Assembly: GCF_013155295.1 (NCBI RefSeq)
Contig: NZ_JABJXT010000002.1
Coordinates: forward strand, 1-64,000
Origin: Pseudogemmobacter hezensis
GTDB lineage: Bacteria > Pseudomonadota > Alphaproteobacteria > Rhodobacterales > Rhodobacteraceae
Direction of reading: 5' to 3'
DNA length: 64,000 nucleotides
Shown piece by piece: positions 1 through 64,000 of the stretch. The notes beneath the pieces are model-generated. The model was not told the origin of the DNA and ran no database searches. It was given only the letters and a program-made list of their open reading frames with translations. Position 1 is the stretch's first letter, and each line of letters opens with the position of its first letter. The position numbers and the translations under genes are program-made.

Positions 1-104
1 AGCAGCTGCAGTAAGAAAAAAGAAGGAGACACACCCAACCTTGACCCCAGCTTGAACCAAAATCCATAATCAGAGGTGGCTCACTTCTCGGTGACAAAAC
101 CGGC

Positions 105-275
105 TCAGTTCCGCGTGAGATTCAACACGCTGGCGTCAAAATAGTCAGCGGCAAAAAGCAAATGTTTGCCGGTCGAGGGATCAGAAAACTCGATCCCGGA
201 CCCAAAGGCGGAATGATCCGCAAAAATATCGGGATACGCCATGATGGCGGCGAATGCGTGGGGGTTCCAAGCCAT
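105..275 (-). CDS. Small hypothetical protein (56 aa)
   Basis: A 56-residue frame beginning MAWNPHAF and ending NLTRN. I do not recognise the family. The start at 275 is preceded by AGAAAGGTC about six bases upstream, a reasonable ribosome-binding site; a start at 305 would have none. The composition is protein-like (soluble, acidic and aromatic residues mixed) with no signal peptide or membrane segment. It lies divergently from the integrase on the presumed mobile element, so it may be element cargo. It could also be a chance frame. Confidence 0.4.
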   Translation of the reverse strand: MAWNPHAFAAIMAYPDIFADHSAFGSGIEFSDPSTGKHLLFAADYFDASVLNLTRN

Positions 276-615
276 TTTTTGACCTTTCTGTCTGATGATA
301 GCCAATCAAAAAGGGCGCTATCTCAGATGCTGATTTCGATACGCACGTCATCCGTGCCGCTAGAAGCGGGTCAGGATATGCGGCGTATGATCAGCGTTTT
401 GGTCATGTCGGGAATCATAGATGGTGGCCCTGGAAATCGTCAATCCAAAAAATGTGCTTGCGGAAAAATAGTCCGGCCTTATTTTGATAGCCATCCGCAG
501 CTCATTCCGAGCCGCGTCTCTGATTGGACATTCTGGTGATGATACGCGGCATAAACGCCCTGTAATATCAAGCGTTTGCGCTGCTCAGGCCATCAGGCCT
601 GCGCCCGGAAATAAG
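276..615. other. Gene-free stretch upstream of the integrase
   Basis: About 340 bases lie between the small minus-strand frame and the integrase start. Open frames cross it but none has protein-like composition together with a ribosome-binding site. A perfect 6-bp inverted repeat (CAGGCC, four-base spacer, GGCCTG) at 586-601 lies 15 bases before the integrase start and could be an operator. Base composition is visibly more AT-rich than in the housekeeping part of the window. Confidence 0.4.
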
Positions 616-1716
616 ATGGAGACGACCATGGCGGATGCAGCTCGCGCCCCCTATCTCACGTTCCCGAAAGGGAAATCATCCTTCCAGATCAGGGATGGCA
701 AGAAATATATTTCGACCGGTAAAACCGATCGTTCGGAGGCGATGATTGTTCTGCTCGAGTATCTCGACCGCAAAAAGGCGGATGAGGCGCGGACCGCCGC
801 ACCGATTACCCGGCTCGCCACGGTAGGGAACATCCTCGACGCGTGGGCGGAGGAGCGTCAACGTGAAAATCCGGAGACCTGGCGCCGCAAATGGCGCACT
901 CTCCATCAGCGGATGAAATGGAAAATCGGTAAATATCTCCTCACTGGCGTCAATAAAAAGCTTCTCGATTGGTATGAATCTGAGCGGTATCGCGAGGGCG
1001 TATCCGAGCCGACTGTTCGCCAGGAGCTGACGACTCTTACGGCCGCATGGTCGGTCGCACTGCGGGCAGATCCGCCGATCACCGACTTGCCGATCCCGAA
1101 GATCGACCTACCCGCCGGATCCGATCCGCGAGAGGCATTCCTGACACACGAAGAGGCGGACAGGCTGATCGCTGCTGCGGAAAAAGAATACCTCAAACTT
1201 TTCATCCGCATCGGTCTCGCCACCGCCGGTCGGCATCGTGCGATCCTCGATCTGACATGGAGCCGTGTGGACCTCGAGAGAGGAACCATTGATCTCCGTA
1301 TGCCGGGTGAAACCGATGGACCGGTCAGGGTGGATGTGCGCGGACGCCGGATTCGCGCGCCGAGGATGAAGAAGCGCGGTTTTTGCAAGATCGAGGGGGA
1401 TATCATCGACGAACTCCGCGCGGCTCAGGAGCGGGCCGCGTCGGATCATGTGATCGAGCTGGCCGGTCGCCGTCTCCAGTCCGTCGGCGATGGATTCAAG
1501 GCCGCGGTGATCCGTGCCGGATTGGACCCGGATGAGGTGACGCCGCACATCCTCCGTCATACGGCGATCACATGGCTGATGCAGTCGGGGGAAGACATCT
1601 ACCGGGTGGCCTCCTTTGCCGGCCATAGCAGTCCGAAAATGATCGAAAAAGTTTATGGCCACCATCATCCCGATTTTCAGGGATCCATTGCGAGGCGCCT
1701 CGCCCGGCGTGCTTGA
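616..1716 (+). CDS. Tyrosine-type site-specific recombinase (phage/island integrase)
   Basis: A 366-aa integrase of the lambda-Int family, which recombines an element's attachment site with a chromosomal one through a covalent phosphotyrosine. The C-terminal catalytic domain (about 175-360) shows Arg206 in TAGRHRAILDL, HILRH with His311 and Arg314, the GHSS box with His337, and the nucleophile Tyr347 in KVYGHHHP. Lys252/253 is a candidate for the beta-hairpin lysine. An N-terminal core-binding region spans about 65-160. The start at 616 has GGAAATAAG before it; ATG 628 is an alternative. A tRNA-Ser 3' fragment lies 180 bases downstream, the usual partner of such enzymes. All catalytic residues are present, so the enzyme may be active. 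Confidence 0.93.
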   Translation: METTMADAARAPYLTFPKGKSSFQIRDGKKYISTGKTDRSEAMIVLLEYLDRKKADEARTAAPITRLATVGNILDAWAEERQRENPETWRRKWRTLHQRMKWKIGKYLLTGVNKKLLDWYESERYREGVSEPTVRQELTTLTAAWSVALRADPPITDLPIPKIDLPAGSDPREAFLTHEEADRLIAAAEKEYLKLFIRIGLATAGRHRAILDLTWSRVDLERGTIDLRMPGETDGPVRVDVRGRRIRAPRMKKRGFCKIEGDIIDELRAAQERAASDHVIELAGRRLQSVGDGFKAAVIRAGLDPDEVTPHILRHTAITWLMQSGEDIYRVASFAGHSSPKMIEKVYGHHHPDFQGSIARRLARRA

Positions 1717-1740
1717 CGCGATTTTGCTAGGGGTGCAGGG

Positions 1741-1760
1741 GGATTACCGAATGGTAATCC
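1741..1760 (+). terminator. Hairpin just after the integrase gene
   Basis: GGATTACC and GGTAATCC form an 8-bp perfect stem around a GAAT loop, flanked by G-rich and C-rich bases that extend it. It starts 24 bases after the integrase stop. There is no U-tract, so termination is only inferred. Confidence 0.35.
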
Positions 1761-1772
1761 GGCCCCCGAAAT

Positions 1773-1817
1773 CATCTCTACACGAACGAAACAAATCTGT
1801 TCTTTCGTGTAGAGATG
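1773..1817. repeat. 14-bp perfect inverted repeat between int and the tRNA fragment
   Basis: CATCTCTACACGAA at 1773-1786 is repeated in inverse as TTCGTGTAGAGATG at 1804-1817, with a 17-base spacer. Both arms match perfectly. It lies between the integrase stop and the tRNA-Ser fragment, where arm-type integrase sites, excisionase sites or transcript hairpins are expected. No poly-U tract follows. Confidence 0.6.
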
Positions 1818-1838
1818 CGAGATATGAATCCATTAAAA

Positions 1839-1860
1839 TCAACCTGTTAGGTTGACTTTT
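1839..1860 (+). terminator. Small hairpin with T-tract before the att site
   Basis: TCAACC, a five-base loop and GGTTGA are followed by CTTTT, with matching A residues upstream. This is the form of a weak intrinsic terminator for transcripts coming from the integrase side. It also sits immediately before the tRNA fragment, so a protein-binding role in recombination is possible. Confidence 0.4.
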
Positions 1861-1893
1861 AGACCACCAACGCCCCCGTAATGCCGCTTGCCG

Positions 1894-1957
1894 ACACCCC
1901 TGCTAAGGGTGCAGGCCCGGAAGGGTCTCGAGGGTTCGAATCCCTTCGTCTCCGCCA
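1894..1957 (+). other. tRNA-Ser(GCU) 3' fragment, probable attachment site
   Basis: The stretch matches the 3' part of a serine tRNA: an anticodon arm CACCC-CTGCTAA-GGGTG (anticodon GCU), a long class II variable arm, a T-arm with GGTTCGAATCC, the 3' acceptor strand CGTCTCC and an encoded GCCA. The 5' acceptor strand (expected GGAGACG) and the D-arm are absent upstream, so this is not a complete tRNA. Integrases that use tRNA genes leave exactly such 3' repeats at one element boundary. The intact tRNA would then lie outside the window, to the left if the element extends that way. Confidence 0.8.
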
Positions 1958-2304
1958 TTTTCCCCTGCAAACCTGAAAACAAGCCCCTCGCGGGATCTTT
2001 TTCTTTATGGCCAAAGGGGTTTGCAGGAGCCATCCACCCTTTGGAGACTGGCTTGCCTCACGAGCTCGGTCTCTGAACGCTCACCGTCACTTTCCACCCG
2101 CCCCTCGCTCTCGGCGAGACGGGTTCAAAACCTCCATGCATTTCAAGGAACTGGCGGGATCGCGTTGCGCCCGTGTTTCGCTGGTTCCGGCTTGTTTCGA
2201 TTCAGATGGAGACGCGACGCGGGCGGCGTGGTCGTTGGTATGTCTTGGGAGACTTGCGCGAAGTCCCTGATGACAAATGCAGTTTCCACCTTTAGCCTGG
2301 CGCG
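1958..2304. other. Gene-free stretch after the att-like site
   Basis: About 350 bases without a convincing gene. Several short frames exist; one, about 2140-2290, reads protein-like (METRRGRRGRWYVLGDL) but has no start context or recognised family. This may be eroded coding DNA belonging to the same decayed cargo as the pseudogenes that follow. Confidence 0.4.
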
Positions 2305-3141
2305 ATGTCAATCGGGGCCTGGACCGTTCAAGAGAACGACCTGATCATCGCGGATTACTTCGCGACGCTGGCCGACGACGTCTGTGGCCGCCCCTACAAC
2401 AAGGCCGAGCATCGGCCCGGGCTTCTGCCGCTGTTGAATGATCGGTCCGAAGGAGCGGTCGAGTTCAAGCACCAGAACATCAGCGCCGTGCTGAAGGGGC
2501 TGTATGAGGACTGGATCCCGGGCCATAAGCCCGCCTTCAATTTCCAGATGACGCTGGTGGATGCCGTGGCACGTTGACTGGCGCTGAACCCGGCATGGCT
2601 CGGCCGCCATTCAGGTACCAGAGCACCGACTGGCCTGGCGGAGGCGCGGCCGATCTGGATCGGGCCGCCGCCCACGTTGTCGAACCAGCCGCCCCCGCAG
2701 GAGCTGGCGCAGATGCTGCACATCGCCCGCAAATTCGATGTCGCGGCGAGAGACGAGCGAAACCGCGCCCTCGGCCGTGCCGGTGAGGAGCGCGTCCTGG
2801 CGCACGAACGAGCCTTCCTGAAATCAGCGGGCCGCGACGATCTTGCGCGCAAGCTCCGGTGGGTGTCGGAGGAGGAAGGCGATGGTGCCGGCTACAATAT
2901 CGCCAGTTTCGCGCCGGATGGCCGTCCGCGCCTGATCGAGGTGAAGACGACGAATGGCTGGGAACGCACCCCTTTCCACATCAGCCGCAACGAGCTGGCC
3001 GTGGCCGAGGAGCGGCGTTCGGAATGGTCCCTGTTCCGGCCTTGGAACTTCGCGCGCGAGCCGAAGGCGTTCGAGCTGCACCCGCCGCTGGACGCGCATG
3101 TCTCGCTGACCGCGACGTCCTTTCAGGCGAGTTTTCATTGA
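2305..3141 (+). pseudogene. DUF3883-type protein with an in-frame TGA
   Basis: The frame starts MSIGAWTVQENDLI and reads for 90 residues to VDAVAR, hits TGA at 2575-2577, then continues in the same frame to 3141 with LALNPAWLG and later LIEVKTTNG, PFHISRNELAVAEE and SLFRPWNFAREP. The second half is the DUF3883 domain, a nuclease-like fold common in restriction and defence proteins; EVKTTNG carries the E-x-K core. From memory of the family, the residue at the stop is normally Trp, so one TGG-to-TGA change explains the break. The rest of the frame is intact, so decay is recent. The protein's role is unknown. Confidence 0.75.
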
Positions 3142-3208
3142 GGGTCAGCGAAACGCCCGCTCAGCCTGCTCCTGCCATTTCTCACCCGCCAGAAAGCGCA
3201 GGTCGTAG

Positions 3209-3965
3209 AGGCTGGAAGACGCGCCCCTGGATCACGCGCCTGTCTGGGACGACGTTGCCACCTTCGATGGCCGCCCGTGGCGCGGTGCAGTGGACATCGT
3301 CACTGCGGGCTATCCGTGCCAGCCGTTTTCCGTTGCGGGCAAGCGTCAGGGCGCGGACGACCCGCGCCACCTCTGGCCGCATGTCGCCCGCATCATCGGC
3401 GAAATCAAACCGCCCTTCGTCTTCCTCGAGAATGTCGCCCATCATCTCCGCCTCGGCTTCCCTGAAGTCGCCAGCAGACTGGTCGGAATGGGCTACCGCC
3501 TTGCGGCAGGCCTCTTCACGGCGGCGGAAGTCGGCGCGCCCCACAAGCGCGAGCGGCTCTTCATCCTCGCCGTCCGGGAGGGCGACGATCTGACCGACCC
3601 CGCGCGCCTGCTCTGGCATCCGGTCGAGTGGCGGGAACCGGACGGAACTGCTGCGCTTGTGGCCGACGCCGAGGGCCAGTGCGAACCAGAACCGGCAGAC
3701 GAAACTGACGCCCTCGCAGGCAGCGGGCCAGCACGGGATGAATCTGGCGACGACGGCAGCAATGTGGCCGACGCCGCAGACCGACAGCTTTCGGAGCCGG
3801 GGCGGCGAACGGCGCGGCGAGAAAGGTCTGGAAGGGTTCTTCTTCCGGTATGAACACCGCTTCGTCTATACGCGCCGACTGTCCGACGGCCATATCGGTA
3901 TCGTCGCGGTCCTGCATGAGCGCATGCATCAGATCGACAGGTTCAAGGAAGATTTTCGCGACTGA
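3209..3965 (+). pseudogene. C5-cytosine DNA methyltransferase remnant running into a ParE-like toxin end
   Basis: One frame reads APLDHAPVWDDVATFDG then GYPCQPFSVAGKRQG (motif IV, catalytic Cys), PPFVFLENVAHH (motif VI Glu) and PHKRERLFILA (motif VIII region). The N-terminal SAM-binding motif is missing and an upstream TAG closes the frame. Near 3655 family similarity moves to another frame (WPTPRASANQNRQTK and MWPTPQTDSFRSRGG), so there is also a frameshift. That frame runs into GFFFRYEHRFVYTRR and GIVAVLHERM, resembling the C-terminus of RelE/ParE toxins. The locus looks like two deletion-joined fragments of a defence island and should not make active methyltransferase. Confidence 0.7.
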
Positions 3966-4487
3966 AGCGGCAGCCGCCCACGCCCGTCATGCCTCCATAA
4001 GCCGTGGGCGGTTTCCGGTGGTGAAGAAGGTTGGACTTCAGGCCCGCGCCCTCCGCCATCAGGCTTTCAACGCATTGAACGCATTGAACGCATTGAACGC
4101 ATTGAACGCATTGAACGCGTCTTTCAAAGACAACCTGGGCAAGCCTGCTCCTGCGACAGCACATTGTTACAGCGGGCCAGGGGCAGGAACCACAGGACGG
4201 CCCGTCAGGCGCGGTGCGGTATTCCGCTTCCGTATGGGCGTTCCGCCTCATCCTGTTGCTCAGGCCACCGCGAACGGGGAAATCCGGGATATTCATTCGC
4301 GCCCCCGTTCATCGCGGGAACCTTGCCCAATATCCGCATTCTGTTACAGAATTCATTACATACAGTCGGCGCACATTGCGGCCTGATCCGCGCTATTGAC
4401 GCGTTTACGCATGCCAGCTGGCCCTTTTTCATTGACACAGGAACGGGCAGCCGCAGCTCGGGCCTCTGGTTGCAGGACGGTACGGGA
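3966..4487. other. Gene-free stretch with a tandem repeat
   Basis: About 520 bases between the toxin-like remnant and the glycosyltransferase. Apart from the 9-bp tandem repeat I see no gene. The open frame of the glycosyltransferase extends back to 4164, but those 108 codons lack protein-like composition and a ribosome-binding site, so I treat them as untranslated. The promoter of the glycosyltransferase should lie here. Confidence 0.45.
4072..4116. repeat. 9-bp tandem repeat, five perfect copies
   Basis: GCATTGAAC is repeated head to tail five times without a mismatch, preceded by one degenerate unit (GCTTTCAAC). As 9 is a multiple of 3 it keeps any frame open, but no gene uses it. It has the form of a slippage microsatellite in the decayed region. 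Confidence 0.95.
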
Positions 4488-5384
4488 ATGATTGGTGAAA
4501 AGCGACTTTTGGGCGTTATGACAATGGCCTACCAGGACTATTTCTTTGTCGAACGCTGGTATCGCTATTGGTCTGCGCAGATTGGTCCTGAATGCCTCTA
4601 TCTTCTTAGCCATGGCAATGATCCGGTTCACCGCGAAATCGCCATTGGAGCCAATATCATCAATCTTCCCCGCGACAGCGGCATGTATAAGTTCGATGCG
4701 CGCAGATGGCGCTCTATGGGCTATCTGGCATCCGGACTTCTTGAGTTTTACAAATGGATGATTGTTTCGGATGTAGATGAGATTGTTATCGCCGATCCGC
4801 TATCAGCCACGTCTGTGGGCGACTGGATTGAACGCAACACCAGCGATAATAAATCGGCGCCCAAAAATATATCGCCATTGTGCCTGGAACTTATTCACCT
4901 GCCCGATGAAGAGCCCGAAAGTATCGCCGATGATGCGACCATACTTTCCCGGCGGCGCATATTTCAGCCGAACTGGAATTACAGCAAACCCTGTCTGATT
5001 GGCGCCCCTGCATTGTTTGCCCCAGGCGGGCATCGCAATAACCTGGGCCCCCGCCTTTTGCCTGATGGGTTGTTCACGCTGCACCTTAAGTTTTTCGATC
5101 TGCCCATGTTGACGGACCGAAGCAAGGGGCGCAAAGAAATCATGTCAGAGGCCAGCACAAACGGCCTGGAGGTCGACACCTCAACAAGCTGGGGAAGCAC
5201 CACCCTGGATCGATATCACAATATTGTCGCAAGCAAGACGCTTCGCGGTGAGGATGTCGATCTTCCCGAATACCGGGCGGCAATGCGCAAGCAGAAACAG
5301 AAATATACCAATTCATTCATCTGGGGCCAGGCAATCGACAAAAACCTGTATCGCATTCCAGAGCGCTTTTCCGCCTTGTTCTGA
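4488..5384 (+). CDS. Glycosyltransferase family 2-like protein
   Basis: A 298-aa protein that probably transfers a sugar to a surface glycan. GT-A features are visible: an N-terminal MTMAYQDYFFVERWYRYW segment, and near residue 95 IVSDVDEIVIADP with the D-x-D type motif that binds a metal-nucleotide sugar. It resembles the Glyco_tranf_2_4 type often found in Rhodobacterales. ATG 4488 has GGACGG upstream; ATG 4518 is an alternative. It stands alone beside the decayed island and is less GC-rich than the housekeeping genes, so recent transfer is possible. Donor and acceptor cannot be read from the sequence. Confidence 0.72.
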   Translation: MIGEKRLLGVMTMAYQDYFFVERWYRYWSAQIGPECLYLLSHGNDPVHREIAIGANIINLPRDSGMYKFDARRWRSMGYLASGLLEFYKWMIVSDVDEIVIADPLSATSVGDWIERNTSDNKSAPKNISPLCLELIHLPDEEPESIADDATILSRRRIFQPNWNYSKPCLIGAPALFAPGGHRNNLGPRLLPDGLFTLHLKFFDLPMLTDRSKGRKEIMSEASTNGLEVDTSTSWGSTTLDRYHNIVASKTLRGEDVDLPEYRAAMRKQKQKYTNSFIWGQAIDKNLYRIPERFSALF

Positions 5385-5396
5385 TCCGCATATCCC

Positions 5397-5436
5397 CGCC
5401 CCGGGCTGATCTTCCTGTCTTTTCTGGCCCGGGGCG
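5397..5436. terminator. GC-rich hairpin after the glycosyltransferase
   Basis: CGCCCCGGGC and GCCCGGGGCG form a 10-bp perfect stem around a 20-base loop, starting 12 bases after the stop codon. There is no strong U-tract. Confidence 0.5.
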
Positions 5437-5725
5437 CCGCTGCAATCCGGGCCATGACCGCAGGCAGGAACTTTTGGTCACTGTTTTCCTGGAAATGGCC
5501 ACGGGAAAAAGCATAGGCCGCATCATTTTCACCCTGCAGGGTGATGAGGCATCCCTGACGCAGCCTCTAAAACAGGGCTATTGTTCCAGTCATTTTCATT
5601 CCCTCGAACGGGGTCGTATCCGGGCAATTCGTCCAATACGGCCCCGGTTTTATTCCAGCAGCCGGACAACAAGCCCGAAAACGCCCTGCCCTGCGGATCG
5701 GATATTCCGGCTCAGATCTTACGGC
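5437..5725. other. Gene-free convergent region
   Basis: Roughly 290 bases between the terminator-like hairpin and the end of the minus-strand LuxR-type gene. I see no gene, RNA or clear repeat in it. Confidence 0.45.
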
Positions 5726-6823
5726 TCAGGCCTTGCGGATCAGCTGCAGCAAAGCAAGCTGGCTCTCGCAGCCGGTTTTATGCAGCAGGCTTTTGACCTG
5801 GCTGCGCACCGTCTCGGCCGAGCGCCCATGCAGCGCCGCCATATCGCGTATCGACAGCCCATCCGAGACCCCGCTGAGAACCCGCCTCTCGGCTCCGGTC
5901 AGCGCAAATCGCTGCGCGATCGTGTCGACGACCGATCCGCTGCTGTGGCGTCCCGGCTCGATCAGCAAGCCGACCATCGGGCCGCAAAGCAGTTCGGAAA
6001 TCGGTTCGCGGGCGGCACGAAACAAGGTCATCCGATGGCCGTCCTGGTTCCAGACCACCTCTGATCGGGTCAGGGCGCCGCGCTGCAACAGCCGCCTCAG
6101 GGCCTGCTGGCCATTCTCATCGCCGAGGCGGATCTGCCCGGTCGGGGTGATCGTGAACAGATTGGCCCGCGCCGCCGCCTGTTCGGCGGCTGGGGTCACC
6201 ATGACCGGGCGCAGGGTGTCGTCAATCAAACAAAGCCCGGCGCCCATCACCCCGAGGGCCTGGCCCGCAACATTGTCCATCCGCAACTCGCCCGCCGAGC
6301 GTGTATAGTAGCGCATCAGCCGCTGCAGATGCGGCTTCATCGCCTCTAACCTGCGGCCCATCGCGGTGGCGACGGCCGGATCCTCGTCCCCAAACACCGT
6401 GGTCAGCAGCAGATTTTCCCCACCACGACGGCTGAGCGTCACCCCGACCGAGCCGATATAGCCCGCCGGACGCAGGTAATCATTGTAGTATTCCGTGCGC
6501 TTCAGCGTCTCACGCGAGATCACTTCGTGATCGACAATCACGTCATTGGCGCGGCGCAGAATATGATCGGGCACCCATGGATTAAGCTGACTGTAATAAT
6601 TGGCGTAATCGGCAATCTCTTTCTCACCGACGCCAGAGGCCAGTTCCAGCCGCCCCAGCCCACCGATTGCCTGGTCGTTTTGCAGCATGAACAACGCGCC
6701 GCCATTGCCCCGGTCAGAAACCAGCTGGCGCAGAAAAACCGGCCAGTCCGCCTCACCAAGCAGAATGGAGTAAAGCGTCTCGGTCAGATCGGCCTGCAGC
6801 TGGTCCACGCTTCCCCCTGACAT
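5726..6823 (-). CDS. LuxR-type HTH transcriptional regulator
   Basis: A 365-aa protein whose last 65 residues form a LuxR/FixJ-type DNA-binding domain: FALTGAERRVLSGVSDGLSIRDMA then GRSAETVRSQVKSLLHKTG. The N-terminal 290 residues have no recognisable autoinducer-binding or receiver signature and presumably sense another signal. The ATG at 6823 has no clear ribosome-binding site; GTG at 6808, preceded by AGGGGGA, may be the real start. It is transcribed alone. A 16-bp palindrome at 6900-6915 lies in its promoter region and may be its own operator. The target genes are unknown. Confidence 0.85.
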   Translation of the reverse strand: MSGGSVDQLQADLTETLYSILLGEADWPVFLRQLVSDRGNGGALFMLQNDQAIGGLGRLELASGVGEKEIADYANYYSQLNPWVPDHILRRANDVIVDHEVISRETLKRTEYYNDYLRPAGYIGSVGVTLSRRGGENLLLTTVFGDEDPAVATAMGRRLEAMKPHLQRLMRYYTRSAGELRMDNVAGQALGVMGAGLCLIDDTLRPVMVTPAAEQAAARANLFTITPTGQIRLGDENGQQALRRLLQRGALTRSEVVWNQDGHRMTLFRAAREPISELLCGPMVGLLIEPGRHSSGSVVDTIAQRFALTGAERRVLSGVSDGLSIRDMAALHGRSAETVRSQVKSLLHKTGCESQLALLQLIRKA

Positions 6824-6899
6824 GCTTCAGGGCACAGACTGTGCACCCGAACAGACAGATGATACCAGCTGCAGCCGGGGATAGCCTGGAAAAACGGCA

Positions 6900-6915
6900 A
6901 TATTTGATCAAATAT
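6900..6915. promoter_or_regulatory. 16-bp perfect AT-rich palindrome upstream of the LuxR-type gene
   Basis: ATATTTGATCAAATAT is fully self-complementary. It lies 77 to 92 bases upstream of the possible regulator starts and 70 bases past the end of the polyprenyl synthase gene, in otherwise GC-rich DNA. Position and symmetry suggest an operator for a dimeric regulator. It is not an FNR box, because the TTGAT and ATCAA half-sites overlap instead of being spaced. Confidence 0.5.
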
Positions 6916-6985
6916 CGACACCGATGCCCGACTGATGCCCGGGTAAGGCCGATCAGCGGCGAGGGCGCAACCGCCCCCCGCCCGA

Positions 6986-8008
6986 TCATGCGATGCGCGA
7001 GACCACGAAATCCGCCAGATCGCCCAGGATATCCTTCAGCGGATGGGCTGGCAGCGGCACCAGCGCCGCCCGCGCCTGCGCAGCCCAGGCCAATGCGTCA
7101 TCGCGGGCCGCGCTGAGGGCACCGTGATGCTCCATCAGGCGCAGGGCCTCTTGCAGATCGCCGTCGCGCTGGTCGCCCTTTTCGATCACCCGGGTCCAGA
7201 AGGCCCGCTCTTCCGGGCTGGACGCCGCCACCGCCTTGATCACCGGCAGGGTCAGCTTGCGCTCGCGGAAATCATCGCCGGTATTCTTGCCGATCACCGC
7301 CGAGGCACCGCCGTAATCCAGCAGATCATCGGCAATCTGGAAGGCGATCCCAAGCGCATCGCCATAGGTGAACAGCGCCTGCACCTCAGCCGGGCTGGCC
7401 CCGGCGATCACCGCGCCAGATTCGGTCGCGGCAGAGAAGAGCGCCGCGGTCTTGCCGCGGACCACCTTGATATAGATCTCTTCCGTGGTCGTCAGATCCT
7501 GCGCTGCGGTCAGCTGCAGCACCTCGCCCTCGGCGATGGTGGCCGAGGCATTGGCCAGAATATCCAGCACCCGCAGGCTGCCCGGCTCGACCATCAACTG
7601 GAAGGCACGGGCGAAAAGATAGTCGCCCACCAGAACCGAGGATTTGTTGTCCCACAGCAGATTGGCGGTCGGGCGGCCACGGCGCTGTTCGCTTTCGTCA
7701 ACGACATCATCGTGCAAAAGCGTGGCGGTATGGATGAACTCGACCGTTGCCGCCAGCTTGCGGTGATCCTCGCCCTCGGGGTGGCGCGTCGGATAACCGC
7801 AGATATGCGCGGCGGCCAGCACCAGCATCGGGCGAATGCGCTTGCCGCCCGCCTCGATCAGATGGGCGGTCACCTCGGGAATGCGCGGCGCATGTTCGCT
7901 GGCCATCCGCGCGCGGATGATCGCATTCACCGCCGCCATATCCGGGCCAAGAGCCTCGGCCAGCCGGTCCTGGGGGCCTGCCTGCGCCTGTTTGGAATTG
8001 CCGTCCAT
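6986..8008 (-). CDS. Long-chain polyprenyl diphosphate synthase (ubiquinone side chain)
   Basis: A 340-aa trans-prenyltransferase of the IspB/DdsA type, which builds the C40-C50 isoprenoid tail of ubiquinone from isopentenyl diphosphate. Both aspartate-rich motifs are clear: LLHDDVVDESEQRRG (FARM) and FQIADDLLDYGG (SARM), plus GGKRIRPML near the N-terminus and VVRGKTAALF. Rhodobacterales use Q10, so decaprenyl is likely, but chain length cannot be read. ATG 8008 gives the family's usual length; longer upstream frames lack similarity. It diverges from the DUF2007 gene with 69 bases between them. Confidence 0.92.
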   Translation of the reverse strand: MDGNSKQAQAGPQDRLAEALGPDMAAVNAIIRARMASEHAPRIPEVTAHLIEAGGKRIRPMLVLAAAHICGYPTRHPEGEDHRKLAATVEFIHTATLLHDDVVDESEQRRGRPTANLLWDNKSSVLVGDYLFARAFQLMVEPGSLRVLDILANASATIAEGEVLQLTAAQDLTTTEEIYIKVVRGKTAALFSAATESGAVIAGASPAEVQALFTYGDALGIAFQIADDLLDYGGASAVIGKNTGDDFRERKLTLPVIKAVAASSPEERAFWTRVIEKGDQRDGDLQEALRLMEHHGALSAARDDALAWAAQARAALVPLPAHPLKDILGDLADFVVSRIA

Positions 8009-8077
8009 CTTCACCCTCAGCCCTTTGCGGGTGCCATTCCCCTTGCCTGATGCGGCAGGTGCAGCTACCCAAAACCG

Positions 8078-8293
8078 ATGAAAGAGCTTTTGCGCACAAC
8101 CGACCCTACGGTGATCGCCTTCGCCACGGCCCTTCTTGAGGGCGAGGGAATAACAGCCTTCGACCTGGACGTCCACATGAGTATACTGGACGGTTCACTG
8201 GGAATTTTGCCCCGCCGCCTGATGGTTGCAGACCGTGATCTGTTCATGGCCCGCGCCATAATGCGCGACAACGACATCGAGGTCTCAAAGTGA
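8078..8293 (+). CDS. DUF2007 domain protein
   Basis: A 71-aa soluble protein spanning one DUF2007 domain (MKELLRTTDPTVIAFATALL to RRLMVADRDLFMARAIMRD). The family is called putative signal-transducing, but no activity is established. Its TGA overlaps the GTG start of the next gene in GTGA, so the two are translationally coupled. The pairing with the methyltransferase, divergent from a polyprenyl synthase, is common in Rhodobacterales, which suggests a housekeeping role. Confidence 0.85.
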   Translation: MKELLRTTDPTVIAFATALLEGEGITAFDLDVHMSILDGSLGILPRRLMVADRDLFMARAIMRDNDIEVSK

Positions 8294-9108
8294 CCGGCAC
8301 GGGGAATAACCCAGAGCCTTCGCCCCAGACCGATGCGCCGGATCAGGGTCTCTTTCAGGATCATGAGCTGTCGGACGACAAATTTCTGACCGGCAGGCTG
8401 CAGCTGTGGCAACCCCTGCGCGGCTACCGCGCCGCGACCGATGCGGTTTTTCTGGCAGCGGCCTGTGGTGCAAAGCCGGGCGAGTCGGTGCTGGATCTGG
8501 GCTGCGGCGCGGGGGCAGCCTCGCTTTGTCTGGCGGCGCGGGTGCCGGGCCTGCAGCTTTCCGGGCTGGAGCTGCAGCCAGGCTATGCCGAGCTGGCCCG
8601 GCGCAACGCGGCCCGCAATGCGGTGCCGATTGAGGTCCATCAGGGCGATCTGACCCGAATGCCAAAGGCGTTGCGCCGCGACTTTGACCACGTGATCGCC
8701 AATCCGCCCTGGTATCCGGCAGGGGGAACCCCCTCGCCCGTGGGCGTGCGGGCAACCGCAATGCAGATCACGCTGCCCGTCAGCACATGGATCCTGGCTG
8801 CGGCCCGCAGACTGGCCCCGGGAGGCTGGCTGACGATGATCGCAGGCGCGGATTCAATGCCAGAGATGCTGGCGGCGCTGGCGCCGAAGCTGGGATCGGC
8901 CTCTATCCTGCCGTTGCAGGCCCGCGAAGGCCGCGAAGCGCTGCGGGTGATCCTGCGGGCCCGCAAAGGCGGGCGCAGCGCCTTTCGCCTGCTGGCCCCG
9001 CTGGTGATCCATCAGGGCCAGGCCCATGACGGAGACCGCGAAAGCTATACCCCGCTCGCAAATTCAATCCTGCGTGACGGCGCAGCACTGCCAGCACAAT
9101 CTCGCTGA
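8290..9108 (+). CDS. tRNA1(Val) A37 N6-methyltransferase-like enzyme (TrmN6/YfiC family)
   Basis: A 272-aa SAM-dependent methyltransferase. SAM-binding motif I is VLDLGCGAGAASLCLAARV (about 68-86) and the amino-methyltransferase catalytic motif is ANPPWYPAGG (about 137-146); an NPPW/NPPY motif marks N6-adenine or related methylation. An N-terminal LWQPLRGYRAATDAVFLA matches the family. It starts with GTG overlapping the upstream stop. The tRNA1Val A37 target is known for E. coli YfiC; here it is by homology only. Confidence 0.82.
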   Translation: MTGTGNNPEPSPQTDAPDQGLFQDHELSDDKFLTGRLQLWQPLRGYRAATDAVFLAAACGAKPGESVLDLGCGAGAASLCLAARVPGLQLSGLELQPGYAELARRNAARNAVPIEVHQGDLTRMPKALRRDFDHVIANPPWYPAGGTPSPVGVRATAMQITLPVSTWILAAARRLAPGGWLTMIAGADSMPEMLAALAPKLGSASILPLQAREGREALRVILRARKGGRSAFRLLAPLVIHQGQAHDGDRESYTPLANSILRDGAALPAQSR

Positions 9109-9217
9109 TTAAAAGAGAATTACTGGCAGTATTTGTCGCAGCCGTGTGAAAGACAGATGACACGACTCACATTCCGTGCTGCACTCCTTGTTACGCGAAA
9201 ACAAACAGGAGGACGAA

Positions 9218-9385
9218 ATGAGCATTTCTTCGCATCTGACAGAACTTCGCAAAAAGCACGATGTGCTTTCCGACAAAGTCGAAAAGGCACAGCGCAGCCC
9301 GGCGGTCGACGCGACCCAAATCACCGAAATGAAACGCCAAAAGCTGCGGCTGAAGGAAGAAATCAACCGTCTTGCCACCCATTGA
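9218..9385 (+). CDS. YdcH/DUF465 family small coiled-coil protein
   Basis: A 55-aa, highly charged, helical protein (MSISSHLTELRKKHDVL to KLRLKEEINRL) of the DUF465 (YdcH) family. It begins at an ATG preceded by an excellent AGGAGG seven bases upstream; longer frames from 9176 or 9133 lack such a site. The function of the family is not established. It is likely transcribed alone or from the preceding gene, 109 bases away. Confidence 0.85.
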   Translation: MSISSHLTELRKKHDVLSDKVEKAQRSPAVDATQITEMKRQKLRLKEEINRLATH

Positions 9386-9419
9386 TGGTGTGACGGGGCC
9401 CATAGCAGATACCGCCTGA

Positions 9420-10271
9420 TCAGGGCCGTTTGCGTGCCGCGATCAAAGCGCCGCCAGCAATCAGAGCAGCTGCCGCCAGAATGGTCCAGCCAGGCTCGGC
9501 CCTGCCCGCGATGATCAGCACAAGGGTCGAAAGCAAAGGCGCCGCATAAGAGGCGACACCCAACAGCTGGATGTCGCCTCTTTTCATGCCGATGTCCCAG
9601 GTGAAAAACGCCGCCCCAACCGGGCCCAGCCCCAGAGCGATAACTGAAACCCAGCCCAGCGCATCGACAGGCAGAGCAGTCTCTTCCAAAGCCAGATGCG
9701 CAACCAGCGACAAAGCCGCCGAGGCAAGGCAGAAAACCGTAACACTTTCCGTGGGCACATCACCCAGGCGCCGCGAAATCACCGAATAGACAGACCATGT
9801 AATCGCGCAGCCAAAGGCAAGCAGCATGCCGGTGGTATTGAAACCGCCAGCCTCATTGCGGGCAAAAATGATCAGCGCAGCACCGGCAAAGGCGATCGAC
9901 GCCCCCAAAAGCTGCTGCGGGAACAACCTTTCCCCCGGCAGAAGCCCAGAAAGCAAGACGATAAACAATGGCCAGAGATAGGCGATCAGGCCAGTCTCAG
10001 CTGTCGGCGCGACGCGAAAAGCCGTGAAATACAGGAAGTGGTATCCAAAAAGCCCAAGCGTACCAAAGGCATAGACCTTCCAGGATACGCCGCGCAAAAT
10101 TGAGAACCCCTGCCTGGCCGTCCAGGCCAAACCAATCACCCCACCTATTGTGAAGCAGATTGCGTTCAACAAAAACGGCGGGACCGGAGCAGACCCAATT
10201 GTCAACAACGCAAGCAAAGACCACATCAGCACGGCGCTGAACCCGATAATGGTTGCTTTGTTGCGTGACAT
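9420..10271 (-). CDS. EamA/DMT-family exporter (YddG-like)
   Basis: A 283-aa inner-membrane protein with about ten hydrophobic helices arranged as two EamA halves, starting MSRNKATIIGFSAVLMWSLLA. Segments such as YFTAFRVAPTAETGLIAYLWPLFIVLLSGLL resemble the aromatic-amino-acid exporter YddG. It probably exports small metabolites, but the substrate cannot be deduced. The start has GGGGGATGAA just upstream. It follows phaB on the same strand after three hairpins, so it is likely a separate unit. Confidence 0.85.
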   Translation of the reverse strand: MSRNKATIIGFSAVLMWSLLALLTIGSAPVPPFLLNAICFTIGGVIGLAWTARQGFSILRGVSWKVYAFGTLGLFGYHFLYFTAFRVAPTAETGLIAYLWPLFIVLLSGLLPGERLFPQQLLGASIAFAGAALIIFARNEAGGFNTTGMLLAFGCAITWSVYSVISRRLGDVPTESVTVFCLASAALSLVAHLALEETALPVDALGWVSVIALGLGPVGAAFFTWDIGMKRGDIQLLGVASYAAPLLSTLVLIIAGRAEPGWTILAAAALIAGGALIAARKRP

Positions 10272-10288
10272 TTCATCCCCCCTGCCCC

Positions 10289-10333
10289 CGTTTCCTTTGA
10301 AGGAAACGGCCCGGAGTTTTCAAAAACTCCGGG
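10289..10333 (-). terminator. Pair of hairpins between phaB and the DMT exporter
   Basis: Two adjacent perfect inverted repeats: CGTTTCCTT/AAGGAAACG at 10289-10308 and CCCGGAGTTTT/AAAACTCCGGG at 10310-10333. On the minus strand they lie after phaB and just before the exporter start. They may reinforce termination or form a leader structure for the exporter transcript. Confidence 0.55.
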
Positions 10334-10356
10334 TTCAGTCCTATGGCAGTCGGTCG

Positions 10357-10386
10357 AAAAGGAAAAGACCCGCTGCAAAAGCGGGC
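10357..10386 (-). terminator. Intrinsic terminator of phaB
   Basis: On the minus strand GCCCGC, a loop and GCGGGTC are followed by TTTTCCTTTT, starting 25 bases after the phaB stop. GC-rich stem plus T-tract is the standard intrinsic terminator form. Confidence 0.75.
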
Positions 10387-10410
10387 CTTACCTTGGATAT
10401 AGGCGGCAGA

Positions 10411-11136
10411 TCAGACTACGAATTGTCCGCCATTCGCAGAGATTGTCGAGCCGGTGATGAAGCCAGCATCATCAGATGCGAGGAAGGCGACACAGCGGGC
10501 AATTTCCTCCGGCTCACCAAGACGACCAACCGGAATTTGCGGAATGATCCGCTCTGCCAGAACTTTCTCATCAATCGCTCGCACCATCTCGGTGCCAATA
10601 TAACCTGGGCAAATCGCGTTTACGGTGATCCCAGCGCGCGCGCCCTCTTGCGCCAAAGATTTGGTGAAGCCCAGATCACCGGATTTCGCGGCCGAGTAAT
10701 TGGCCTGCCCTGCCTGGCCTTTCTGCCCATTGATCGACGAGATATTGATCACTCGCCCGAACTTGCGGTCACGCATGCCCGACCACAATGGGTGGGTCAT
10801 ATTGAACAACCCGGTCAGGTTGGTGTCGATCACCTCTTTCCACTGGGCCGGGGTCATCTTGTGAAACATCGCATCGCGCGTAATGCCCGCGTTGTTAACA
10901 AGGATTTCAATCGGACCCAGGTCAGCCTCGACCTTTCTGATACCTTCGGCGCAGGCGTCATAATCCGCCACAGACCACTTATAGGCTGGGATGCCAGTTG
11001 CCGCTGTAAACGCTTTGGCCGCATCGTCGTTGCCAGCATAATTCGCTGCGACCCTGTAGCCCGCCGCCTTCAGCGCGACTGAAATCGCAGCGCCGATACC
11101 GCGAGATCCGCCGGTGACGAGTGCAACTCTTGACAT
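10411..11136 (-). CDS. phaB: Acetoacetyl-CoA reductase
   Basis: A 241-aa short-chain dehydrogenase reducing acetoacetyl-CoA to (R)-3-hydroxybutyryl-CoA with NADPH in polyhydroxybutyrate synthesis. Visible are the Rossmann motif TGGSRGIG (about 8-15), NNAG (about 87-90), the catalytic Ser in INISSINGQKGQ, and YSAAK with Tyr and Lys. FTKSLAQEGARAGITVNAICPGYIGTEMV and the C-terminus ISANGGQFVV are typical of PhaB. GAGGAGGAATC precedes the ATG. phaA lies upstream on the same strand, 191 bases away. The gap holds a hairpin, so phaB may have its own promoter. Confidence 0.95.
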   Translation of the reverse strand: MSRVALVTGGSRGIGAAISVALKAAGYRVAANYAGNDDAAKAFTAATGIPAYKWSVADYDACAEGIRKVEADLGPIEILVNNAGITRDAMFHKMTPAQWKEVIDTNLTGLFNMTHPLWSGMRDRKFGRVINISSINGQKGQAGQANYSAAKSGDLGFTKSLAQEGARAGITVNAICPGYIGTEMVRAIDEKVLAERIIPQIPVGRLGEPEEIARCVAFLASDDAGFITGSTISANGGQFVV

Positions 11137-11264
11137 GATTCCTCCTCAGAAAACCCTATCTCTCATTGCTATCGATCAGAAAAGATATGCGCAACATTAT
11201 TGCTGAGAATATTTTTATTGTGCATGAAAATTTCCTGATAACTGCTCAAATCTATCAGAATGCG

Positions 11265-11300
11265 CGTCAAAGGGCACCGAAATCGGAGCACCCTTTGACG
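11265..11300. terminator. Inverted repeat between phaA and phaB
   Basis: CGTCAAAGGG at 11265-11274 pairs perfectly with CCCTTTGACG at 11291-11300, and CCGA/TCGG pair inside. It starts 28 bases after the phaA stop on the minus strand. No T-tract follows in the phaA direction, so it may attenuate, stabilise the phaA transcript or bind a regulator. Confidence 0.5.
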
Positions 11301-11327
11301 TAATCTTTTCTGCCCGGCGCGTTACGT

Positions 11328-12503
11328 TCAGTCACGCTCGATGCAAAGCGCGACGCCCATACCGCCGCCGATGCACAGCGTGGCAAGCCCCTTTTTGCCG
11401 CCCGAGCGGATGAGCTCAAAGATCAGCGTATTCAGGATACGTGCGCCACTGGCACCGATTGGGTGACCGATGGCAATAGCACCGCCATTGACGTTCACCT
11501 TTGCCGTATCCCAGCCCATGTCCTTATTCACAGCACAGGCCTGAGCGGCAAAGGCCTCATTGGCCTCGATCAGATCAAGGTCAGAGGCCTTCCAGCCAGC
11601 TTTGTCCAACGCCTTGCGCGAGGCATAGATCGGACCGACGCCCATAATCGCCGGATCAAGGCCAGCCGTCGCATGCGAGGCGATCCGCGCCAGAACCTTC
11701 AAACCGCGCCGTGCAGCCTCTTCTTCGGACATCAGCAGCACAGCTGCCGCACCGTCATTCAACCCGCTGGCATTCGCGGCTGTAACCGTGCCATCTTTGG
11801 TGAAAGCGGGTTTCAGCTTTTGCATTGCCTCGATCGTAGCGCCGTGGCGGATATATTCGTCGCTATCGACCGTGATGTCGCCCTTGCGGGTTTTCACGAC
11901 AAACGGGGTGATCTCGTCTTTGAACTTACCCGCCTTTTGCGCGGCTTCGGCCTTGTTCTGGCTGGCAACGGCGAATTCGTCCTGTTGTTCGCGCGAGATC
12001 TGCCACTGGGCGGCGACGTTCTCTGCAGTCTGACCCATATGGTAATTGTTGAACGCGTCCCAAAGCCCGTCTTTGATCATGGAATCGACCATTTTCATGT
12101 CGCCCATTTTGGTTCCCGCCCGAAGATGCGCGACGTGGGGCGACAGGCTCATGCTTTCCTGCCCGCCAGCGATGACGATCCCGGCCGCACCCGTCTGGAT
12201 CTGTTGCGCCGCAAGCGCCACCGTCCGCAACCCCGAGCCACAGACCTGATTGATCGACCAGGCAGAACTTTCCCGCGGCAGGCCAGCCAGAATATGGGCC
12301 TGACGTGCCGGATTTTGTCCCTGTCCTGCGGTCAGAACCTGGCCCAGAATCGTCTCGTTGACATCGGCTTTATCGATCCCGGCGCGGGCGACAACGGCCT
12401 CAATCACAGCGGCACCCAGCTCATGTGCGGGCGTATTGGCAAACGCACCGTTGAACGAGCCTACTGCGGTCCGCGCCGCCGAAACGATTACGACATTGGT
12501 CAT
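11328..12503 (-). CDS. phaA: Acetyl-CoA C-acetyltransferase (beta-ketothiolase)
   Basis: A 391-aa biosynthetic thiolase that condenses two acetyl-CoA to acetoacetyl-CoA, the first step of polyhydroxybutyrate synthesis. The acyl-accepting Cys is in [19 protein letters not shown] (near residue 88). The C-terminal [18 protein letters not shown] supplies the catalytic His and [12 protein letters not shown] the second catalytic Cys. Length and the NANEAFA-type segment ([10 protein letters not shown]) match PhaA. AGGAGAGG precedes the start. With phaB it forms a phaA-phaB pair; the polymerase gene phaC is not in the window. Confidence 0.96.
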
Positions 12504-12645
12504 CTTTGGCCTCTCCTCAGGCAGATTAGACGGCGATGTATCCGGCGGCCATCAGAAAGCCAGCCATACAGGCCTTGCATGAAGAGGGGCATAATCCGAA
12601 GGAATACGCAAGAATATTGCAGGATAGCTGACAGCCGGATCTTTG

Positions 12646-13500
12646 CTACCCCCCGCCCCGCCGCCGTGAGCGCAGAAACTGCGCGAAATCCGGCGTCAGT
12701 TCAGGCTTGCCGAACAGATAGCCCTGCAGACAGCCGACCCCCTGCTCTCGCAGCCAGTTTGCCTCGTCGTTGGTTTCGACGGCTTCGGCCACAAGGAACA
12801 TGCCAAATTCCTGCGCCATAGCGATGGCCGAGCGGATGACGGGCTGGTTCGTCGCGTCAATGTGGCAGTCCCGGATAAAGCGGCCATCCAGCTTTGCGAT
12901 GTCAAAGCCGAATTCGTAAAGCAGGCTGAGCGAGGTGAAACTGTCGCCGAAATCGTCAAGGGTGAAGGTGATGCCAAAGCCCTGCAGCTCATCCATGAAG
13001 GGGATCAGCACATCGGGCATCTGCATGGCCGAGGCCTCGTTTATCTCAAGTATCAGACCGCGCCCGACATCAGGATGCTCGCCCAGCGTGCGGCGCAAAA
13101 GCTGTGTCCAGGGCTTATAACCCACCGAGCGCGCCGACATATTCACCGCGATTCGAATGCCCGGATTGCGCCGCAGCGTCTGCAACCCAAGACGCAGCGC
13201 GGCGACGTCAATCTCGCGGCCCAGTTCACGGGTTTCCGATATGGCCATGAAGTCGCGGGCCGGGATCGTCATCTGCCGCTCATCCAGCAGACGAATATAG
13301 CCCTCATAGAAGCCGATGATCTGCGGATCGGCCGCATAGACCGCCGGCTGAAACGCCAGCCGCATGCGTTTGTTGGTCAGCGCATCGCGCACCATTTGCA
13401 AAACCGCGCGCTCTGCCGATGAGGTTGCAATCGCGAAGGGCGATGCCTCATTCGGGTCGAGATCGACCTTCAACTGTCGCCGCACGGGCACGAAGCTCAT
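12646..13500 (-). CDS. EAL-domain protein, probable cyclic-di-GMP phosphodiesterase
   Basis: A 284-aa protein consisting almost entirely of an EAL domain, with no membrane segment or sensor domain. The EAL signature is altered to EGY in GFYEGYIRL but keeps the metal-binding Glu. Other catalytic positions are present: NMS, EINE, DDFG, KLD, AEAVE and QGYLFGKP. It could therefore still linearise c-di-GMP. It is divergent from tag, 101 bases apart. No GGDEF partner lies nearby. Confidence 0.87.
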   Translation of the reverse strand: MSFVPVRRQLKVDLDPNEASPFAIATSSAERAVLQMVRDALTNKRMRLAFQPAVYAADPQIIGFYEGYIRLLDERQMTIPARDFMAISETRELGREIDVAALRLGLQTLRRNPGIRIAVNMSARSVGYKPWTQLLRRTLGEHPDVGRGLILEINEASAMQMPDVLIPFMDELQGFGITFTLDDFGDSFTSLSLLYEFGFDIAKLDGRFIRDCHIDATNQPVIRSAIAMAQEFGMFLVAEAVETNDEANWLREQGVGCLQGYLFGKPELTPDFAQFLRSRRRGGG

Positions 13501-13601
13501 CGCAGGATCCTCACTGTTGTAGTGACAGCCTGCACCAGGACGGGTAAAGCCTTTCTGAAGTTCTGCATTTGTTTCAAAATGCGCCTATCGAGGAGCCCCC
13601 G

Positions 13602-14204
13602 ATGCCAGACGCCACCACAGCCCAGCCCTCGCCAGCGGCGCAGCGCTGCCCCTGGTGCGGCACCGATCCGCTTTATGTCGCCTATCATGACAGGGAATGG
13701 GGCCGCCCCGAACGTGATCCCCGCGCCCTGTGGGAGATGCTGATCCTTGAGGGCTTTCAGGCCGGGCTGTCCTGGTACACCATTCTGAAAAAGCGCGAAA
13801 ATTTCCGCGCGGCCTTTCAGGGATTCCATCCTGCAACCATCGCCACCTGGGGCCAGGATGAGGTGGAAAAGCTGCTGCTCGATCCCGGCATCGTCCGCCA
13901 TCGTGGCAAGATCGAAAGCACGATCCGTTCAGCCCGCGCCTGGCTGGAGATTGAGGCGGCAGAGGGGTTCTCACCCTGGATCTGGTCTTTCACCGGCGGC
14001 GTCAGCGTGCAAAACCGGCTGACCTCTATGGCGGATGCGGTGGCCTCGAGCCCGGAAAGCGTCATCATGTCAAAGGCGCTTAAAAAGCGTGGTTTTAATT
14101 TCTGCGGCCCCTCGATCACCTATGCCTTCATGCAGGCCACGGGAATGGTGAATGACCACTTCATCAGCTGCCCGCAGCATGCAGAATGCGCAGCCCTGGC
14201 ATAA
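13602..14204 (+). CDS. tag: DNA-3-methyladenine glycosylase I
   Basis: A 200-aa base-excision repair enzyme removing 3-methyladenine from alkylated DNA. The N-terminus carries RCPWCGTDPLYVAYHDREWG, with the zinc-binding Cys and His of the Tag family and the family motif around DREWG. LILEGFQAGLSW and a C-terminal GPSITYAFMQATGMVNDH with further zinc ligands (His/Cys in CPQHAEC) complete it. ATG 13602 is preceded by GAGGAG; 13569 has no such site. It stands alone, divergent from the EAL gene. Confidence 0.95.
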   Translation: MPDATTAQPSPAAQRCPWCGTDPLYVAYHDREWGRPERDPRALWEMLILEGFQAGLSWYTILKKRENFRAAFQGFHPATIATWGQDEVEKLLLDPGIVRHRGKIESTIRSARAWLEIEAAEGFSPWIWSFTGGVSVQNRLTSMADAVASSPESVIMSKALKKRGFNFCGPSITYAFMQATGMVNDHFISCPQHAECAALA

Positions 14205-14289
14205 GCCGGGGCATGCGCTGCCGTTTCACCCCTTGGCGCTTGCGGCCTCAGCCCTCATATAGGGGCAAACCCGCGAAAGTGAGGAACGC

Positions 14290-15195
14290 ATGTTCGGTCT
14301 TGATGACGCCAATATCCCCGCCGCCACCGATCTGATCAAAGACGGCGGCGATGCCACCTTTATGGCCGATGTGATCGAGGCCTCGAAAGAGGTTCCGGTG
14401 ATCGTCGATTTCTGGGCCACCTGGTGCGGCCCCTGCAAGCAGCTTGGCCCGGCGCTGGAGGCGGCGGTAACCGCAGCCAAAGGCAAGGTGCGGCTGGTCA
14501 AGATTGACGTCGATCAGAACCAGATGGTTGCGGGCCAGCTGCGGGTGCAGTCGATCCCGACCGTCTACGCCTTCTGGCAGGGTCAGCCGGTCGATGGCTT
14601 CCAGGGCGCATTGCCCGCCTCCGAGATCAAGAAATTCATCGACAAGCTGACCGATCTGACCGGCGATGGCGGGCTGGCCGATGCGCTGGCTGCGGCCGAA
14701 GAGATGCTGGAACAGGGCGCAACCGCCGATGCGGCTGAAACCTTCGCCGCGATCCTGGGCGAAGAGCCGGAAAATGCTGCCGCACTTGGCGGCCTGGCCC
14801 GCAGCCATATCGCGGCAGGCGATCTGGACCAGGCCGAGGCGCTGCTGAATGCCGCCCCCGCAAAAATCGCCACGGCAAAAGAAGTTGAGGCTGCAAAAGC
14901 CCAGCTGGAGCTGACCCGCCAGGCCGCAAACGCCGGCCCCGAGGCCGAGCTGCAGGCCGCCGTTGACGCCGATCCCGCCAACCACCAGGCGCGCTTTGAT
15001 CTGGCGGTGGCGCTGAATGCCAGCGGCAAGGTCGAAGAGGCCGTCGATCAGCTGCTGGAGCTGTTCCGCCGCGACCGTGAATGGAATGAGGGCGCCGCCC
15101 GCACCCAGCTTTTCACCATCTTTGACGCGCTGAAACCCCAGGACCCGATCGTGCTGAAAGGGCGGCGCAAGCTGTCCTCGATGATCTTCGCGTAA
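14290..15195 (+). CDS. cnoX: Thioredoxin-TPR chaperone-like protein CnoX (YbbN)
   Basis: A 301-aa cytoplasmic protein with an N-terminal thioredoxin fold (about 25-115, active site FWATWCGPCKQL) and a C-terminal alpha-helical TPR-like region (about 125-300). This is the CnoX/YbbN architecture: a holdase that protects unfolding proteins under oxidative stress and passes them to GroEL/DnaK. E. coli CnoX has SxxC; the WCGPC here suggests real redox activity, as in some alphaproteobacterial homologues. It is one base from the LON-domain gene and heads a three-gene operon. Confidence 0.92.
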   Translation: MFGLDDANIPAATDLIKDGGDATFMADVIEASKEVPVIVDFWATWCGPCKQLGPALEAAVTAAKGKVRLVKIDVDQNQMVAGQLRVQSIPTVYAFWQGQPVDGFQGALPASEIKKFIDKLTDLTGDGGLADALAAAEEMLEQGATADAAETFAAILGEEPENAAALGGLARSHIAAGDLDQAEALLNAAPAKIATAKEVEAAKAQLELTRQAANAGPEAELQAAVDADPANHQARFDLAVALNASGKVEEAVDQLLELFRRDREWNEGAARTQLFTIFDALKPQDPIVLKGRRKLSSMIFA

Positions 15196-15196
15196 G

Positions 15197-15844
15197 ATGT
15201 TCCCCCGGCACCCTTCGCTTTCGGATCTGCCGGGAACGATCCCGGTTTTCCCCCTGCCCGGGGCGCTGCTTTTGCCCCGGGCGCGGCTGCCTTTGCATAT
15301 TTTCGAGCCGCGCTATCTGGCGATGATCGATGATTGCCTGAAACATCCGCATCGGCTGATCGGCATGGTCTGCCCGCTGGGCGAGGAGGGCGACCGCCTC
15401 TCGGCGATTGGCTGCGCCGGGCGGCTGGTGCAGCTGTCGGAAACCGAGGATCGGCGCTATATGATCACCCTCTCCGGGGTGGCGCGGTTTCGCCTGCAGG
15501 CCGAGGTCGAGGGTTTCACCCCCTATCGCCGTTTCAATGTCGACTGGTCCTCTTTCGGGCGCGATCTGGGCACGACAGAGCTGGACCCCGGCCTTGACCG
15601 CCCCGCGCTTTTCGCGCTGGTCTCGCGTTATCTGGCGGGGCGCGATATGTCGGCCGACTGGAAGGGGCTGGAATCCGCCCCCGATGAGGTGCTGATCAAC
15701 GCGCTTTCGATGCTGGTGCCGCTGCCCCCCGAGGACCGTCAGGCGCTGCTGGAATCCCCCGATCTGCCAACCCGGCGCGAGACGCTGGTGACGCTGGTCG
15801 AATTTGCCCTCAGGGGCGGCAACAGTGATGAGATTTTGCAATGA
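15197..15844 (+). CDS. LON N-terminal (substrate-binding) domain protein
   Basis: A 215-aa protein consisting of a LON N-domain only, without ATPase or protease parts. [32 protein letters not shown] is the typical opening. These stand-alone proteins bind peptides or proteins, but their role is not established. It starts one base after cnoX and its stop overlaps the Trm112 gene start in ATGA. The operon suggests a link to protein quality control. Confidence 0.9.
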
Positions 15845-16095
15845 GCGAGAATATGTCAGCGCCCCGGCCCGACCGCGCAGCCGAGGCCGCCAAAGACAAT
15901 GACACCAAAGATCAGGCCAAACCCGCCGCCTTTGACCGCCGCATGCTTGAGGCGCTGGTCTGCCCGGTGACCCATGGCCCCCTGTCCTGGGACAGCGAAA
16001 AGCAAGAGCTGGTCTCGAAATCGGCGCGGCTGGCCTTTCCGGTTCGGGGCGGGATCCCGGTGATGCTGGTCTCTGAGGCCCGCGAGCTGGGCTGA
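15841..16095 (+). CDS. Trm112 family protein
   Basis: An 84-aa protein with the Trm112 core ([17 protein letters not shown] to [19 protein letters not shown], about 36-80). In eukaryotes and archaea Trm112 activates methyltransferases; the bacterial role is less clear. Only one Cys of the zinc-knuckle type is visible (VCPVT), so it may not bind zinc. An extra N-terminal 30 residues are polar and likely disordered. It is translationally coupled to the LON-domain gene. Confidence 0.88.
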
Positions 16096-16099
16096 CCCT

Positions 16100-16224
16100 G
16101 CCAGAGACAGGGCTGCAGAGGCGGGGCTGCAGAGGCAGGGCTGCCGGGGCGGGGGCCAGCAAAGGCGGGGCCGGGCTTTTCAGCTGGCCGCCTCAGGTCC
16201 TGCGCTTCTCAGACCTTGCGCTTC
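16100..16224. repeat. G-rich direct repeats between two convergent genes
   Basis: Short direct repeats of GGGCTGCAGAGGC(A/G)G type run from 16111 to about 16172, followed by two copies of (C/T)TGCGCTTCTCAG near 16200-16229. They fill the convergent gap between the Trm112 gene and rsmB. No gene or stable terminator is evident. Confidence 0.6.
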
Positions 16225-17463
16225 TCAGGCTTTGCGCAGGCGCATCATGAAGAAGCCGTCCATGCCGCCCTGATCGGCCAGATAGTCTGGCCGCAGGCGC
16301 AACCCGCCAGGGCGCAGCCACCAGGCGGGATCAATGCCGGGCAGATCGGGCTGCTCGGGCGTCAGGCCCGGGTGACGTTCCAGCGCCGCATCCATCTGCA
16401 TCTCGCCCTCTTCCGGGAACAGCGAGCAGGTTGCAAAGACCAGCCTGCCGCCTGGCACCAGCCACTCCAGCGCCCGGTCGATCAGCGCAGATTGCAGCGC
16501 GGCAAGCCCCGCGATCTCGCTGCCGTCGCCGAGGTAGGGCAGATCCGGGTGGCGGCGAATGGTGCCGCTGGCCGAACAGGGCGCATCAAGCAAGATCGCG
16601 TCGAATTTCTCCTCTGGCTGCCAGTGCAGCGCATCGGCGGTGACCAGTTGCGCCTGCAGCCCGGTGCGGGCCAGGTTCTCTTCCACGCGCCGCATCCGGG
16701 CCGGTGAAATATCCAGCGCGGTGACATCGGCACCGCTGGCCGCCAGCTGCATCGTCTTGCCGCCGGGGGCTGCGCAAAGATCCAGCACCCGCTCGCCCGG
16801 TTTGGCGTCCAGAAGCCGCGCAGGCATCGCTGCTGCCATATCCTGCACCCACCAGTGCCCCGCCTCATAGCCCGGCAGGCCGCTGATCCGGCCCGGATCG
16901 GTCAGGCGCAGGCTGCCTGTGGCAAGGCGCAGCCCCTCGGGCAGGTCACCTGCGGCGTTATCCTTCAGCGTCAGATCCAGCGGCGGCGCGGCGGCAAAGA
17001 CCGTCTCCATCGCCTGGACGGCCTCACGCCCCCAGGCATGAACCAGCGGCTGACGCAGCCAACGCGGCATCTTTTGCACCGGGGCCGCCAGCAGCTGCGC
17101 CGGGTCAACCCCGCGCAGAACCGCATTGACCAGCCCCGACATATGGCGCGTTTTCATATTCTGCCGCGCCAGCGCGACAGCGGCATTCACCACCCCATGC
17201 GGCGCCGCGCCAAGCGCCATTTCAACCACCCCCAGCCGCAGGATATTGCGCAACGCCAGCGGCGGCGATTTGCGCAGCAGTTTGTCCAGCAGGCGGTCGG
17301 CGGGCTCGATCCGGCGCAAGACCTCATCGGCAAGGCGGCGGGCACGGGCACGGTCTTGCGGCGGCAAAGCAGGCTCGGGGATCTCAGAGAGCATCAGCCC
17401 CTCACCGAGAACCGCATTCAGCGCGGCCAAAGCTGCCGCCCGTGCTGCCAATCCATCCGCCAT
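16225..17463 (-). CDS. rsmB: 16S rRNA m5C967 methyltransferase
   Basis: A 412-aa RsmB/Sun-type enzyme methylating cytosine in 16S rRNA. The N-terminal NusB-like domain (about 1-135) precedes the methyltransferase domain with VLDLCAAPGGKTMQL (SAM binding), LLDAPCSASGTIRRHPD (Cys of motif IV) and VFATCSLFPEEGE (second Cys of motif VI). The C-terminus FFMMRLRKA is typical. It starts at an ATG whose neighbour is the divergent SDHAF4-like gene, 85 bases away. Confidence 0.93.
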   Translation of the reverse strand: MADGLAARAAALAALNAVLGEGLMLSEIPEPALPPQDRARARRLADEVLRRIEPADRLLDKLLRKSPPLALRNILRLGVVEMALGAAPHGVVNAAVALARQNMKTRHMSGLVNAVLRGVDPAQLLAAPVQKMPRWLRQPLVHAWGREAVQAMETVFAAAPPLDLTLKDNAAGDLPEGLRLATGSLRLTDPGRISGLPGYEAGHWWVQDMAAAMPARLLDAKPGERVLDLCAAPGGKTMQLAASGADVTALDISPARMRRVEENLARTGLQAQLVTADALHWQPEEKFDAILLDAPCSASGTIRRHPDLPYLGDGSEIAGLAALQSALIDRALEWLVPGGRLVFATCSLFPEEGEMQMDAALERHPGLTPEQPDLPGIDPAWWLRPGGLRLRPDYLADQGGMDGFFMMRLRKA

Positions 17464-17548
17464 GCTGCGCCCCTTTGCACCTTGCTCGCGCAGGCTGTAT
17501 CATGGCTTGGCCGCAGGAAGGAACCACTGCCAGGAAGGAACCACCGCC

Positions 17549-17752
17549 ATGAGTGAAAAATCAGGCGACGCTGCCGCCCAGACCGATCTGCAGGCCCTGC
17601 CACCCGCCGCCCAACGCGCCCTGGCCGAGGCCGAAGCCCGCCGCAAAGCCGCAGGCGACCAGGCAGTGCCGAAAGAATACGGCGGCCGCGACGGCCCCGA
17701 GCCCGTGCGCTATGGCGATTGGGAAAAGAAAGGGCTGGCGGTCGATTTTTGA
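17549..17752 (+). CDS. DUF1674 / SDHAF4-like succinate dehydrogenase assembly factor
   Basis: A 67-aa protein ending KEYGGRDGPEPVRYGDWEKKGLAVDF, the conserved C-terminal signature of DUF1674/SDHAF4. In mitochondria SDHAF4 binds the flavinated SdhA subunit before complex II assembly. The bacterial proteins are small cytoplasmic homologues with a presumed similar job. ATG 17549 has AGGAAGGAACC upstream; longer frames overlap rsmB antisense and are not credible. Confidence 0.87.
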   Translation: MSEKSGDAAAQTDLQALPPAAQRALAEAEARRKAAGDQAVPKEYGGRDGPEPVRYGDWEKKGLAVDF

Positions 17753-17820
17753 CCCCAGCCCGTTTTTTGGCCCCAGCCCGGCTGCCTGGCCCCAAAGCCT
17801 CTGATAGGCTGCGGGGGGTG

Positions 17821-18630
17821 TCAGATCCCCAGCACATCCACCATGTCATATTGGCCGGGCTTTTTGCCCTGCCCCCACAAAACCGCCCGCAGCGCACCAC
17901 GCGCGAAGATGCTGCGGTCGGTCGCCAGATGGCGCAGCACGATCCGCTCGCCATCGGCGGCGAAGATCACGTCATGCTCGCCGACGATATCGCCGCCCCG
18001 GATCGCCGAGAAGCCAATTTCGCCACGCCTGCGGGCGCCGGTAATCCCCTCACGCGCGGGAACACGCAGCTCTTGCAAGGGCTTGCCGCGCCCCTGGGCC
18101 GCCGCCTCGCCCAGCATCAGCGCCGTCCCCGAGGGGGCATCGACCTTGTGGCGGTGATGCGCCTCGACGATCTCGATATCCCAGTCCTCATCCAGCGCGG
18201 CGGCAATTTTCTGGGTCAGCCGGGTCAGAAGATTGACGCCAAGGCTCATATTTCCGGCCCGAATGATCACCGCATGGCGGGCGGCGGCCTCCAGCTTTGC
18301 CAGATCCGCCTCGCTCAGCCCGGTGGTGCCGATCACATGCACGGCGCGGGCCTGTGCGGCGAGGCCTGCAAAGGCAACCGTCGCCTCGGGCGAGGTGAAG
18401 TCGATCACGCCCTGGGCTTTGGCAAAGGCCTCGACCGGGTCATCGGTGACGATGATCCCGTTTGCCTGCCCGCCCATCGCCTCGCCCAGATCGCGGCCGA
18501 TCCAGGGGCTGCCCTCACGCTCGACCGCCGCCACCAGGCGGGCGCGGTCGCTGGCCTGAACGGTCTTTGCCAGCATCTGGCCCATCCGGCCCGAGACACC
18601 TGTGATGACGATACCTGGCAAGTCGCTCAT
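17821..18630 (-). CDS. dapB: 4-Hydroxy-tetrahydrodipicolinate reductase
   Basis: A 269-aa NAD(P)H-dependent enzyme of the lysine/diaminopimelate pathway. It shows the Rossmann motif [10 protein letters not shown] (about 11-20), [23 protein letters not shown] and the catalytic [16 protein letters not shown] with its His pair and Lys. dapF is also in the window at 27.4 kb, but not linked. The ATG at 18630 was preferred over 18645 because it starts just before the Rossmann fold. Confidence 0.95.
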
Positions 18631-18743
18631 GGCGCAGAAATCCATATCTGTTTGGGATGGTTAAAGGGTTCTGCCCGCGTTCCTGCGGCAGAGCCGCGCA
18701 AATGTCACGCCGTTTTTGCAGCGGCGCTTGCCCGCGCCTCGCG

Positions 18744-19868
18744 TCAGATCGCCTGCGGGCCAACCGCGCCGGGGGCCACCGCGACCGATTTGATCACCGC
18801 GAAAACCCGCAGGCCCGGTGCCAGCGACAGCGCCGAGACCGAGCGGCGGGTGATCCGCGCCAGCAGGATCTCTGGTGCCGTCTTATCGCCAGCACCCGGC
18901 GCCAGTTGCAGCCGCACCAGCACCGCCGAGCCATCGCCATCCGCCGCGACGATATCCTGGATTTCCGCCTCAAGGATGTTCAGCGCCGAGATCCCCTCGG
19001 GCCGGGTGCGGGCCAGCATCACATCACGCGCCAGGATCTGCAGCCGCAGTGCGGCCCCGGCAGGCGCGGTGATCCCCGGCAGCCAAAGCGGCCCGGCCCC
19101 GCAATCCAGCCGCGTCAGCCCGTCCTCCTGGCGGTCACTGACCCGCGCCGTGATCAGCGCCCCGGCCTCGCGCTGGCCAAAGCCCCGCGCCCCGGTCGGA
19201 TCGGCCAGCACCTCATGCGCGGGGCCTGCGATCGTGACCTGCCCGGCTTCCAGCATCACCACCGTCGTCGCCAGCCGCGCCACCTCGGCGGGCGAGTGGC
19301 TGACGTAAAGGATCGGCAGCGCGAAAGTGTCGCGCAGCCGTTCCAGATAGGGCAGGATCTCGGCCTTGCGCGCCTCATCCAGCGCGGCGAGGGGCTCGTC
19401 CATCAGCAAAAGATCGGGTTCCGACAAAAGCGCGCGGCCAAGCGCGACACGGCTTTTCTCGCCACCCGACAGCAGGCCAGGGCGGCGATCCAGCAAGGCG
19501 GCGATGCCCAGCATCTCTATCACCCGGTCAAACTCGGCCCGCCTTGCGGCTTTGGGCGCGAACCAACGGCCATAAAGCAGGTTCTGGCGCACGCTCAGAT
19601 GCGGGAAAAGCCGGGCATCCTGAAAGACATAGCCGATGCGGCGGCGATGCGGGGCCAGGTTCTGCCGCTGTGCGGCATCAAAAAGCACCCTGTCGCCCAG
19701 GGTGATCCGGCCCTGATCGGGGCGCAACAGCCCCGCAACCGCATTCACCACTGTCGTCTTGCCCGAGCCAGAGCGACCAAAGAGCGCCGTCACCCCCTGG
19801 GGCGCGTCGAAACGAACATCGAGACTGACGCCGGGGAAGGCATGCTGCAAAGAGACCGAAAGCGTCAT
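18744..19868 (-). CDS. modC: Molybdate ABC transporter ATP-binding protein
   Basis: A 374-aa ATPase energising molybdate import. It carries Walker A LFGRSGSGKTTVVN, the signature LLSGGEKSRVALGRAL, Walker B LLLMDEPLAALD and the switch His in YVSHSPAEV. The C-terminal 100 residues form a molybdate-binding TOBE/Mop domain, as in E. coli ModC. Its ATG overlaps the modB stop in ATGA, showing translational coupling. Longer frames to 19907 lie inside modB and are not used. Confidence 0.95.
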   Translation of the reverse strand: MTLSVSLQHAFPGVSLDVRFDAPQGVTALFGRSGSGKTTVVNAVAGLLRPDQGRITLGDRVLFDAAQRQNLAPHRRRIGYVFQDARLFPHLSVRQNLLYGRWFAPKAARRAEFDRVIEMLGIAALLDRRPGLLSGGEKSRVALGRALLSEPDLLLMDEPLAALDEARKAEILPYLERLRDTFALPILYVSHSPAEVARLATTVVMLEAGQVTIAGPAHEVLADPTGARGFGQREAGALITARVSDRQEDGLTRLDCGAGPLWLPGITAPAGAALRLQILARDVMLARTRPEGISALNILEAEIQDIVAADGDGSAVLVRLQLAPGAGDKTAPEILLARITRRSVSALSLAPGLRVFAVIKSVAVAPGAVGPQAI

Positions 19869-20563
19869 CGCCCCGAGATCCTGCGTGCAACCAGCCGCGA
19901 CACCCATTCCGACAGCAAAAGCGCCGCCATGGCGATGGCAATCGCCACCCAGACCAGCCGCGCCGCCTGGGCCTCGCCGCCCGGCACCTGCAGGAAGGTG
20001 TAAATGGCCGAGGGCAGCGTGCGGGTCTGCCCGGCAATGTTGGAAACAAAGGTGATGGTGGCCCCGAACTCACCCATCGCTTTCGCAAAGGCAAGGATCG
20101 CGCCGGCGATCACCCCCGGCAGGATCATCGGCAGCGTGACCGTCAGCCAGACCCAGGGCCGGGAGGCGCCCAACGTCGCGCCCGCCTGCTCCAGCTTTGG
20201 GTCCACCGCCTCGATGGCAAGGCGCATCGCGCGGACCATCAGCGGAAAGGCCATGATCGCGGCGGCCAGCACCGCGCCCGTCCAGCGAAAGGCAAAGACG
20301 ATGCCGAACCACTGGTCGAGATATTGCCCCACCGTGCCCTTGCGGCCAAAGGTGATCAGCAGCAGATAGCCCGTCACCACCGGCGGCAGGATCAGCGGCA
20401 GATGCACGATCCCGTTCAGGATCTGCTTACCCGGAAACTGCCACCGCGCCAGGGCATGCGCCACCAGAAGCCCCAAAGGCAGCGAGACCAGAACGGCCCA
20501 GAACGAGACCCGCAGCGACAGCGCCACTGCGGTCCATTCATCAGGGGATAGCCAGTCGGTCAC
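19865..20563 (-). CDS. modB: Molybdate ABC transporter permease
   Basis: A 232-aa inner-membrane protein with about five or six helices. The ABC-permease EAA loop is EQAGATLGASRPWVWLTVTLP. ALSLRVSFWAVLVSLPLGLLVAHALA and the GEFGATITFVSNIAGQTRTLP segment are characteristic of ModB. It starts with GTG at 20563, 25 bases after modA, and its stop overlaps modC. Confidence 0.95.
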   Translation of the reverse strand: MTDWLSPDEWTAVALSLRVSFWAVLVSLPLGLLVAHALARWQFPGKQILNGIVHLPLILPPVVTGYLLLITFGRKGTVGQYLDQWFGIVFAFRWTGAVLAAAIMAFPLMVRAMRLAIEAVDPKLEQAGATLGASRPWVWLTVTLPMILPGVIAGAILAFAKAMGEFGATITFVSNIAGQTRTLPSAIYTFLQVPGGEAQAARLVWVAIAIAMAALLLSEWVSRLVARRISGR

Positions 20564-20588
20564 GCAGCCCGGGCCCTTTTCATCGGTC

Positions 20589-21374
20589 TCAGTTCAGGAT
20601 CGCAAAGCCTTCGGCGGCAAAGACCTTGCCCGCCTCTTCGCCCGAAAGCGCCTCATAGAAAGCGCGGTCGGCGGCATCGGCGGCCCCCGTCAGCAGGGCG
20701 GCAGGATAGGTGATCGCCTTGTGGCTGTCAGCGGGGAAGGTGCCAACGACCGTCACATTGTCATCGGCCACGGCATCGGTTGCATAGACGATGCCATAGG
20801 GGGCCTCGCCCTGGGCGACCAGCGCCAGCGTGGCGCGCACATTGTCCGCCTGGGCGACCGAGGGTTCGACCGCGCTCCAAAGGCCCAGATGCTCCAGCGC
20901 GGCCTTGCCATACTGGCCTGCAGGCACGGAATCGACCAGTGCCATCGCCAGCTTCTGATCGCCAAGAAGCGCAGGCAGATCAAAGCCTTCGCCGATCTCG
21001 ACCGGGGCCGCATCTTTGCCATGCGCCACCAGAACCAGGGTATTGCCCAGAAGATCCTCACGGGTGCCTTCGACGATCAGGCCCTCTTTCTCGACCTCAT
21101 CCATCCAGTTCACCGCAGCCGAGATGAAGATATCGGCGGGCGCACCCTCGATGATCTGCTTGGCCAGCGCGTTCGAACCGGCGTAGGAAATCACCACCTT
21201 ATTGCCGGTCTCGGCCTCGAATTTCGCCGCGACCTCATCAAGCGCGTTCTTCATCGAGGCGGCCGCAAAGACCACGACCTCTTCGGCCTGGGCAAGGGCT
21301 GGCAGGGCGATGCTGAAAGCGGCGGCGAGTGCTGCGCTGCGCGTGATCAGGGGGCTGTTTTTGGTCAGCGACAT
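20589..21374 (-). CDS. modA: Molybdate-binding periplasmic protein
   Basis: A 261-aa binding protein with a Sec signal peptide (hydrophobic segment ending ALPALAQAEE, cleavage after about residue 27). VVVFAAASMKNALDEVAAKFE and ISYAGSNALAKQIIEGAPADIFISA hold the oxyanion-binding Ser residues typical of ModA. GGAGGAATCCC precedes the start. It heads modABC on the minus strand, with modE immediately upstream and a palindrome between the two genes. Confidence 0.95.
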   Translation of the reverse strand: MSLTKNSPLITRSAALAAAFSIALPALAQAEEVVVFAAASMKNALDEVAAKFEAETGNKVVISYAGSNALAKQIIEGAPADIFISAAVNWMDEVEKEGLIVEGTREDLLGNTLVLVAHGKDAAPVEIGEGFDLPALLGDQKLAMALVDSVPAGQYGKAALEHLGLWSAVEPSVAQADNVRATLALVAQGEAPYGIVYATDAVADDNVTVVGTFPADSHKAITYPAALLTGAADAADRAFYEALSGEEAGKVFAAEGFAILN

Positions 21375-21391
21375 GGGATTCCTCCGGCCGA

Positions 21392-21409
21392 TATGTCTTT
21401 GCAGACATA
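21392..21409. promoter_or_regulatory. Candidate ModE operator in the modE-modA gap
   Basis: TATGTCT, four bases, AGACATA: a perfect 7-bp inverted repeat 18 bases upstream of the modA start. Mo-boxes bound by ModE are AT-rich inverted repeats in this position, though the classic TATATA core is not seen. Binding here would repress modABC when molybdate is plentiful. Confidence 0.5.
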
Positions 21410-21440
21410 AAGACCGCACAACCTGCCAGGGCGCAAGCGG

Positions 21441-21821
21441 TTATTTCCCGCCCGCCACATCGGCCTGCGGCGCGGCGGGAGGCGCGGCGGGCGCCAGCAG
21501 CGCCTCAAGCGCCTGGATCTCCTCTGCGCCTGCGGCACGGGCCTTGCGCTCGATCTCACGAAACAGCGCCAGCACCTCTTCGCCAAGCGGCGTCAGATGC
21601 GCGCCCCCGCCGCCAGAGCCGCCCCGGGCCGAGGCAACCAGCGGCCCCTGGAAGGCTGCGTTCAGCTCTTCGACCAGCATCCAGGCGCGCTTATAGCTCA
21701 TGCTCATGGCGCGGCCCGCCGCCGAGATCGAGCCCGTCTCGCGGATATGTTCCAAAAGCTGGGCCTTGCCAGGACCAACCATCGCATTGTCGAAATAAAG
21801 GCGCAGGAAAAAGCGTTTCAT
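21441..21821 (-). CDS. modE: ModE-type molybdate regulator, HTH domain only
   Basis: A 126-aa protein equivalent to the N-terminal winged-helix of ModE: LLEHIRETGSISAAGRAMSMSYKRAWMLVEELN, then GGSGGGGAHLTPLGEEVLALFREIE, a glycine-rich wing typical of the family. The two C-terminal molybdate-binding TOBE domains of E. coli ModE are absent. The tail is Ala/Pro-rich. It is 66 bases upstream of modA on the same strand. How such short forms sense molybdate is not visible from the sequence. Confidence 0.88.
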   Translation of the reverse strand: MKRFFLRLYFDNAMVGPGKAQLLEHIRETGSISAAGRAMSMSYKRAWMLVEELNAAFQGPLVASARGGSGGGGAHLTPLGEEVLALFREIERKARAAGAEEIQALEALLAPAAPPAAPQADVAGGK

Positions 21822-21860
21822 CGCCGCAGTTTCCTTTCCCTGCGCCCGCTTCGCAAGAGG

Positions 21861-22745
21861 TCAGCTGAGATAATGTTCGACCGGGGCCAGTGGTTTTGGC
21901 GGCACCTCGCCCAGATGCGGCGCAAGGCTGATCTCACAGGCGCGGCAGATCGCATCCAGCGGCAGCCCGTTGGGGCTGGTGCCGAAAGGATGGCTCAGCT
22001 CTTCGGTCACCTCAGCCAGGCCAAGGAACATATAGGCCACCAGCGCGGTGAACAAAGGCGAAAGCCAACCTGTGGTTTCCGCCAGCGCCAGCGGCAGCAA
22101 AAGGCAATAAAGCCAGGTCGTGCGATAGATCAGCAGCGAATAGACGTAAGGCAGCGGGCTATTGGCGATCCGCTCTGCCCCGGCCTGCTGCAGGCCCAGA
22201 TTGGCCATGCGCACCGTCAGGCCGCGGGCACCAAAGCCGTCGATCTCGCCCTTGCGGTAGCTGTCGCTGATGATGTCGGTGATCGCATCCATCGCAGCGC
22301 AGGGCGGATGGGTGGCATGGGAGAACTCTGACCCAGGGCCGCTGGCAGGCGGCGGCAGTTTGCGCAGGTTGATTCGGTGGGCATGGATGAACTCGATCGC
22401 CAGCCGCAGGATCCGCTGGCGCTTGTCGGGATCGGGGACGAAGGTTTCGACCTCACGCGCGAAGCTGCGCAGATCGGCCAGCAGACCGCCCCAAAGCTTG
22501 CGCGCCTCCCACCAGCGGTCATAGGCGGCGGCATTGCGAAAGCCCAGAAACAGCGACAACCCAATCCCGAACACCGTATAGGCGGCGGCGTTCAGATGCG
22601 GCACCACGGGCGTCAGGTGGTCCAGCACCACCACGACCAGGGCAAAACAGGCCACGAACAGCACCGAGGGCGCGACCTGGAAAATGATAGAGCCGCGCGT
22701 GGCGGTCAAAAGCTGAAACGGAGTGGGTTTGTCGCGGACGATCAT
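21861..22745 (-). CDS. Bestrophin family membrane protein
   Basis: A 294-aa inner-membrane protein of the bestrophin/UPF0187 family, pentameric anion or cation channels. The N-terminus MIVRDKPTPFQLLTATRGSI is followed by hydrophobic helices, GFRNAAAYDRWWEARKLWG is the family hallmark, and YMFLGLAEVTEELSHPFG supplies the second conserved block. ATG 22745 fits the family; the frame continues upstream without similarity. It sits divergent from the GAF/Fis regulator, 277 bases apart. Confidence 0.88.
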   Translation of the reverse strand: MIVRDKPTPFQLLTATRGSIIFQVAPSVLFVACFALVVVVLDHLTPVVPHLNAAAYTVFGIGLSLFLGFRNAAAYDRWWEARKLWGGLLADLRSFAREVETFVPDPDKRQRILRLAIEFIHAHRINLRKLPPPASGPGSEFSHATHPPCAAMDAITDIISDSYRKGEIDGFGARGLTVRMANLGLQQAGAERIANSPLPYVYSLLIYRTTWLYCLLLPLALAETTGWLSPLFTALVAYMFLGLAEVTEELSHPFGTSPNGLPLDAICRACEISLAPHLGEVPPKPLAPVEHYLS

Positions 22746-23022
22746 CCTGGACAGGACCTTCTGAAGAGGGGTGTGGCCAAAGGCGGCAAGCGTAATCTTG
22801 CGCCTGGGTTGGTTGCGCAGGCTCGTGAAGCTTCCACAAGATTTCTTGCTCTGGAAAGCGGAACATGCGTTACTCTGTCGCATCAGACGCGGGCCAGAGC
22901 TGCGCCATTTGCCCGTTCTTCTGGCAAAGTCTTCATCTGATGCCAGCCATCTGATGGTCGTCATGCGTCGGATATCGCATCCCGGAACCCGCCGGGACCA
23001 CCACCGGATCAGGAGCCGCACC

Positions 23023-23985
23023 ATGGGAGGCAATATCACCATCGGACGCGCTGCACGCGAACATGAGGCGCTGATTTCCTCGGCGCTGGAAAAGGGCCAG
23101 GCGGCCAGATCCTCAATCGTCGCATCCTGGGCCCGATCCGCGCGGCATGGGCTGGCCCCCTCGGCCGCGGCACTGCGAAGTCAGCGGCTGGACGCCGCCA
23201 GCCTTGCGCGTCTGCGCGAAAGGATGGAGCCGGTGACCCGCGCCGCCCGCCCCACGCTGGAGCGGCTGTTTCAGGCGGTGGGCGGTTTTGGCGCCAGTGT
23301 GATTCTGGCCAGCCAGGAGGGCCTGCCCTTCGAGCGGCTGGTCAAAGCCTCTGAGGATCAGGATTTCAGCGATGCAGGCCTCGATGCCGGGTCAGACTGG
23401 AGCGAAGAGGCGGTCGGAACCAATGGCATAGGCACCTGCCTGGCCGAGGGCCGCGCCGTGGTGATCCACCGTGATCAGCATTATCTGGTGGCAAATACCG
23501 CGCTTACCTGCGCCTCGGCCCCGATCTGGGATGCGGGGGGAGAGCTGGTCGCGGTGCTGGATGTCTCAACCGTGCGCAGCGATATCGCCGAGGGCTTTGC
23601 CGGTCTGCTCAGCCATTCGGTGCAAGAGGCGGCGCGGCGGATCGAGGCGGATCTGTTCCACGCCCGCTATCCGCTGGCGCGGATGATGCTGGTGCCGGGG
23701 GTGGATCGCGGCACGGGTGCGCTTTTGGCGGTGGACGCCGATGAGCTGGTGATCGGTGCCACGCGCATGGCCCGCCAGCATCTGGGGCTAAGCGGTGATC
23801 TGGCCAAAAACCCCGTTCCGGCGGCAGACCTTTTGGGTCTGTCCAGCCATCTGCGCCCCGAAGATGGTGAACGCGCCGTAATCAGCCGCGCCATTGCCCG
23901 CACCGGGGGCAATATCTCGGCAGCGGCACGGGCGCTTGGCATCAGCCGCGCCACGCTGCACCGCAAGATGGGCCGCGCGGACTGA
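23023..23985 (+). CDS. GAF-Fis regulator (AcoR-like, without AAA+ domain)
   Basis: A 320-aa regulator with the N-terminal architecture of AcoR-type activators: LERLFQAVGGFGASVILASQEGLP and a GAF domain (about 60-215, including GTNGIGTCLAEGRAVVIHRDQHY and APIWDAGGELVAVLDVS), then a C-terminal Fis-type HTH (ISAAARALGISRATLHRKMGR). The central AAA+ sigma54-activating domain is missing, so it cannot work as a classic enhancer-binding protein. It is 226 bases upstream of an acetaldehyde-type dehydrogenase, its likely target. AGGAGCC precedes the start. Confidence 0.88.
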   Translation: MGGNITIGRAAREHEALISSALEKGQAARSSIVASWARSARHGLAPSAAALRSQRLDAASLARLRERMEPVTRAARPTLERLFQAVGGFGASVILASQEGLPFERLVKASEDQDFSDAGLDAGSDWSEEAVGTNGIGTCLAEGRAVVIHRDQHYLVANTALTCASAPIWDAGGELVAVLDVSTVRSDIAEGFAGLLSHSVQEAARRIEADLFHARYPLARMMLVPGVDRGTGALLAVDADELVIGATRMARQHLGLSGDLAKNPVPAADLLGLSSHLRPEDGERAVISRAIARTGGNISAAARALGISRATLHRKMGRAD

Positions 23986-24090
23986 GATCAGGGCTGGCGG
24001 CGGGGCCAAACGCGCAGGGGCGCGGGGGCGAATCGCTTTGGAGACGGCTCAGGCCAGACCGGGCAGATGCAGCAAGGTTCAGGGTGCAGA

Positions 24091-24110
24091 CTGTCTCAGA
24101 TCTGCGACAG
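24091..24110. promoter_or_regulatory. Near-perfect 20-bp palindrome upstream of the aldehyde dehydrogenase
   Basis: CTGTC, TCAGATCTGC, GACAG: 18 of 20 positions are symmetric. It contains TGT-N12-ACA, the form I recall for upstream activating sites of AcoR-type regulators. It lies 101 bases before the dehydrogenase start and 106 bases after the GAF/Fis regulator gene, so it is the best candidate binding site. I see no -24/-12 sigma54 promoter between it and the gene. Confidence 0.5.
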
Positions 24111-24210
24111 GCTTTGCAGCTGCGGCATGATTTGGGGGGTGACCGGCCCCCCTTCCCCGGCCAGCATTCCCCTATCGTCGCCGGGGAGGGCGACATCAGG
24201 AGGAGCTATC

Positions 24211-25728
24211 ATGACCAAACACGAAGAATTCGGCCTTTCGGCCGCGCCGTTCAAAACGCGCTATGACAATTTCATCGGTGGTCAATGGGTCGCGCCGAAA
24301 GCCGGGCGCTATATGGAGAATGTCTCGCCCGTCACCGGCGGCGTGATCTGCGAAGTGGCGCGTTCAGACGCCTCGGATATCGAGGCGGCGCTGGATGCCG
24401 CCCATGCCGCCCGCCGCGCCTGGGCTGCCACCTCGGCCACCACGCGCTCGAATATCCTTTTGCAGATCGCAGCGCGGATCGAAGAGAATCTGCAGGCCAT
24501 CGCTGCCGCCGAAACCTGGGACAATGGCAAGCCGCTGCGCGAGACGCTGGCCGCCGATATCCCGCTGGCCGTTGACCACTTCCGCTATTTCGCGGGCGCG
24601 ATCCGGGCGCAGGAAGGCAGCATCGGCCAGATCGACGATGACACCGTCGCCTATCACTTCCACGAGCCGCTGGGCGTTGTGGGTCAGATCATCCCCTGGA
24701 ACTTCCCGATCCTGATGGCGGCCTGGAAGCTGGCACCCGCGCTGGCGGCAGGGAATTGCGTGGTGCTGAAGCCGGCCGAGCAGACCCCGGCCTCGATCCT
24801 GTTCCTGCTGGGCTTCATCGAGGATCTGCTGCCGCCGGGCGTTTTGAATATCGTGAACGGCACCGGGGCCGAGGCGGGCGCGCCCCTGGCATCCAGCCCG
24901 CGCATTGCGAAGATCGCCTTCACCGGATCGACCCCGGTGGGCAAGTCGATCATGCGCGCCGCGGCAGACAATCTGACCAATATCACCCTGGAGCTGGGCG
25001 GCAAATCCCCCAACATCTTCTTTGAGGATGTGATGGATGAGGATGACGATTATTTCGACAAGGCCCTGGAAGGCTTCACTCTTTTCGCGCTGAACCAGGG
25101 TGAGGTCTGCACCTGCCCAAGCCGTGCCCTGATCCAGGAATCGATCTATGACCGTTTCATGGAGCGGGCGCTGAAACGCGTTGAGGCCATTGTCGCGGGC
25201 GACCCGCGCCAGGCGAATACGATGATCGGTGCGCAGGCGTCAAAGCAGCAGTTCGACAAGATCAGCTCTTACCTGGAGCTGGGCCCGAAAGAGGGCGCGA
25301 AAGTGCTGACCGGCGGCCAGGCGAACCATTTCAACGGCGACATTGCCAATGGTTTCTACATCCAGCCGACGGTGTTTGAAGGCACCAATAAGATGCGCAT
25401 CTTCCAGGAGGAAATCTTCGGGCCGGTGGTATCGGTGACGACCTTCAAGACCCAGGACGAGGCGATCGAGATCGCCAATGACACCGTCTTCGGCCTGGGC
25501 GCGGGCGTCTGGTCGAGAAACGCGAATACCGCCTATCGCGCGGGCCGCGCGATTGAGGCGGGCCGGGTCTGGACGAATTGCTATCACCTTTACCCGGCGG
25601 GCGCGGCCTTTGGCGGCTATAAGCAGTCAGGGATCGGGCGTGAGAACCACAAGATGATGCTGGATCATTATCAGGAAACCAAGAACCTGCTGGTCTCTTA
25701 CAATCCGAAGAAACTGGGCTTCTTCTGA
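24211..25728 (+). CDS. NAD-dependent acetaldehyde/aldehyde dehydrogenase (AcoD/ExaC type)
   Basis: A 505-aa aldehyde dehydrogenase oxidising acetaldehyde or similar aldehydes to acids. Shown are [20 protein letters not shown], the NAD-binding [21 protein letters not shown] with the general-base Glu, and [14 protein letters not shown] with the nucleophilic Cys. The extra Cys and the C-terminus [30 protein letters not shown] match the AcoD/ExaC subgroup. AGGAGGAGC precedes the ATG. The GAF/Fis regulator gene lies upstream and a terminator follows. Confidence 0.93.
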
Positions 25729-25768
25729 GCCGTTCTGCCTGCGGGTTACGTTCTGCCTGTGGGCAAGG

Positions 25769-25793
25769 CCGGGGGAGATGATCTCTCCCCCGG
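25769..25793 (+). terminator. Terminator of the aldehyde dehydrogenase gene
   Basis: CCGGGGGAGA, loop TGATC, TCTCCCCCGG: a 10-bp perfect stem 40 bases after the stop. Only a C/T-rich stretch follows, so it may need help. Confidence 0.6.
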
Positions 25794-25834
25794 TCCCCCT
25801 CTTGTCTTGCCTGACCGATGTTGCAAGCCTGAAA

Positions 25835-25868
25835 GCCCGCCCGGATCAGATCTGTGGCGGGCGTTTTT
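25835..25868 (+). terminator. Intrinsic terminator overlapping the amidase end
   Basis: GCCCGCC, a 14-base loop and GGCGGGC followed by GTTTTT on the plus strand. It ends dehydrogenase transcripts before they run antisense into the amidase gene, whose stop lies inside the hairpin. Confidence 0.65.
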
Positions 25869-27264
25869 GTGGCCAGAGCGTTGCCTGGTGATAGGCCTGC
25901 CCCAGGGCCAGAACCGCCGCATCCGCGCCGTGCCGCCCGGCGATCTGCATCCCCATCGGCAAGCCATTCGCGCCAAACCCCACCGGCACCGCCAGCGACG
26001 GCAGGCCGATCAGCGAGACCGGGACCACCACCTCCATCCAGCGGTGGTAGGTATCCATTTCCACCCCATTTATCGCTTGCGGATAGCGCCAGCCGACCGG
26101 GAAGGGCCAAACCTGCGCCACCGGCATCACCAGCGCGTCAAAGCCCTCCAGCATCTCATGGGCGCGGGCATACCAGCGCGAGCGGATCTTTGACGCCTGC
26201 CAAAGCGCCTCGGCCGTGACCGAAGCGCCGCTTTCGATTTCCCATTGCGTTTCGGGCTTTAACTGCTGCCAGTGGGCCGGGTTGCGCATCTCGGCCCCTT
26301 TGTTGCCGAAGTTGAGGAAGCTGCGGATCGTGATCCAGGCCTGCCAGAGGTCCGCCACCGGCAGGGGCAGCGAGACGGGCACCACCTCGGCCCCCAGATC
26401 CTCCAGCACCCGCAGCCCCGCTTCGCAGGCGGCGATGATGCCGGGCTCGAATTGCAGCTGGCCGCCGAAATCCCCAAACCAGGCAAAGCGCTTGCCTTTC
26501 AGATCAGCGGGGGCGGCCCCGACCGCGCCCAGATAGTCCTGTGGAGCCTGGCCGAAGGGGGTCAGCGGGTTCGGCCCGGCCTGGACGCCCAGCAAAAGCG
26601 CGATATCGGCGATGTCGCGGGCCATCGGCCCCTCGGTCGCCATGGTGTCGAGGAAGGTCTCATAGCCCGCGTCGGTGGGAACCAGCCCCCAGCTGGGCCG
26701 AAAACCGTAAACATTACAGAAGGCTGCCGGATTGCGCAGACTGCCCATCATGTCAGACCCATCCGCCAGCGGCACCATATGTGCCGCCAGCGCCGCCGCC
26801 GCACCGCCGGACGAGCCGCCCGCCGTCAGGCCCAGGTCATAGGGGTTGCGCGTGGCGCCAAAGACCGGGTTGAAGCTGTGGCTGCCATGGCCCCATTCGG
26901 GCGTATTGGTCTTGCCGATCAGCACCGCCCCCGCACCCCGCATCCGCGAAGCAATCAGGTCATCCGCCTTCGGCACGTGATCGGCGTAAAGCGGCGAGCC
27001 GAATGTCGTGCGGATGCCTTTGGTCTGCAGCAGATCCTTCACCGCCAGCGGCAGCCCGAAAAGCGCGCCTTCGGGGGCCTGATCGTCCAGCGCAAGGGCC
27101 TCTTCCATGATCTGATCCGGCTCACGCAGTGAGACCACCGCATTCACCTGCGGATTGACCGCTGCGATCTGCGCCAGATGGGCCCCGATCACCTCGGAAG
27201 GTTTCACCTCGCGCGTGCGGATCAGGCGCGAAAGCGTCAGGGCGGATTGCGATGTCAGGTCCAT
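25846..27264 (-). CDS. Amidase signature family hydrolase
   Basis: A 472-aa enzyme of the amidase signature family, which hydrolyses C-N bonds with a Ser-cisSer-Lys triad. The Lys is in GLPLAVKDLLQTKG (near residue 77) and the two Ser in LTAGGSSGGAAAALAAHMV (about 150-160), followed by GSDMMGSLRNPAAFCNVYGFRPS. The substrate cannot be deduced. The open frame continues upstream another 276 codons, but that part is antisense to dapF and not protein-like. The start MDLTSQSALTLSRLI matches the family. Confidence 0.92.
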   Translation of the reverse strand: MDLTSQSALTLSRLIRTREVKPSEVIGAHLAQIAAVNPQVNAVVSLREPDQIMEEALALDDQAPEGALFGLPLAVKDLLQTKGIRTTFGSPLYADHVPKADDLIASRMRGAGAVLIGKTNTPEWGHGSHSFNPVFGATRNPYDLGLTAGGSSGGAAAALAAHMVPLADGSDMMGSLRNPAAFCNVYGFRPSWGLVPTDAGYETFLDTMATEGPMARDIADIALLLGVQAGPNPLTPFGQAPQDYLGAVGAAPADLKGKRFAWFGDFGGQLQFEPGIIAACEAGLRVLEDLGAEVVPVSLPLPVADLWQAWITIRSFLNFGNKGAEMRNPAHWQQLKPETQWEIESGASVTAEALWQASKIRSRWYARAHEMLEGFDALVMPVAQVWPFPVGWRYPQAINGVEMDTYHRWMEVVVPVSLIGLPSLAVPVGFGANGLPMGMQIAGRHGADAAVLALGQAYHQATLWPQKRPPQI

Positions 27265-27402
27265 GATATATCCGGGGTGCAGCGGGTTTCGCGGCGAAGC
27301 TAGCAGAGAGGGGCGCGGACGCGAAAGCCCCCTCACCCAGCGGCAGCCAGCCATGCGAGATGCGCTCTGGATTGCCAGCCTTTGCAGGCGTATATGGGCG
27401 CT

Positions 27403-28272
27403 ATGACATATGGCCCTGATCAAAGCGGCCTGCCCTTCATCAAGATGCACGGGGCGGGCAATGATTTCGTGGTGATCGACTCGCGCAGGCGGGCCGGGGC
27501 TGTGGTGACGCCTGCGCTGGCGCAGGCGCTTGGGGATCGCAATCGCGGCGTGGGCTTTGACCAGCTGGCCGAGATCCGCCCGGCAGAGGGCGCCGATTTC
27601 ACGCTGGATTTCTGGAACAGCGACGGCAGCCGCGCCGGAGCCTGCGGCAATGCCACGCGCTGCGTCTCGGATTATGTGATGCGTGATCTGGGCAAGGATG
27701 CGGTAACGCTGCTGACCGCCCGTGGCAGCCTGCGGGCAGAGCGCCTGGCGGACGGCCGCGTCACGGTGAATATGGGCCAGCCGCAGCTGGACTGGGCCGA
27801 GGTGCCGCTGTCGCATCCGGTTGACACGCTGCATCTGCCGCTGGCGGGGGATCCGGCGGCGGTCGGCATGGGCAATCCGCATTGCGTGTTCTTTGTGCCC
27901 GACGCCGGGGCCGCAGATGTCGCCGGGCGCGGGCCCGAAATTGAGCATGATCCCCTGTTCCCGCAGCGCACCAATGTCGAATTTGCCAGCCTGACCGCGC
28001 CAGACCGCCTGCGCATGCGGGTGTGGGAGCGCGGCGCAGGCATCACCCTGGCCTGCGGCTCTGGCGCCTGTGCGACGGCGGTGGCGGCGCATCTGCGCGG
28101 GCTGACGGGGCGGCGCGTGACGCTGGATCTGGATGGCGGTGTGCTGGAAATCGACTGGCGCGAGGATGGCGTCTGGATGACCGGACCCGTGGCTTTGGTA
28201 TTCGAAGGCCAGCTTTCAGCGGCATTCCTGGCCGGGGTATCGGGCACAATTGCAGAGGCGGATGCGATATGA
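27403..28272 (+). CDS. dapF: Diaminopimelate epimerase
   Basis: A 289-aa cofactor-independent epimerase converting LL- to meso-diaminopimelate for lysine and peptidoglycan. Both catalytic cysteines are present: [10 protein letters not shown] (near residue 85) and [14 protein letters not shown] (near 220). [15 protein letters not shown] opens the fold. ATG 27403 follows alternatives at 27382 and 27397. Its TGA overlaps the mtaB start in ATGA, so the two genes are co-translated. Confidence 0.95.
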
Positions 28273-29540
28273 ATGCCGTCACGCCTCCGGTCTTTGCCAC
28301 GCTGGGCTGCCGTCTGAATGCCTATGAAACCGAGGCGATGAAAGAGCTGGCGGCCCAGGCAGGCGTGGCGGGCGCGGTGGTTGTGAACACCTGTGCGGTT
28401 ACCGCCGAGGCGGTGCGCAAAGCCAAGCAGGAAATCCGCCGCCTGGCGCGGGAAAACCCCGGTGCGCCTGTGATCGTCACCGGCTGCGCGGCCCAGACCG
28501 AGCCTGAAACCTTCGCCGCCATGCCCGAGGTCACCAGGGTCATCGGCAATCACGAAAAGATGCAGGCCGAGACATGGACCAGCCTGCGTGCCCCCGATCT
28601 GATCGGCGTCACCGAGAAAACGCTGGTCAATGATATCATGTCGGTCAAAGAGACCGCAGGCCATCTGATCGACGGTTTTGGCCGCCACCGCGCCTATGTC
28701 CAGGTGCAGAATGGCTGCGATCACCGCTGCACATTCTGCATCATCCCTTATGGGCGGGGCAATTCGCGGTCTGTCCCGGCGGGGGTGGTGATCGAGCAGA
28801 TCAAACGTCTGGTAGACAAGGGTTTTCAGGAAGTTGTGCTGACCGGGGTCGATCTGACCTCATGGGGGGCAGACCTGCCTGCCACGCCTCGGCTGGGCGA
28901 TCTGGTGATGCGGATCCTGCGGCTGGTGCCGGATCTGGCGCGGCTGCGCATCTCTTCCATCGACAGTATCGAAGCCGATGAAAACCTGATGCAGGCGATC
29001 GCCACAGAGCCGCGCCTGATGCCGCATCTGCATCTGTCGCTGCAGGCGGGCGATGACATGATCCTGAAACGGATGAAGCGCCGCCACCTGCGCGATGATG
29101 CGATCCGTTTTTGCGAAGAGGCCCGCAACCTGCGCCCCGATCTGATCTTTGGCGCCGATATCATCGCGGGCTTCCCGACCGAAACCGAAGAGATGTTCGC
29201 AAACAGCCTGAAACTGGTCGAAGACTGCGGTCTGACCTTCCTGCATGTCTTCCCCTACAGCCCCCGCAAGGGCACTCCGGCGGCCCGCATGCCCCAGGTC
29301 AAAGGCCCCGCCATCCGCGAACGCGCCGCAAGGCTGCGGGCAGCAGGCGACCTGGCGCTGGCGCGCCATCTGCAAAGCCAGCAGGGTGCCTTGCATCAGG
29401 TGCTGACCGAGGGGCCCCTGCTTGGGCGGACCGGGCAATTCACCGAAGTCACCTTCGCCACCCCACAGCCAGAGGGGCAGATCATCCCCGCCCGTATCAC
29501 CGGGAAGGATGGTCAAAAGCTGATCGCAACCGCGTTGTAG
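28269..29540 (+). CDS. mtaB: tRNA t6A37 methylthiotransferase
   Basis: A 423-aa radical-SAM enzyme that adds a methylthio group to t6A37 of tRNAs reading ANN codons. The N-terminal MTTase domain holds three cluster cysteines ([22 protein letters not shown]), and the radical-SAM motif is [17 protein letters not shown] (CxxxCxxC). [17 protein letters not shown] and a C-terminal TRAM-like segment follow. NTCAVT and GCxAQ patterns place it with MtaB rather than MiaB. It is coupled to dapF, a common pairing in alphaproteobacteria. Confidence 0.93.
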
Positions 29541-29773
29541 GCTTTGCGCCGGGCTGAGCGTTTCCCCGAGGTGCGTGTTTCGCAGCGGGGTGTTCGCGGC
29601 GGGGAGTTTTGCGGCGGGGTGTTCGCGGGGGCGAGTTGGCGCAGGTTACCCCCTGAGGCCACAGGTTTCCGGCCTTTCACGGGTCAGGATTTCCTGACAA
29701 TTTCACATTCGTGCTGGGCAATATCACGGGGTTGTGAGAGTTAACACCTGATGAAAAGAAGGTGTGCAGTTCC
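29541..29773. other. Intergenic region with G-rich direct repeats
   Basis: About 230 bases between mtaB and the DUF3592 gene. From 29580 to 29640 it contains repeated GCGGGGTGTTCGCGG-like units. The second half is AT-richer, with CTGACA near 29693 and CAATAT near 29718 as a possible promoter for the next gene. No gene is evident. Confidence 0.45.
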
Positions 29774-30865
29774 ATGACAAATACCAATCTGACCCTGCCC
29801 TCCCGCCCATTGCGGATGACGCCGGGGGCCGTTGCCCGCCCCATCGGCGCGATCTTTGGCACGCTGGTAATGCTGGCGCTGTCGGCCTTTTTCCTGGTCT
29901 GGCAAGGCCCTGACCTCTGGCGCGACTGGCAGATCAGCCAAAATCCGGTCCTCGCGGACAGAAGTGACGTAAGCAATGGCAAATGCACGGCCCGCAAGGG
30001 CGTCCTGACCGATTGCGAAGCCCATGTCAGCTATGACTACCAGGGACAGCATTACGAATCTGACGTTAAACTGCTGTTCGTCGATATGCATGCCGGGGAT
30101 TATGAGGTCGATGTGGTGATCTCGGCCGACAAGCCGCATCTGGCGACGCTGACGCTGGGGCTTGAAAAGCTGAACAACCGCCTGATCATGATTGCGATCA
30201 TCGTGCTTGGCTTCTTCGCGGGCGGCATCGCCCTGCTGCGCCCGATGCTGCGGGCCGGAACGGCCTCGCGCATCCTGGCGCAAGAGGCGCCAATGACGCT
30301 GGTTCCGGTCGAAATCGTCAACGCGCATACGACGCGGGGCACGACCCAGATCAGCTATAAGGACAAAGAGATCTCGAACAGGGTGCTGGCCGCGAATTTC
30401 GCCGCCGGGGAAGAACCGCTGATGGTCTGGGGGCCAAATGGCGAAGGTCATGGCCTGGCGGTGCGCAGCAGCATCAAACCCTTCGCGGGCCTGCTGGATC
30501 AAAAGCTGACCCGGATCAGCCTGACCGATCAGGAACGCCGCGACGCGCTGGCGCAGCTGGAAAAAGACCAGCCCTCTTCCGATCAGCCCAGCGAAAGCGG
30601 CCCGGCTGAAAAGGCCAGCTGGGGCATCCTGCGCAAGCTTCGCGCCGCGCTTGGCATTGCCCTGCTGGTGGTGATCGGGATTGGTTGTTTCTGGATCTGG
30701 TATGTGACCAGCGCCGATAACCGCTATAACAGCCTCGGCATGGAGATTAACGCAGCCCTGCCAGAGGCGCTGAACAAATGGGGCTGTGAACAGCTTGAAA
30801 AGCGGTTCGGCGATCAGCCTGCGCCCCATGGCTGCACCGCGGCCGATTTTACCAGCTGGAAATAA
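29774..30865 (+). CDS. DUF3592-like membrane protein
   Basis: A 363-aa protein with three hydrophobic segments: about 25-45 (IGAIFGTLVMLALSAFFLVW), about 140-160 (LIMIAIIVLGFFAGGIALL) and about 295-318 (ALGIALLVVIGIGCFWIWYV). Between the first two a small extracytoplasmic domain with CTARKGVLTDCEAHVSYDYQGQHY resembles DUF3592. A short C-terminal tail with two Cys follows the last segment. The function is unknown. ATG 29774 was chosen; a GTG at 29762 is possible. It ends at a strong convergent terminator. Confidence 0.78.
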   Translation: MTNTNLTLPSRPLRMTPGAVARPIGAIFGTLVMLALSAFFLVWQGPDLWRDWQISQNPVLADRSDVSNGKCTARKGVLTDCEAHVSYDYQGQHYESDVKLLFVDMHAGDYEVDVVISADKPHLATLTLGLEKLNNRLIMIAIIVLGFFAGGIALLRPMLRAGTASRILAQEAPMTLVPVEIVNAHTTRGTTQISYKDKEISNRVLAANFAAGEEPLMVWGPNGEGHGLAVRSSIKPFAGLLDQKLTRISLTDQERRDALAQLEKDQPSSDQPSESGPAEKASWGILRKLRAALGIALLVVIGIGCFWIWYVTSADNRYNSLGMEINAALPEALNKWGCEQLEKRFGDQPAPHGCTAADFTSWK

Positions 30866-30874
30866 CCTGCGAAC

Positions 30875-30909
30875 CGTGCCCGGAGGCTGCCTTACGGCAT
30901 CCGGGCACG
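30875..30909. terminator. Bidirectional terminator between convergent genes
   Basis: CGTGCCCGGA pairs perfectly with TCCGGGCACG, with an internal TGCC/GGCA stem as well. It lies between the ends of the DUF3592 gene and the LacI-type gene and could stop transcripts from either side. Confidence 0.7.
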
Positions 30910-30956
30910 GGCTTTCCTGCCCCGCTCAGGTTTTGACGTTCATCAGGCTTTGATGT

Positions 30957-31994
30957 TCAGACCTTGCGGATCGTGTCGCCGGGCTGCAGCTTTGGCTCGA
31001 ACTCGATCACCTCGCCGCCGATCACCCCGCTGTGGCGCTTGCCCGCGATGATCTCGGCCGCAGCCACCCCGGTTTCCAGACGGCAGGCATCCATGGTCGC
31101 CAGGCGGCGCGGCAGACCATCCAGCAGCTCAACCCCGTTGAAGCCCGCCAGCCCGATCCGGCCCGGCACATCCAGCCCCTGCTCCAGGCACCACAAAAGC
31201 CCGCCTGCCCCAATCATATCGTTGGAATAATAAAGAAAATCGACGTCAGGACGGCGCTTCAGCAGCGCCTCGGTCATCTCGCGGCCCTTGGCCAGCGCCG
31301 AGCCACCCGAGTAGAACTCGCGGTCGACCAGCGACAGACCTGCTGCCGCCAGCGCCTCTTCGAACCCTTCCAGACGCTTGCGGGCGCGGTGGTCATTCGT
31401 GGGCATATGGGTGCCCAGAAAGGCGATCTTGCGATAGCCCGCGGCGACAATCGCCTCGGCCATCTTGCGCCCGGCACGACGATGCGAAATGCCCACCATG
31501 CTGTCGACGGGCGTGCCGTCAATATCCATGATCTCGACAATCGGCACCCCGGCCTGGGCCAGCATCGCCCGCGCCGCCTCGCTATGCTCCAGCCCGGCCA
31601 CGATCAGCCCCGAGGGCCGCCAGGACAGCATCTCATAGATCACCTGCTCTTCGCGCTCGGACTGATAGTTCGAGACGCCCACCACCGGCTGCAGCCCGGT
31701 ATCCTCAAGCGTTTTCGAGATCCCGGTCATCACCTCGGGGAAGACCATATTCGACAAGGACGGGATCACCACGCCCACCAGATTGACCCGCTGACTGGCC
31801 AGGGCCCCGGCGATTTTATTCGGCACATAGCCCAGCCGCCGCGCCGCCTCGAGCACCTTCTCGCGCGTCGCCTCAGAGACATCACCACGATTGCGCAGCA
31901 CCCGGCTGACCGTCATCTCGCTGACGCCCGAGGCCTCGGAGACGTCACGAAGCGTTAATGTGCGGTGCGGTTCCGGGATGGGTGGCTTTGTCAC
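30957..31994 (-). CDS. LacI/GntR-type transcriptional regulator
   Basis: A 345-aa LacI-family repressor. The HTH reads LTLRDVSEASGVSEMTVSRVLRNRGDVSEATREKV (about 12-46), followed by the hinge helix LGYVPNKIAGALAS and a periplasmic-binding-protein-like sensor domain (about 70-345). It resembles GntR/gluconate-type members. GTG 31994 has AGGA eight bases upstream, while ATG 32036 has no site. No catabolic operon lies beside it, so its targets are elsewhere or it controls itself through the palindromes at 32057-32117. Confidence 0.9.
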   Translation of the reverse strand: MTKPPIPEPHRTLTLRDVSEASGVSEMTVSRVLRNRGDVSEATREKVLEAARRLGYVPNKIAGALASQRVNLVGVVIPSLSNMVFPEVMTGISKTLEDTGLQPVVGVSNYQSEREEQVIYEMLSWRPSGLIVAGLEHSEAARAMLAQAGVPIVEIMDIDGTPVDSMVGISHRRAGRKMAEAIVAAGYRKIAFLGTHMPTNDHRARKRLEGFEEALAAAGLSLVDREFYSGGSALAKGREMTEALLKRRPDVDFLYYSNDMIGAGGLLWCLEQGLDVPGRIGLAGFNGVELLDGLPRRLATMDACRLETGVAAAEIIAGKRHSGVIGGEVIEFEPKLQPGDTIRKV

Positions 31995-32056
31995 GAGAGA
32001 TCCTGTCAGGCGAAGAGTCGGGCGGGGAAATGACATGCTGCTAACGGTTTCCTGAT

Positions 32057-32117
32057 TGTTAGCGCCAAAGGGGGGGCTTGAACAGGCGGTTTTCCCAGGC
32101 TAATGATAGCGCTAACA
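32057..32117. promoter_or_regulatory. Candidate LacI-family operators
   Basis: A near-palindrome TGATAGCGCTAACA at 32104-32117 (12 of 14 positions symmetric, centre GC as usual for LacI-family sites) and a half-match TGTTAGCGCC at 32058-32067 lie 60 to 120 bases upstream of the regulator start. They are probable autoregulatory sites. Confidence 0.5.
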
Positions 32118-32238
32118 GTGCAAGCTGTGATCTCGGTTGCCGTGGCAGATTCTCTTTGCACGGCACAGGGTATCAAAAGAGGGGGCGGTGGGCCAAATTC
32201 GCCCCCTCTTTCACACCCGAGACAAATATCACCACAGA

Positions 32239-32877
32239 TCAATAGGTTGGCGGGCTAATCGCCCAGATCACCACCGTCTCACCGGGGCCCGGATTGCGGT
32301 AGCGATGCGGCTCTGCCGAGGCGAAGGAAAAGCTGTCGCCTGCCTTCAGGTGAAAGCTGCGGCTGCCGACCCAAAGATCCAGCTGGCCCGATAAAATCAG
32401 CCCGACCTCGTCACCCTCATGGCTATAGGCGTCCTGCGCCTCGCCGCCCGGCGGAAAGACCGAGCGGATCATCTCAAGCGCCATCGACAGTTTCGGCGTC
32501 AGAAGCTCGTCCACCGTGCCGCCCTGATAGCTGATGCGCTGGCGGTTGGCGGCGCGGATCACATAGCCGTTTTCCTCGGGCGGGACGGGCTGCTTCTCTC
32601 CCGCGAAGAACCATTGCACCGTCACGCCAAGCGCCTGCGCAACTGAGATCAGCGCGTTGATCGAGGGCTCGGCCAGGTCGCGCTCGATCTGGCTGAGATA
32701 GCCGATCGACAGCCCCGCCCCATCGGCCAGCTGCGCCAGGGTCATCCGCCGGCGCTTGCGCAATTCGCGCAGCCGCTGGCCCAGGATGGCCCCCTCTGGC
32801 ACCTGCCCGGCGGCATCCGCCTGCTCTTCGCTGTCAAAGCCGCGCACCAGTGCCCCCTGTGCCCCCCCCGCATTCAC
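32239..32877 (-). CDS. XRE-family regulator with C-terminal cupin domain
   Basis: A protein of about 212 aa with an HTH_3 domain (LGQRLRELRKRRRMTLAQLADGAGLSIGYLSQIERDLAEPSINALISVAQALGV) and a C-terminal cupin (AYSHEGDEVGLILSGQLDLWVGSRSFHLKAGDSFSFASAEPHRYRNPG). This is the PuuR-like architecture of small-molecule-responsive repressors, often controlling amino acid or amine catabolism. The start is uncertain: GTG 32877 or GTG 32847, as no ATG with a good site exists. It is divergent from the FMN/FAD oxidoreductase gene, with a strong inverted repeat between. Confidence 0.85.
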   Translation of the reverse strand: MNAGGAQGALVRGFDSEEQADAAGQVPEGAILGQRLRELRKRRRMTLAQLADGAGLSIGYLSQIERDLAEPSINALISVAQALGVTVQWFFAGEKQPVPPEENGYVIRAANRQRISYQGGTVDELLTPKLSMALEMIRSVFPPGGEAQDAYSHEGDEVGLILSGQLDLWVGSRSFHLKAGDSFSFASAEPHRYRNPGPGETVVIWAISPPTY

Positions 32878-32908
32878 CCCCAGGATAGCCGCGTCACAGC
32901 ATCGCCCG

Positions 32909-32940
32909 CCAGTAAAAAAACATATTGATTTTTTTACTGG
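32909..32940. promoter_or_regulatory. 12-bp perfect inverted repeat in a divergent promoter region
   Basis: CCAGTAAAAAAA at 32909-32920 and TTTTTTTACTGG at 32929-32940 are separated by CATATTGA. All 12 positions pair. It lies 32 bases upstream of the regulator start and 72 bases upstream of the oxidoreductase start, so one dimer or tetramer could control both. The A/T tracts are striking in GC-rich surroundings. Confidence 0.65.
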
Positions 32941-33012
32941 CTCTGCCACGACTGTGGCGAACAGCCCACCGATCGGCCACCCATCCAGCCACCCTGACCC
33001 CAGGCAGCCCCC

Positions 33013-34971
33013 ATGACGCAACCGCTTTTCCCGCATCTGTTTCAGCCGCTGACCATTCGCGGCCATGTGATCCGCAACCGGATCATGTCCAGCGGCCATG
33101 ACACCTGCCTGCCAGAGCACGGCCTGATCAATGAGGCCTATATCGCCTATCAGGAGGCCCGCGCCAAAGGCGGAACCGGGCTGATCGTCACCCAGGTCGC
33201 GGGCGTGCATGAGACGGCGCGCTATACCTCGCATCTGATCATGGCGACCTCGGATGACTGCATCCCCGGCTATGCCGAGCTGGCCCGGCGCTGCCATGCG
33301 CATGGCGCGGTGGTGATCTCGCAGCTGTTCCATCCGGGCCGCGAGATCATGGAAAGCGCCGATGGCATGCTGGCGGTGGCTTACTCTGCCTCGGCCACCC
33401 CGAATGAGCGGTTTCGCAACATGCCCCGCCAGATGGATCGCGCGATGATCGCCGAGGTGACGGCGGGCTATGCGGCGGCGGCGCGGCGCATGTATCAGGC
33501 CGGGATGAACGGGGTCGAGCTGGTGGCCTCACACGGCTATCTGCCGGCGCAGTTTCTGAACCCGCGCGTCAATCACCGCCAGGATGAATATGGCGGATCG
33601 GATGCCAACCGCCTGAAATTCATGGAAGATATTCTTGACGCGATGCGGGCGGCGACCTCGGATGATTTCATCATCGGGCTGCGCATTTCCTCGACCGAAA
33701 AGGATGAGGCGGGGCTGACCCGCGCCGAGACGCTGGCTGCGACAAAGGCGCTTGGGGCGCGGATCGACTATGTCTCGGTCACCATCGGCACCTCGGCCAG
33801 CCTGGGCGGCGCGGTGCATATCGCGCCGCCCATGGCCTTTCCCGCCGCCTATACCGCGCCCGAGGCCCGCGCCTTCCGCGACGTGCTTGAGGTGCCGGTT
33901 TTCATCGTCGGCCGCATCAACCAGCCCCAGGAGGCCGAGCAGATCATCGCCCGTGGCGAGGCCGATATCTGCGGCATGACACGGGCGCTGATCTGCGACC
34001 CCGAGATGCCCGGCCTCGCCCAGGCGGGCCGTTTTGACGATATCCGCGCCTGTATCGGCTGCAACCAGGCCTGCATTCATCACTTTCACCGGGGTCTGCC
34101 GATCTCTTGCATCCAGCACCCTGAAACCGGGCGCGAGACCCTCTTCCCCAGCCACCCCGCCACCACAAAACCGCGCCGCATCATGGTGATCGGCGGCGGT
34201 CCCGCCGGGCTGAAGGCCGCCGCCGTCGCCGCCGGGCGCGGGCATGAGGTCACGCTGTTTGAGGCCGGGGCGCGGCTGGGCGGCCAGGCGGCCCTGGCGC
34301 AGCTTTTGCCCGGGCGCAGCGAATTTGGCGGCATCGTCACCAATCTGACCCGCGAATGCGAGCGCGCAGGCGTCACCATCCGCCGCAACAGCCGCGTCGA
34401 TCTGGCGGTCTTACGTGACTTTGCGCCCGATGCGGTGGTGCTGGCCAGCGGCGCCACGCCCTATCTGGCCCCGTTTGAGACCGATGGCGAGATGCAGGTC
34501 ACCTCGGCCTGGGCGGTGCTGCAGCGCCAGGTGAAGGTGGGTGCAAGGGTGGTGGTTTGCGACTGGCGCTCTGACTGGATCGGGCCGGGGATTGCCGAAC
34601 TTCTGGCACGAGAGGGCAGCCGCGTCGATCTGGCGGTGAACGGGCTTTACATGGGCGAGGCGCTGCCCTTCTACGTCCGCGATGCCACCGCAGGGGCGCT
34701 GCATCGGCTGGGGGTGCAGGTCACGCCCTATGCGCGGCTGGTCGGCACCTTTGGCGATACGGTTTTCCTGCAGCACAGCGCCTCGGAGCTGCCGATAGAG
34801 ATTGAGGGCGTTGATACTCTGGTGCTTTCAACCGGGCATCTGCCCTTTGACGGGCTGCGCGAGGAGATCGCCTCGCTTGGCATCGAATGCCATGCCATCG
34901 GCGACTGCCAGACCCCGCGCACCGCCGAAGAGGCGGTTTATGAGGGGATGCTGGCGGGCCGGGCGCTTTGA
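33013..34971 (+). CDS. NADH:flavin oxidoreductase (OYE-FeS-FAD; 2,4-dienoyl-CoA reductase / N-methylproline demethylase type)
   Basis: A 652-aa multidomain enzyme. An N-terminal FMN TIM barrel (about 1-340) includes SSGHDT, VELVASHGYLPAQFLNPRVNHRQDEYGGS and GGAVHIAPP. A 4Fe-4S segment follows with CIGCNQAC and a later Cys. A C-terminal FAD/NAD domain starts at IMVIGGGPAGLKAA. Relatives reduce dienoyl-CoA, demethylate di- or trimethylamine, or demethylate N-methylproline/stachydrine. The SSGHDT loop and the adjacent XRE-cupin regulator fit amine demethylation best, but the substrate is not proven. It is monocistronic. Confidence 0.85.
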   Translation: MTQPLFPHLFQPLTIRGHVIRNRIMSSGHDTCLPEHGLINEAYIAYQEARAKGGTGLIVTQVAGVHETARYTSHLIMATSDDCIPGYAELARRCHAHGAVVISQLFHPGREIMESADGMLAVAYSASATPNERFRNMPRQMDRAMIAEVTAGYAAAARRMYQAGMNGVELVASHGYLPAQFLNPRVNHRQDEYGGSDANRLKFMEDILDAMRAATSDDFIIGLRISSTEKDEAGLTRAETLAATKALGARIDYVSVTIGTSASLGGAVHIAPPMAFPAAYTAPEARAFRDVLEVPVFIVGRINQPQEAEQIIARGEADICGMTRALICDPEMPGLAQAGRFDDIRACIGCNQACIHHFHRGLPISCIQHPETGRETLFPSHPATTKPRRIMVIGGGPAGLKAAAVAAGRGHEVTLFEAGARLGGQAALAQLLPGRSEFGGIVTNLTRECERAGVTIRRNSRVDLAVLRDFAPDAVVLASGATPYLAPFETDGEMQVTSAWAVLQRQVKVGARVVVCDWRSDWIGPGIAELLAREGSRVDLAVNGLYMGEALPFYVRDATAGALHRLGVQVTPYARLVGTFGDTVFLQHSASELPIEIEGVDTLVLSTGHLPFDGLREEIASLGIECHAIGDCQTPRTAEEAVYEGMLAGRAL

Positions 34972-34989
34972 CCGCCGGGCCTGCCCCCC

Positions 34990-36150
34990 TCAGACCCGGC
35001 GCGAAAACAGGATCAGCGCGATCAGATACAGCCCGCCCAGGAACCCGGTGGTCAGCCCGATCGGCATCGCCAGACCAAAGGGCGCGTTCTGGCCGATCAG
35101 ATCGGCGGCCATCAGCAAAACCGCCCCCGCCAGCGCCCCGCTGATCAGCGGCACATCGGGCGAGCGCGTCAGCCCCCGCGCCAGTTGCGGCCCGGCCAGC
35201 GCCACAAAGGCAATCGGCCCCGCCGAGGCCACCGCAACCGAGGTCAGCCCGACCGAGGCCAGCACCAGCACCAGCCGCGCCCGCCCGGTGTGAACCCCCA
35301 GCTGGCGGGCCATATCCTCGCCCATCTCCATCACCATCAGCTGCCGCCCATTGGCCAGCACCAGCGGCGCAAACAGCAAAACCCCGGTCAATGCGGTCAG
35401 CACATGGCTCCAGTCCCGGGCCGCAAGCGAGCCTGCCAGCCAGATCTGCGCCGACATCGCGCGCTCCAGATCGCCGGTCACCATCAATAGCGTGTTCAGC
35501 CCCGACATCAGCGCCCCCATGCCAATGCCGATCAGGATCAGGCGATAGCCGCCCGCGGTGCCACCCCCACCAGGGCCGCTTCCTGGCCGATGCGACAGGG
35601 CCAGCACCACCAGCGCCGTCATCACGCCAGAGGCCACCGCCGCCAGCGCCGTCTGCACTGGCCCAGCGTTGAAGAGGATGATCTGGGCAATCGCCCCCGT
35701 CGCCGCCCCGGTGGTGAAACCGATAATATCGGGCGAGCCAAGCGCATTGCGCGACAGCGACTGAAAGACCGCCCCCGCCAGCCCAAGCGCCGCGCCAACC
35801 AGGGCGGCGGTGATCAGCCTCGGCAACCGGATCTGGGTGATCAGGCGATTGGTCACAGGCGGCTCGGCCATGCCGCGCAGGCCGGACAGCACCTCTGCGG
35901 GCGAAAGGCGCACCTTGCCACTGGCCAGCAAAAACACCGCCAGCACCGCGCCAACCGCAATCAGGCAAAGACAGACCGCCACCGCCCGCCTGCGCCACAG
36001 GAAACTGACCTGCCACAGTCGCAGCACCTGCTGGCCCGGTCTGGTCTGGCCTGCTTTGGTCCGGCCTGCTTTGGTCTGGGCTTCTGTGGTCTGGCCGGGC
36101 CTGACCTGCCCGGATCTGACCTGCCCGGATCTGGTATCGCCGCCGCTCAC
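34990..36150 (-). CDS. FecCD-family iron-chelate ABC permease with pentapeptide-repeat N-terminus
   Basis: A 386-aa inner-membrane permease of ferric-siderophore ABC importers. PPVTNRLITQIRLPRLITAALVGAALGLAGAVFQSLSRNAL and GLTSVAVASAGPIAFVALAGPQLARGLT are FecCD signatures; about nine or ten helices follow residue 55. The first 41 residues are unusual: seven pentapeptides of the form (T/V)(R/K)xGQ encoded by 15-bp tandem units. It starts with GTG overlapping the stop of the upstream permease (GTGA). It forms a heterodimer with that neighbour by inference. Confidence 0.92.
   Translation of the reverse strand: MSGGDTRSGQVRSGQVRPGQTTEAQTKAGRTKAGQTRPGQQVLRLWQVSFLWRRRAVAVCLCLIAVGAVLAVFLLASGKVRLSPAEVLSGLRGMAEPPVTNRLITQIRLPRLITAALVGAALGLAGAVFQSLSRNALGSPDIIGFTTGAATGAIAQIILFNAGPVQTALAAVASGVMTALVVLALSHRPGSGPGGGGTAGGYRLILIGIGMGALMSGLNTLLMVTGDLERAMSAQIWLAGSLAARDWSHVLTALTGVLLFAPLVLANGRQLMVMEMGEDMARQLGVHTGRARLVLVLASVGLTSVAVASAGPIAFVALAGPQLARGLTRSPDVPLISGALAGAVLLMAADLIGQNAPFGLAMPIGLTTGFLGGLYLIALILFSRRV
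36031..36135. repeat. Seven 15-bp tandem units inside the FecCD gene
   Basis: Units such as CTGGCCTGCTTTGGT (36046), CCGGCCTGCTTTGGT (36061), CTGCCCGGATCTGAC (36106) and CTGCCCGGATCTGGT (36121) follow each other without gaps. As 15 is a multiple of 3, copy-number change keeps the reading frame and would only lengthen or shorten the permease's cytoplasmic N-terminal tail. Confidence 0.85.
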
Positions 36151-37202
36151 AGCTGCGCCATCCGAAAGCGGCGGACCACATGGATAAAGAACGGCCCGCC
36201 AAGGATCGCTGCCACGATCCCCGCCGCCAGCTCAGAGGGCGGCACCACCACCCGCCCCAGAATATCGGCCGCCAGCAGGATCCCCGCCCCGAACAGCGCC
36301 GCCAGCGGCAAAAGACGGCGATTGTCCGGCCCGCTGATCGCCCGCGCGAAATGCGGCGCAACCAGGCCCACGAAAGCAATCGGCCCGGCGCAGGCGGTCG
36401 CCGCCCCCGCCAGAACCATCACCGCAAGGCAGGATAGCGCCCAGACCGGGCCAGGCCGCAGCCCAAGCGCCAGCCCCATGCTGACCCCCATCGCCAGCGC
36501 GTTCAGGTCACGCGTCAGGATCAGCGCCAGCCCGCCGCCAAAGGCCAGCGCCACCGCCATCACCAGCGCGACACCAGCGCCCCGCCCCTCAAGCATGCCC
36601 GAGCCCCAGTTGCGGAAAACATCCAGCACCTCAAGCCGCGCATTCAGGATCACAAAGCCTGTGGCCGCCCCCAACAGGACCGAAAGCCCGGCCCCCGCCA
36701 GCACCAGACGCACCGGATCGGTGCCAGATCCCGTGCCCTCGCCATGCACCCGGCCCAGCACGAAAACCGCCACCCCGGCAAGGCCCGCACCCAGAAAGCC
36801 CAGCCAGACATATTGCGTGACATCGGTCAGCCCAAAGGCCGAGGCCCCCAGCACCACCGCCATCGCCGCCCCTGCATTGACCCCCAAAAGCCCGGGCTCG
36901 GCCAGCGGATTGCGGGTCACGGCCTGCATCACACCCCCCGCCAGCCCAAGCGCCGCGCCCGCACTTAATGCCAGCAGGGTGCGCGGCAGCCGCAGTTCCC
37001 GCAGGATCAGATGCAGGTCATTTGTGGGATCATAGGCGGTGAAGGCACGCATCACCTCGGGCAGCGGCACCGATCTTGAGCCTATGGCCAGGCTGATCAG
37101 CGACAAAAGCAACAAAAGCACCAGGCCGGACAGGCAAAGCCGCCACAGGCCCGCGCCCTGCCTGCGAAACTGCGCCTCTCTGCCCGCAAGACCTTGTTTC
37201 AT
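36147..37202 (-). CDS. FecCD-family iron-chelate ABC permease
   Basis: A 351-aa membrane protein with about ten hydrophobic helices. LHLILRELRLPRTLLALSAGAALGLAGGVMQAVTRNPLAEPGLLGVNAGAAMAVVLG is the classic FecCD/FepD opening, and ACAGPIAFVGLVAPHFARAI is the coupling region. Its ATG overlaps the stop of the binding-protein gene, and its own stop overlaps the second permease, so the three genes are translationally linked. Confidence 0.95.
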   Translation of the reverse strand: MKQGLAGREAQFRRQGAGLWRLCLSGLVLLLLLSLISLAIGSRSVPLPEVMRAFTAYDPTNDLHLILRELRLPRTLLALSAGAALGLAGGVMQAVTRNPLAEPGLLGVNAGAAMAVVLGASAFGLTDVTQYVWLGFLGAGLAGVAVFVLGRVHGEGTGSGTDPVRLVLAGAGLSVLLGAATGFVILNARLEVLDVFRNWGSGMLEGRGAGVALVMAVALAFGGGLALILTRDLNALAMGVSMGLALGLRPGPVWALSCLAVMVLAGAATACAGPIAFVGLVAPHFARAISGPDNRRLLPLAALFGAGILLAADILGRVVVPPSELAAGIVAAILGGPFFIHVVRRFRMAQL

Positions 37203-38149
37203 TTGATGAAATATGGCGATACCGTGTTCAGGATATCCAGCCCGGAATAGTAATCCACCCGGAACGAAGTTGGCCCCAGCGGCCAGACCTGCCCCGCTTT
37301 GACCGCGGGCAGATTGGCCAGCACCGGATCGGCCATAAAGGCCGCGACGCTTTCTTCGGTGCCGTTCAGGAGGAACACCCCCTCGCCCGCAATCGCCGCC
37401 GCCAGGTTCTCATGCGAGACAAAGTCGAAATCAGACGAACGCTCTGCCGCGCCTGCCAGCGCCTCGGGCAGGCCCGAGACGGTAAAGCCCAGCTCTGCCA
37501 GCAGTTTCGCCTGCGGGCTGGTCGGTTTCGACACCGCATAGGTGCCGCTGAAATTATAGGACACCACCGAGACCGTGCCCGCCGGGACCGTCAGCTTTTG
37601 CGCAACCGCCTGCGCCTGATCGGCGAAATCGCGGATCACCTTTTCCGCCCCCGCCTCATGCCCGGTGGCGCGGCCCAGCTGGCGGGCCAGATCCTCCCAG
37701 GACCCGCTGGAGTAATCCAGCACCAGCACCTTCAGCCCCTGGGCCTGCAGCGCCGGAACAAAGGGCAGGATCGCATCACCCCCGGTCGCCGAGGCGATCA
37801 CCAGGTCGGGATCTGCAAGGATCACCGTCTCAATGTCGAAGGTCAGGTTCGGGTAAAGAGGCTCGACGCCCTGGGCATCGGCCTCGGCGGCCCATTGCAG
37901 GAAATAGCCCTTGTCATCGGTCAGCGGCCCGATCAGCGCGGTCGAGGTCGATTTCACCGGCGCCCCGATGGCCAGCAGGATCCCGGTCAGGCTGGGCGCG
38001 GTCGAGGCGATGTTTTGCGGTGGCGCCTCTATCACAACCTCGCCCAAAGGGTCGGTCAGGCTGCGGGGCCAGCCCTCACCTGCGGCATCCTGACCCTGTG
38101 CGGCCAGCGGCATCAAAAGGGCAGCACCCAACGAGATCATGCGCAACAT
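37199..38149 (-). CDS. Ferric-chelate ABC transporter substrate-binding protein (FepB-like)
   Basis: A 316-aa periplasmic protein with a signal peptide (MLRMISLGAALLMPLAAQGQDA, cleavage near residue 20). LTDPLGEVVIEAPPQNIASTAPSLTGILLAIG and YPNLTFDIETVILADPDLVIAS follow the class III (PF01497) binding-protein pattern; the FepB-like order of genes supports siderophore or other ferric-chelate binding. ATG 38149 is chosen over 38167 because it directly precedes the signal peptide. It follows the reductase gene by 18 bases. Confidence 0.9.
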   Translation of the reverse strand: MLRMISLGAALLMPLAAQGQDAAGEGWPRSLTDPLGEVVIEAPPQNIASTAPSLTGILLAIGAPVKSTSTALIGPLTDDKGYFLQWAAEADAQGVEPLYPNLTFDIETVILADPDLVIASATGGDAILPFVPALQAQGLKVLVLDYSSGSWEDLARQLGRATGHEAGAEKVIRDFADQAQAVAQKLTVPAGTVSVVSYNFSGTYAVSKPTSPQAKLLAELGFTVSGLPEALAGAAERSSDFDFVSHENLAAAIAGEGVFLLNGTEESVAAFMADPVLANLPAVKAGQVWPLGPTSFRVDYYSGLDILNTVSPYFIK

Positions 38150-38167
38150 ATTGAACCCTCGTGACAA

Positions 38168-39031
38168 TTATACAGGCAGATCCACGTCGCCCAGATCCTC
38201 AATGGTCAGCCCCTGGGCCCGCAGCGCCTCATATTCGGCAAGCCTTGCACGGTCGAGATCAGAGCTGCTCATGCCCTTTTTCCAATAGCCCAGCACCTGC
38301 ATCGCGTCACGCGTCACGCCCTGGCTGCGCAGATGATTGCGCAGATCGCGCATCTCGACCCGCTCGCCCGCGGCCCAGACCGTCCAGTCTTGCGGCTGCG
38401 GCAGCGCCTTTGCGGCGGCCAGCAGGCTTTGCGTGGTGCCCGCGCCAACCCCCGCCGGGCGGGCGATCAGATGCAGGGTCACCCCTTCGGGCTGCGGCAG
38501 TTCGGCAAAGGCGGCGGGGTCGGGCGTCTCGATCCAGGCCTCACCGATCAGGCCCTGCGGCCAGGCTTTCAGAATGGCGTAAACCGCCGGGATCGCCGTC
38601 TCATCGGCGAAAATAGCCGCCTTCCTGTCGCCCGAGGGCTGCGGAATGAAATGCTGGCGCGGCCCGATCATCGGCAGGATGGTGCCCGGACGCGCCGCCT
38701 TCAGCCAGCGCATCGCGGGGCTGTCATCCTCATGCAGCACGAAATCAATCTCGATCTGGCTGGTCACCGGATCAAAGGCGCGGATCGTATAGACCCGCAC
38801 CACCGGCCGCTGGCCCGGCGGCTCCTCAACCGCGATGCGCACCGCCTGATTGGGCGGGCTCCAGGGCGCGGGATCCTGCGGTGCGATCCGGCCCGTGACC
38901 CTGGCGACCGAGGCAAAGGGATAGGTGATCGAGACGACCTCCATCCCGATACGCTCCATTCCGCGCATGTGATCGTCTTCTTCGAGAATCCCGTTGCGAT
39001 CCTCGACCGACTCGCTGTTGCTGACCGACAT
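38168..39031 (-). CDS. Siderophore-interacting protein (ferric-chelate reductase, ViuB/SIP type)
   Basis: A 287-aa cytoplasmic flavoprotein that reduces ferric siderophore to release iron. The FAD-binding half has NQAVRIAVEE, RVYTIRAFDP and EIDFVLHEDDSPAMRWLKAARPGTILPMIGPRQHF. The C-terminal half has ADETAIPAVYAIL and WAAGERVEMRDLRNHLRSQGV followed by VLGYWKKGMSSSD, typical of the SIP domain. GGAGG lies at a good distance from ATG 39031. It is the first gene of the SIP, binding-protein and two-permease operon, divergent from the ATPase gene. Confidence 0.93.
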   Translation of the reverse strand: MSVSNSESVEDRNGILEEDDHMRGMERIGMEVVSITYPFASVARVTGRIAPQDPAPWSPPNQAVRIAVEEPPGQRPVVRVYTIRAFDPVTSQIEIDFVLHEDDSPAMRWLKAARPGTILPMIGPRQHFIPQPSGDRKAAIFADETAIPAVYAILKAWPQGLIGEAWIETPDPAAFAELPQPEGVTLHLIARPAGVGAGTTQSLLAAAKALPQPQDWTVWAAGERVEMRDLRNHLRSQGVTRDAMQVLGYWKKGMSSSDLDRARLAEYEALRAQGLTIEDLGDVDLPV

Positions 39032-39186
39032 GCGCATCCGCCTCCAAATTCCACTGCCCTTATGGTCCGGCGGCACAGCCCCGCTGTGGCCCGCACCCAT
39101 AGGGTCTGTCTGTGCGAAAATGGCTGAACCCGGCCTCTTGGGGGCAAAACAGGGATGGCTGCCTTCCATATTGCAGAGCGCATCCC

Positions 39187-39200
39187 GCAATGCAATACGA
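39187..39200. promoter_or_regulatory. Motif shared between the ATPase and TonB-receptor promoter regions (copy 1)
   Basis: GCAATGCAATACGA lies 51 bases before the ATPase start in the divergent gap. A similar GCAATGCGGAACGA stands at 41028-41041 before the TonB receptor, matching in 11 of 14 positions. A common iron- or substrate-responsive site is possible; it does not match a Fur, Irr or RirA consensus I know. Confidence 0.3.
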
Positions 39201-39250
39201 GTGGCGGTCAAAAATCCCCACCCCGCCGCCGGGTCAAAAAGGAACCAGCC

Positions 39251-40075
39251 ATGTCTGACCGCCTGAGCGCCGAATCCGTCACCCTGCGCTATGAGGCAAG
39301 GGTGATCTCACGCGATCTGTCGCTGTCAGTCCCGGACGGGTCTTTCACGGTGGTTGTCGGGCCGAATGCCTGTGGCAAATCCACCCTGCTACGGGCGCTG
39401 TCGCGGCTTTTGGCCCCCGAAAGCGGTCAGGTGGTGCTGGATGGCAAGGCGATCCACCAGCTGCCCTCGCGTGAGGTGGCGCGACGGCTGGGGCTTTTGC
39501 CGCAGTCACCACATGCGCCGGATGCGATCACCGTCGCCGATCTGGTGGCCCGTGGCCGATTTCCGCATCAAAGTTTCCTGCGCCAATGGTCGCCGGATGA
39601 CGAGATCGCCGTCGCCACGGCGCTGCATGACACCGGGATCACGGATCTGGCCGCGCGCCCCGTGGCCGAACTGTCGGGCGGGCAGCGTCAGCGGGTCTGG
39701 ATCGCCATGACGCTGGCCCAGGAGACGCCCATCCTGTTGCTTGATGAGCCGACAACCTATCTCGACATCGTGCACCAGGTAGAGGTGTTAGAGCTGCTGG
39801 CGCGGCTGAACCGGGCCGGACGCACCATCGTTGCGGTGCTGCATGAGCTGAACCTGGCCTTCCGCTATGCGACCCATCTGGTGGCGATGCGCGAAGGGCA
39901 GATCATGGCCGAGGGCACACCGACAGATATCGTCGACGCCGCCCTGATCCGGCAGGTGTTCGACCTGCCCGCACTGGTAATGGCAGACCCCCTGACCGGC
40001 CGCCCGATGGTGGTGCCATACCCGCGCGATCAGGCAGAAGATCAGGCCCGGACCCAGACCCGGAATCAGGCCTGA
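39251..40075 (+). CDS. Ferric-chelate ABC transporter ATP-binding protein (FepC-like)
   Basis: A 274-aa ATPase for the FecCD permeases. Walker A is VGPNACGKSTLLRALSRLL, the signature ELSGGQRQRVWIAMTLAQ, Walker B LLLDEPTTYLDIVHQVEVL, and the switch His is in AVLHELNLAFRYATHL. DEPTTYLDI is characteristic of siderophore-type ATPases. AAAAAGGAACC precedes ATG 39251; longer frames overlap the divergent promoter. It is transcribed apart from its permeases and converges on the IclR gene, two bases from its stop. Confidence 0.95.
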   Translation: MSDRLSAESVTLRYEARVISRDLSLSVPDGSFTVVVGPNACGKSTLLRALSRLLAPESGQVVLDGKAIHQLPSREVARRLGLLPQSPHAPDAITVADLVARGRFPHQSFLRQWSPDDEIAVATALHDTGITDLAARPVAELSGGQRQRVWIAMTLAQETPILLLDEPTTYLDIVHQVEVLELLARLNRAGRTIVAVLHELNLAFRYATHLVAMREGQIMAEGTPTDIVDAALIRQVFDLPALVMADPLTGRPMVVPYPRDQAEDQARTQTRNQA

Positions 40076-40077
40076 AA

Positions 40078-40881
40078 TCAGGATTGATCCAGGGCGCTTT
40101 GCCCACCTGTTGCGCGATTTATCAGCCTGGCCACATCCTGTAGTGCCAACCGATCCCCCGGCGCATTCAGCTTGCCCAGATCGGTGATCGTGGTCAGCAC
40201 GCAGGACAGCTCGCCCTGGGCGTCCAGAATGGGGGCAGCCTGGCCTGTTATACCCGGCAAAAGATGGCTGGTCATCTCGGCCCAGCCCTCGGCCCGGATG
40301 CGCTCGATCAGGCTGCGGGGCGCGGGATCGCCCGCGAATCCCTGAGGCTGGATACGACGCGCCGCCTCGATGGTGGCTCGGGGCAAAAACGCCTGGAAAA
40401 CCTGGCCGCAGGCCGAATTGTCAACCGGCAGAACATCGCCCAGCTGCACCGGAGAAATGGCAAACAGAGCGCTGCGATACCAGCGCACCAGCGTCGGGCC
40501 GCGATCCGTCCAGATCGCCACACCGCCACTGATCGCATGGTTTCCGGCCAGCTGCTTCATCTGCATCCCGGCCATCTCGACCGCGTCCACCCGGCGCAGC
40601 GCCGCAATGCCGATCGACAGCGCCGCCGCCCCCAGATCGTAATGGCTGGAGACCGGGTCCTGCATCGCCAGCCCCTCTTTCACCAGACTTTGCATATAGC
40701 GATGCGCGGTCGAGCGCCCGGTGCGCGACAGACGCGCCAACTCGCCCAGCGGCAGCGCCCGCTCGGCGGTGGCAAGGATGTTCAGAAAGCGCATCGCCAC
40801 CGAGATCGACTGAATCGTCGTCGCCCGTTTGGCATCGGCGGCCCCTGAATCCTCATCGGGAAACAGCTCAAACTCCATCAT
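40078..40881 (-). CDS. IclR-family transcriptional regulator
   Basis: A 267-aa regulator with an N-terminal winged helix (SISVAMRFLNILATAERALPLGELARLSRTGRSTAHRYMQSLVKEGL, about 24-70) and a C-terminal IclR effector domain (about 85-262, including VDNSACGQVFQAFLP and LPGITGQAAPILDAQGELSCVLTTI). It is divergent from the TonB-receptor gene with a 14-bp palindrome between them. An IclR protein beside a TonB receptor is unusual, as iron receptors are normally under Fur/RirA. It suggests control by an organic ligand. Starts at 40881 or 40878 are equivalent. Confidence 0.9.
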   Translation of the reverse strand: MMEFELFPDEDSGAADAKRATTIQSISVAMRFLNILATAERALPLGELARLSRTGRSTAHRYMQSLVKEGLAMQDPVSSHYDLGAAALSIGIAALRRVDAVEMAGMQMKQLAGNHAISGGVAIWTDRGPTLVRWYRSALFAISPVQLGDVLPVDNSACGQVFQAFLPRATIEAARRIQPQGFAGDPAPRSLIERIRAEGWAEMTSHLLPGITGQAAPILDAQGELSCVLTTITDLGKLNAPGDRLALQDVARLINRATGGQSALDQS

Positions 40882-41014
40882 CGCCCTGGGTGTCCTTTGC
40901 CTTAGGCCCCGGGGCCCCGTGCCACGCCCATGCCTCGGCCGCGCCCCAGCTGTGACCTTAGTGCGCCAGCCTGGCCGCGGTAAAGAGCAGATACGCCGGG
41001 CACGAATTGACACA

Positions 41015-41028
41015 CATAACGCGTTATG
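41015..41028. promoter_or_regulatory. 14-bp perfect palindrome, candidate IclR operator
   Basis: CATAACGCGTTATG is fully symmetric. It lies 77 bases before the TonB-receptor start and 134 bases before the IclR start, in the only divergent gap the two share. It also touches copy 2 of the GCAATGC motif. Confidence 0.55.
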
Positions 41029-41041
41029 CAATGCGGAACGA
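41028..41041. promoter_or_regulatory. Motif shared with the ATPase promoter region (copy 2)
   Basis: GCAATGCGGAACGA starts at the last base of the palindrome and lies 64 bases before the TonB-receptor start. See copy 1 at 39187. The similarity may be chance. Confidence 0.3.
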
Positions 41042-41104
41042 CACTACATGCCGCCAGCCCACGCGCCCGCCACCGCATGTTCTTATCATCAACCGGAGAA
41101 CATC

Positions 41105-43195
41105 ATGCCGAGCACGCATCGTGGCCGGCTGGCGCGTGGGGCCAGCCTGCTTTCCATCATCGCAGCCTTCACCGCGCATCCGGCCATGGCCCAGGACGCT
41201 GCAGACACCAGCTCGCTGGGCACCATCTATCTGACCGGCGAAAAGCAGCAGCGCGATCTGAAAGACACCGCCTCTTCGGTCACGCTGATCACCGGCGAAG
41301 AGCTGGTGCAGGAAAAGCCCGGCAAGGATGATGTGAAAACCGTGCTGCAGGGCACGCCGAACGTGATCTATACCGACAATGTCTCGACCCCGGTGATCCG
41401 TGGCCAGAACGCCGAGGGCCCCCATACCGGCGCGACCGCCTTCTTTGCCGGCACCATGCCCCGCGCCACCATCAATGTGGACGGCCATTACCTCAGCTAT
41501 AACGAGCTGTATTTCGGCGGATCGGCCACCTGGGATGTCGCCAGCATCGAGGTGTTCCGTGGCCCGCAAACCACCAGCCAGGGCGCGAATGCCATCGGCG
41601 GGGCGATCATCGTCAATACCAATGACCCGACCTGGGAGCCCGAGGGCGCCTATCGGCTGGAGTTTGGCAATTACAACCAGCGCCGCGCCTCTTTCGCCTG
41701 GTCTGGCCCGATCAATGACCAGCTGGCCGCCCGTGTTGCGCTGGATTACTCGTCGCGCGACACCTTCATCGACTATATCAGCCCCGCCTTTGAGCAAAAT
41801 GAGATCGGCCAGGACTTCCGCAACCTCACCGGCCGGGTGAAATTCCTGTGGCAACCCACCGATATTGACGGGCTGACGGTCAAGCTGACCTACTCGCGCT
41901 CTGACGTAATCCGGCCCAGTGCCGAAGGTGCCGCCCAGGCCCCCGAATACAGCGACCTGAACTCGACCACGATCTGGATGCCGGGCTGGGATCAGATCAC
42001 CGATACCGCCGTGATCGACGTTGATTATGATTTCGGCAATGGCATTGTTTTCACCAATAAATTCGAAACTTCCAGCGCCGAGGTCCAGCGCCGCGTCGGC
42101 CGCCCGACCATGGGTGACGCCAATGTCTGGCGCGACAATTACGCCAATGAAAGCAAGCTCAGCTTTGGCACGCCTGAGGATGTTTTCTCTGGCGTGGCAG
42201 GGCTTTACATCGCCTATGCCGATCAGGACGAATGGCTGAACCAGGGCGGCGAATCGACCTTCCACGACCAGAAGAACCAGCTTGGCCTTTACTCTGAACT
42301 CAGCTGGCGGCTTGACGATCAGTGGACCCTGACCGGGGGCCTGCGCTATCAGCGTGACCACCTGCGCCGCACGGGCGATGTCTCGCCGCTCTTTGCCAAT
42401 AGCGACGTCGATTACGATCAGGTTTTCGAAGAGGTTCTGCCCAAGCTGACCCTTTCCTATGCCGCCACCCCCGACTGGACGGTCGGCGCGATGGTCTCGA
42501 AAGGCTATAATCCGGGCGGCATCTCGCTGGATTTCATCGGCACGCATGACTGGACGAAATACAAAGAAGAAACCGTCTGGAACTATGAGCTCTTCACCCG
42601 CGCCAACCTGCTGGATGATCGGCTCTTCGTTTCGGGCAACCTGTTCTACATGGATTACAGCAACGCCCAGCACAGCGTCAGCCAGATGACCGCGGCCGGG
42701 ATCAACCAGACCCAGACGCTGAACGCCGAAAAAGCGCATGCTTACGGGCTTGAGGTGGCGATGGATTATCGTCCCGTCGACAGCCTGCAGCTGCGTGCCA
42801 GCGCCGGTTACCTGAAAACCAAGATCGATGAGATGACCGCCGCCACCCAATGGGAGGGCAATGAATTCGCCCGCTCGCCCGGCAAGACCTTTACGCTTGG
42901 CGCGAATTGGGATCCGACGGAACAGCTGACCGTCGGCGGTCAGCTGCGCTTTATCGACGGCTATTATTCCAATACCGCCAATACCCCGGCCTTTGAGGTG
43001 GACAATTACACCCTGGTCGATATCCATGCCAGCTATCAGCTGCGCGACAATCTGACGGTCTATGGCTATGTGAACAACGTCTTTGACGAGCGCTCGCCGA
43101 CGCTGCTTGAGGCGGCACGTGGCACGATCCCCTTCACCCAGGGCTCGATGACCTCGCCGCGCATGTTCGGTATCGGTATTCGCGGCACGTTCTGA
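41105..43195 (+). CDS. TonB-dependent outer-membrane receptor
   Basis: A 696-aa receptor with a signal peptide (cleaved after AHPAMA, residue 28 or so), a plug domain (about 45-165, with GTPNVIYTDNVSTPVIRGQNAEGP and SIEVFRGPQTTSQGANAIGGAIIVNT) and a 22-strand-type barrel to the terminal ...MFGIGIRGTF with its C-terminal Phe. RGPQTT and the NAIGGAI box are hallmarks. It imports a ferric chelate or other large ligand with TonB energy; neighbours FepBCD and SIP point to ferric siderophore. A hairpin terminator follows. The start at 41105 gives a proper signal peptide. Confidence 0.95.
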   Translation: MPSTHRGRLARGASLLSIIAAFTAHPAMAQDAADTSSLGTIYLTGEKQQRDLKDTASSVTLITGEELVQEKPGKDDVKTVLQGTPNVIYTDNVSTPVIRGQNAEGPHTGATAFFAGTMPRATINVDGHYLSYNELYFGGSATWDVASIEVFRGPQTTSQGANAIGGAIIVNTNDPTWEPEGAYRLEFGNYNQRRASFAWSGPINDQLAARVALDYSSRDTFIDYISPAFEQNEIGQDFRNLTGRVKFLWQPTDIDGLTVKLTYSRSDVIRPSAEGAAQAPEYSDLNSTTIWMPGWDQITDTAVIDVDYDFGNGIVFTNKFETSSAEVQRRVGRPTMGDANVWRDNYANESKLSFGTPEDVFSGVAGLYIAYADQDEWLNQGGESTFHDQKNQLGLYSELSWRLDDQWTLTGGLRYQRDHLRRTGDVSPLFANSDVDYDQVFEEVLPKLTLSYAATPDWTVGAMVSKGYNPGGISLDFIGTHDWTKYKEETVWNYELFTRANLLDDRLFVSGNLFYMDYSNAQHSVSQMTAAGINQTQTLNAEKAHAYGLEVAMDYRPVDSLQLRASAGYLKTKIDEMTAATQWEGNEFARSPGKTFTLGANWDPTEQLTVGGQLRFIDGYYSNTANTPAFEVDNYTLVDIHASYQLRDNLTVYGYVNNVFDERSPTLLEAARGTIPFTQGSMTSPRMFGIGIRGTF

Positions 43196-43217
43196 GCCGC
43201 CCGCAAACCCAGACCGC

Positions 43218-43241
43218 GACCGGCCCATATCAGGGCCGGTC
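43218..43241 (+). terminator. Terminator between the TonB receptor and the flavin monooxygenase
   Basis: GACCGGCCC, loop ATATCA, GGGCCGGTC, then GTTTCAT. The 9-bp stem is perfect and starts 22 bases after the receptor stop. The monooxygenase gene begins only 29 bases later, so read-through would be needed for co-expression, or it has a promoter inside the receptor gene. Confidence 0.7.
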
Positions 43242-43270
43242 GTTTCATAAGATTTAAGACAGGCAGGGCG

Positions 43271-44578
43271 ATGAAGCTCCGACCGAAACTTTGCATCGGC
43301 ATCTCACTGGCCCCGACATGGCTTTCCGGCGAGGGCTGGCGGCTGCCAGGCAGCGGCATCGAGGGGCTATACTCCAGCGATTTCGCGCTGGAGACCGCCA
43401 AAGCCGCCGAGGCCGCGCATCTCGATTTCGTCTTTCGCCCCGATGCCAGTTTCCTGCCCCTGCCGGTGATGGAGCAGTCTTTCGGTTTCTCCAGCCTGGA
43501 TGCGACGCTGCTGATGACCGCCATCGCGCGTGAAACGGCAAAGATCGGGCTGGTCACCACCATTTCCACCACTTTCGGCCATCCCTATATCGCGGCGCGG
43601 CAGCTGATGTCGCTGCATTGGCTAAGCCAGGGCCGGGCCGGGTGGAATGTGGTTACCGCCTTGCAGGGGCACGAGAATTTCGGCCTGCCCGATATGCCAT
43701 CCTCTGATGCCCGCTATGCCCGCGCCGCCGAATTTACCGAAGTTGTGCGCCGGCTCTGGGCCAGTTTCCCCTCAGACGCGCTGGTGGTTGACCGCGCAGC
43801 CGGGCGCTATGCCGATACCGATCTGATCCTGCCGATCAACCATCGCGGCCCGGATTTCCAGGTCCAGGGCCCGCTGAACCTGCCCGCCTTCCCCGGCCCC
43901 GGCATTCCGCTGATGCAGGCGGGCGGCTCGGCCACCGGGGTCGATTTCGCGGGTCAGGTGGCAGATATGGTCTTTGGCATGACCCCCGATCTGGATACCG
44001 CGCTGAAGACCCGCGCCCAGCTTTCGGCCCGCGCCATCGCCCATCGCCGCGCGCCGCGCGACCTGCGGCTTTTGCCCGGGCTAAGCCTTTATCTGGGCAA
44101 AACCCGGGCCGAGGCGCAGGATCTCTTTGCCGCCAATCACCGCCGCATCACGCGGGCGCAGCGCATCCAGCGCGTGACCGAGGCGACCGGCCTCGACCTG
44201 AGCACCTGGCCCGATGATCGCCCGATCACCCTGGCCGATCTGCCAAAAGCGCCGGGCGGCCCACGCAGCGCTGGCCATATCGCCCTTCTGCGCCGGATCA
44301 TTGAGACCGATCAGCCCACAGTCGAACAGCTGCTGGCGCGGCCCGAGATCCTGGCCTCGGTCCATTGGCAGATCATCGGCACCCCCGAAGATGCCGCGAC
44401 AGAGATCATCCGCTGGCATGAGGCGGGCGCGATTGACGGCTTTATCGCGGTGCCGGGGGGGGCGCCTCAATCGCTGCATCTGACGCTGAACGATCTGGTG
44501 CCCCGGCTGAGGGATGCAGGCCATTTCCGCCACGCTTATCAGGGCGATACGCTGGTCTCACATCTGACCGAGGCGTAA
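43271..44578 (+). CDS. LLM-class flavin-dependent monooxygenase (NtaA/SnaA/DszA type)
   Basis: A 435-aa luciferase-like monooxygenase using reduced FMN. ARETAKIGLVTTISTTFGHPYIAARQLMSLHWLSQGRAGWNVVTAL is the signature of the NtaA/SnaA/DszA/EmoA subgroup, and SPxxG-type FMN contacts lie near GIPLMQAGGSATGVDFAGQVADMVF. Known members cleave C-N or C-S bonds in chelators (NTA, EDTA), sulfones and others. No flavin reductase gene is next to it. Its place behind a TonB receptor and ferric-chelate transporter suggests it acts on the imported ligand, which is inference. Confidence 0.88.
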   Translation: MKLRPKLCIGISLAPTWLSGEGWRLPGSGIEGLYSSDFALETAKAAEAAHLDFVFRPDASFLPLPVMEQSFGFSSLDATLLMTAIARETAKIGLVTTISTTFGHPYIAARQLMSLHWLSQGRAGWNVVTALQGHENFGLPDMPSSDARYARAAEFTEVVRRLWASFPSDALVVDRAAGRYADTDLILPINHRGPDFQVQGPLNLPAFPGPGIPLMQAGGSATGVDFAGQVADMVFGMTPDLDTALKTRAQLSARAIAHRRAPRDLRLLPGLSLYLGKTRAEAQDLFAANHRRITRAQRIQRVTEATGLDLSTWPDDRPITLADLPKAPGGPRSAGHIALLRRIIETDQPTVEQLLARPEILASVHWQIIGTPEDAATEIIRWHEAGAIDGFIAVPGGAPQSLHLTLNDLVPRLRDAGHFRHAYQGDTLVSHLTEA

Positions 44579-44594
44579 GCGCCCGGATCCGGGG

Positions 44595-45782
44595 TCAGTC
44601 GCCCATGAATTGCCGCCAGCGGCGCACCAGGTAATTGTGCTCGGGCATGATCGTTGACCAGACCGCGACCCGCGCCACCCGTGCCTGATAGCTGCCGCCC
44701 TCGCGCCGCTCGCCCTTATGGACGACAACCGTGCCGTCGCTGCCGGGCAAATCGGTGGCGGCGGTCTGGCCGTCATACCAATAGGCCCATTCCTGCGGGG
44801 TCAGCGTTTCGCGCAATGGCCCCGGCACCGAGATGTAATAGCCCTGCCGCGCCATGATCGCGCCCGGCATACCATCCAGCCACCAGTTCAGATAGGCATA
44901 GGCCATATCCAGCACCGCGCCGCTGGCCGCCGCCGAAAGGCACAGCCCCGAATGCCAGCCGCGATAACCCTCAGCCGGGGCCGCATAATGCAGCCGCCGC
45001 CCCTGCCCGCGCAGCGTATAACACGCCGGAGACCACATCGCCGAGATCATCGGCCCGCCACTCCCCGGCGCCATCATCAGCCGCACCGCATCATCCGAGG
45101 TCGCCCAGAACCGCGTGAAATGCCCCGCCCGGCGCAGCGGCATCAAGACCGCGAAAAGCGCGTCAATCTCTTCGATGGTCAGATCACCGGGATCCTGGAT
45201 CGCCACCAGCCCGGCGGCCCGCGCGGCCAGGGCCAGCTCGACCACACTGGCGGCCGGGTCGGCGGCCAGCGCGGTGCGCCCGTGCCAGCGCCCATCCAGC
45301 AGCCAGGCCCAGCTTTGCGCCTCATCCGGGGCAAGGCTGGCGGCCAGCTCTGGCGTGATGGCAAAGCTGTCGACGTTATAGGTGGTCGGCAGCATGGCGA
45401 TCTGCGGACGCTCGCCCAGCGGGCGCGGGCCAAGGCTGCGCCCGGGCTGCACGAACAGCAGATCACCGGGCCAGCTGCCTGAACGGGGCGAGGACGGGCG
45501 CGCACCGATGGGGGTTCCGGCCACAGTGACCTCTGGCCAGCGGGTGATCCGGGCCGTCTCGACCGGCTGGATCGAGGCCGCCGTCCAGAACAGATCCAGC
45601 GCGTGGAACCACTGGTCGCATACATCGAAACTGCCTGGCGACATCACCACGCGGCGCTGACAGTCCAGCCCATCCAGCGCCTCGAAAACGATGCGGAAGG
45701 GCAGATCCTGCTGCGCCCGCGCAGTCAGCGCCGGGATCAGCGTCGCCGGGGTGCCGATCACCCGCAAAACCGGCTCTGTCAT
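44595..45782 (-). CDS. Solute-binding-protein paralogue without export signal
   Basis: A 395-aa protein homologous along its length to the periplasmic binding protein at 47115-48407. Shared blocks include MWSPA, EGYRGW, YLNWWLDG, ARQGYY, EWAYWYDG, GGSYQAR and a C-terminal RRWRQFM. It begins MTEPVLRVIGTPATLIPALT, with a strong GAGGGGG site before the ATG and no hydrophobic or twin-arginine leader; the fold starts at residue 5. It should stay in the cytoplasm. It lies 10 bases after the GntR-type regulator on the same strand, so the two are co-expressed. A ligand-sensing partner role is inferred. Confidence 0.8.
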   Translation of the reverse strand: MTEPVLRVIGTPATLIPALTARAQQDLPFRIVFEALDGLDCQRRVVMSPGSFDVCDQWFHALDLFWTAASIQPVETARITRWPEVTVAGTPIGARPSSPRSGSWPGDLLFVQPGRSLGPRPLGERPQIAMLPTTYNVDSFAITPELAASLAPDEAQSWAWLLDGRWHGRTALAADPAASVVELALAARAAGLVAIQDPGDLTIEEIDALFAVLMPLRRAGHFTRFWATSDDAVRLMMAPGSGGPMISAMWSPACYTLRGQGRRLHYAAPAEGYRGWHSGLCLSAAASGAVLDMAYAYLNWWLDGMPGAIMARQGYYISVPGPLRETLTPQEWAYWYDGQTAATDLPGSDGTVVVHKGERREGGSYQARVARVAVWSTIMPEHNYLVRRWRQFMGD

Positions 45783-45792
45783 CGCGGCCCCC

Positions 45793-46854
45793 TCATGTTT
45801 CGGGCATCAGCCAGGGGGCCAGTAGCGGCGGTGGCAGCTGCGACAGCACCCGCAGCCGCGCCAGTGTCAGCGGCCCGATCCGCGTCAGATGAGCCGCCAG
45901 CAGAGCCTGCGCCGTGCCCGGCTCGTCATGGCGCAAATGGCGCAGGATCAAAGCGTAATCCTGCAGCGCCGCCAGATCGTCAACCAGCGGAAAATGCTGG
46001 CGAAACAGATGCGGCACCACCAGCGAAATCTGATTGCGCCGGATCGAGGCCAGCAGCCGCGAATTGCGAAGCCCGCCAAAAATCTGCTGAAACATCAGCT
46101 GATCCAGATCGTCCAGCGCCACCGGATCCACCGCCGGAAAGGCATCCATCACCCGCGCCAGCCGCGCCCCGGCCTGATCCAGCCAGTCCGGGTCCAGCCC
46201 CGGCTGCACCTGGGCCAGGGCCGCAGGCTCTAACAACAGCCGCATCTCAAGCGTTTCGCGCAGATCGCGGGCGGTCATCTGGCCGACGATCCAATGCGAT
46301 TTGCTGTCCTTGATCACAAGGCGGCGGTCCAGCAACCGCCAGAGCACCTCGCGTGCGACGGTGCGGCTGACGTGATAGTGGCGGCCAAGCGCCTCTTCCT
46401 GGATACGCCAGGAGCCAAAGGGCATCGCGGCGGTGATTTCCTCGCGCACATCTTCATAGATCCGCTCCCATGTGGCAGAGCGGTCGATTTCCTCTGGCTG
46501 CTCGGTCAGGATCCGGTGCAGCTGACGCAGCGGCATCCGCAGCGGCGCAGCCGTGCCCACCACATAACCCTGCCCGCCCGCCTGACGAATCAGCCCTTCA
46601 TCGGCCAGCAGCGCCAGCGCCCGGCGCACCGGGGCCCGGCTGACCCCCAGCTGCCCGGCAAGCTGCGCCTCTTTCATGACCAGCCCGGCCGGAAGCTCAT
46701 GGCTGGCGATTTTGCGCCGCAAAAGATCGCGCAGCGTCGCATAGAGGAAGGCCGGACGCCGCTGGCTGGCCCCGGCCCCGCCCCGCCCCCCGCCAGAAAG
46801 AGATCGGGCAGCAGGGGATTTGGCAGCGAAAGATTCGGCTGCGGGCTTCACCAT
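45793..46854 (-). CDS. GntR-family regulator with two winged-helix domains and an FCD-like domain
   Basis: A 353-aa regulator. A first GntR winged helix spans about 37-100 (FLYATLRDLLRRKIASHELPAG, AQLAGQLGVSRAPVRRALALLADEGLI). A second GntR-like unit spans about 129-191 (YEDVREEITAAMPFGSWRIQEEALGRHYHVSRTVAREVLWRLLDRRLV). An all-helical FCD-type effector domain (about 198-340) follows. Most GntR proteins have a single HTH. It diverges from the binding-protein/ABC operon with 260 bases between, and is followed by the signal-less binding-protein paralogue. It probably controls both units. Confidence 0.85.
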   Translation of the reverse strand: MVKPAAESFAAKSPAARSLSGGGRGGAGASQRRPAFLYATLRDLLRRKIASHELPAGLVMKEAQLAGQLGVSRAPVRRALALLADEGLIRQAGGQGYVVGTAAPLRMPLRQLHRILTEQPEEIDRSATWERIYEDVREEITAAMPFGSWRIQEEALGRHYHVSRTVAREVLWRLLDRRLVIKDSKSHWIVGQMTARDLRETLEMRLLLEPAALAQVQPGLDPDWLDQAGARLARVMDAFPAVDPVALDDLDQLMFQQIFGGLRNSRLLASIRRNQISLVVPHLFRQHFPLVDDLAALQDYALILRHLRHDEPGTAQALLAAHLTRIGPLTLARLRVLSQLPPPLLAPWLMPET

Positions 46855-47007
46855 TGGCCGGAAATCCTGTGCAACAGATTAAAAACTGAGCCTTCCTCGG
46901 TGTTTATCCGGAAAATCGCCCAAAAAACAGGCGACGATCTCGGGCAAACAACACATTCCGGCCGCTGAATCTCTTTTTACACTATAAAATTGTGCATTGC
47001 ATCCGAA

Positions 47008-47028
47008 GAACACTTTGTTAGCGTGTTC
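47008..47028. promoter_or_regulatory. Inverted repeat in the divergent GntR/ABC promoter region
   Basis: GAACAC, nine bases, GTGTTC: perfect 6-bp arms, 87 bases upstream of the binding-protein gene. Just before it, 46975-46990 reads TTTTTACACTATAAAAT, AT-rich and promoter-like. The site could bind the double-HTH GntR regulator. Confidence 0.4.
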
Positions 47029-47114
47029 GCCGGAATGGCATCCGCTTTGGATACTTCTGACGGCCCGACCGGGCAAAGATCCGGCAGGTCATCTCCAGCA
47101 ACAGGGAGAGTGTT

Positions 47115-48407
47115 ATGACAACCAGGACCAGCAAAACCGGCGTCAGCCGGCGCGACTTTCTGAAAACCTCGGCGGCGGGGGCCGGTGCGGCTGTGGGATC
47201 AGGGATCCTTGGCGCACCGATGATCTGGGCACAGACCATCAAAGACATCACGCTGAACCAGGTGGGGCCGTCCTATTCGGTGATCGGCGACATCTGTGAA
47301 AAGGCCTCGGCCGATCTGGGCTTTAAGATCGTGCCGCAAACCGCGGACAGCACCCAGCTGATGGCCAAGGTGGTGAACCAGCCCGAAACCATCGACATTG
47401 CCGATCTGGAATTCTGGGCGATGCAGAAGATCTGGCGCTCGGGTCAGCTGCAGCCGGTCGAGGTGAACAGGATCGCCAAATGGGGCGATATCACCCCGGT
47501 GATGAAGGACGGGAAGAACTTCGACGGCTCCGCCCAGTCGATGCAGGGCACGACGCCGATCAAGGTGATGTATACGGGCGGCGCGGGTGACACTACATTT
47601 GCCGCGTCGGCCACCGATTTCGCCACCACGCTGCCCACCATCTTCAACGCCGATACCGTGGGCATCCGCCCCGATCTGATCGGCCGCCCCGTCGACAGCT
47701 GGGGAGAGCTGTTCAACCCCGAGTTCAAGGGCAAGACCGCGCTGGTCAATATCCCGCAGATCGGGATCATGGACGCCGCCATGGCGATGGAGGCTCTGGG
47801 CGAGCTGACCTATGGCGACAAGGGCAATATGACCCGCGAAGAGATCGACGCCACCATCAACCGCCTGATCGGGCTGAAGAAAGACGGCCAGTTCCGCGCC
47901 TTCTGGTCGACCTTCGACGAATCGGTCAACCTGATGGCGGGCGGCGAGGTGGTGATCCAGTCGATGTGGTCGCCCGCCGTCACGGCCGTCAAATCGCGCG
48001 GCACCGCCTGCGTCTATCAGGGGCTGAAAGAGGGCTATCGTGGCTGGGGCCTGGGCATGGGCCTGATGAGCCATCTTGAGGGGATCAAGCTGGAAGCGGC
48101 CTATGAATATCTGAACTGGTATCTCTCGGGCTGGCAGGGCGCGTTCATTGCACGCCAGGGCTATTACTCCTCGGTGCTTTCGACCACGAAAGAGCAGCTG
48201 ACGGCCAATGAATGGGGCTATTGGTATGAGGGCAAGGCCGCGACCGAGGACATTCTCGACCCCTACGGCGCGGTGATGGACAAGGCAGGCGCAGTGCGCG
48301 ACGGCGGCTCTTTCGAGGCGCGGATGGGCCATGTCGCCTGCTGGAACACCGTCATGGATGAAGAGCGCTACATGGTGCAGCGCTGGAACGAGTTCGTCTC
48401 GTCGTGA
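47115..48407 (+). CDS. ABC transporter solute-binding protein, Tat-exported
   Basis: A 430-aa PotD-like extracellular solute-binding protein. The N-terminus is a twin-arginine signal, VSRRDFLKTSAAGAGAAVGSGILGAPMIWAQT, so it is exported folded. The mature protein follows the spermidine/putrescine-type binding fold (EEIDATINRLIGLKK, VIQSMWSPAVTAVK). The ligand is unknown; related transporters carry polyamines, opines or other amines. It starts the operon that runs to 53490, and a hairpin after it may raise its transcript level above the permeases. A signal-less paralogue lies at 44595-45782. Confidence 0.92.
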   Translation: MTTRTSKTGVSRRDFLKTSAAGAGAAVGSGILGAPMIWAQTIKDITLNQVGPSYSVIGDICEKASADLGFKIVPQTADSTQLMAKVVNQPETIDIADLEFWAMQKIWRSGQLQPVEVNRIAKWGDITPVMKDGKNFDGSAQSMQGTTPIKVMYTGGAGDTTFAASATDFATTLPTIFNADTVGIRPDLIGRPVDSWGELFNPEFKGKTALVNIPQIGIMDAAMAMEALGELTYGDKGNMTREEIDATINRLIGLKKDGQFRAFWSTFDESVNLMAGGEVVIQSMWSPAVTAVKSRGTACVYQGLKEGYRGWGLGMGLMSHLEGIKLEAAYEYLNWYLSGWQGAFIARQGYYSSVLSTTKEQLTANEWGYWYEGKAATEDILDPYGAVMDKAGAVRDGGSFEARMGHVACWNTVMDEERYMVQRWNEFVSS

Positions 48408-48414
48408 TCCATCC

Positions 48415-48441
48415 ACCGGCGGGGGCCTGCCCTCCGCCGGT
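48415..48441 (+). terminator. Hairpin between the binding-protein and permease genes
   Basis: ACCGGCGG and CCGCCGGT form an 8-bp perfect stem, eight bases after the stop of the binding-protein gene. Such intercistronic hairpins often protect the upstream message, giving excess binding protein over permease. Confidence 0.55.
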
Positions 48442-48464
48442 CCCTTTGCTGTCGAGGTTCCCCA

Positions 48465-49337
48465 ATGTCCCGATCCTCTGGGCGGTCGTCGCCGCTGACC
48501 CCTTATCTGCAGGTTGCGCCGCTAGCACTGATCATGCTGGCGATGGTCGGCGTGCCGCTGATCACGGTGGTGCTGCTGAGTTTCTGGCAGTCGGATGGCA
48601 TCTCGATCTACCCCGAGTTCACCTGGGCAAATTACGCCCAGGTGCTGACCTCGCCGGTGACGCTGACGCTGTTTCTGAACACGCTGAAATATGCCGCGCT
48701 GACCCTGGTGGCGACGATCCTGATCGGCTTCACCTGCTCGTATTTCCTGGTCTTCCATGTGCGCAACCTGAAATGGCAGATCGGGCTGTTTTTGCTGTGC
48801 ACGATCCCGTTCTGGACATCCAATGTGATCCGCATGGTCAGCTGGATCCCGTTTCTGGGGCGTGAAGGCGTGTTCAACCAGGCGCTGATTTCAGCCGGGA
48901 TGATCGACCAACCGCTTGATATCCTGCTCTATTCTGACTTCGCGGTGGTCCTGACCTATATCCATCTGTTTACCCTGTTCATGATCGTGCCGATCTTCAA
49001 CTCGATGGCGAAGATCAATCCGAATCTGATCGAGGCCGCCCGCGATGCAGGGGCCTCGGGCTGGCAGATCCTGTGGACGGTGATCGTGCCGCTGTCGCGG
49101 ACCGGGATCGCGCTTGGTTCGATCTTTGTGGTGACGCTGGTGATGGGCGACTTCTTCGTCGTGCGGGTGATGAGCGGCGGGCAAAGCGCCTCTGTCGTCT
49201 CGGCGATGAAAAACCAGATTGATCAGCTTTTCTATCCCGAGGCCGCGGCCATGGCGGTGCTGCTGATCGTCGTCGTGCTGCTGATGGTTTCAGCGATCCT
49301 GCGGATTGTCGACATCCGCTCTGAACTGGCGAAGTGA
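48465..49337 (+). CDS. ABC transporter permease (PotB-like)
   Basis: A 290-aa inner-membrane permease with about six helices, starting MSRSSGRSSPLTPYLQVAPLAL. The EAA cytoplasmic loop is NPNLIEAARDAGASGWQILWTVIVPLSRTGI. VTLTLFLNTLKYAALTLVATILIGFTCSYFLVF and TIPFWTSNVIRMVSWIPFLGREG match the PotB branch. It forms a heterodimer with the following permease by inference. Its stop is seven bases before that gene. Confidence 0.93.
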   Translation: MSRSSGRSSPLTPYLQVAPLALIMLAMVGVPLITVVLLSFWQSDGISIYPEFTWANYAQVLTSPVTLTLFLNTLKYAALTLVATILIGFTCSYFLVFHVRNLKWQIGLFLLCTIPFWTSNVIRMVSWIPFLGREGVFNQALISAGMIDQPLDILLYSDFAVVLTYIHLFTLFMIVPIFNSMAKINPNLIEAARDAGASGWQILWTVIVPLSRTGIALGSIFVVTLVMGDFFVVRVMSGGQSASVVSAMKNQIDQLFYPEAAAMAVLLIVVVLLMVSAILRIVDIRSELAK

Positions 49338-49344
49338 GGGTCTG

Positions 49345-50181
49345 ATGGCACAGGCAACCCAGAAACGCGGCGTCGGCTTTTACCTGCTGGCAGCATTTTT
49401 CGCGCTGTTCGTGATCTTTCTTTACGGGCCGATGCTGGTGATTTTCGTGCTCAGCTTTCAGGGACCGTCGGGGGGGCTGACCTTTCCGATGCGCGGTGTC
49501 TCGACCCATTGGTTCAACGATCTCTGGACCTCGACGCGCTATGGCGATCTGGGCGGTGCCTTTCGCCGCTCGGTCATGCTGGGGGCGATGTCGCTGCTGA
49601 TCACCGCCGTGGTTTGCCTTTTCGCAGGGCTGGCCTTTCGCAAGCGGTTCATCGGGGCGGGCCCGCTGTTCTATCTGGCGATCACCAGCCTGGTCGTGCC
49701 CGGGATCCTGCTTGGCCTTGGCATTTCCCAGCTTTTCCAGATGCTTGGATTCCGTCTACACTGGTGGCTGTCAGGGCTGGGGGCGCACCTTAGCTGGACG
49801 CTGCCTTTCGGCCTTTTGATCATGTTCGCCGTCCTGAACCGCTTTGACAGCTCCTGGGAAGAGGCCGCCCGTGACGCGGGCGCAAGCCCCTGGCAGACCC
49901 TGCGCTATGTCACGGTGCCAATTCTGTTCCCGGGCCTGATCGCAGTCGCCCTGTTCGGCTTCACCCTTTCCTATGACGAGATGCCGCGTTCTTTGCTGAC
50001 GGTTGGTGGCCGCAATACCCTGCCGATCGAGATCTCGAATATGACAACAAATGTCACGACGCCCGCGCTTTACGCCATTGGCACTGTCACCTCGGTGATC
50101 AGCTTTGCGGTCATCGCGCTGGCCTTCGCCGGCATCGCCCTTATCCAAAAACGCCGAGCCCGCGCCAAGCGAGGAGCCTGA
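49345..50181 (+). CDS. ABC transporter permease (PotC-like)
   Basis: A 278-aa permease with six helices. FALFVIFLYGPMLVIFVLSFQGPSGGLTFPM opens it, and the EAA loop is SWEEAARDAGASPWQTLRYVTVPILFPGLIAVALFGFTLSYDEMPRSLL, typical of PotC. GTGAGGG precedes ATG 49345; the frame to 49306 overlaps the upstream gene. The C-terminus ends in a basic cytoplasmic tail. The ATPase gene follows after two bases. Confidence 0.93.
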   Translation: MAQATQKRGVGFYLLAAFFALFVIFLYGPMLVIFVLSFQGPSGGLTFPMRGVSTHWFNDLWTSTRYGDLGGAFRRSVMLGAMSLLITAVVCLFAGLAFRKRFIGAGPLFYLAITSLVVPGILLGLGISQLFQMLGFRLHWWLSGLGAHLSWTLPFGLLIMFAVLNRFDSSWEEAARDAGASPWQTLRYVTVPILFPGLIAVALFGFTLSYDEMPRSLLTVGGRNTLPIEISNMTTNVTTPALYAIGTVTSVISFAVIALAFAGIALIQKRRARAKRGA

Positions 50182-50183
50182 AT

Positions 50184-51299
50184 ATGTCCGATCTCAGCCG
50201 TATCGATATCCAATCCGTTACCAAACTTTATGGAACCGCCAGGGCCGTCAACAATGTGGATCTGGTGATTGAGGGGGGCTCTTACTGCTGCATGATCGGC
50301 CCCTCGGGGTGTGGTAAAACCACGCTCTTGCGGATGATTGCCGGCCATGAAGAGCCTTCCTCGGGCATGATCAAAATCGGTGGTCAGGATGTCACCCATG
50401 CAAAAACAGGCAATCGTGGAACGGCGCTTATGTTCCAGAACTATGCCCTGTTTCCGCATCTGTCCCTGACCGACAACGTCGCCTTTTCTTTGCGCATTAA
50501 AGGGATTGCTACTGACACCCGCCGCCAGAATGCGCGAGAGATGCTTGAGCGTGTGCAGCTTGGCCACCTGGCCGACCGCCTGCCATCAGAGCTGTCCGGC
50601 GGCCAGCAGCAGCGTGTTGCCCTCGCCCGAGCGCTGATCACCAACCCAAAGGTCCTTCTCCTGGACGAGCCGCTTTCCGCGCTGGATGAATTCCTGCGCC
50701 TGCGGATGCGGGTCGAGCTGAAACGGTTGCAAAATGAGCTTGGCATCACCTTCATTCACGTCACTCACACCCAGCCAGAGGCAATTGCCCTGGCTGATCA
50801 GGTTGTCGTTATGGACCACGGCCTGATCGAACAGGCCGCTTCCCCGCATGATATCTACAACCACCCGCACAGCCCCTATGTTGCCCGCTTCATGGGGGGG
50901 CAGAATGTGCTGACCGGCACCGTCAGCAGCACCTCTGGCGACACGGCAATCGTCACCAGCGCAGCAGGTGTCAGCTATGACCTTCCATCAGCGCCCGGCG
51001 TTGTTCAGGGCGCCGAGATTCGCTTTTCCGTCCGCCGTGATCGCATCCAGGTGATCCCCGCCCCCGCCGCACGAAACGGGCTGACGGGAAAGGTGATCAA
51101 TACCGAGTATCAGGGCACTTTCGTCAAAGTGGCCCTGGATACCGGATCACGCGAAGAATTCATCATCTACATGCCCGATGACACCTGGTTCGCGCGCCCG
51201 ATCGAAATCGGCGAAACCATTCATGCCAGCTGGCAGCCCGCCACAAGCCACCACCTCAAAGGCACGAACAATTCAACCGGAACGCCCCTCGAAGACTGA
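50184..51299 (+). CDS. ABC transporter ATP-binding protein (PotA-like)
   Basis: A 371-aa ATPase. It has Walker A MIGPSGCGKTTLLRMIAG, the signature ELSGGQQQRVALARALI, Walker B LLLDEPLSALDEFLRLRMRVELK and the switch His in FIHVTHTQPEAIAL. A C-terminal TOBE domain (about 280-355) is typical of the polyamine/CUT1-type ATPases. It follows the permease by two bases and precedes the deacetylase-like gene by 26 bases. Its base composition is a little lower in GC than the permeases. Confidence 0.95.
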   Translation: MSDLSRIDIQSVTKLYGTARAVNNVDLVIEGGSYCCMIGPSGCGKTTLLRMIAGHEEPSSGMIKIGGQDVTHAKTGNRGTALMFQNYALFPHLSLTDNVAFSLRIKGIATDTRRQNAREMLERVQLGHLADRLPSELSGGQQQRVALARALITNPKVLLLDEPLSALDEFLRLRMRVELKRLQNELGITFIHVTHTQPEAIALADQVVVMDHGLIEQAASPHDIYNHPHSPYVARFMGGQNVLTGTVSSTSGDTAIVTSAAGVSYDLPSAPGVVQGAEIRFSVRRDRIQVIPAPAARNGLTGKVINTEYQGTFVKVALDTGSREEFIIYMPDDTWFARPIEIGETIHASWQPATSHHLKGTNNSTGTPLED

Positions 51300-51325
51300 C
51301 AGCGATCCGTTAACAAGAGGATAAC

Positions 51326-52228
51326 ATGGCAAAAAAAATCTACTGCACCTTTGGCACCGATATTGATTCGGTTGCGGGCTGGATCGGATCCTATGGCGGG
51401 GGCGACAGCCCCTCAGACATTCAGCGCGGCATTTTCGCAACCGAAGTCGGCATCCCCCGGCTGCTGCGCCTGTTCAAAAAATACGATCTCCAGACCAGTT
51501 TTTTTATTCCGGGCCATTCGCTGGAAACCTTTCCGAAAGAAATGCGGATGATTGTGGATGCAGGCCATGAGGTGGGCGCCCACGGCTATCTGCATGAAAA
51601 CCCGATTGCCATGACACCACAGCAAGAGGAGGATGTTCTCGTCAAATCAATCGAGCTGATCGACAAACTAACCGGCCGCCCGCCACGCGGCTATGTTGCC
51701 CCATGGTGGGAAATGTCGAACTCGACGGCGGCTTTGCTGCAAAAATACAATTTCAGCTATGATCACAGCCAGGGCTATCGCGACTTTCAGCCTTTCTACG
51801 CTCGTGTCGGTGATGAATGGAATGTCATCGACTATACAAAGCAGGCGAAGGATTGGATGCATCCGCTGAAACACGGCACAGAGATCGACCTCGTCGATAT
51901 CGCTGCGAACTGGTATGTCGACGACCTGCCGCCCATGATGTTTATGAAGAAGTCGCCCAACAGCCATGGCTTTGTAAACCCGCGCGATATTGAAGAGCTC
52001 TGGCGTGATCAGTTCGACTGGGTCTACCGGGAAATGGATTATGCGGTCTTCGCCTTTACTATCCATCCGGATGTGGCGGGCCGGCCGCAGGTTCTGCTGA
52101 TGCTGGAACGCCTGATTGAATACATCAACGGCCATGAGGGGGTTGAATGGGCCACCTTCGAGCAGATCTCCGACGATTTCCGCAAGCGTTATCCGTTTGA
52201 AAGCGGCAGACGCCCGGAAGTGATCTGA
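51326..52228 (+). CDS. Polysaccharide-deacetylase-family amidohydrolase (PuuE/PgdA-like)
   Basis: A 300-aa cytoplasmic NodB-fold hydrolase without signal peptide. Probable metal ligands Asp14 (TDIDS), His86 and His90 (HGYLHE) have the D-HxxxH spacing of the HpPgdA/PuuE branch, whose members act on amides, including cyclic ureides such as allantoin, rather than on chitin-like polymers. [19 protein letters not shown] and [24 protein letters not shown] are further family segments. Within an ABC operon it probably hydrolyses the imported compound. A role on polysaccharide is unlikely in the cytoplasm. Confidence 0.85.
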
Positions 52229-52244
52229 ACGGCGCAACTGCGGA

Positions 52245-52538
52245 ATGTGCTCTGCCTGTGGCTATCCCAGTCGGCCAGGACATTGGACCGATGCAGGCGC
52301 GGTCTCCGCAGGCGACAGATTGCGCCTGCGGTACACACGCGTCGCGGCGATCAACCGCTTGCTAGCCCCCTATGGGCTGAAAGCCTATGATGACGGCGCC
52401 ACACCAGGCCTGCAACTCATCGCATCAGGCGGTGCGACTGAACTGGTGGCCGACCTGGAGGGCCTGTGGCAGGCGGCGGCCCGGATCGCAGGCAGGCCAA
52501 TTGATCCGCTGGACGCCCGGGTCCTGTCAGATGTCTGA
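52245..52538 (+). CDS. Small CxxC protein linked to a CobW GTPase
   Basis: A 97-aa protein starting MCSACGYPSRPGHWTDAGA, with a CxxC pair and a nearby His that could bind a metal, followed by a hydrophilic domain ending DPLDARVLSDV. I know of no assigned function. It overlaps the next gene by eight bases, so the two are translationally coupled, as expected for partner proteins. A role in metal delivery to, or sensing for, the amidohydrolase or the GTPase is plausible but unproven. Confidence 0.72.
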   Translation: MCSACGYPSRPGHWTDAGAVSAGDRLRLRYTRVAAINRLLAPYGLKAYDDGATPGLQLIASGGATELVADLEGLWQAAARIAGRPIDPLDARVLSDV

Positions 52539-53490
52539 CGGCCTGCTACCTTTAACCATCCTCGGGGGCTTTCTGGGGGCCGGGAAAAGCAGCTGGGCCC
52601 GGCACCAATTGCATGAGGGGCGCTTTCTGCAGCACCATGTCATCGTCAACGAGGCCGCAGGCACACCAGTCGACAACCTCTTGCTGCAAGGGGCAAGTGA
52701 TATCACTGTATTGGCCGGGGGCTGTGCCTGTTGTAACGCTTTGCCCGCACTGCTGACAGAGTTGCGGCGGATCTGCGATTTCGCCACTCGCGCCAACACC
52801 AGGCCGATTGCCGGCATTTTGCTGGAGACCAGTGGCCTGGCCGACCCCGGGCGCATCGCAGCTGCAATATCAACCGATCCCGTATTGGCAAGGCGCATTC
52901 GCCTGGCGGAAACCCTGGTTCTGGTCGATGCTCAGCATGGGTTGGCGCAATTGACCACAGAAGCTTTGGCCAGAGCACAGGTCGAGGCCGCTGATCGGAT
53001 TGTTGTGACCAAAGTCACCGCCGCCCCCCCGCAGCAGACGGCCTCTCTGCTGGGTGTCCTGCGCCAATTGGCACCTGCGGCTGGGATCACTGGCGCCGAA
53101 TTTGGAAGCCCGGTCGATCTTCCGCCCCCGGCCACCCCGGTCGACCTGCCGGCGATCACCAGCCAGGATCCCATTCGCGCCTATCGTCTCGACCTCGACA
53201 CCGACAGCGGGACAGGCGCAGGCTGGACCGATGGCGGCTGGATCGGCCTGTCCACATGGCTTTCAGCCTTGCTGCATGCGCGGGGGGATGATGTGATCCG
53301 GGTGAAGGGCGTGGTGCGCAGCCCTGCCGGACGGCTCTTGCTGCAATCGGTGCGCCGCGTCGTGCAGCCGCCAGAAATTCTGCCCGATCGGCTATCCGGC
53401 CCTGCGCCGGATGAAGGCTTCATCATCCTGATCGGCCGGAATTTCGACGCAGAGCTACTGCAACGCTCCTGGAGAAAATTTGGGGTCTGA
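52531..53490 (+). CDS. CobW/COG0523-family GTPase, putative metallochaperone
   Basis: A 319-aa G3E-family P-loop protein. Walker A is GGFLGAGKSS (12-21), the metal-binding CxCC motif is GGCACC (63-68), and ETSGLADP (99-106) is the Walker B/switch region. A C-terminal CobW_C-like domain (about 225-319) ends in RNFDAELLQRSW. The base-recognition motif, usually NKxD, reads TKVT (160-163), so guanine specificity may be altered. Relatives insert zinc or other metals into client enzymes; the amidohydrolase two genes upstream is the obvious candidate. It ends the operon. Confidence 0.88.
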   Translation: MSDGLLPLTILGGFLGAGKSSWARHQLHEGRFLQHHVIVNEAAGTPVDNLLLQGASDITVLAGGCACCNALPALLTELRRICDFATRANTRPIAGILLETSGLADPGRIAAAISTDPVLARRIRLAETLVLVDAQHGLAQLTTEALARAQVEAADRIVVTKVTAAPPQQTASLLGVLRQLAPAAGITGAEFGSPVDLPPPATPVDLPAITSQDPIRAYRLDLDTDSGTGAGWTDGGWIGLSTWLSALLHARGDDVIRVKGVVRSPAGRLLLQSVRRVVQPPEILPDRLSGPAPDEGFIILIGRNFDAELLQRSWRKFGV

Positions 53491-53504
53491 GCGCAGCGCC
53501 CGCG

Positions 53505-54479
53505 TCAACCGCTTTCGGCTATTCGCTTCAGCTTCAGCTGGTTCGCCTCGAACATCGCCACCAGAACCAGGCCGAGCAGCAGCGGGATCATCAGATAAAA
53601 CAGCCGAAAGACCAGCAGCGCCGCGATCTTCACATCGACCGGAAACTCGGGCAGGCCCGCGATCACAACGGCCTCGAAAACCCCAATTCCGCCTGGCGCA
53701 TGCGACAGCAAAGCCAGCGAGAAGCCAACCACAAACACCCCCATCACCACCATATATCCAGGGTTGTTCACCTCTGGCAGCGCGAAATAAAGGATGCCGC
53801 CCGCGAAAAGAAGCTCTATCGGGGCGATGGTCACCTGCTTCAGCGCAATCGGAAAGCGCGGGTAAGAGACCCGGAAGTTCCGGATTTTCAGATCCGGCAG
53901 CCCAAGCGCGGATGAGGCCAGATAAAGCAACACAATCGCCAGCGTGACCAGCGCCGCCCAGCGAACCACATGCGGCGAAATATACTCGCCAACCCGTTCC
54001 CCAAGGCCGGGCGTCAGCAGGAAGGCAAAGCCCAGCACGATCATCACCGCAAGGCTGAAGGTCAGCGAGCAAAAGGTGACCAGAACCCCCACCTCAGGGC
54101 CAGAAAGACCCTTGGTCGTATAGGCGCGATAGCGGATCACCGCGCCGGAAAACGCTGATGCGCCAATGGTATGCGCCAAAGAATAGGTGGTCAGCGCACA
54201 GCCTGCCACGAAAGGAAAACTGACTTTTTTGTTCAGATGCTGCAGCGCGATCACATCATAAAGCGCCAGATTGATATAGCAGCCCAGGGTGCACAAAATG
54301 ATCAGCGCCCAATGTCCGGGGCCGATTGCGCCGAATGCCTCACGCAGGCCTGCCCATGTCAGGGATCGGATTTCAGGATCATGCGCCAGGAACCAGAACG
54401 AGCCGACAATCGCCAGCAGGCCAATCACCGGCCAGATGAATTTCTTCCACTTCGCGCCGCCTGCCGTCGATCCTGCCAC
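53505..54479 (-). CDS. UPF0104/YbhN-like membrane protein (lysylphosphatidylglycerol synthase TM family)
   Basis: A 324-aa integral membrane protein with about eight helices, of the LPG_synthase_TM/UPF0104 family. GWGH-like AIGPGHWALIILCTLGCYINLALYDVIALQHLNKK, TIGASAFSGAVIRYRAY and LLSHAPGGIGVFEAVVIAGLP are conserved blocks. It lacks the soluble transferase domain of MprF, so it is a transporter or flippase-like protein of unknown substrate. GTG 54479 has AGGA ten bases upstream; the longer frame from 54569 adds a poor leader. It converges on the CobW gene. Confidence 0.85.
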   Translation of the reverse strand: MAGSTAGGAKWKKFIWPVIGLLAIVGSFWFLAHDPEIRSLTWAGLREAFGAIGPGHWALIILCTLGCYINLALYDVIALQHLNKKVSFPFVAGCALTTYSLAHTIGASAFSGAVIRYRAYTTKGLSGPEVGVLVTFCSLTFSLAVMIVLGFAFLLTPGLGERVGEYISPHVVRWAALVTLAIVLLYLASSALGLPDLKIRNFRVSYPRFPIALKQVTIAPIELLFAGGILYFALPEVNNPGYMVVMGVFVVGFSLALLSHAPGGIGVFEAVVIAGLPEFPVDVKIAALLVFRLFYLMIPLLLGLVLVAMFEANQLKLKRIAESG

Positions 54480-54678
54480 GTGCCAATGTCCTGTTGTTTT
54501 TGATCCGGTCGGGGATAAAAAATCCCAACCGTCTGGCGCTATTGGAACCCTATTCCATGACAAGGGCAATTCCGCAGGCCAGGGAAAATGCAGAAAATCA
54601 CGAAATTCTGTTCATCTGCCACAGCTTCCGTGCGCGTCCGCAATCAGGCGGCGATCCAGGGGCACGCAGAAGCGGCCG

Positions 54679-55353
54679 TCAGGAAATGCGCCCCTGGCTC
54701 AGCCGCACCGTGCGATCCATCCGGGCCGCCAGCTCCAGGTTATGGGTCGCAATCAGCGCCGACATTCCGGTGGCCCGCACCAGCTCCATCAGCGCGGCGA
54801 AGACCTGGTCAGAGGTGTCAGGATCCAGGTTTCCGGTCGGCTCATCGGCCAGCAAAAGCCCCGGCCCATTGGCCAGCGCCCGGCAAAAGGCGACGCGTTG
54901 CTGCTCGCCCCCCGACAGCGCGGCCGGGCGATGGCCTGCACGGCCCGCAACGCCAACGGTTTGCAGCAGTTTCTGCGCCCGCGCCTCGGCCTCGGCCTTG
55001 CCGACGCCATTGGCCAGCTGCGGGATCACCACATTTTCCAGCGCGGTGAACTCAGGCAACAGATGGTGGAACTGGTAGATAAAGCCAACGTCGCGCCGCC
55101 GCGCCTCGGTGCGCAGACGGTCGGAAAGGCCGTTCATCTGCCGCCCGTCAAGCGTAACCTGCCCCGCATCCGGCGTGTCCAGCAGGCCCGCGATGTGCAA
55201 AAGCGTCGATTTACCCGCGCCAGAGGGCGCAACCATCGCCACCACCTCGCCTTTGGCGATGCGAAGATCGGCGCCGTTCAGCACCTTTACCTCGGATGAT
55301 TTGCCGGGATTGTAGATCTTGGTGATCCCGCTCAGAACCAGGGTGTCACTCAT
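54679..55353 (-). CDS. lolD: Lipoprotein-releasing system ATP-binding protein
   Basis: A 224-aa ATPase of the LolCDE complex, which extracts lipoproteins from the inner membrane for transport to the outer membrane. Walker A is [19 protein letters not shown], the signature [17 protein letters not shown], Walker [18 protein letters not shown] and the switch His [31 protein letters not shown] is typical of LolD. It overlaps the lolC end by eight bases and is the last gene of the unit. Confidence 0.95.
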
Positions 55354-56632
55354 AGCGCAGGGCCTCCACCGGGTTCATCCGCGCCGCACGACGGGCCGGG
55401 AAAATGGTCACGACAAAAGACAGGCCAAGCGCCAGCGCCACCGCCGAGATCACATCACCCGCCTGCAGTTTCGCGGGCAGCGAATAGATCCCCCGCACCG
55501 AGGCATCCCAGACCGGGCTGCCATTGATCCAGGCGATAAAGGCCATGACCTGATCGACATTCAGCGCCACGAGGCAGCCAAGCGCCAGCCCGGCAATCGT
55601 GCCGATCACCCCGGTCAGCGATCCGCAGATGAAGAAAATCCGCATCACCGAACCCTGTGACAGCCCCATGGTGCGCAAAATGCCGATATCGCGGCCCTTG
55701 TTTTTCACCAGCATGATCAGGCCAGAAACGATGTTCAGCGACGCGATCAGCACCAGGATCGACAGGATCAGGAACATCACATTGTCCTCAATATCCAGCG
55801 CGCGCAGGAAAGACCCCGCCGAGTCGCGCCAGGTCCAGGGATTGGCCTCTGGCCCGGCGGCGTTCAGGATCGGCAGCACCAGGTCGTCGACCTTTTCGGG
55901 GTTTTGCACGATGACCTCGATCTCATCGGCATAGCCCTCACGGTTCAGAAAGCTTTGCGCCTCTGAAAAAGGCATATACATCCGCACCTTATCGATGTCA
56001 TAGCGCCCGGCGGTAAAGATATAGACCACCTCATAGACGCTGGTGCGCGGGCTGCTGCCCATCGGCGTGCGCACCCCCGAGGCGGTGATCACCCGCACCT
56101 TGTCTCCGACGATCACCCCCAGCTCTCGCGCCAGAACCGAGCCAAGCGCGATCCCATGCGGGAACTGGTCAATATCCCCGGTTGCATTGGCCCCGCGCCC
56201 GACGCGGGGGATCTTGTCCAACTCGGCCGGGCTGATGCCGTAAAGATCGGCGCCCATGGTGCGCTCACCATCCGACAGCATCACCTGGCCGCGGATCAGC
56301 GGGGCCGCCCGCACCACACCCGGCACCTCGGCCACGCGGGCGGCCAGCGCATCGTAATCGGCAAAGCCACGGATTTTGGCACCGTTTTCGTCAATCCGGT
56401 CCGAGGACCACAGCGTCACATGCGCATTGGCGCCAAGGATCGTATCGACGAATTCCTCACGAAAACCCGCCCGAACCGCCAGCGTCACGATCAGCGCCGC
56501 CACCGCCAGCGTGATGCCGATCAGCGAGATCCAGGTCATCACCGAGACCCCGCCCTCAGCGCGGCGTGCCCGCAGGTAGCGCCAGGCGATCATCCACTCA
56601 AAGGCGGCGAAAGGTTTGGTCTTTTCGGCCAT
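55346..56632 (-). CDS. lolC: Lipoprotein-releasing system permease (LolC/LolE)
   Basis: A 428-aa inner-membrane protein of the LolC/E family. It begins [43 protein letters not shown], followed by a large periplasmic domain (about 50-270) and three C-terminal helices with [42 protein letters not shown], the ATPase-contact region. Only one permease gene is present, as in many alphaproteobacteria, so it may act as a homodimer (LolF type). Confidence 0.93.
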
Positions 56633-56755
56633 TTACCCGATCCTCATGGCACCCCGGATCAGGCCCGGGGCGATTGTTCTGCCGGTTATCTGCCAGATTT
56701 TTCCCTGGCGGCGATGCCGATTTGGCGGCGAAATTGGCCTCTGGCCGGGCAAAGG

Positions 56756-58075
56756 TCAAGAAAGCCCTTCGTGATCCCCCTGCCGGGCGGCGGTTGCCGG
56801 ATCTGCGAACAGATGCCGCAGAACCTCGGCGCGGCGCTGATGCATGGTGGCATGGGTGTAGGTTCGCGCCGTTTCCAAAGCCATAAGCCCCATTTCGTGC
56901 AGGCGCTCTGGCTGGTTTTGGGCGCGAATGATGCCCTCAGCCAGCGCATGGGCGCCCCCCGGCGCGACCACTATTCCGGTGGCACCATCCGTGACCACCT
57001 CAAGATTGCCGCTGGTTCCGGTGGCCAGAACCGGCACCGCCTGCGCGAAGGCGTCAAAGAGGATGCGCGGCTGTTCATCCCCGGTCGTTGGCACGATAAC
57101 CGCATGATATGATTGCAAAAGGCGCATGAAAGGCGGGCCGTATTCCACCGGGTCCAACAGTCGCAGCATCACAGGGCCGGGGCGGTCCGCAAAGGCCTGC
57201 AGATCGGCCCGCATCGGGCCTTCGCCGATCACATCAATCCGGGCTGCAATTCCCTGCGCCCGCAATTCCTGAAGCGCCGCCAGGAAAAGGCCGATCCCCT
57301 TTTCCGAAACCAGCCGTGAGGCCATCAGAAACCGCACCGCACCACCTTCGCCTTGCGGGGCGGGCAGTTTCTTCGCCCAGGATGCCCCGGCCTCGGCCTC
57401 ACTGAGGATCATCTCATCCGAGATCCAGCTGGCGGACAGCACCAGCGCCTCGCCCCCCGGGCCGACGGGCAGGCTTTGGCGGTAAGCCTGGCTGGTATAG
57501 ATCCCCAGGCGGGCGCGGCGCAAAGACCAGCGGGCGAACCGCTCGGTCAGGCTGGCGCGCAGCCGCGCCTTCCAGCCCGCCTGCGCCGGATCGGGCAGCC
57601 GCCAGAAGGCGCTTTCAATGACGATGATCAGCGGGCGACGGCGCAAAACCGCAATCGGGTTCAGCAAAAGCCCCGGCGGCAACGGCCAGCCCGCAACGCC
57701 GGAATGGACGATATCGGCCTGACCGACGGCGGCCCAGGCGTCAATCGCACGGGCGGGCAGCGCCAGCAGCGCCCGCAAAGCGCCGCCCCCTGCCTTGCCA
57801 TAGGGCCGGAAACGCAGATTTACCCCGGGCGGCACTTCGAAACGCACGAGGTCTGCACCGTTATCCGGGCCGGGCTGGTCGATTTGCACTTCGGGGGCAA
57901 GGATGGTCAGATCGCCCAGATAGTCGAGATGCGCCCGCAGATCATGCGCCCAAAGACGGCCCAGCCAGATCGCGCCGTTGCGGTCGCGGTAATAGGGGAT
58001 CAGCACCGAAAGCATATAGCGCTGGCGCAGCCTGGACGGCAGGGCAATCGGCGCATTTTGCTGGGGCTGGGTCAT
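56756..58075 (-). CDS. Glycosyltransferase family 4-like protein
   Basis: A 439-aa GT-B glycosyltransferase. The C-terminal group 1 domain (about 215-400) contains RFLMASRLVSEKGIGLFLAALQEL, RIDVIGEGPM and ILFDAFAQAVPVLATGTSGNLEVVTDGATGIVVAPGG, the nucleotide-sugar binding pattern with Glu. The N-terminal domain starts YMLSVLIPYYRDRNGAIWLGRLWAHDL. The sugar and acceptor are unknown. It lies between proS and lolC on the same strand, without related genes nearby. The start at 58075 was taken in place of 58186, whose leader is low-complexity. Confidence 0.85.
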   Translation of the reverse strand: MTQPQQNAPIALPSRLRQRYMLSVLIPYYRDRNGAIWLGRLWAHDLRAHLDYLGDLTILAPEVQIDQPGPDNGADLVRFEVPPGVNLRFRPYGKAGGGALRALLALPARAIDAWAAVGQADIVHSGVAGWPLPPGLLLNPIAVLRRRPLIIVIESAFWRLPDPAQAGWKARLRASLTERFARWSLRRARLGIYTSQAYRQSLPVGPGGEALVLSASWISDEMILSEAEAGASWAKKLPAPQGEGGAVRFLMASRLVSEKGIGLFLAALQELRAQGIAARIDVIGEGPMRADLQAFADRPGPVMLRLLDPVEYGPPFMRLLQSYHAVIVPTTGDEQPRILFDAFAQAVPVLATGTSGNLEVVTDGATGIVVAPGGAHALAEGIIRAQNQPERLHEMGLMALETARTYTHATMHQRRAEVLRHLFADPATAARQGDHEGLS

Positions 58076-58155
58076 AGGGCCGTGGTCCCGGGTCTGCTGA
58101 TGCTGATGACCCTGGTGCCAGGGTCGGGTCTGCGCCTTATACGGCTGCAGGAGCA

Positions 58156-58180
58156 GCGGCCCGGGTTTGGCCCGGGCCGC
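58156..58180 (-). terminator. GC-rich hairpin after proS
   Basis: GCGGCCCGGG, loop TTTGG, CCCGGGCCGC: a 10-bp perfect stem 14 bases after the proS stop on the minus strand. There is no U-tract. It may partly separate proS from the glycosyltransferase gene. Confidence 0.55.
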
Positions 58181-58193
58181 AGCCAATACCCGC

Positions 58194-59534
58194 TTAACGA
58201 TGAGCGGCGTAGATTTCTTCCAGCTTTGCCACCGCAGCCTCAGGCGCCAGCTCGACGCTTTCGCCGGTGCGGCGCGAGGTCAGCTCGACCACGCCATTTG
58301 CCAGCCCGCGCGGGCCGACGGTGATCCGCCAGGGCAGGCCGATCATGTCCATGGTGGCGAATTTCGCACCCGCGCGCTCGTCGCGGTCGTCGTAAAGCGG
58401 CTCCAGCCCTTTGGAAAGAAGCGCTTTTTCCAGGCTGGCGCAGGCTGCGTCGGCAGCCTCATCACCTTGTTTCAGGTTGACGATACCAACCGGGAAGGGG
58501 GTGACGCCTTCGGGCCAGATGATGCCCTTGTCGTCATGGCTGGCCTCGATGATCGCACCCAGCAGGCGCGAGACGCCGATCCCGTGGCTGCCCATCTCGA
58601 CCGGAACCTTGCTGCCGTCTTTGGTGACAACGGTTGCGCCCATGGCCTCGGAATATTTGGTGCCGAAGTAGAAGATCTGGCCAACCTCGATGCCGCGACC
58701 CACCTTGCGGTGTTCCTCGGGGATCTCGTTGAAGAGGGCCTCGTCATGGGTTTCATCGGTGCGGGCATAGAGGGTGGTGAACTCTTTGCAGACGCCCTCG
58801 ACCTCGGCCCGGTCATCGTAATCGACCTGACGGTTGCCCAGTTTCAGCCCGGTCACGCGGTCGTCATAGAAGACCTCGCTCTCGCCGGTATTGGCCAGCA
58901 CCAGGAATTCATGGGTATTGTCGCCGCCGATCGGGCCCGAATCAGCCCGCATCGGGATCGCGGTCAGGCCCATACGTTCATAGGTGCGCAGATAGCTGAC
59001 CATGTGGCGGTTATAGGCATGCAGCGCCGAGTCTTTGTCGACGTCGAAGTTGTAGCCGTCTTTCATATAGAACTCGCGGCCGCGCATGACGCCAAAGCGG
59101 GGGCGGACCTCATCGCGGAACTTCCACTGGATCTGATAAAGCGTCAGCGGCAGGTCTTTGTAGCTGTTCACATGGGCGCGGAAGATGTCAGTGATCATCT
59201 CTTCATTGGTCGGCCCGAACAGCATATCGCGCTCATGACGGTCTTTGATGCGCAGCATCTCGGCGCCGTAATCGTCATAACGGCCGCTTTCGCGCCAGAG
59301 ATCGGCGGGCTGCATCGTCGGCATCAGGACCGGGATATGCCCGGCGCGGACCTGTTCCTCGTTCACGATCTGCGCGATGCGGTTCAGCACGCGCAGCCCC
59401 AGCGGCAGCCAGGAATAGATGCCCGCAGCCTGCTGCTTGATCATACCCGCCCGCAGCATATAGCGGTGCGAGACGATCTGCGCCTCTTTGGGATCTTCTT
59501 TCAGAACGGGAAGAAAGTAGCGCGACAGACGCAT
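58194..59534 (-). CDS. proS: Prolyl-tRNA synthetase, short alphaproteobacterial form
   Basis: A 446-aa class II aminoacyl-tRNA synthetase. Motif 1 to motif 2 regions read [32 protein letters not shown] and [31 protein letters not shown]; motif 3 is [22 protein letters not shown]. The editing insertion domain of E. coli-type ProS is absent, giving the 440-residue form typical of alphaproteobacteria. ATG 59534 matches the family's MRLSRYFLP start. Confidence 0.96.
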
Positions 59535-59743
59535 GGCGGCCTCACTGGCAGGAATATAGGGCAAAGAGTTGCCCCGTTCCTAGCTGCAAGCCCGCCCCCG
59601 GGCAAGAAGAAGCGACGCAGCCCCCCGCAGCGGCCCGATACCAGGCCCATATCCGCGTGGCCAGACCTGCCCACACACGCTGCCCCCTTGCACAGCCGGG
59701 CCTGCGCGGCAATATCAACCCATCAAAGCGCGAAAGGACCGAC

Positions 59744-60859
59744 ATGTCGCTGCCGATCCAGACACAGGCCAAATACTGGGGCATCGCTGCGGTGGTGCTG
59801 GTTTTATTGCTCTGGCTGCTGGGCAATGTGCTATTGCCCTTCATTCTGGGCGCAGCGCTGGCCTATTTCCTCGATCCGGTCGCCGACCGGCTGGAACGGG
59901 CCGGCCTGTCCAGGGTAGCCGCAACCGGGGTGATTGGCCTGGTGGCGGCGCTGATCTTTGTGATGCTGGTGCTGGCGATCATTCCGACGCTGATCCAGCA
60001 GCTGACAGCCCTGGTCGAATCCGCGCCCGAGATCTCAAAGCGGCTGCAGACCCTGCTGATCGAGCGCTTCCCCGAGCTTGCCGACCGCACCTCGACTTTG
60101 CGCCAGACCATGGCCGATATCGGCGAACAGGTGAAATCCCAGGGGGGCCAGGTCGCGGGCGGGCTGATCTCTACGGCTTTTGGCGCGGTCTCGATGGTGG
60201 TTGTGCTGCTGGTTGCGCCTGTCGTGGCCTTTTACCTGCTGCTGGACTGGGACCGGATGATTGCCCGCACCGATGCACTGCTGCCGCGCCAGCATGCCGA
60301 AAAGATCCGCCAAGTCGCACGCGAGATCGACAATACCCTGGCCGGATTTCTGCGCGGTCAGGTGATGGTCTGCGTCATCCTTGGGGCGTTTTACGCAATC
60401 GCGCTGATGCTGGCGGGGCTGAATTACGGCATGATCGTAGGGGCGATTGCGGGCACGATCACCTTCATCCCCTATGTGGGCGCGCTGTTTGGCGGGGCGC
60501 TGGCGATTGGCCTTGCGCTGTTCCAGTTCTGGGGCGACTGGTTCTCAATCGGAATGGTGGTGGCGATTTTCGCCGTCGGCCAGTTCGTCGAGGGCAATAT
60601 CCTGTCGCCCAAGCTGGTGGGCCAGTCGGTCGGGCTGCATCCGGTCTGGCTGTTGCTGGCGCTGTCGGCCTTTGGCTCGCTGTTTGGATTCGTGGGGATG
60701 CTGGTCGCGGTGCCGGTGGCGGCGGTAATCGGTGTGCTGGTGCGCTTTGGGGTGGCGCAATATGAATGCAGCACCCTGTTCACCGGACAGCCACCCGAAC
60801 ACCTGCCCGAACCCGATATCCCAGAATTTCCCGTCACCACCGACGGAGAGCGCGCGTGA
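59744..60859 (+). CDS. AI-2E family transporter (YdiK/PerM-like)
   Basis: A 371-aa integral membrane protein with about eight helices. MSLPIQTQAKYWGIAAVVLVLLLWLL starts it; FILGAALAYFLDPVADRLERAGLSR, FLRGQVMVCVILGAFYAIALMLAGLNYGMIVGAIAG and PKLVGQSVGLHPVWLLLALSAFGSLFGFVGMLVAVPVAAV are the family signatures. Members export diverse substrates, including AI-2 in a few cases, so the name is not specific. Its stop overlaps the hdaA start, and the pair is typical of Rhodobacterales. Confidence 0.92.
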   Translation: MSLPIQTQAKYWGIAAVVLVLLLWLLGNVLLPFILGAALAYFLDPVADRLERAGLSRVAATGVIGLVAALIFVMLVLAIIPTLIQQLTALVESAPEISKRLQTLLIERFPELADRTSTLRQTMADIGEQVKSQGGQVAGGLISTAFGAVSMVVVLLVAPVVAFYLLLDWDRMIARTDALLPRQHAEKIRQVAREIDNTLAGFLRGQVMVCVILGAFYAIALMLAGLNYGMIVGAIAGTITFIPYVGALFGGALAIGLALFQFWGDWFSIGMVVAIFAVGQFVEGNILSPKLVGQSVGLHPVWLLLALSAFGSLFGFVGMLVAVPVAAVIGVLVRFGVAQYECSTLFTGQPPEHLPEPDIPEFPVTTDGERA

Positions 60860-61533
60860 GCATGCAGCTGGCCTTTGCCCTGCCGCCGCAGGAAAAGCTG
60901 GGGCGTGAGGATTTCATCGTGACCCCGGCGACGGCGCTGGCCTTGCAGGCGACCGCCCGCTGGCAGGACTGGCCCGGCGGCAAGATGCTGCTGGTCGGGC
61001 CAGAGGGCGCAGGCAAAACGCACCTCGCCCATATCTGGGCCACCGATTGCCGGGCCACCCGTATCGCGGCCACAGATCTGACCGAGGCCGATCTGACGGC
61101 CCTGGCCGCTGGCGGTGCGGTGGTGGTCGAGGATGCCGACCGCATCGCAGGCAACCGCGCCGCAGAGGCCGCGCTGTTCCATCTGCACAATATGGTTCTG
61201 CCTGCCGGGCGGCTGCTGATCACCGCGAAAACGCCGCCGCGCGACTGGGGTCTGACCCTGCCCGATCTGCTGTCGCGCCTGCAGGCAGCGGGCCTGACCC
61301 GTATCGAAGGCCCGGATGATGCGCTGCTTGGCGGCGTGCTGGCCAAGCTGTTTGCCGACCGCCAGCTGCAGATCCCGGCCAGCCTGATCCCCTGGGCGAT
61401 TGCCCGCATGCCCCGCTCGATCCATGCCGCCCGCCATCTGGTCGAGCAGATGGATATGCTGACCCTGCAGCGCGGCTGCGCCCCCGGGTTGCGGCTTGCC
61501 GCCGAAATTCTGGAAGAAGCGCCGCCGGAATAG
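60856..61533 (+). CDS. hdaA: DnaA-like regulator HdaA (Hda homologue)
   Basis: A 225-aa AAA+ protein homologous to DnaA domain III, without domain [37 protein letters not shown] holds Walker A and [39 protein letters not shown] is the DnaA-like region. HdaA promotes hydrolysis of DnaA-ATP on the sliding clamp after initiation; MQLAFALP may be the clamp-binding motif (QxxxLxL-type). The start is GTG 60856 (GTGA overlap) by alignment with relatives, with ATG 60862 second. Confidence 0.9.
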
Positions 61534-61560
61534 CGCCTGCCTGCGAATTGCGGCACAATC

Positions 61561-61589
61561 GGTTACAAAACAGTTACATAAACTTCACA
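61561..61589. promoter_or_regulatory. Pho-box-like triple direct repeat upstream of ppk
   Basis: GGTTACA, AGTTACA and CTTCACA stand 11 bases apart with AT-rich four-base spacers (AAAC, TAAA), 35-64 bases before the ppk start. The 7+4 geometry is that of PhoB sites (CTGTCAT-like units). ACATATAAG at 61610-61618 could be a -10 element. Regulation of ppk by phosphate starvation would make sense. Confidence 0.5.
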
Positions 61590-61624
61590 TCCCTTCCCCA
61601 AATCGCCGACATATAAGCCGCGAC

Positions 61625-63817
61625 ATGACCCAGGCAGATTTTCTCAAAACCGCAGCCCCCGCTCTTGTCACTCTGCCAGAGGATGAGATCACCGGCCCGA
61701 AACGCTTTTTCAACCGCGAGCTGTCCTGGCTGGCCTTCAACTGGCGTGTGCTGGAAGAGGCCGCGAACCCCGCCGTGCCTTTGCTGGAACGGCTGCGCTT
61801 TCTGTCAATCTCTGCCACCAACCTGGATGAGTTTTACACCGTCCGCGTCGCGGGCCTTCGGGCGCTGAAACGCACCGGGAATGCGGTCTCCTCCGAGGAT
61901 GGTCGCACCCCCGCCGAACAGCTGGAGCTGATCAGCGCCGAGGCGCGACGCCTGATGCAGGTGCAACAGACCACCTTCAAAAAGCTGCGCGCAGAGATGG
62001 AAGAGGTCGGCATCGTCTTGCTGACGCGCTCGAAACTGAATGTGCGCGATCTGAAATTCCTGGAAGAATACTTTCTTTCCAATGTCTTCCCGGTGCTTTC
62101 GCCGCTGGCGATTGACCCCGCGCACCCCTTCCCCTTCATCCCCAATACCGGCTTTTCGCTGGCGCTCGAGTTGGAGCGCACCTCGGACCGCCGCCGCCTG
62201 AATGCGCTTTTGCCGATCCCGCAGCAGGTGTCGCGCTTTGTGCAGCTGCCGGGCAATCCGGGCCAGGACCGTTTCCTGCCGCTGGAAGAGCTGCTGCTGC
62301 TGCATCTCGACATGCTGTTCCCGGGCTTTTCAGACCGCGGCCATTGCACCTTCCGCGTACTGCGGGACAGCGATCTTGAGGTCGAGGAAGAGGCCGAAGA
62401 CCTCGTGCGCGAGTTCGAGACCGCGCTGAAACGCCGCCGTCGCGGCGAGGTGATCCGGCTGAAAATGTCGGCAGGTGCACCGCCGGAACTGCGCGCCCTG
62501 ATCATGGAAGAGATCGACGCCGACGAGGATGAGGTGATCGAGGTTCGCGGGTTGATCGGCATTGCCGATCTGAAGGCGCTGGTGCTGAACTCGCGCCCGG
62601 AACTCCTTTGGCCGTCCTTCACGCCGCGCGTGCCGGAACGCGTGCGCGACCATGACGGCAATATCTTCGCCGCGATCAAGCAAAAGGATATGCTGCTGCA
62701 TCATCCTTATGAAACCTTTGACACCGTGGTGCGCTTCTTGGAACAGGCGGCGCGTGACCCGAATGTGGTGGCGATCAAACAGACGCTTTACCGCACCTCC
62801 TGGGACAGCCCCATCGTCTCGGCGCTGTGCGAGGCGGCTGAGAGCGGCAAGTCGGTCACCGCGCTGGTCGAGCTGAAAGCCCGCTTCGACGAGGCCGCGA
62901 ATATCCGGCAAAGCCGCCGGCTGGAACGCGCGGGCGCCCATGTCGTCTATGGGTTTATGAACCTGAAAACACACGCGAAAATCTCGGCGGTTGTGCGGCG
63001 TGAGGGCGACAATCTCGTCACCTATACCCATTACGGCACCGGGAATTACCACCCGATCACGGCACGGATCTACACCGACCTTTCGCTTTTCACCTGCGAT
63101 GCCGCGCTTGGCCGTGATGCGACGCGGGTGTTCAACTACCTTTCGGGCTATGTGCAGCCGCAGGGGCTGGAGAACCTGGCGATCTCGCCGATCAGCCTGA
63201 AGCCGCGCCTTCTTGAACTGATCGCGGCCGAGGCGGATCATGCCAAAGCGGGCCGCCCGGCGGAAATCTGGGCCAAGATGAACTCGGTCATCGACCCCGA
63301 GGTGATCGACGCGCTTTATGCCGCCAGCCAGGCCGGGGTGAAAATTTCCCTCGTCATCCGCGGCATCTGCGGTCTCAGGCCCGGCGTCAAAGGCCTGTCA
63401 GAAAATATCCGCGTCAAATCCATCGTCGGGCGCTTCCTGGAACATTCGCGCATCGTCTGTTTCGGCAATGGATTCGGCCTGCCTGCGCAAAAGGCGCGGG
63501 TCTTCATCTCCTCCGCCGACTGGATGGGCCGCAACCTCAACCGCCGCGTCGAGACCCTGGTCGAGACCATGAACCCTACCGTGAAAAGCCAGATCCTGTC
63601 GCAGATCATGGCGGCAAACCTCGCGGATGAGGCGCAAAGCTGGGTGCTCTCGCCCGATGGCCGCTATCAGCGCGATCTGGGCAATGGCGAGGCCAACCTC
63701 TTCAACTGTCACCGCTTTTTCATGGAGAACCCCTCGCTTTCGGGCCGGGGCACCGCCGGGGCAAAAGACGCGCCCCGCATCCTGTCGTCGCGCGACGAGG
63801 AAAGCACCCGCAGCTGA
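61625..63817 (+). CDS. ppk: Polyphosphate kinase 1
   Basis: A 730-aa enzyme making inorganic polyphosphate from ATP. The N-terminal domain begins [21 protein letters not shown] and has [17 protein letters not shown]. The catalytic His is in [15 protein letters not shown] (near 440) and the second conserved His in [53 protein letters not shown] and [17 protein letters not shown] are PPK1 hallmarks. It follows hdaA by 91 bases and precedes the probable ppx start, the standard order in this order of bacteria. Confidence 0.97.
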
Positions 63818-63820
63818 TCG

Positions 63821-63847
63821 CGCCCCGCCGGGCACAAAGGCGGGGCG
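63821..63847 (+). terminator. Hairpin after ppk
   Basis: CGCCCCGCC, nine bases, GGCGGGGCG: a 9-bp perfect stem three bases past the ppk stop. No U-tract follows, so read-through into the next gene is possible. Confidence 0.55.
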
Positions 63848-63948
63848 TGATAGCGCAGACAGGGGTTCAGACGGGGACTCAGACCCGGGAATGGTTGACC
63901 TGAGCGCCTGGCTGCCACAAAACGGAAATACCCAAGGCCGGAGATGCG

Positions 63949-64000
63949 ATGAGCACCGACGAAACGCCCACCCCGCAGCATGACCTGAACGCTGGCCGGA
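63949..64000 (+). CDS. ppx: 5' end of a gene, probably exopolyphosphatase (cut by the window)
   Basis: The frame MSTDETPTPQHDLNAGR begins at an ATG preceded by GGCCGGAGATGCG. Only 17 codons are visible, too few to identify the family. In Rhodobacterales ppk is usually followed by a ppx/gppA exopolyphosphatase with a variable polar N-terminus, so that is the likely product; the assignment is from context only. Confidence 0.5.
   Translation, partial: MSTDETPTPQHDLNAGR

Follow-up and report, generated by a model that had tools for sequence, protein, structure and literature searches.

A binding protein without an export signal is encoded beside a GntR-family regulator with two winged helices in Pseudogemmobacter hezensis, and this arrangement is real and well conserved. 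Sequence comparisons suggest that the binding protein is probably the cytoplasmic ligand-sensing subunit of the regulator. Solute-binding proteins (SBPs) normally capture nutrients outside the cell; this one lacks a signal, is kept inside the cell, has evolved together with a GntR protein and probably serves as a nutrient sensor detached from the regulator. The locus lies in a 64,000-nucleotide stretch of contig NZ_JABJXT010000002.1 (positions 1 to 64,000; the window). We refer to the signal-less protein as the twin and to the regulator as GntR2.

Gene arrangement in the window

The features of the locus are as follows.

44595..45782, minus strand: signal-less PotD/PotF-fold binding protein (the twin), 395 residues; open reading frame, 34% identical to the exported SBP, own clade
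45793..46854, minus strand: GntR regulator (GntR2), two winged helices and an FCD domain, 353 residues; Pfam GntR twice and FCD
46558..46746, minus strand: first winged helix of GntR2, residues 37-99; best stretch of Pfam PF00392
46279..46467, minus strand: second winged helix of GntR2, about residues 130-192, with limits inferred from two Pfam stretches and an alignment
45883..46257, minus strand: FCD domain of GntR2, residues 200-324, triad F, Y, H; Pfam PF07729 and triad columns
46991..47004, no strand assigned: TGTGCATTGCATCC, conserved block, candidate promoter/operator; comparison of divergent regions
47115..48407, plus strand: Tat-exported SBP_bac_8 binding protein of the ABC operon; Pfam, NCBIfam
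48465..49337, plus strand: ABC permease, PotB-like; Pfam, NCBIfam
49306..50181, plus strand: ABC permease, PotC-like; Pfam, NCBIfam
50184..51299, plus strand: ABC ATPase with TOBE domain; Pfam, NCBIfam
51326..52228, plus strand: CE4-fold hydrolase, HP0310/PgdA-like; Pfam, PDB 3qbu (E 4.7e-145)
52245..52538, plus strand: small conserved ORF, 97 residues; 66% to its homologue in locus L034
52387..53490, plus strand: CobW-family GTPase; Pfam; true start probably near 52531, because the first codons as listed overlap the small ORF

Both minus-strand genes are intact, and their coordinates place the twin ATG 10 bases after the GntR2 stop, as the first-pass annotation had described. They are separate open reading frames, and the SBP and the DNA-binding domain are not one chain. 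A ribosome-binding site (AGGGGG), also claimed earlier, stands 5 nt 5' of the twin ATG. The pair diverges from an operon that encodes, in order, the exported SBP, the permeases, the ATPase, the CE4 hydrolase, the small ORF and CobW. The small ORF, which had no match in a Pfam scan, lies between the CE4 and CobW genes in many related operons as well.

Among 16 divergent regions from operons of the window's type, 12 contain the TGTGCATTGCATCC block with 0-2 mismatches; in this set, the L055 region is N-masked and the L063 and L065 SBP starts were chosen inside the gene. Within the block, TTGCAT is a possible -35 box for the SBP operon. The block does not occur beyond chance in front of 14 GntR2 genes that belong to other operons, and an operator common to different operon types was rejected on that basis.

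The twin has the fold of a transport SBP and no export signal

The twin and the exported SBP align over their full length (139/404 identical, 34% over 404 columns; E 7e-83), and the homology first proposed between them is thus borne out. The AlphaFold2 model of the twin has a pLDDT of 94, and its best PDB matches in Foldseek are PotD, PotF and YdcS (E about 1e-17); a profile of the twin also aligns to the YdcS, PotF and PotD entries in the PDB. The twin therefore has the fold and sequence family of ABC-importer SBPs of the PotD/PotF type but lacks their export signal. Linkage to ABC permeases is not conserved in the twin clade, and the window's ABC operon has its own exported SBP.

The exported SBP (47115) carries a Tat signal by both Pfam PF10518 and TIGR01409, each above its cut-off, and neither model matches the twin. 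Upstream of the twin ATG, the frame contains only 8 sense codons before it meets a stop, so an upstream start cannot add a signal. The absence of a signal in the original annotation, and of an upstream start that would restore one, therefore holds in the window. It also holds more widely. We inspected 80 loci, drawn with twin-biased peptide patterns as the best 80 of 501 coding stretches of named genomes, among which Paracoccus and Pseudogemmobacter loci are nearest to the window's. No signal was visible within 45 residues of upstream open frame in 78 of these best 80, as judged by eye from an RR-motif search and a hydropathy print-out; the two with a signal are from Glaciecola and Teredinibacter. 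A simple signal test (a basic pair and a hydrophobic stretch) was passed by 0/86 twins, 13/16 and 47/54 exported SBPs, and 13/16 proteins of the sister branch described below, with trimmed starts used for L105 and L116. For twins, starts were sought no more than 28 codons from the core, against 60 in the case of exported SBPs. The shortness of the twin N-termini in this test is thus partly built in; the inspection of 45 residues of open frame is the freer check.

The twin belongs to a separate lineage, and its sister branch is encoded beside signalling genes

A tree of 82 rows, obtained after dropping 18 that were mostly close relatives of kept rows, separates three groups: the signal-less proteins (45 rows, 97/94), the exported transport SBPs (25 rows, 99/99) and gammaproteobacterial relatives (12 rows, 100/100). 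In a quick tree of 81 hand-chosen rows, the third group, represented by two rows only, is sister to the signal-less group, and the two are joined at 99. The separate clades indicate that the twin represents a lineage of its own and of old standing, and that 'twin' is a loose name for the signal-less protein. A recent duplication of the operon's SBP is rejected by both trees, and the earlier implication that the twin was copied from the binding protein of its operon was mistaken.

To extend the third group, we searched the orders to which the Glaciecola and Teredinibacter genomes belong; 8/148 and 13/145 genomes, both start genomes included, matched at E <= 1e-60. Nineteen new loci were fetched: 14 belong to the sister branch, one is a signal-less twin operon (L208) and four are exported transport operons. 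In all 14 sister-branch loci, a sensor gene, either a sensor kinase or a GGDEF protein, lies directly downstream of the SBP gene, and no match to the window permeases at E <= 1e-6 was found in the 15-16 kb fetched around each. Pfam analysis of 11 of the 16 sister-branch partners (9 new and 2 original) identified hybrid histidine kinases (L105, L116, L202, L203, L213, L214, L215), proteins with a kinase domain (L206, L207, L212) and one HAMP-GGDEF protein (L216); the other five partners were assigned through BLAST to the first two kinases. The curated Tat model, applied to 10 sister-branch proteins, gave sub-threshold matches in three and none above the cut-off. Because that model is below cut-off or absent, export of the sister branch rests on the visible N-termini. 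A dedicated signalling partner, as in SBP-dependent sensor pairs, is thus found in both branches: GntR2 in the signal-less branch and histidine kinases or GGDEF proteins in the exported one. The loci of the sister branch (L202-L207, L209-L216, L105 and L116) appear to be a family of sensor pairs in which an SBP is combined with interchangeable outputs.

The twin and GntR2 occur together

Among 295 genomes of the same family, 90 match the twin at E <= 1e-10, and 10 of them stand apart (E <= 3.2e-91; next best match 1.1e-76). A GntR2 profile matches 19/295 at E <= 1e-30, and its ten best genomes (E <= 1.5e-83) are exactly the 10 with a clear twin. Among the other nine, G216 carries a GntR gene next to a twin that is truncated where the contig ends. 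Partial twin matches in G158, G159, G165 and G242 were left out of the twin count. In G242, which has no GntR2 match, a 242-residue ORF beside a urease gene (L051, 6252-6980) matches the twin's C-terminal part with 45% identity across 111 residues and is perhaps a remnant of a twin gene.

We also hand-chose 33 rhizobial-type loci and 8 plasmid loci (from 63 records). GntR2 was found at E <= 1.3e-102 in 31 of the 32 rhizobial-type genomes searched, and each of the eight plasmid loci has both a twin without a signal and a GntR of this type. The pair thus recurs in 10/10, 31/32 and 8/8 members of these sets, where its absence from other genomes would have spoken against the first-pass proposal. 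The exception is a plasmid of Rhizobium sp. RCAM05350 (G700, L112), in which the twin and an amidase were recognised and the rest of the operon was not; no GntR2 match at E <= 1e-30 was found among the 65 of 75 candidates scored in that genome, and this twin is possibly a decaying copy.

In a class-wide search, 42/385 genomes matched the twin HMM at E 1e-80, and the window's own exported SBP was among the passing proteins. This threshold fails to part twins from exported SBPs, so only matches of at least 490 bits, the lowest score in the twin clade, were counted. Two genomes contain twins so defined, namely that of the window and G389, and GntR2 reaches E <= 1e-80 in these two alone; GntR2 matches at E <= 1e-30 occur in 7/385 genomes. 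The E cut-offs that part the GntR subfamilies were set after the scores were known, and the nearest twin-less match is at 3.6e-79, which is also the next best score. The genome profile searches scored part of the candidates in each genome (7/64 in one case), and misses are possible.

The layout of the operon varies around the pair. In Rhizobium johnstonii pRL12, the GntR gene is divergent from genes for an ATPase, two permeases, two SDRs, an exported SBP and an ATPase, followed by CE4, the small ORF, CobW, the twin and an amidase. In the common rhizobial operon, the GntR gene is at the far end, about 10 kb from the twin, and CobW and the amidase adjoin the twin. The two genes are adjacent in 28 loci and in four orientations: GntR then twin in 19 (the window, L054-L070 and L160), twin then GntR in five (L036, L041, L122, L129, L156), convergent in three (L039, L089, L173) and divergent in one (L162). 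Four plasmid loci, from Paraburkholderia, two Pantoea and Klebsiella (L156-L159), have an annotated MFS transporter where ABC genes otherwise stand, and in Leisingera (L161) an NCS1 transporter takes their place, with a separate ABC operon farther on; transporter-like ORFs of L155, judged by eye, were left out of this count. All these loci retain CE4, CobW, the twin and GntR. The MFS and NCS1 proteins are presumably the importers of their operons. The presence of the twin in these operons argues against a role as a second SBP of an ABC importer. The stretch fetched from A. rubi showed neither a CE4 nor a CobW gene around the GntR2-twin pair.

The twin diverges with GntR2 more than with the enzymes

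Distances were compared in 30 loci that hold the twin, GntR2, CE4 and CobW, with some close relatives left out. Twin and GntR2 distances correlate at r 0.94, or 0.88 given CE4, and 0/2000 permutations reached as high a value. The correlations of the twin with CE4 (r 0.71) and CobW (r 0.74) fall to 0.08 and 0.06 given GntR2. CE4 and CobW correlate with each other at r 0.95. By the measure of these distances, the twin is part of a regulatory module with GntR more than of an enzyme module. Co-divergence can reflect co-inheritance.

The first-pass annotation had offered two roles for the twin, to modulate the regulator or to buffer the ligand or deliver it to the hydrolase. The first is favored by the co-occurrence with the GntR2 subfamily, by the co-divergence and by a sister branch that appears to be a sensor branch. 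The second, in which a cytoplasmic carrier would hand substrate to the CE4 hydrolase, an amidase or a CobW-dependent enzyme, we regard as unlikely. The order small ORF-CobW-twin is kept in rhizobial, Pantoea, Klebsiella and Paraburkholderia operons, with CobW and the twin close or overlapping, which speaks for a carrier. However, the divergence of the twin barely tracks CE4 or CobW once GntR2 is given, and neither gene was found near the A. rubi pair in the stretch fetched. Some correlation with CobW does remain in the 11 loci where GntR is distant from the twin: the raw correlations are 0.98 with GntR and 0.95 with CobW, and the partial values are 0.79 for GntR given CobW and 0.44 for CobW given GntR, so the contrast between the two is weaker there. 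We know of no precedent for a substrate carrier of the SBP fold.

The CE4 hydrolases of L036 and L041 are 83-90% identical to the window's, yet their twin/GntR pairs belong to a distant clade (between L041 and the window, the distances are 0.09 for CE4, 0.98 for the twin and 1.48 for GntR). This suggests that the regulatory module has been exchanged between operons.

The GntR2 regulator and its FCD triad

Pfam finds two PF00392 stretches and one FCD domain in GntR2, in agreement with the double helix-turn-helix (HTH) first assigned to it, and residues from F146 to W188 of the second winged helix include invariant positions in an 18-row alignment. By its winged helix and FCD domain, GntR2 is an FCD-type GntR. 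The three FCD histidines are presumably the metal/effector site; in the window protein they are F, Y and H, so two of the three metal-type histidines are replaced. We aligned 43 twin-linked, 15 twin-less double-HTH and 5 single-HTH GntRs. The triad is intact in 15/15 of the twin-less proteins, 5/5 of the single-HTH controls and 12/42 of the twin partners, a count that excludes the truncated L171 and includes two rows from one contig (L034 and L061). The 12 partners with an intact triad may sense alone. The twin-linked GntRs form one group against the 15 twin-less ones (aLRT 92). The loss of the full triad amounts to two events on this tree, so its association with the twin is suggestive rather than strong.

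The double winged helix itself was rejected as a hallmark of twin dependence, since 15 double-HTH GntR loci have no twin-clade gene within the 12-18 kb fetched for each. In this set, a weak SBP match (E 1e-6) occurs at L177, and a twin is present elsewhere in genome G162. These twin-less double-winged-helix FCD GntRs (L163-L170, L172, L175-L180) are in several cases encoded beside SDR genes.

Pocket residues and the probable ligand

In PotF, the aspartates D247 and D278 presumably bind the polyamine. A profile alignment places A248 and S278 of the twin in these columns, and the exported SBP has L in the second; the twin thus lacks the acidic residues of a polyamine site. Twins and exported SBPs both conserve W250, R274, W276 and Y316; the last three are common to all exported relatives, and Q57 is common to twins and the sister branch. 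In contrast, H60 (93% of 45 twins), D63 (91%) and N383 (100%) are all but absent from the other two groups. R387 is invariant in twins and also occurs in 36% of exported SBPs.

The twin-specific H60, D63 and N383 would fit an enzyme built on the binding-protein fold that acts on a pathway intermediate. Such enzymes exist (MqnA, MqnD, THI5 and HemC), the twin is cytoplasmic and encoded within a catabolic operon, and the profile alignment pairs H60 with residue 87 of PotF, which is changed in pocket variants of that protein according to PDB titles. Nevertheless, R274, W276 and Y316 are common to exported relatives and Q57 to the sister branch, the twin co-diverges with a regulator, and the sister branch pairs with signalling proteins. 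An enzymatic role is therefore improbable in our view, and a sensing role for the twin remains the preferred reading.

The operon neighbours include genes of CE4, asparaginase/amidase, and hydantoinase or oxoprolinase types, named by eye from translations, carried over by BLAST and partly taken from record annotation. They suggest that the ligand is a cyclic amide, imide or ureide. The operon hydrolase, earlier called an amidohydrolase, does not belong to that superfamily: it has the CE4/polysaccharide-deacetylase fold and is closest to Helicobacter pylori HP0310/PgdA (E 4.7e-145). A published study reports no activity of HP0310 on the typical polysaccharides, acetylated amines or allantoin tested; it places HP0310 homologues near polyamine importers and proposes a small-molecule substrate (PMC3084791). 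The operon context, as read from the sequence, argues for a small cyclic amide or imide as the substrate of the CE4 hydrolase, and not peptidoglycan.

Discussion

Our analysis suggests a mechanism in which the twin is a cytoplasmic SBP of a lineage devoted to sensing rather than transport. The twin would bind a small molecule imported or made by the operon, probably a cyclic amide, imide or ureide. Its bound or free state would be relayed, presumably through physical contact, to the double-winged-helix GntR2 encoded next to it, and GntR2 would in turn control the divergent import-and-hydrolysis operon. We consider it possible, though short of probable, that a lineage of periplasmic receptors lost its signal and became a detachable, cytoplasmic sensing subunit of a GntR whose own effector pocket decayed more than once. 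A one-component regulator would thereby have been split in two, while the exported sister would still work through membrane kinases and cyclases.

It is very unlikely that the twin is a passive passenger of operon co-inheritance with no role tied to GntR. The genes of the operon are co-inherited, and CE4 and CobW also co-diverge (r 0.95). However, the twin is widely conserved (78 signal-less of the best 80 of 501), has many invariant residues and is linked to GntR2 more than to CE4 or CobW. That the twin is a transport SBP with a missed signal or another exit route is, despite the shared fold and family, exceedingly improbable, given the 8 open codons upstream, the 78/80 open frames (best 80 of 501) without a visible signal, the 0/86 that pass the simple test and its retention in operons with MFS or NCS1 transporters in place of ABC permeases.

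Keyword searches of open-licence PMC full text brought up no account in which an SBP that lacks a signal is coupled to a GntR. NspS, which we take to be PotD-like, senses beside a dedicated output protein in a similar manner, and the SBP of L216 likewise pairs with a HAMP-GGDEF protein. In Vibrio cholerae and Sinorhizobium meliloti, this polyamine-binding protein is reported to signal via MbaA, a c-di-GMP membrane protein (PMC9993111). NspS is periplasmic with a membrane output, whereas the twin is cytoplasmic and its output would be a GntR transcription factor. Escherichia coli PotD, an SBP of the same family, reportedly acts as a transcriptional inhibitor of the uptake operon to which it belongs (Antognoni et al. 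1999); there the protein that acts on transcription is reportedly the transport protein itself, whereas the twin comes from a distinct lineage without a signal and is encoded together with a GntR. In regulators of the SgrR and Btr type, an SBP fold is the sensor of a cytoplasmic transcription factor in a single-chain fusion. These folds are fused to other DNA-binding domains, whereas the sensor and the GntR are separate proteins here. GntR2 resembles FadR/FCD regulators in having a winged helix and an FCD domain, but it has two winged helices and two of its three FCD histidines are replaced. LuxP-LuxQ and TorT-TorS combine a periplasmic binding protein with a hybrid histidine kinase, as does most of the sister branch, but their binding proteins are periplasmic and belong to other SBP families.

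If the proposal is correct, many genes annotated as 'extracellular solute-binding protein' encode cytoplasmic sensors (78 of the best 80 of 501 coding stretches here are signal-less), and a family of transcription factors can be informed of its ligand by a binding protein on a different chain. A further use of the pair would be as a handle on the substrate of HP0310/PgdA-like hydrolases. H. pylori HP0310 goes by the name of 'peptidoglycan deacetylase', and the window hydrolase is very close to it (E 4.7e-145 to 3qbu).
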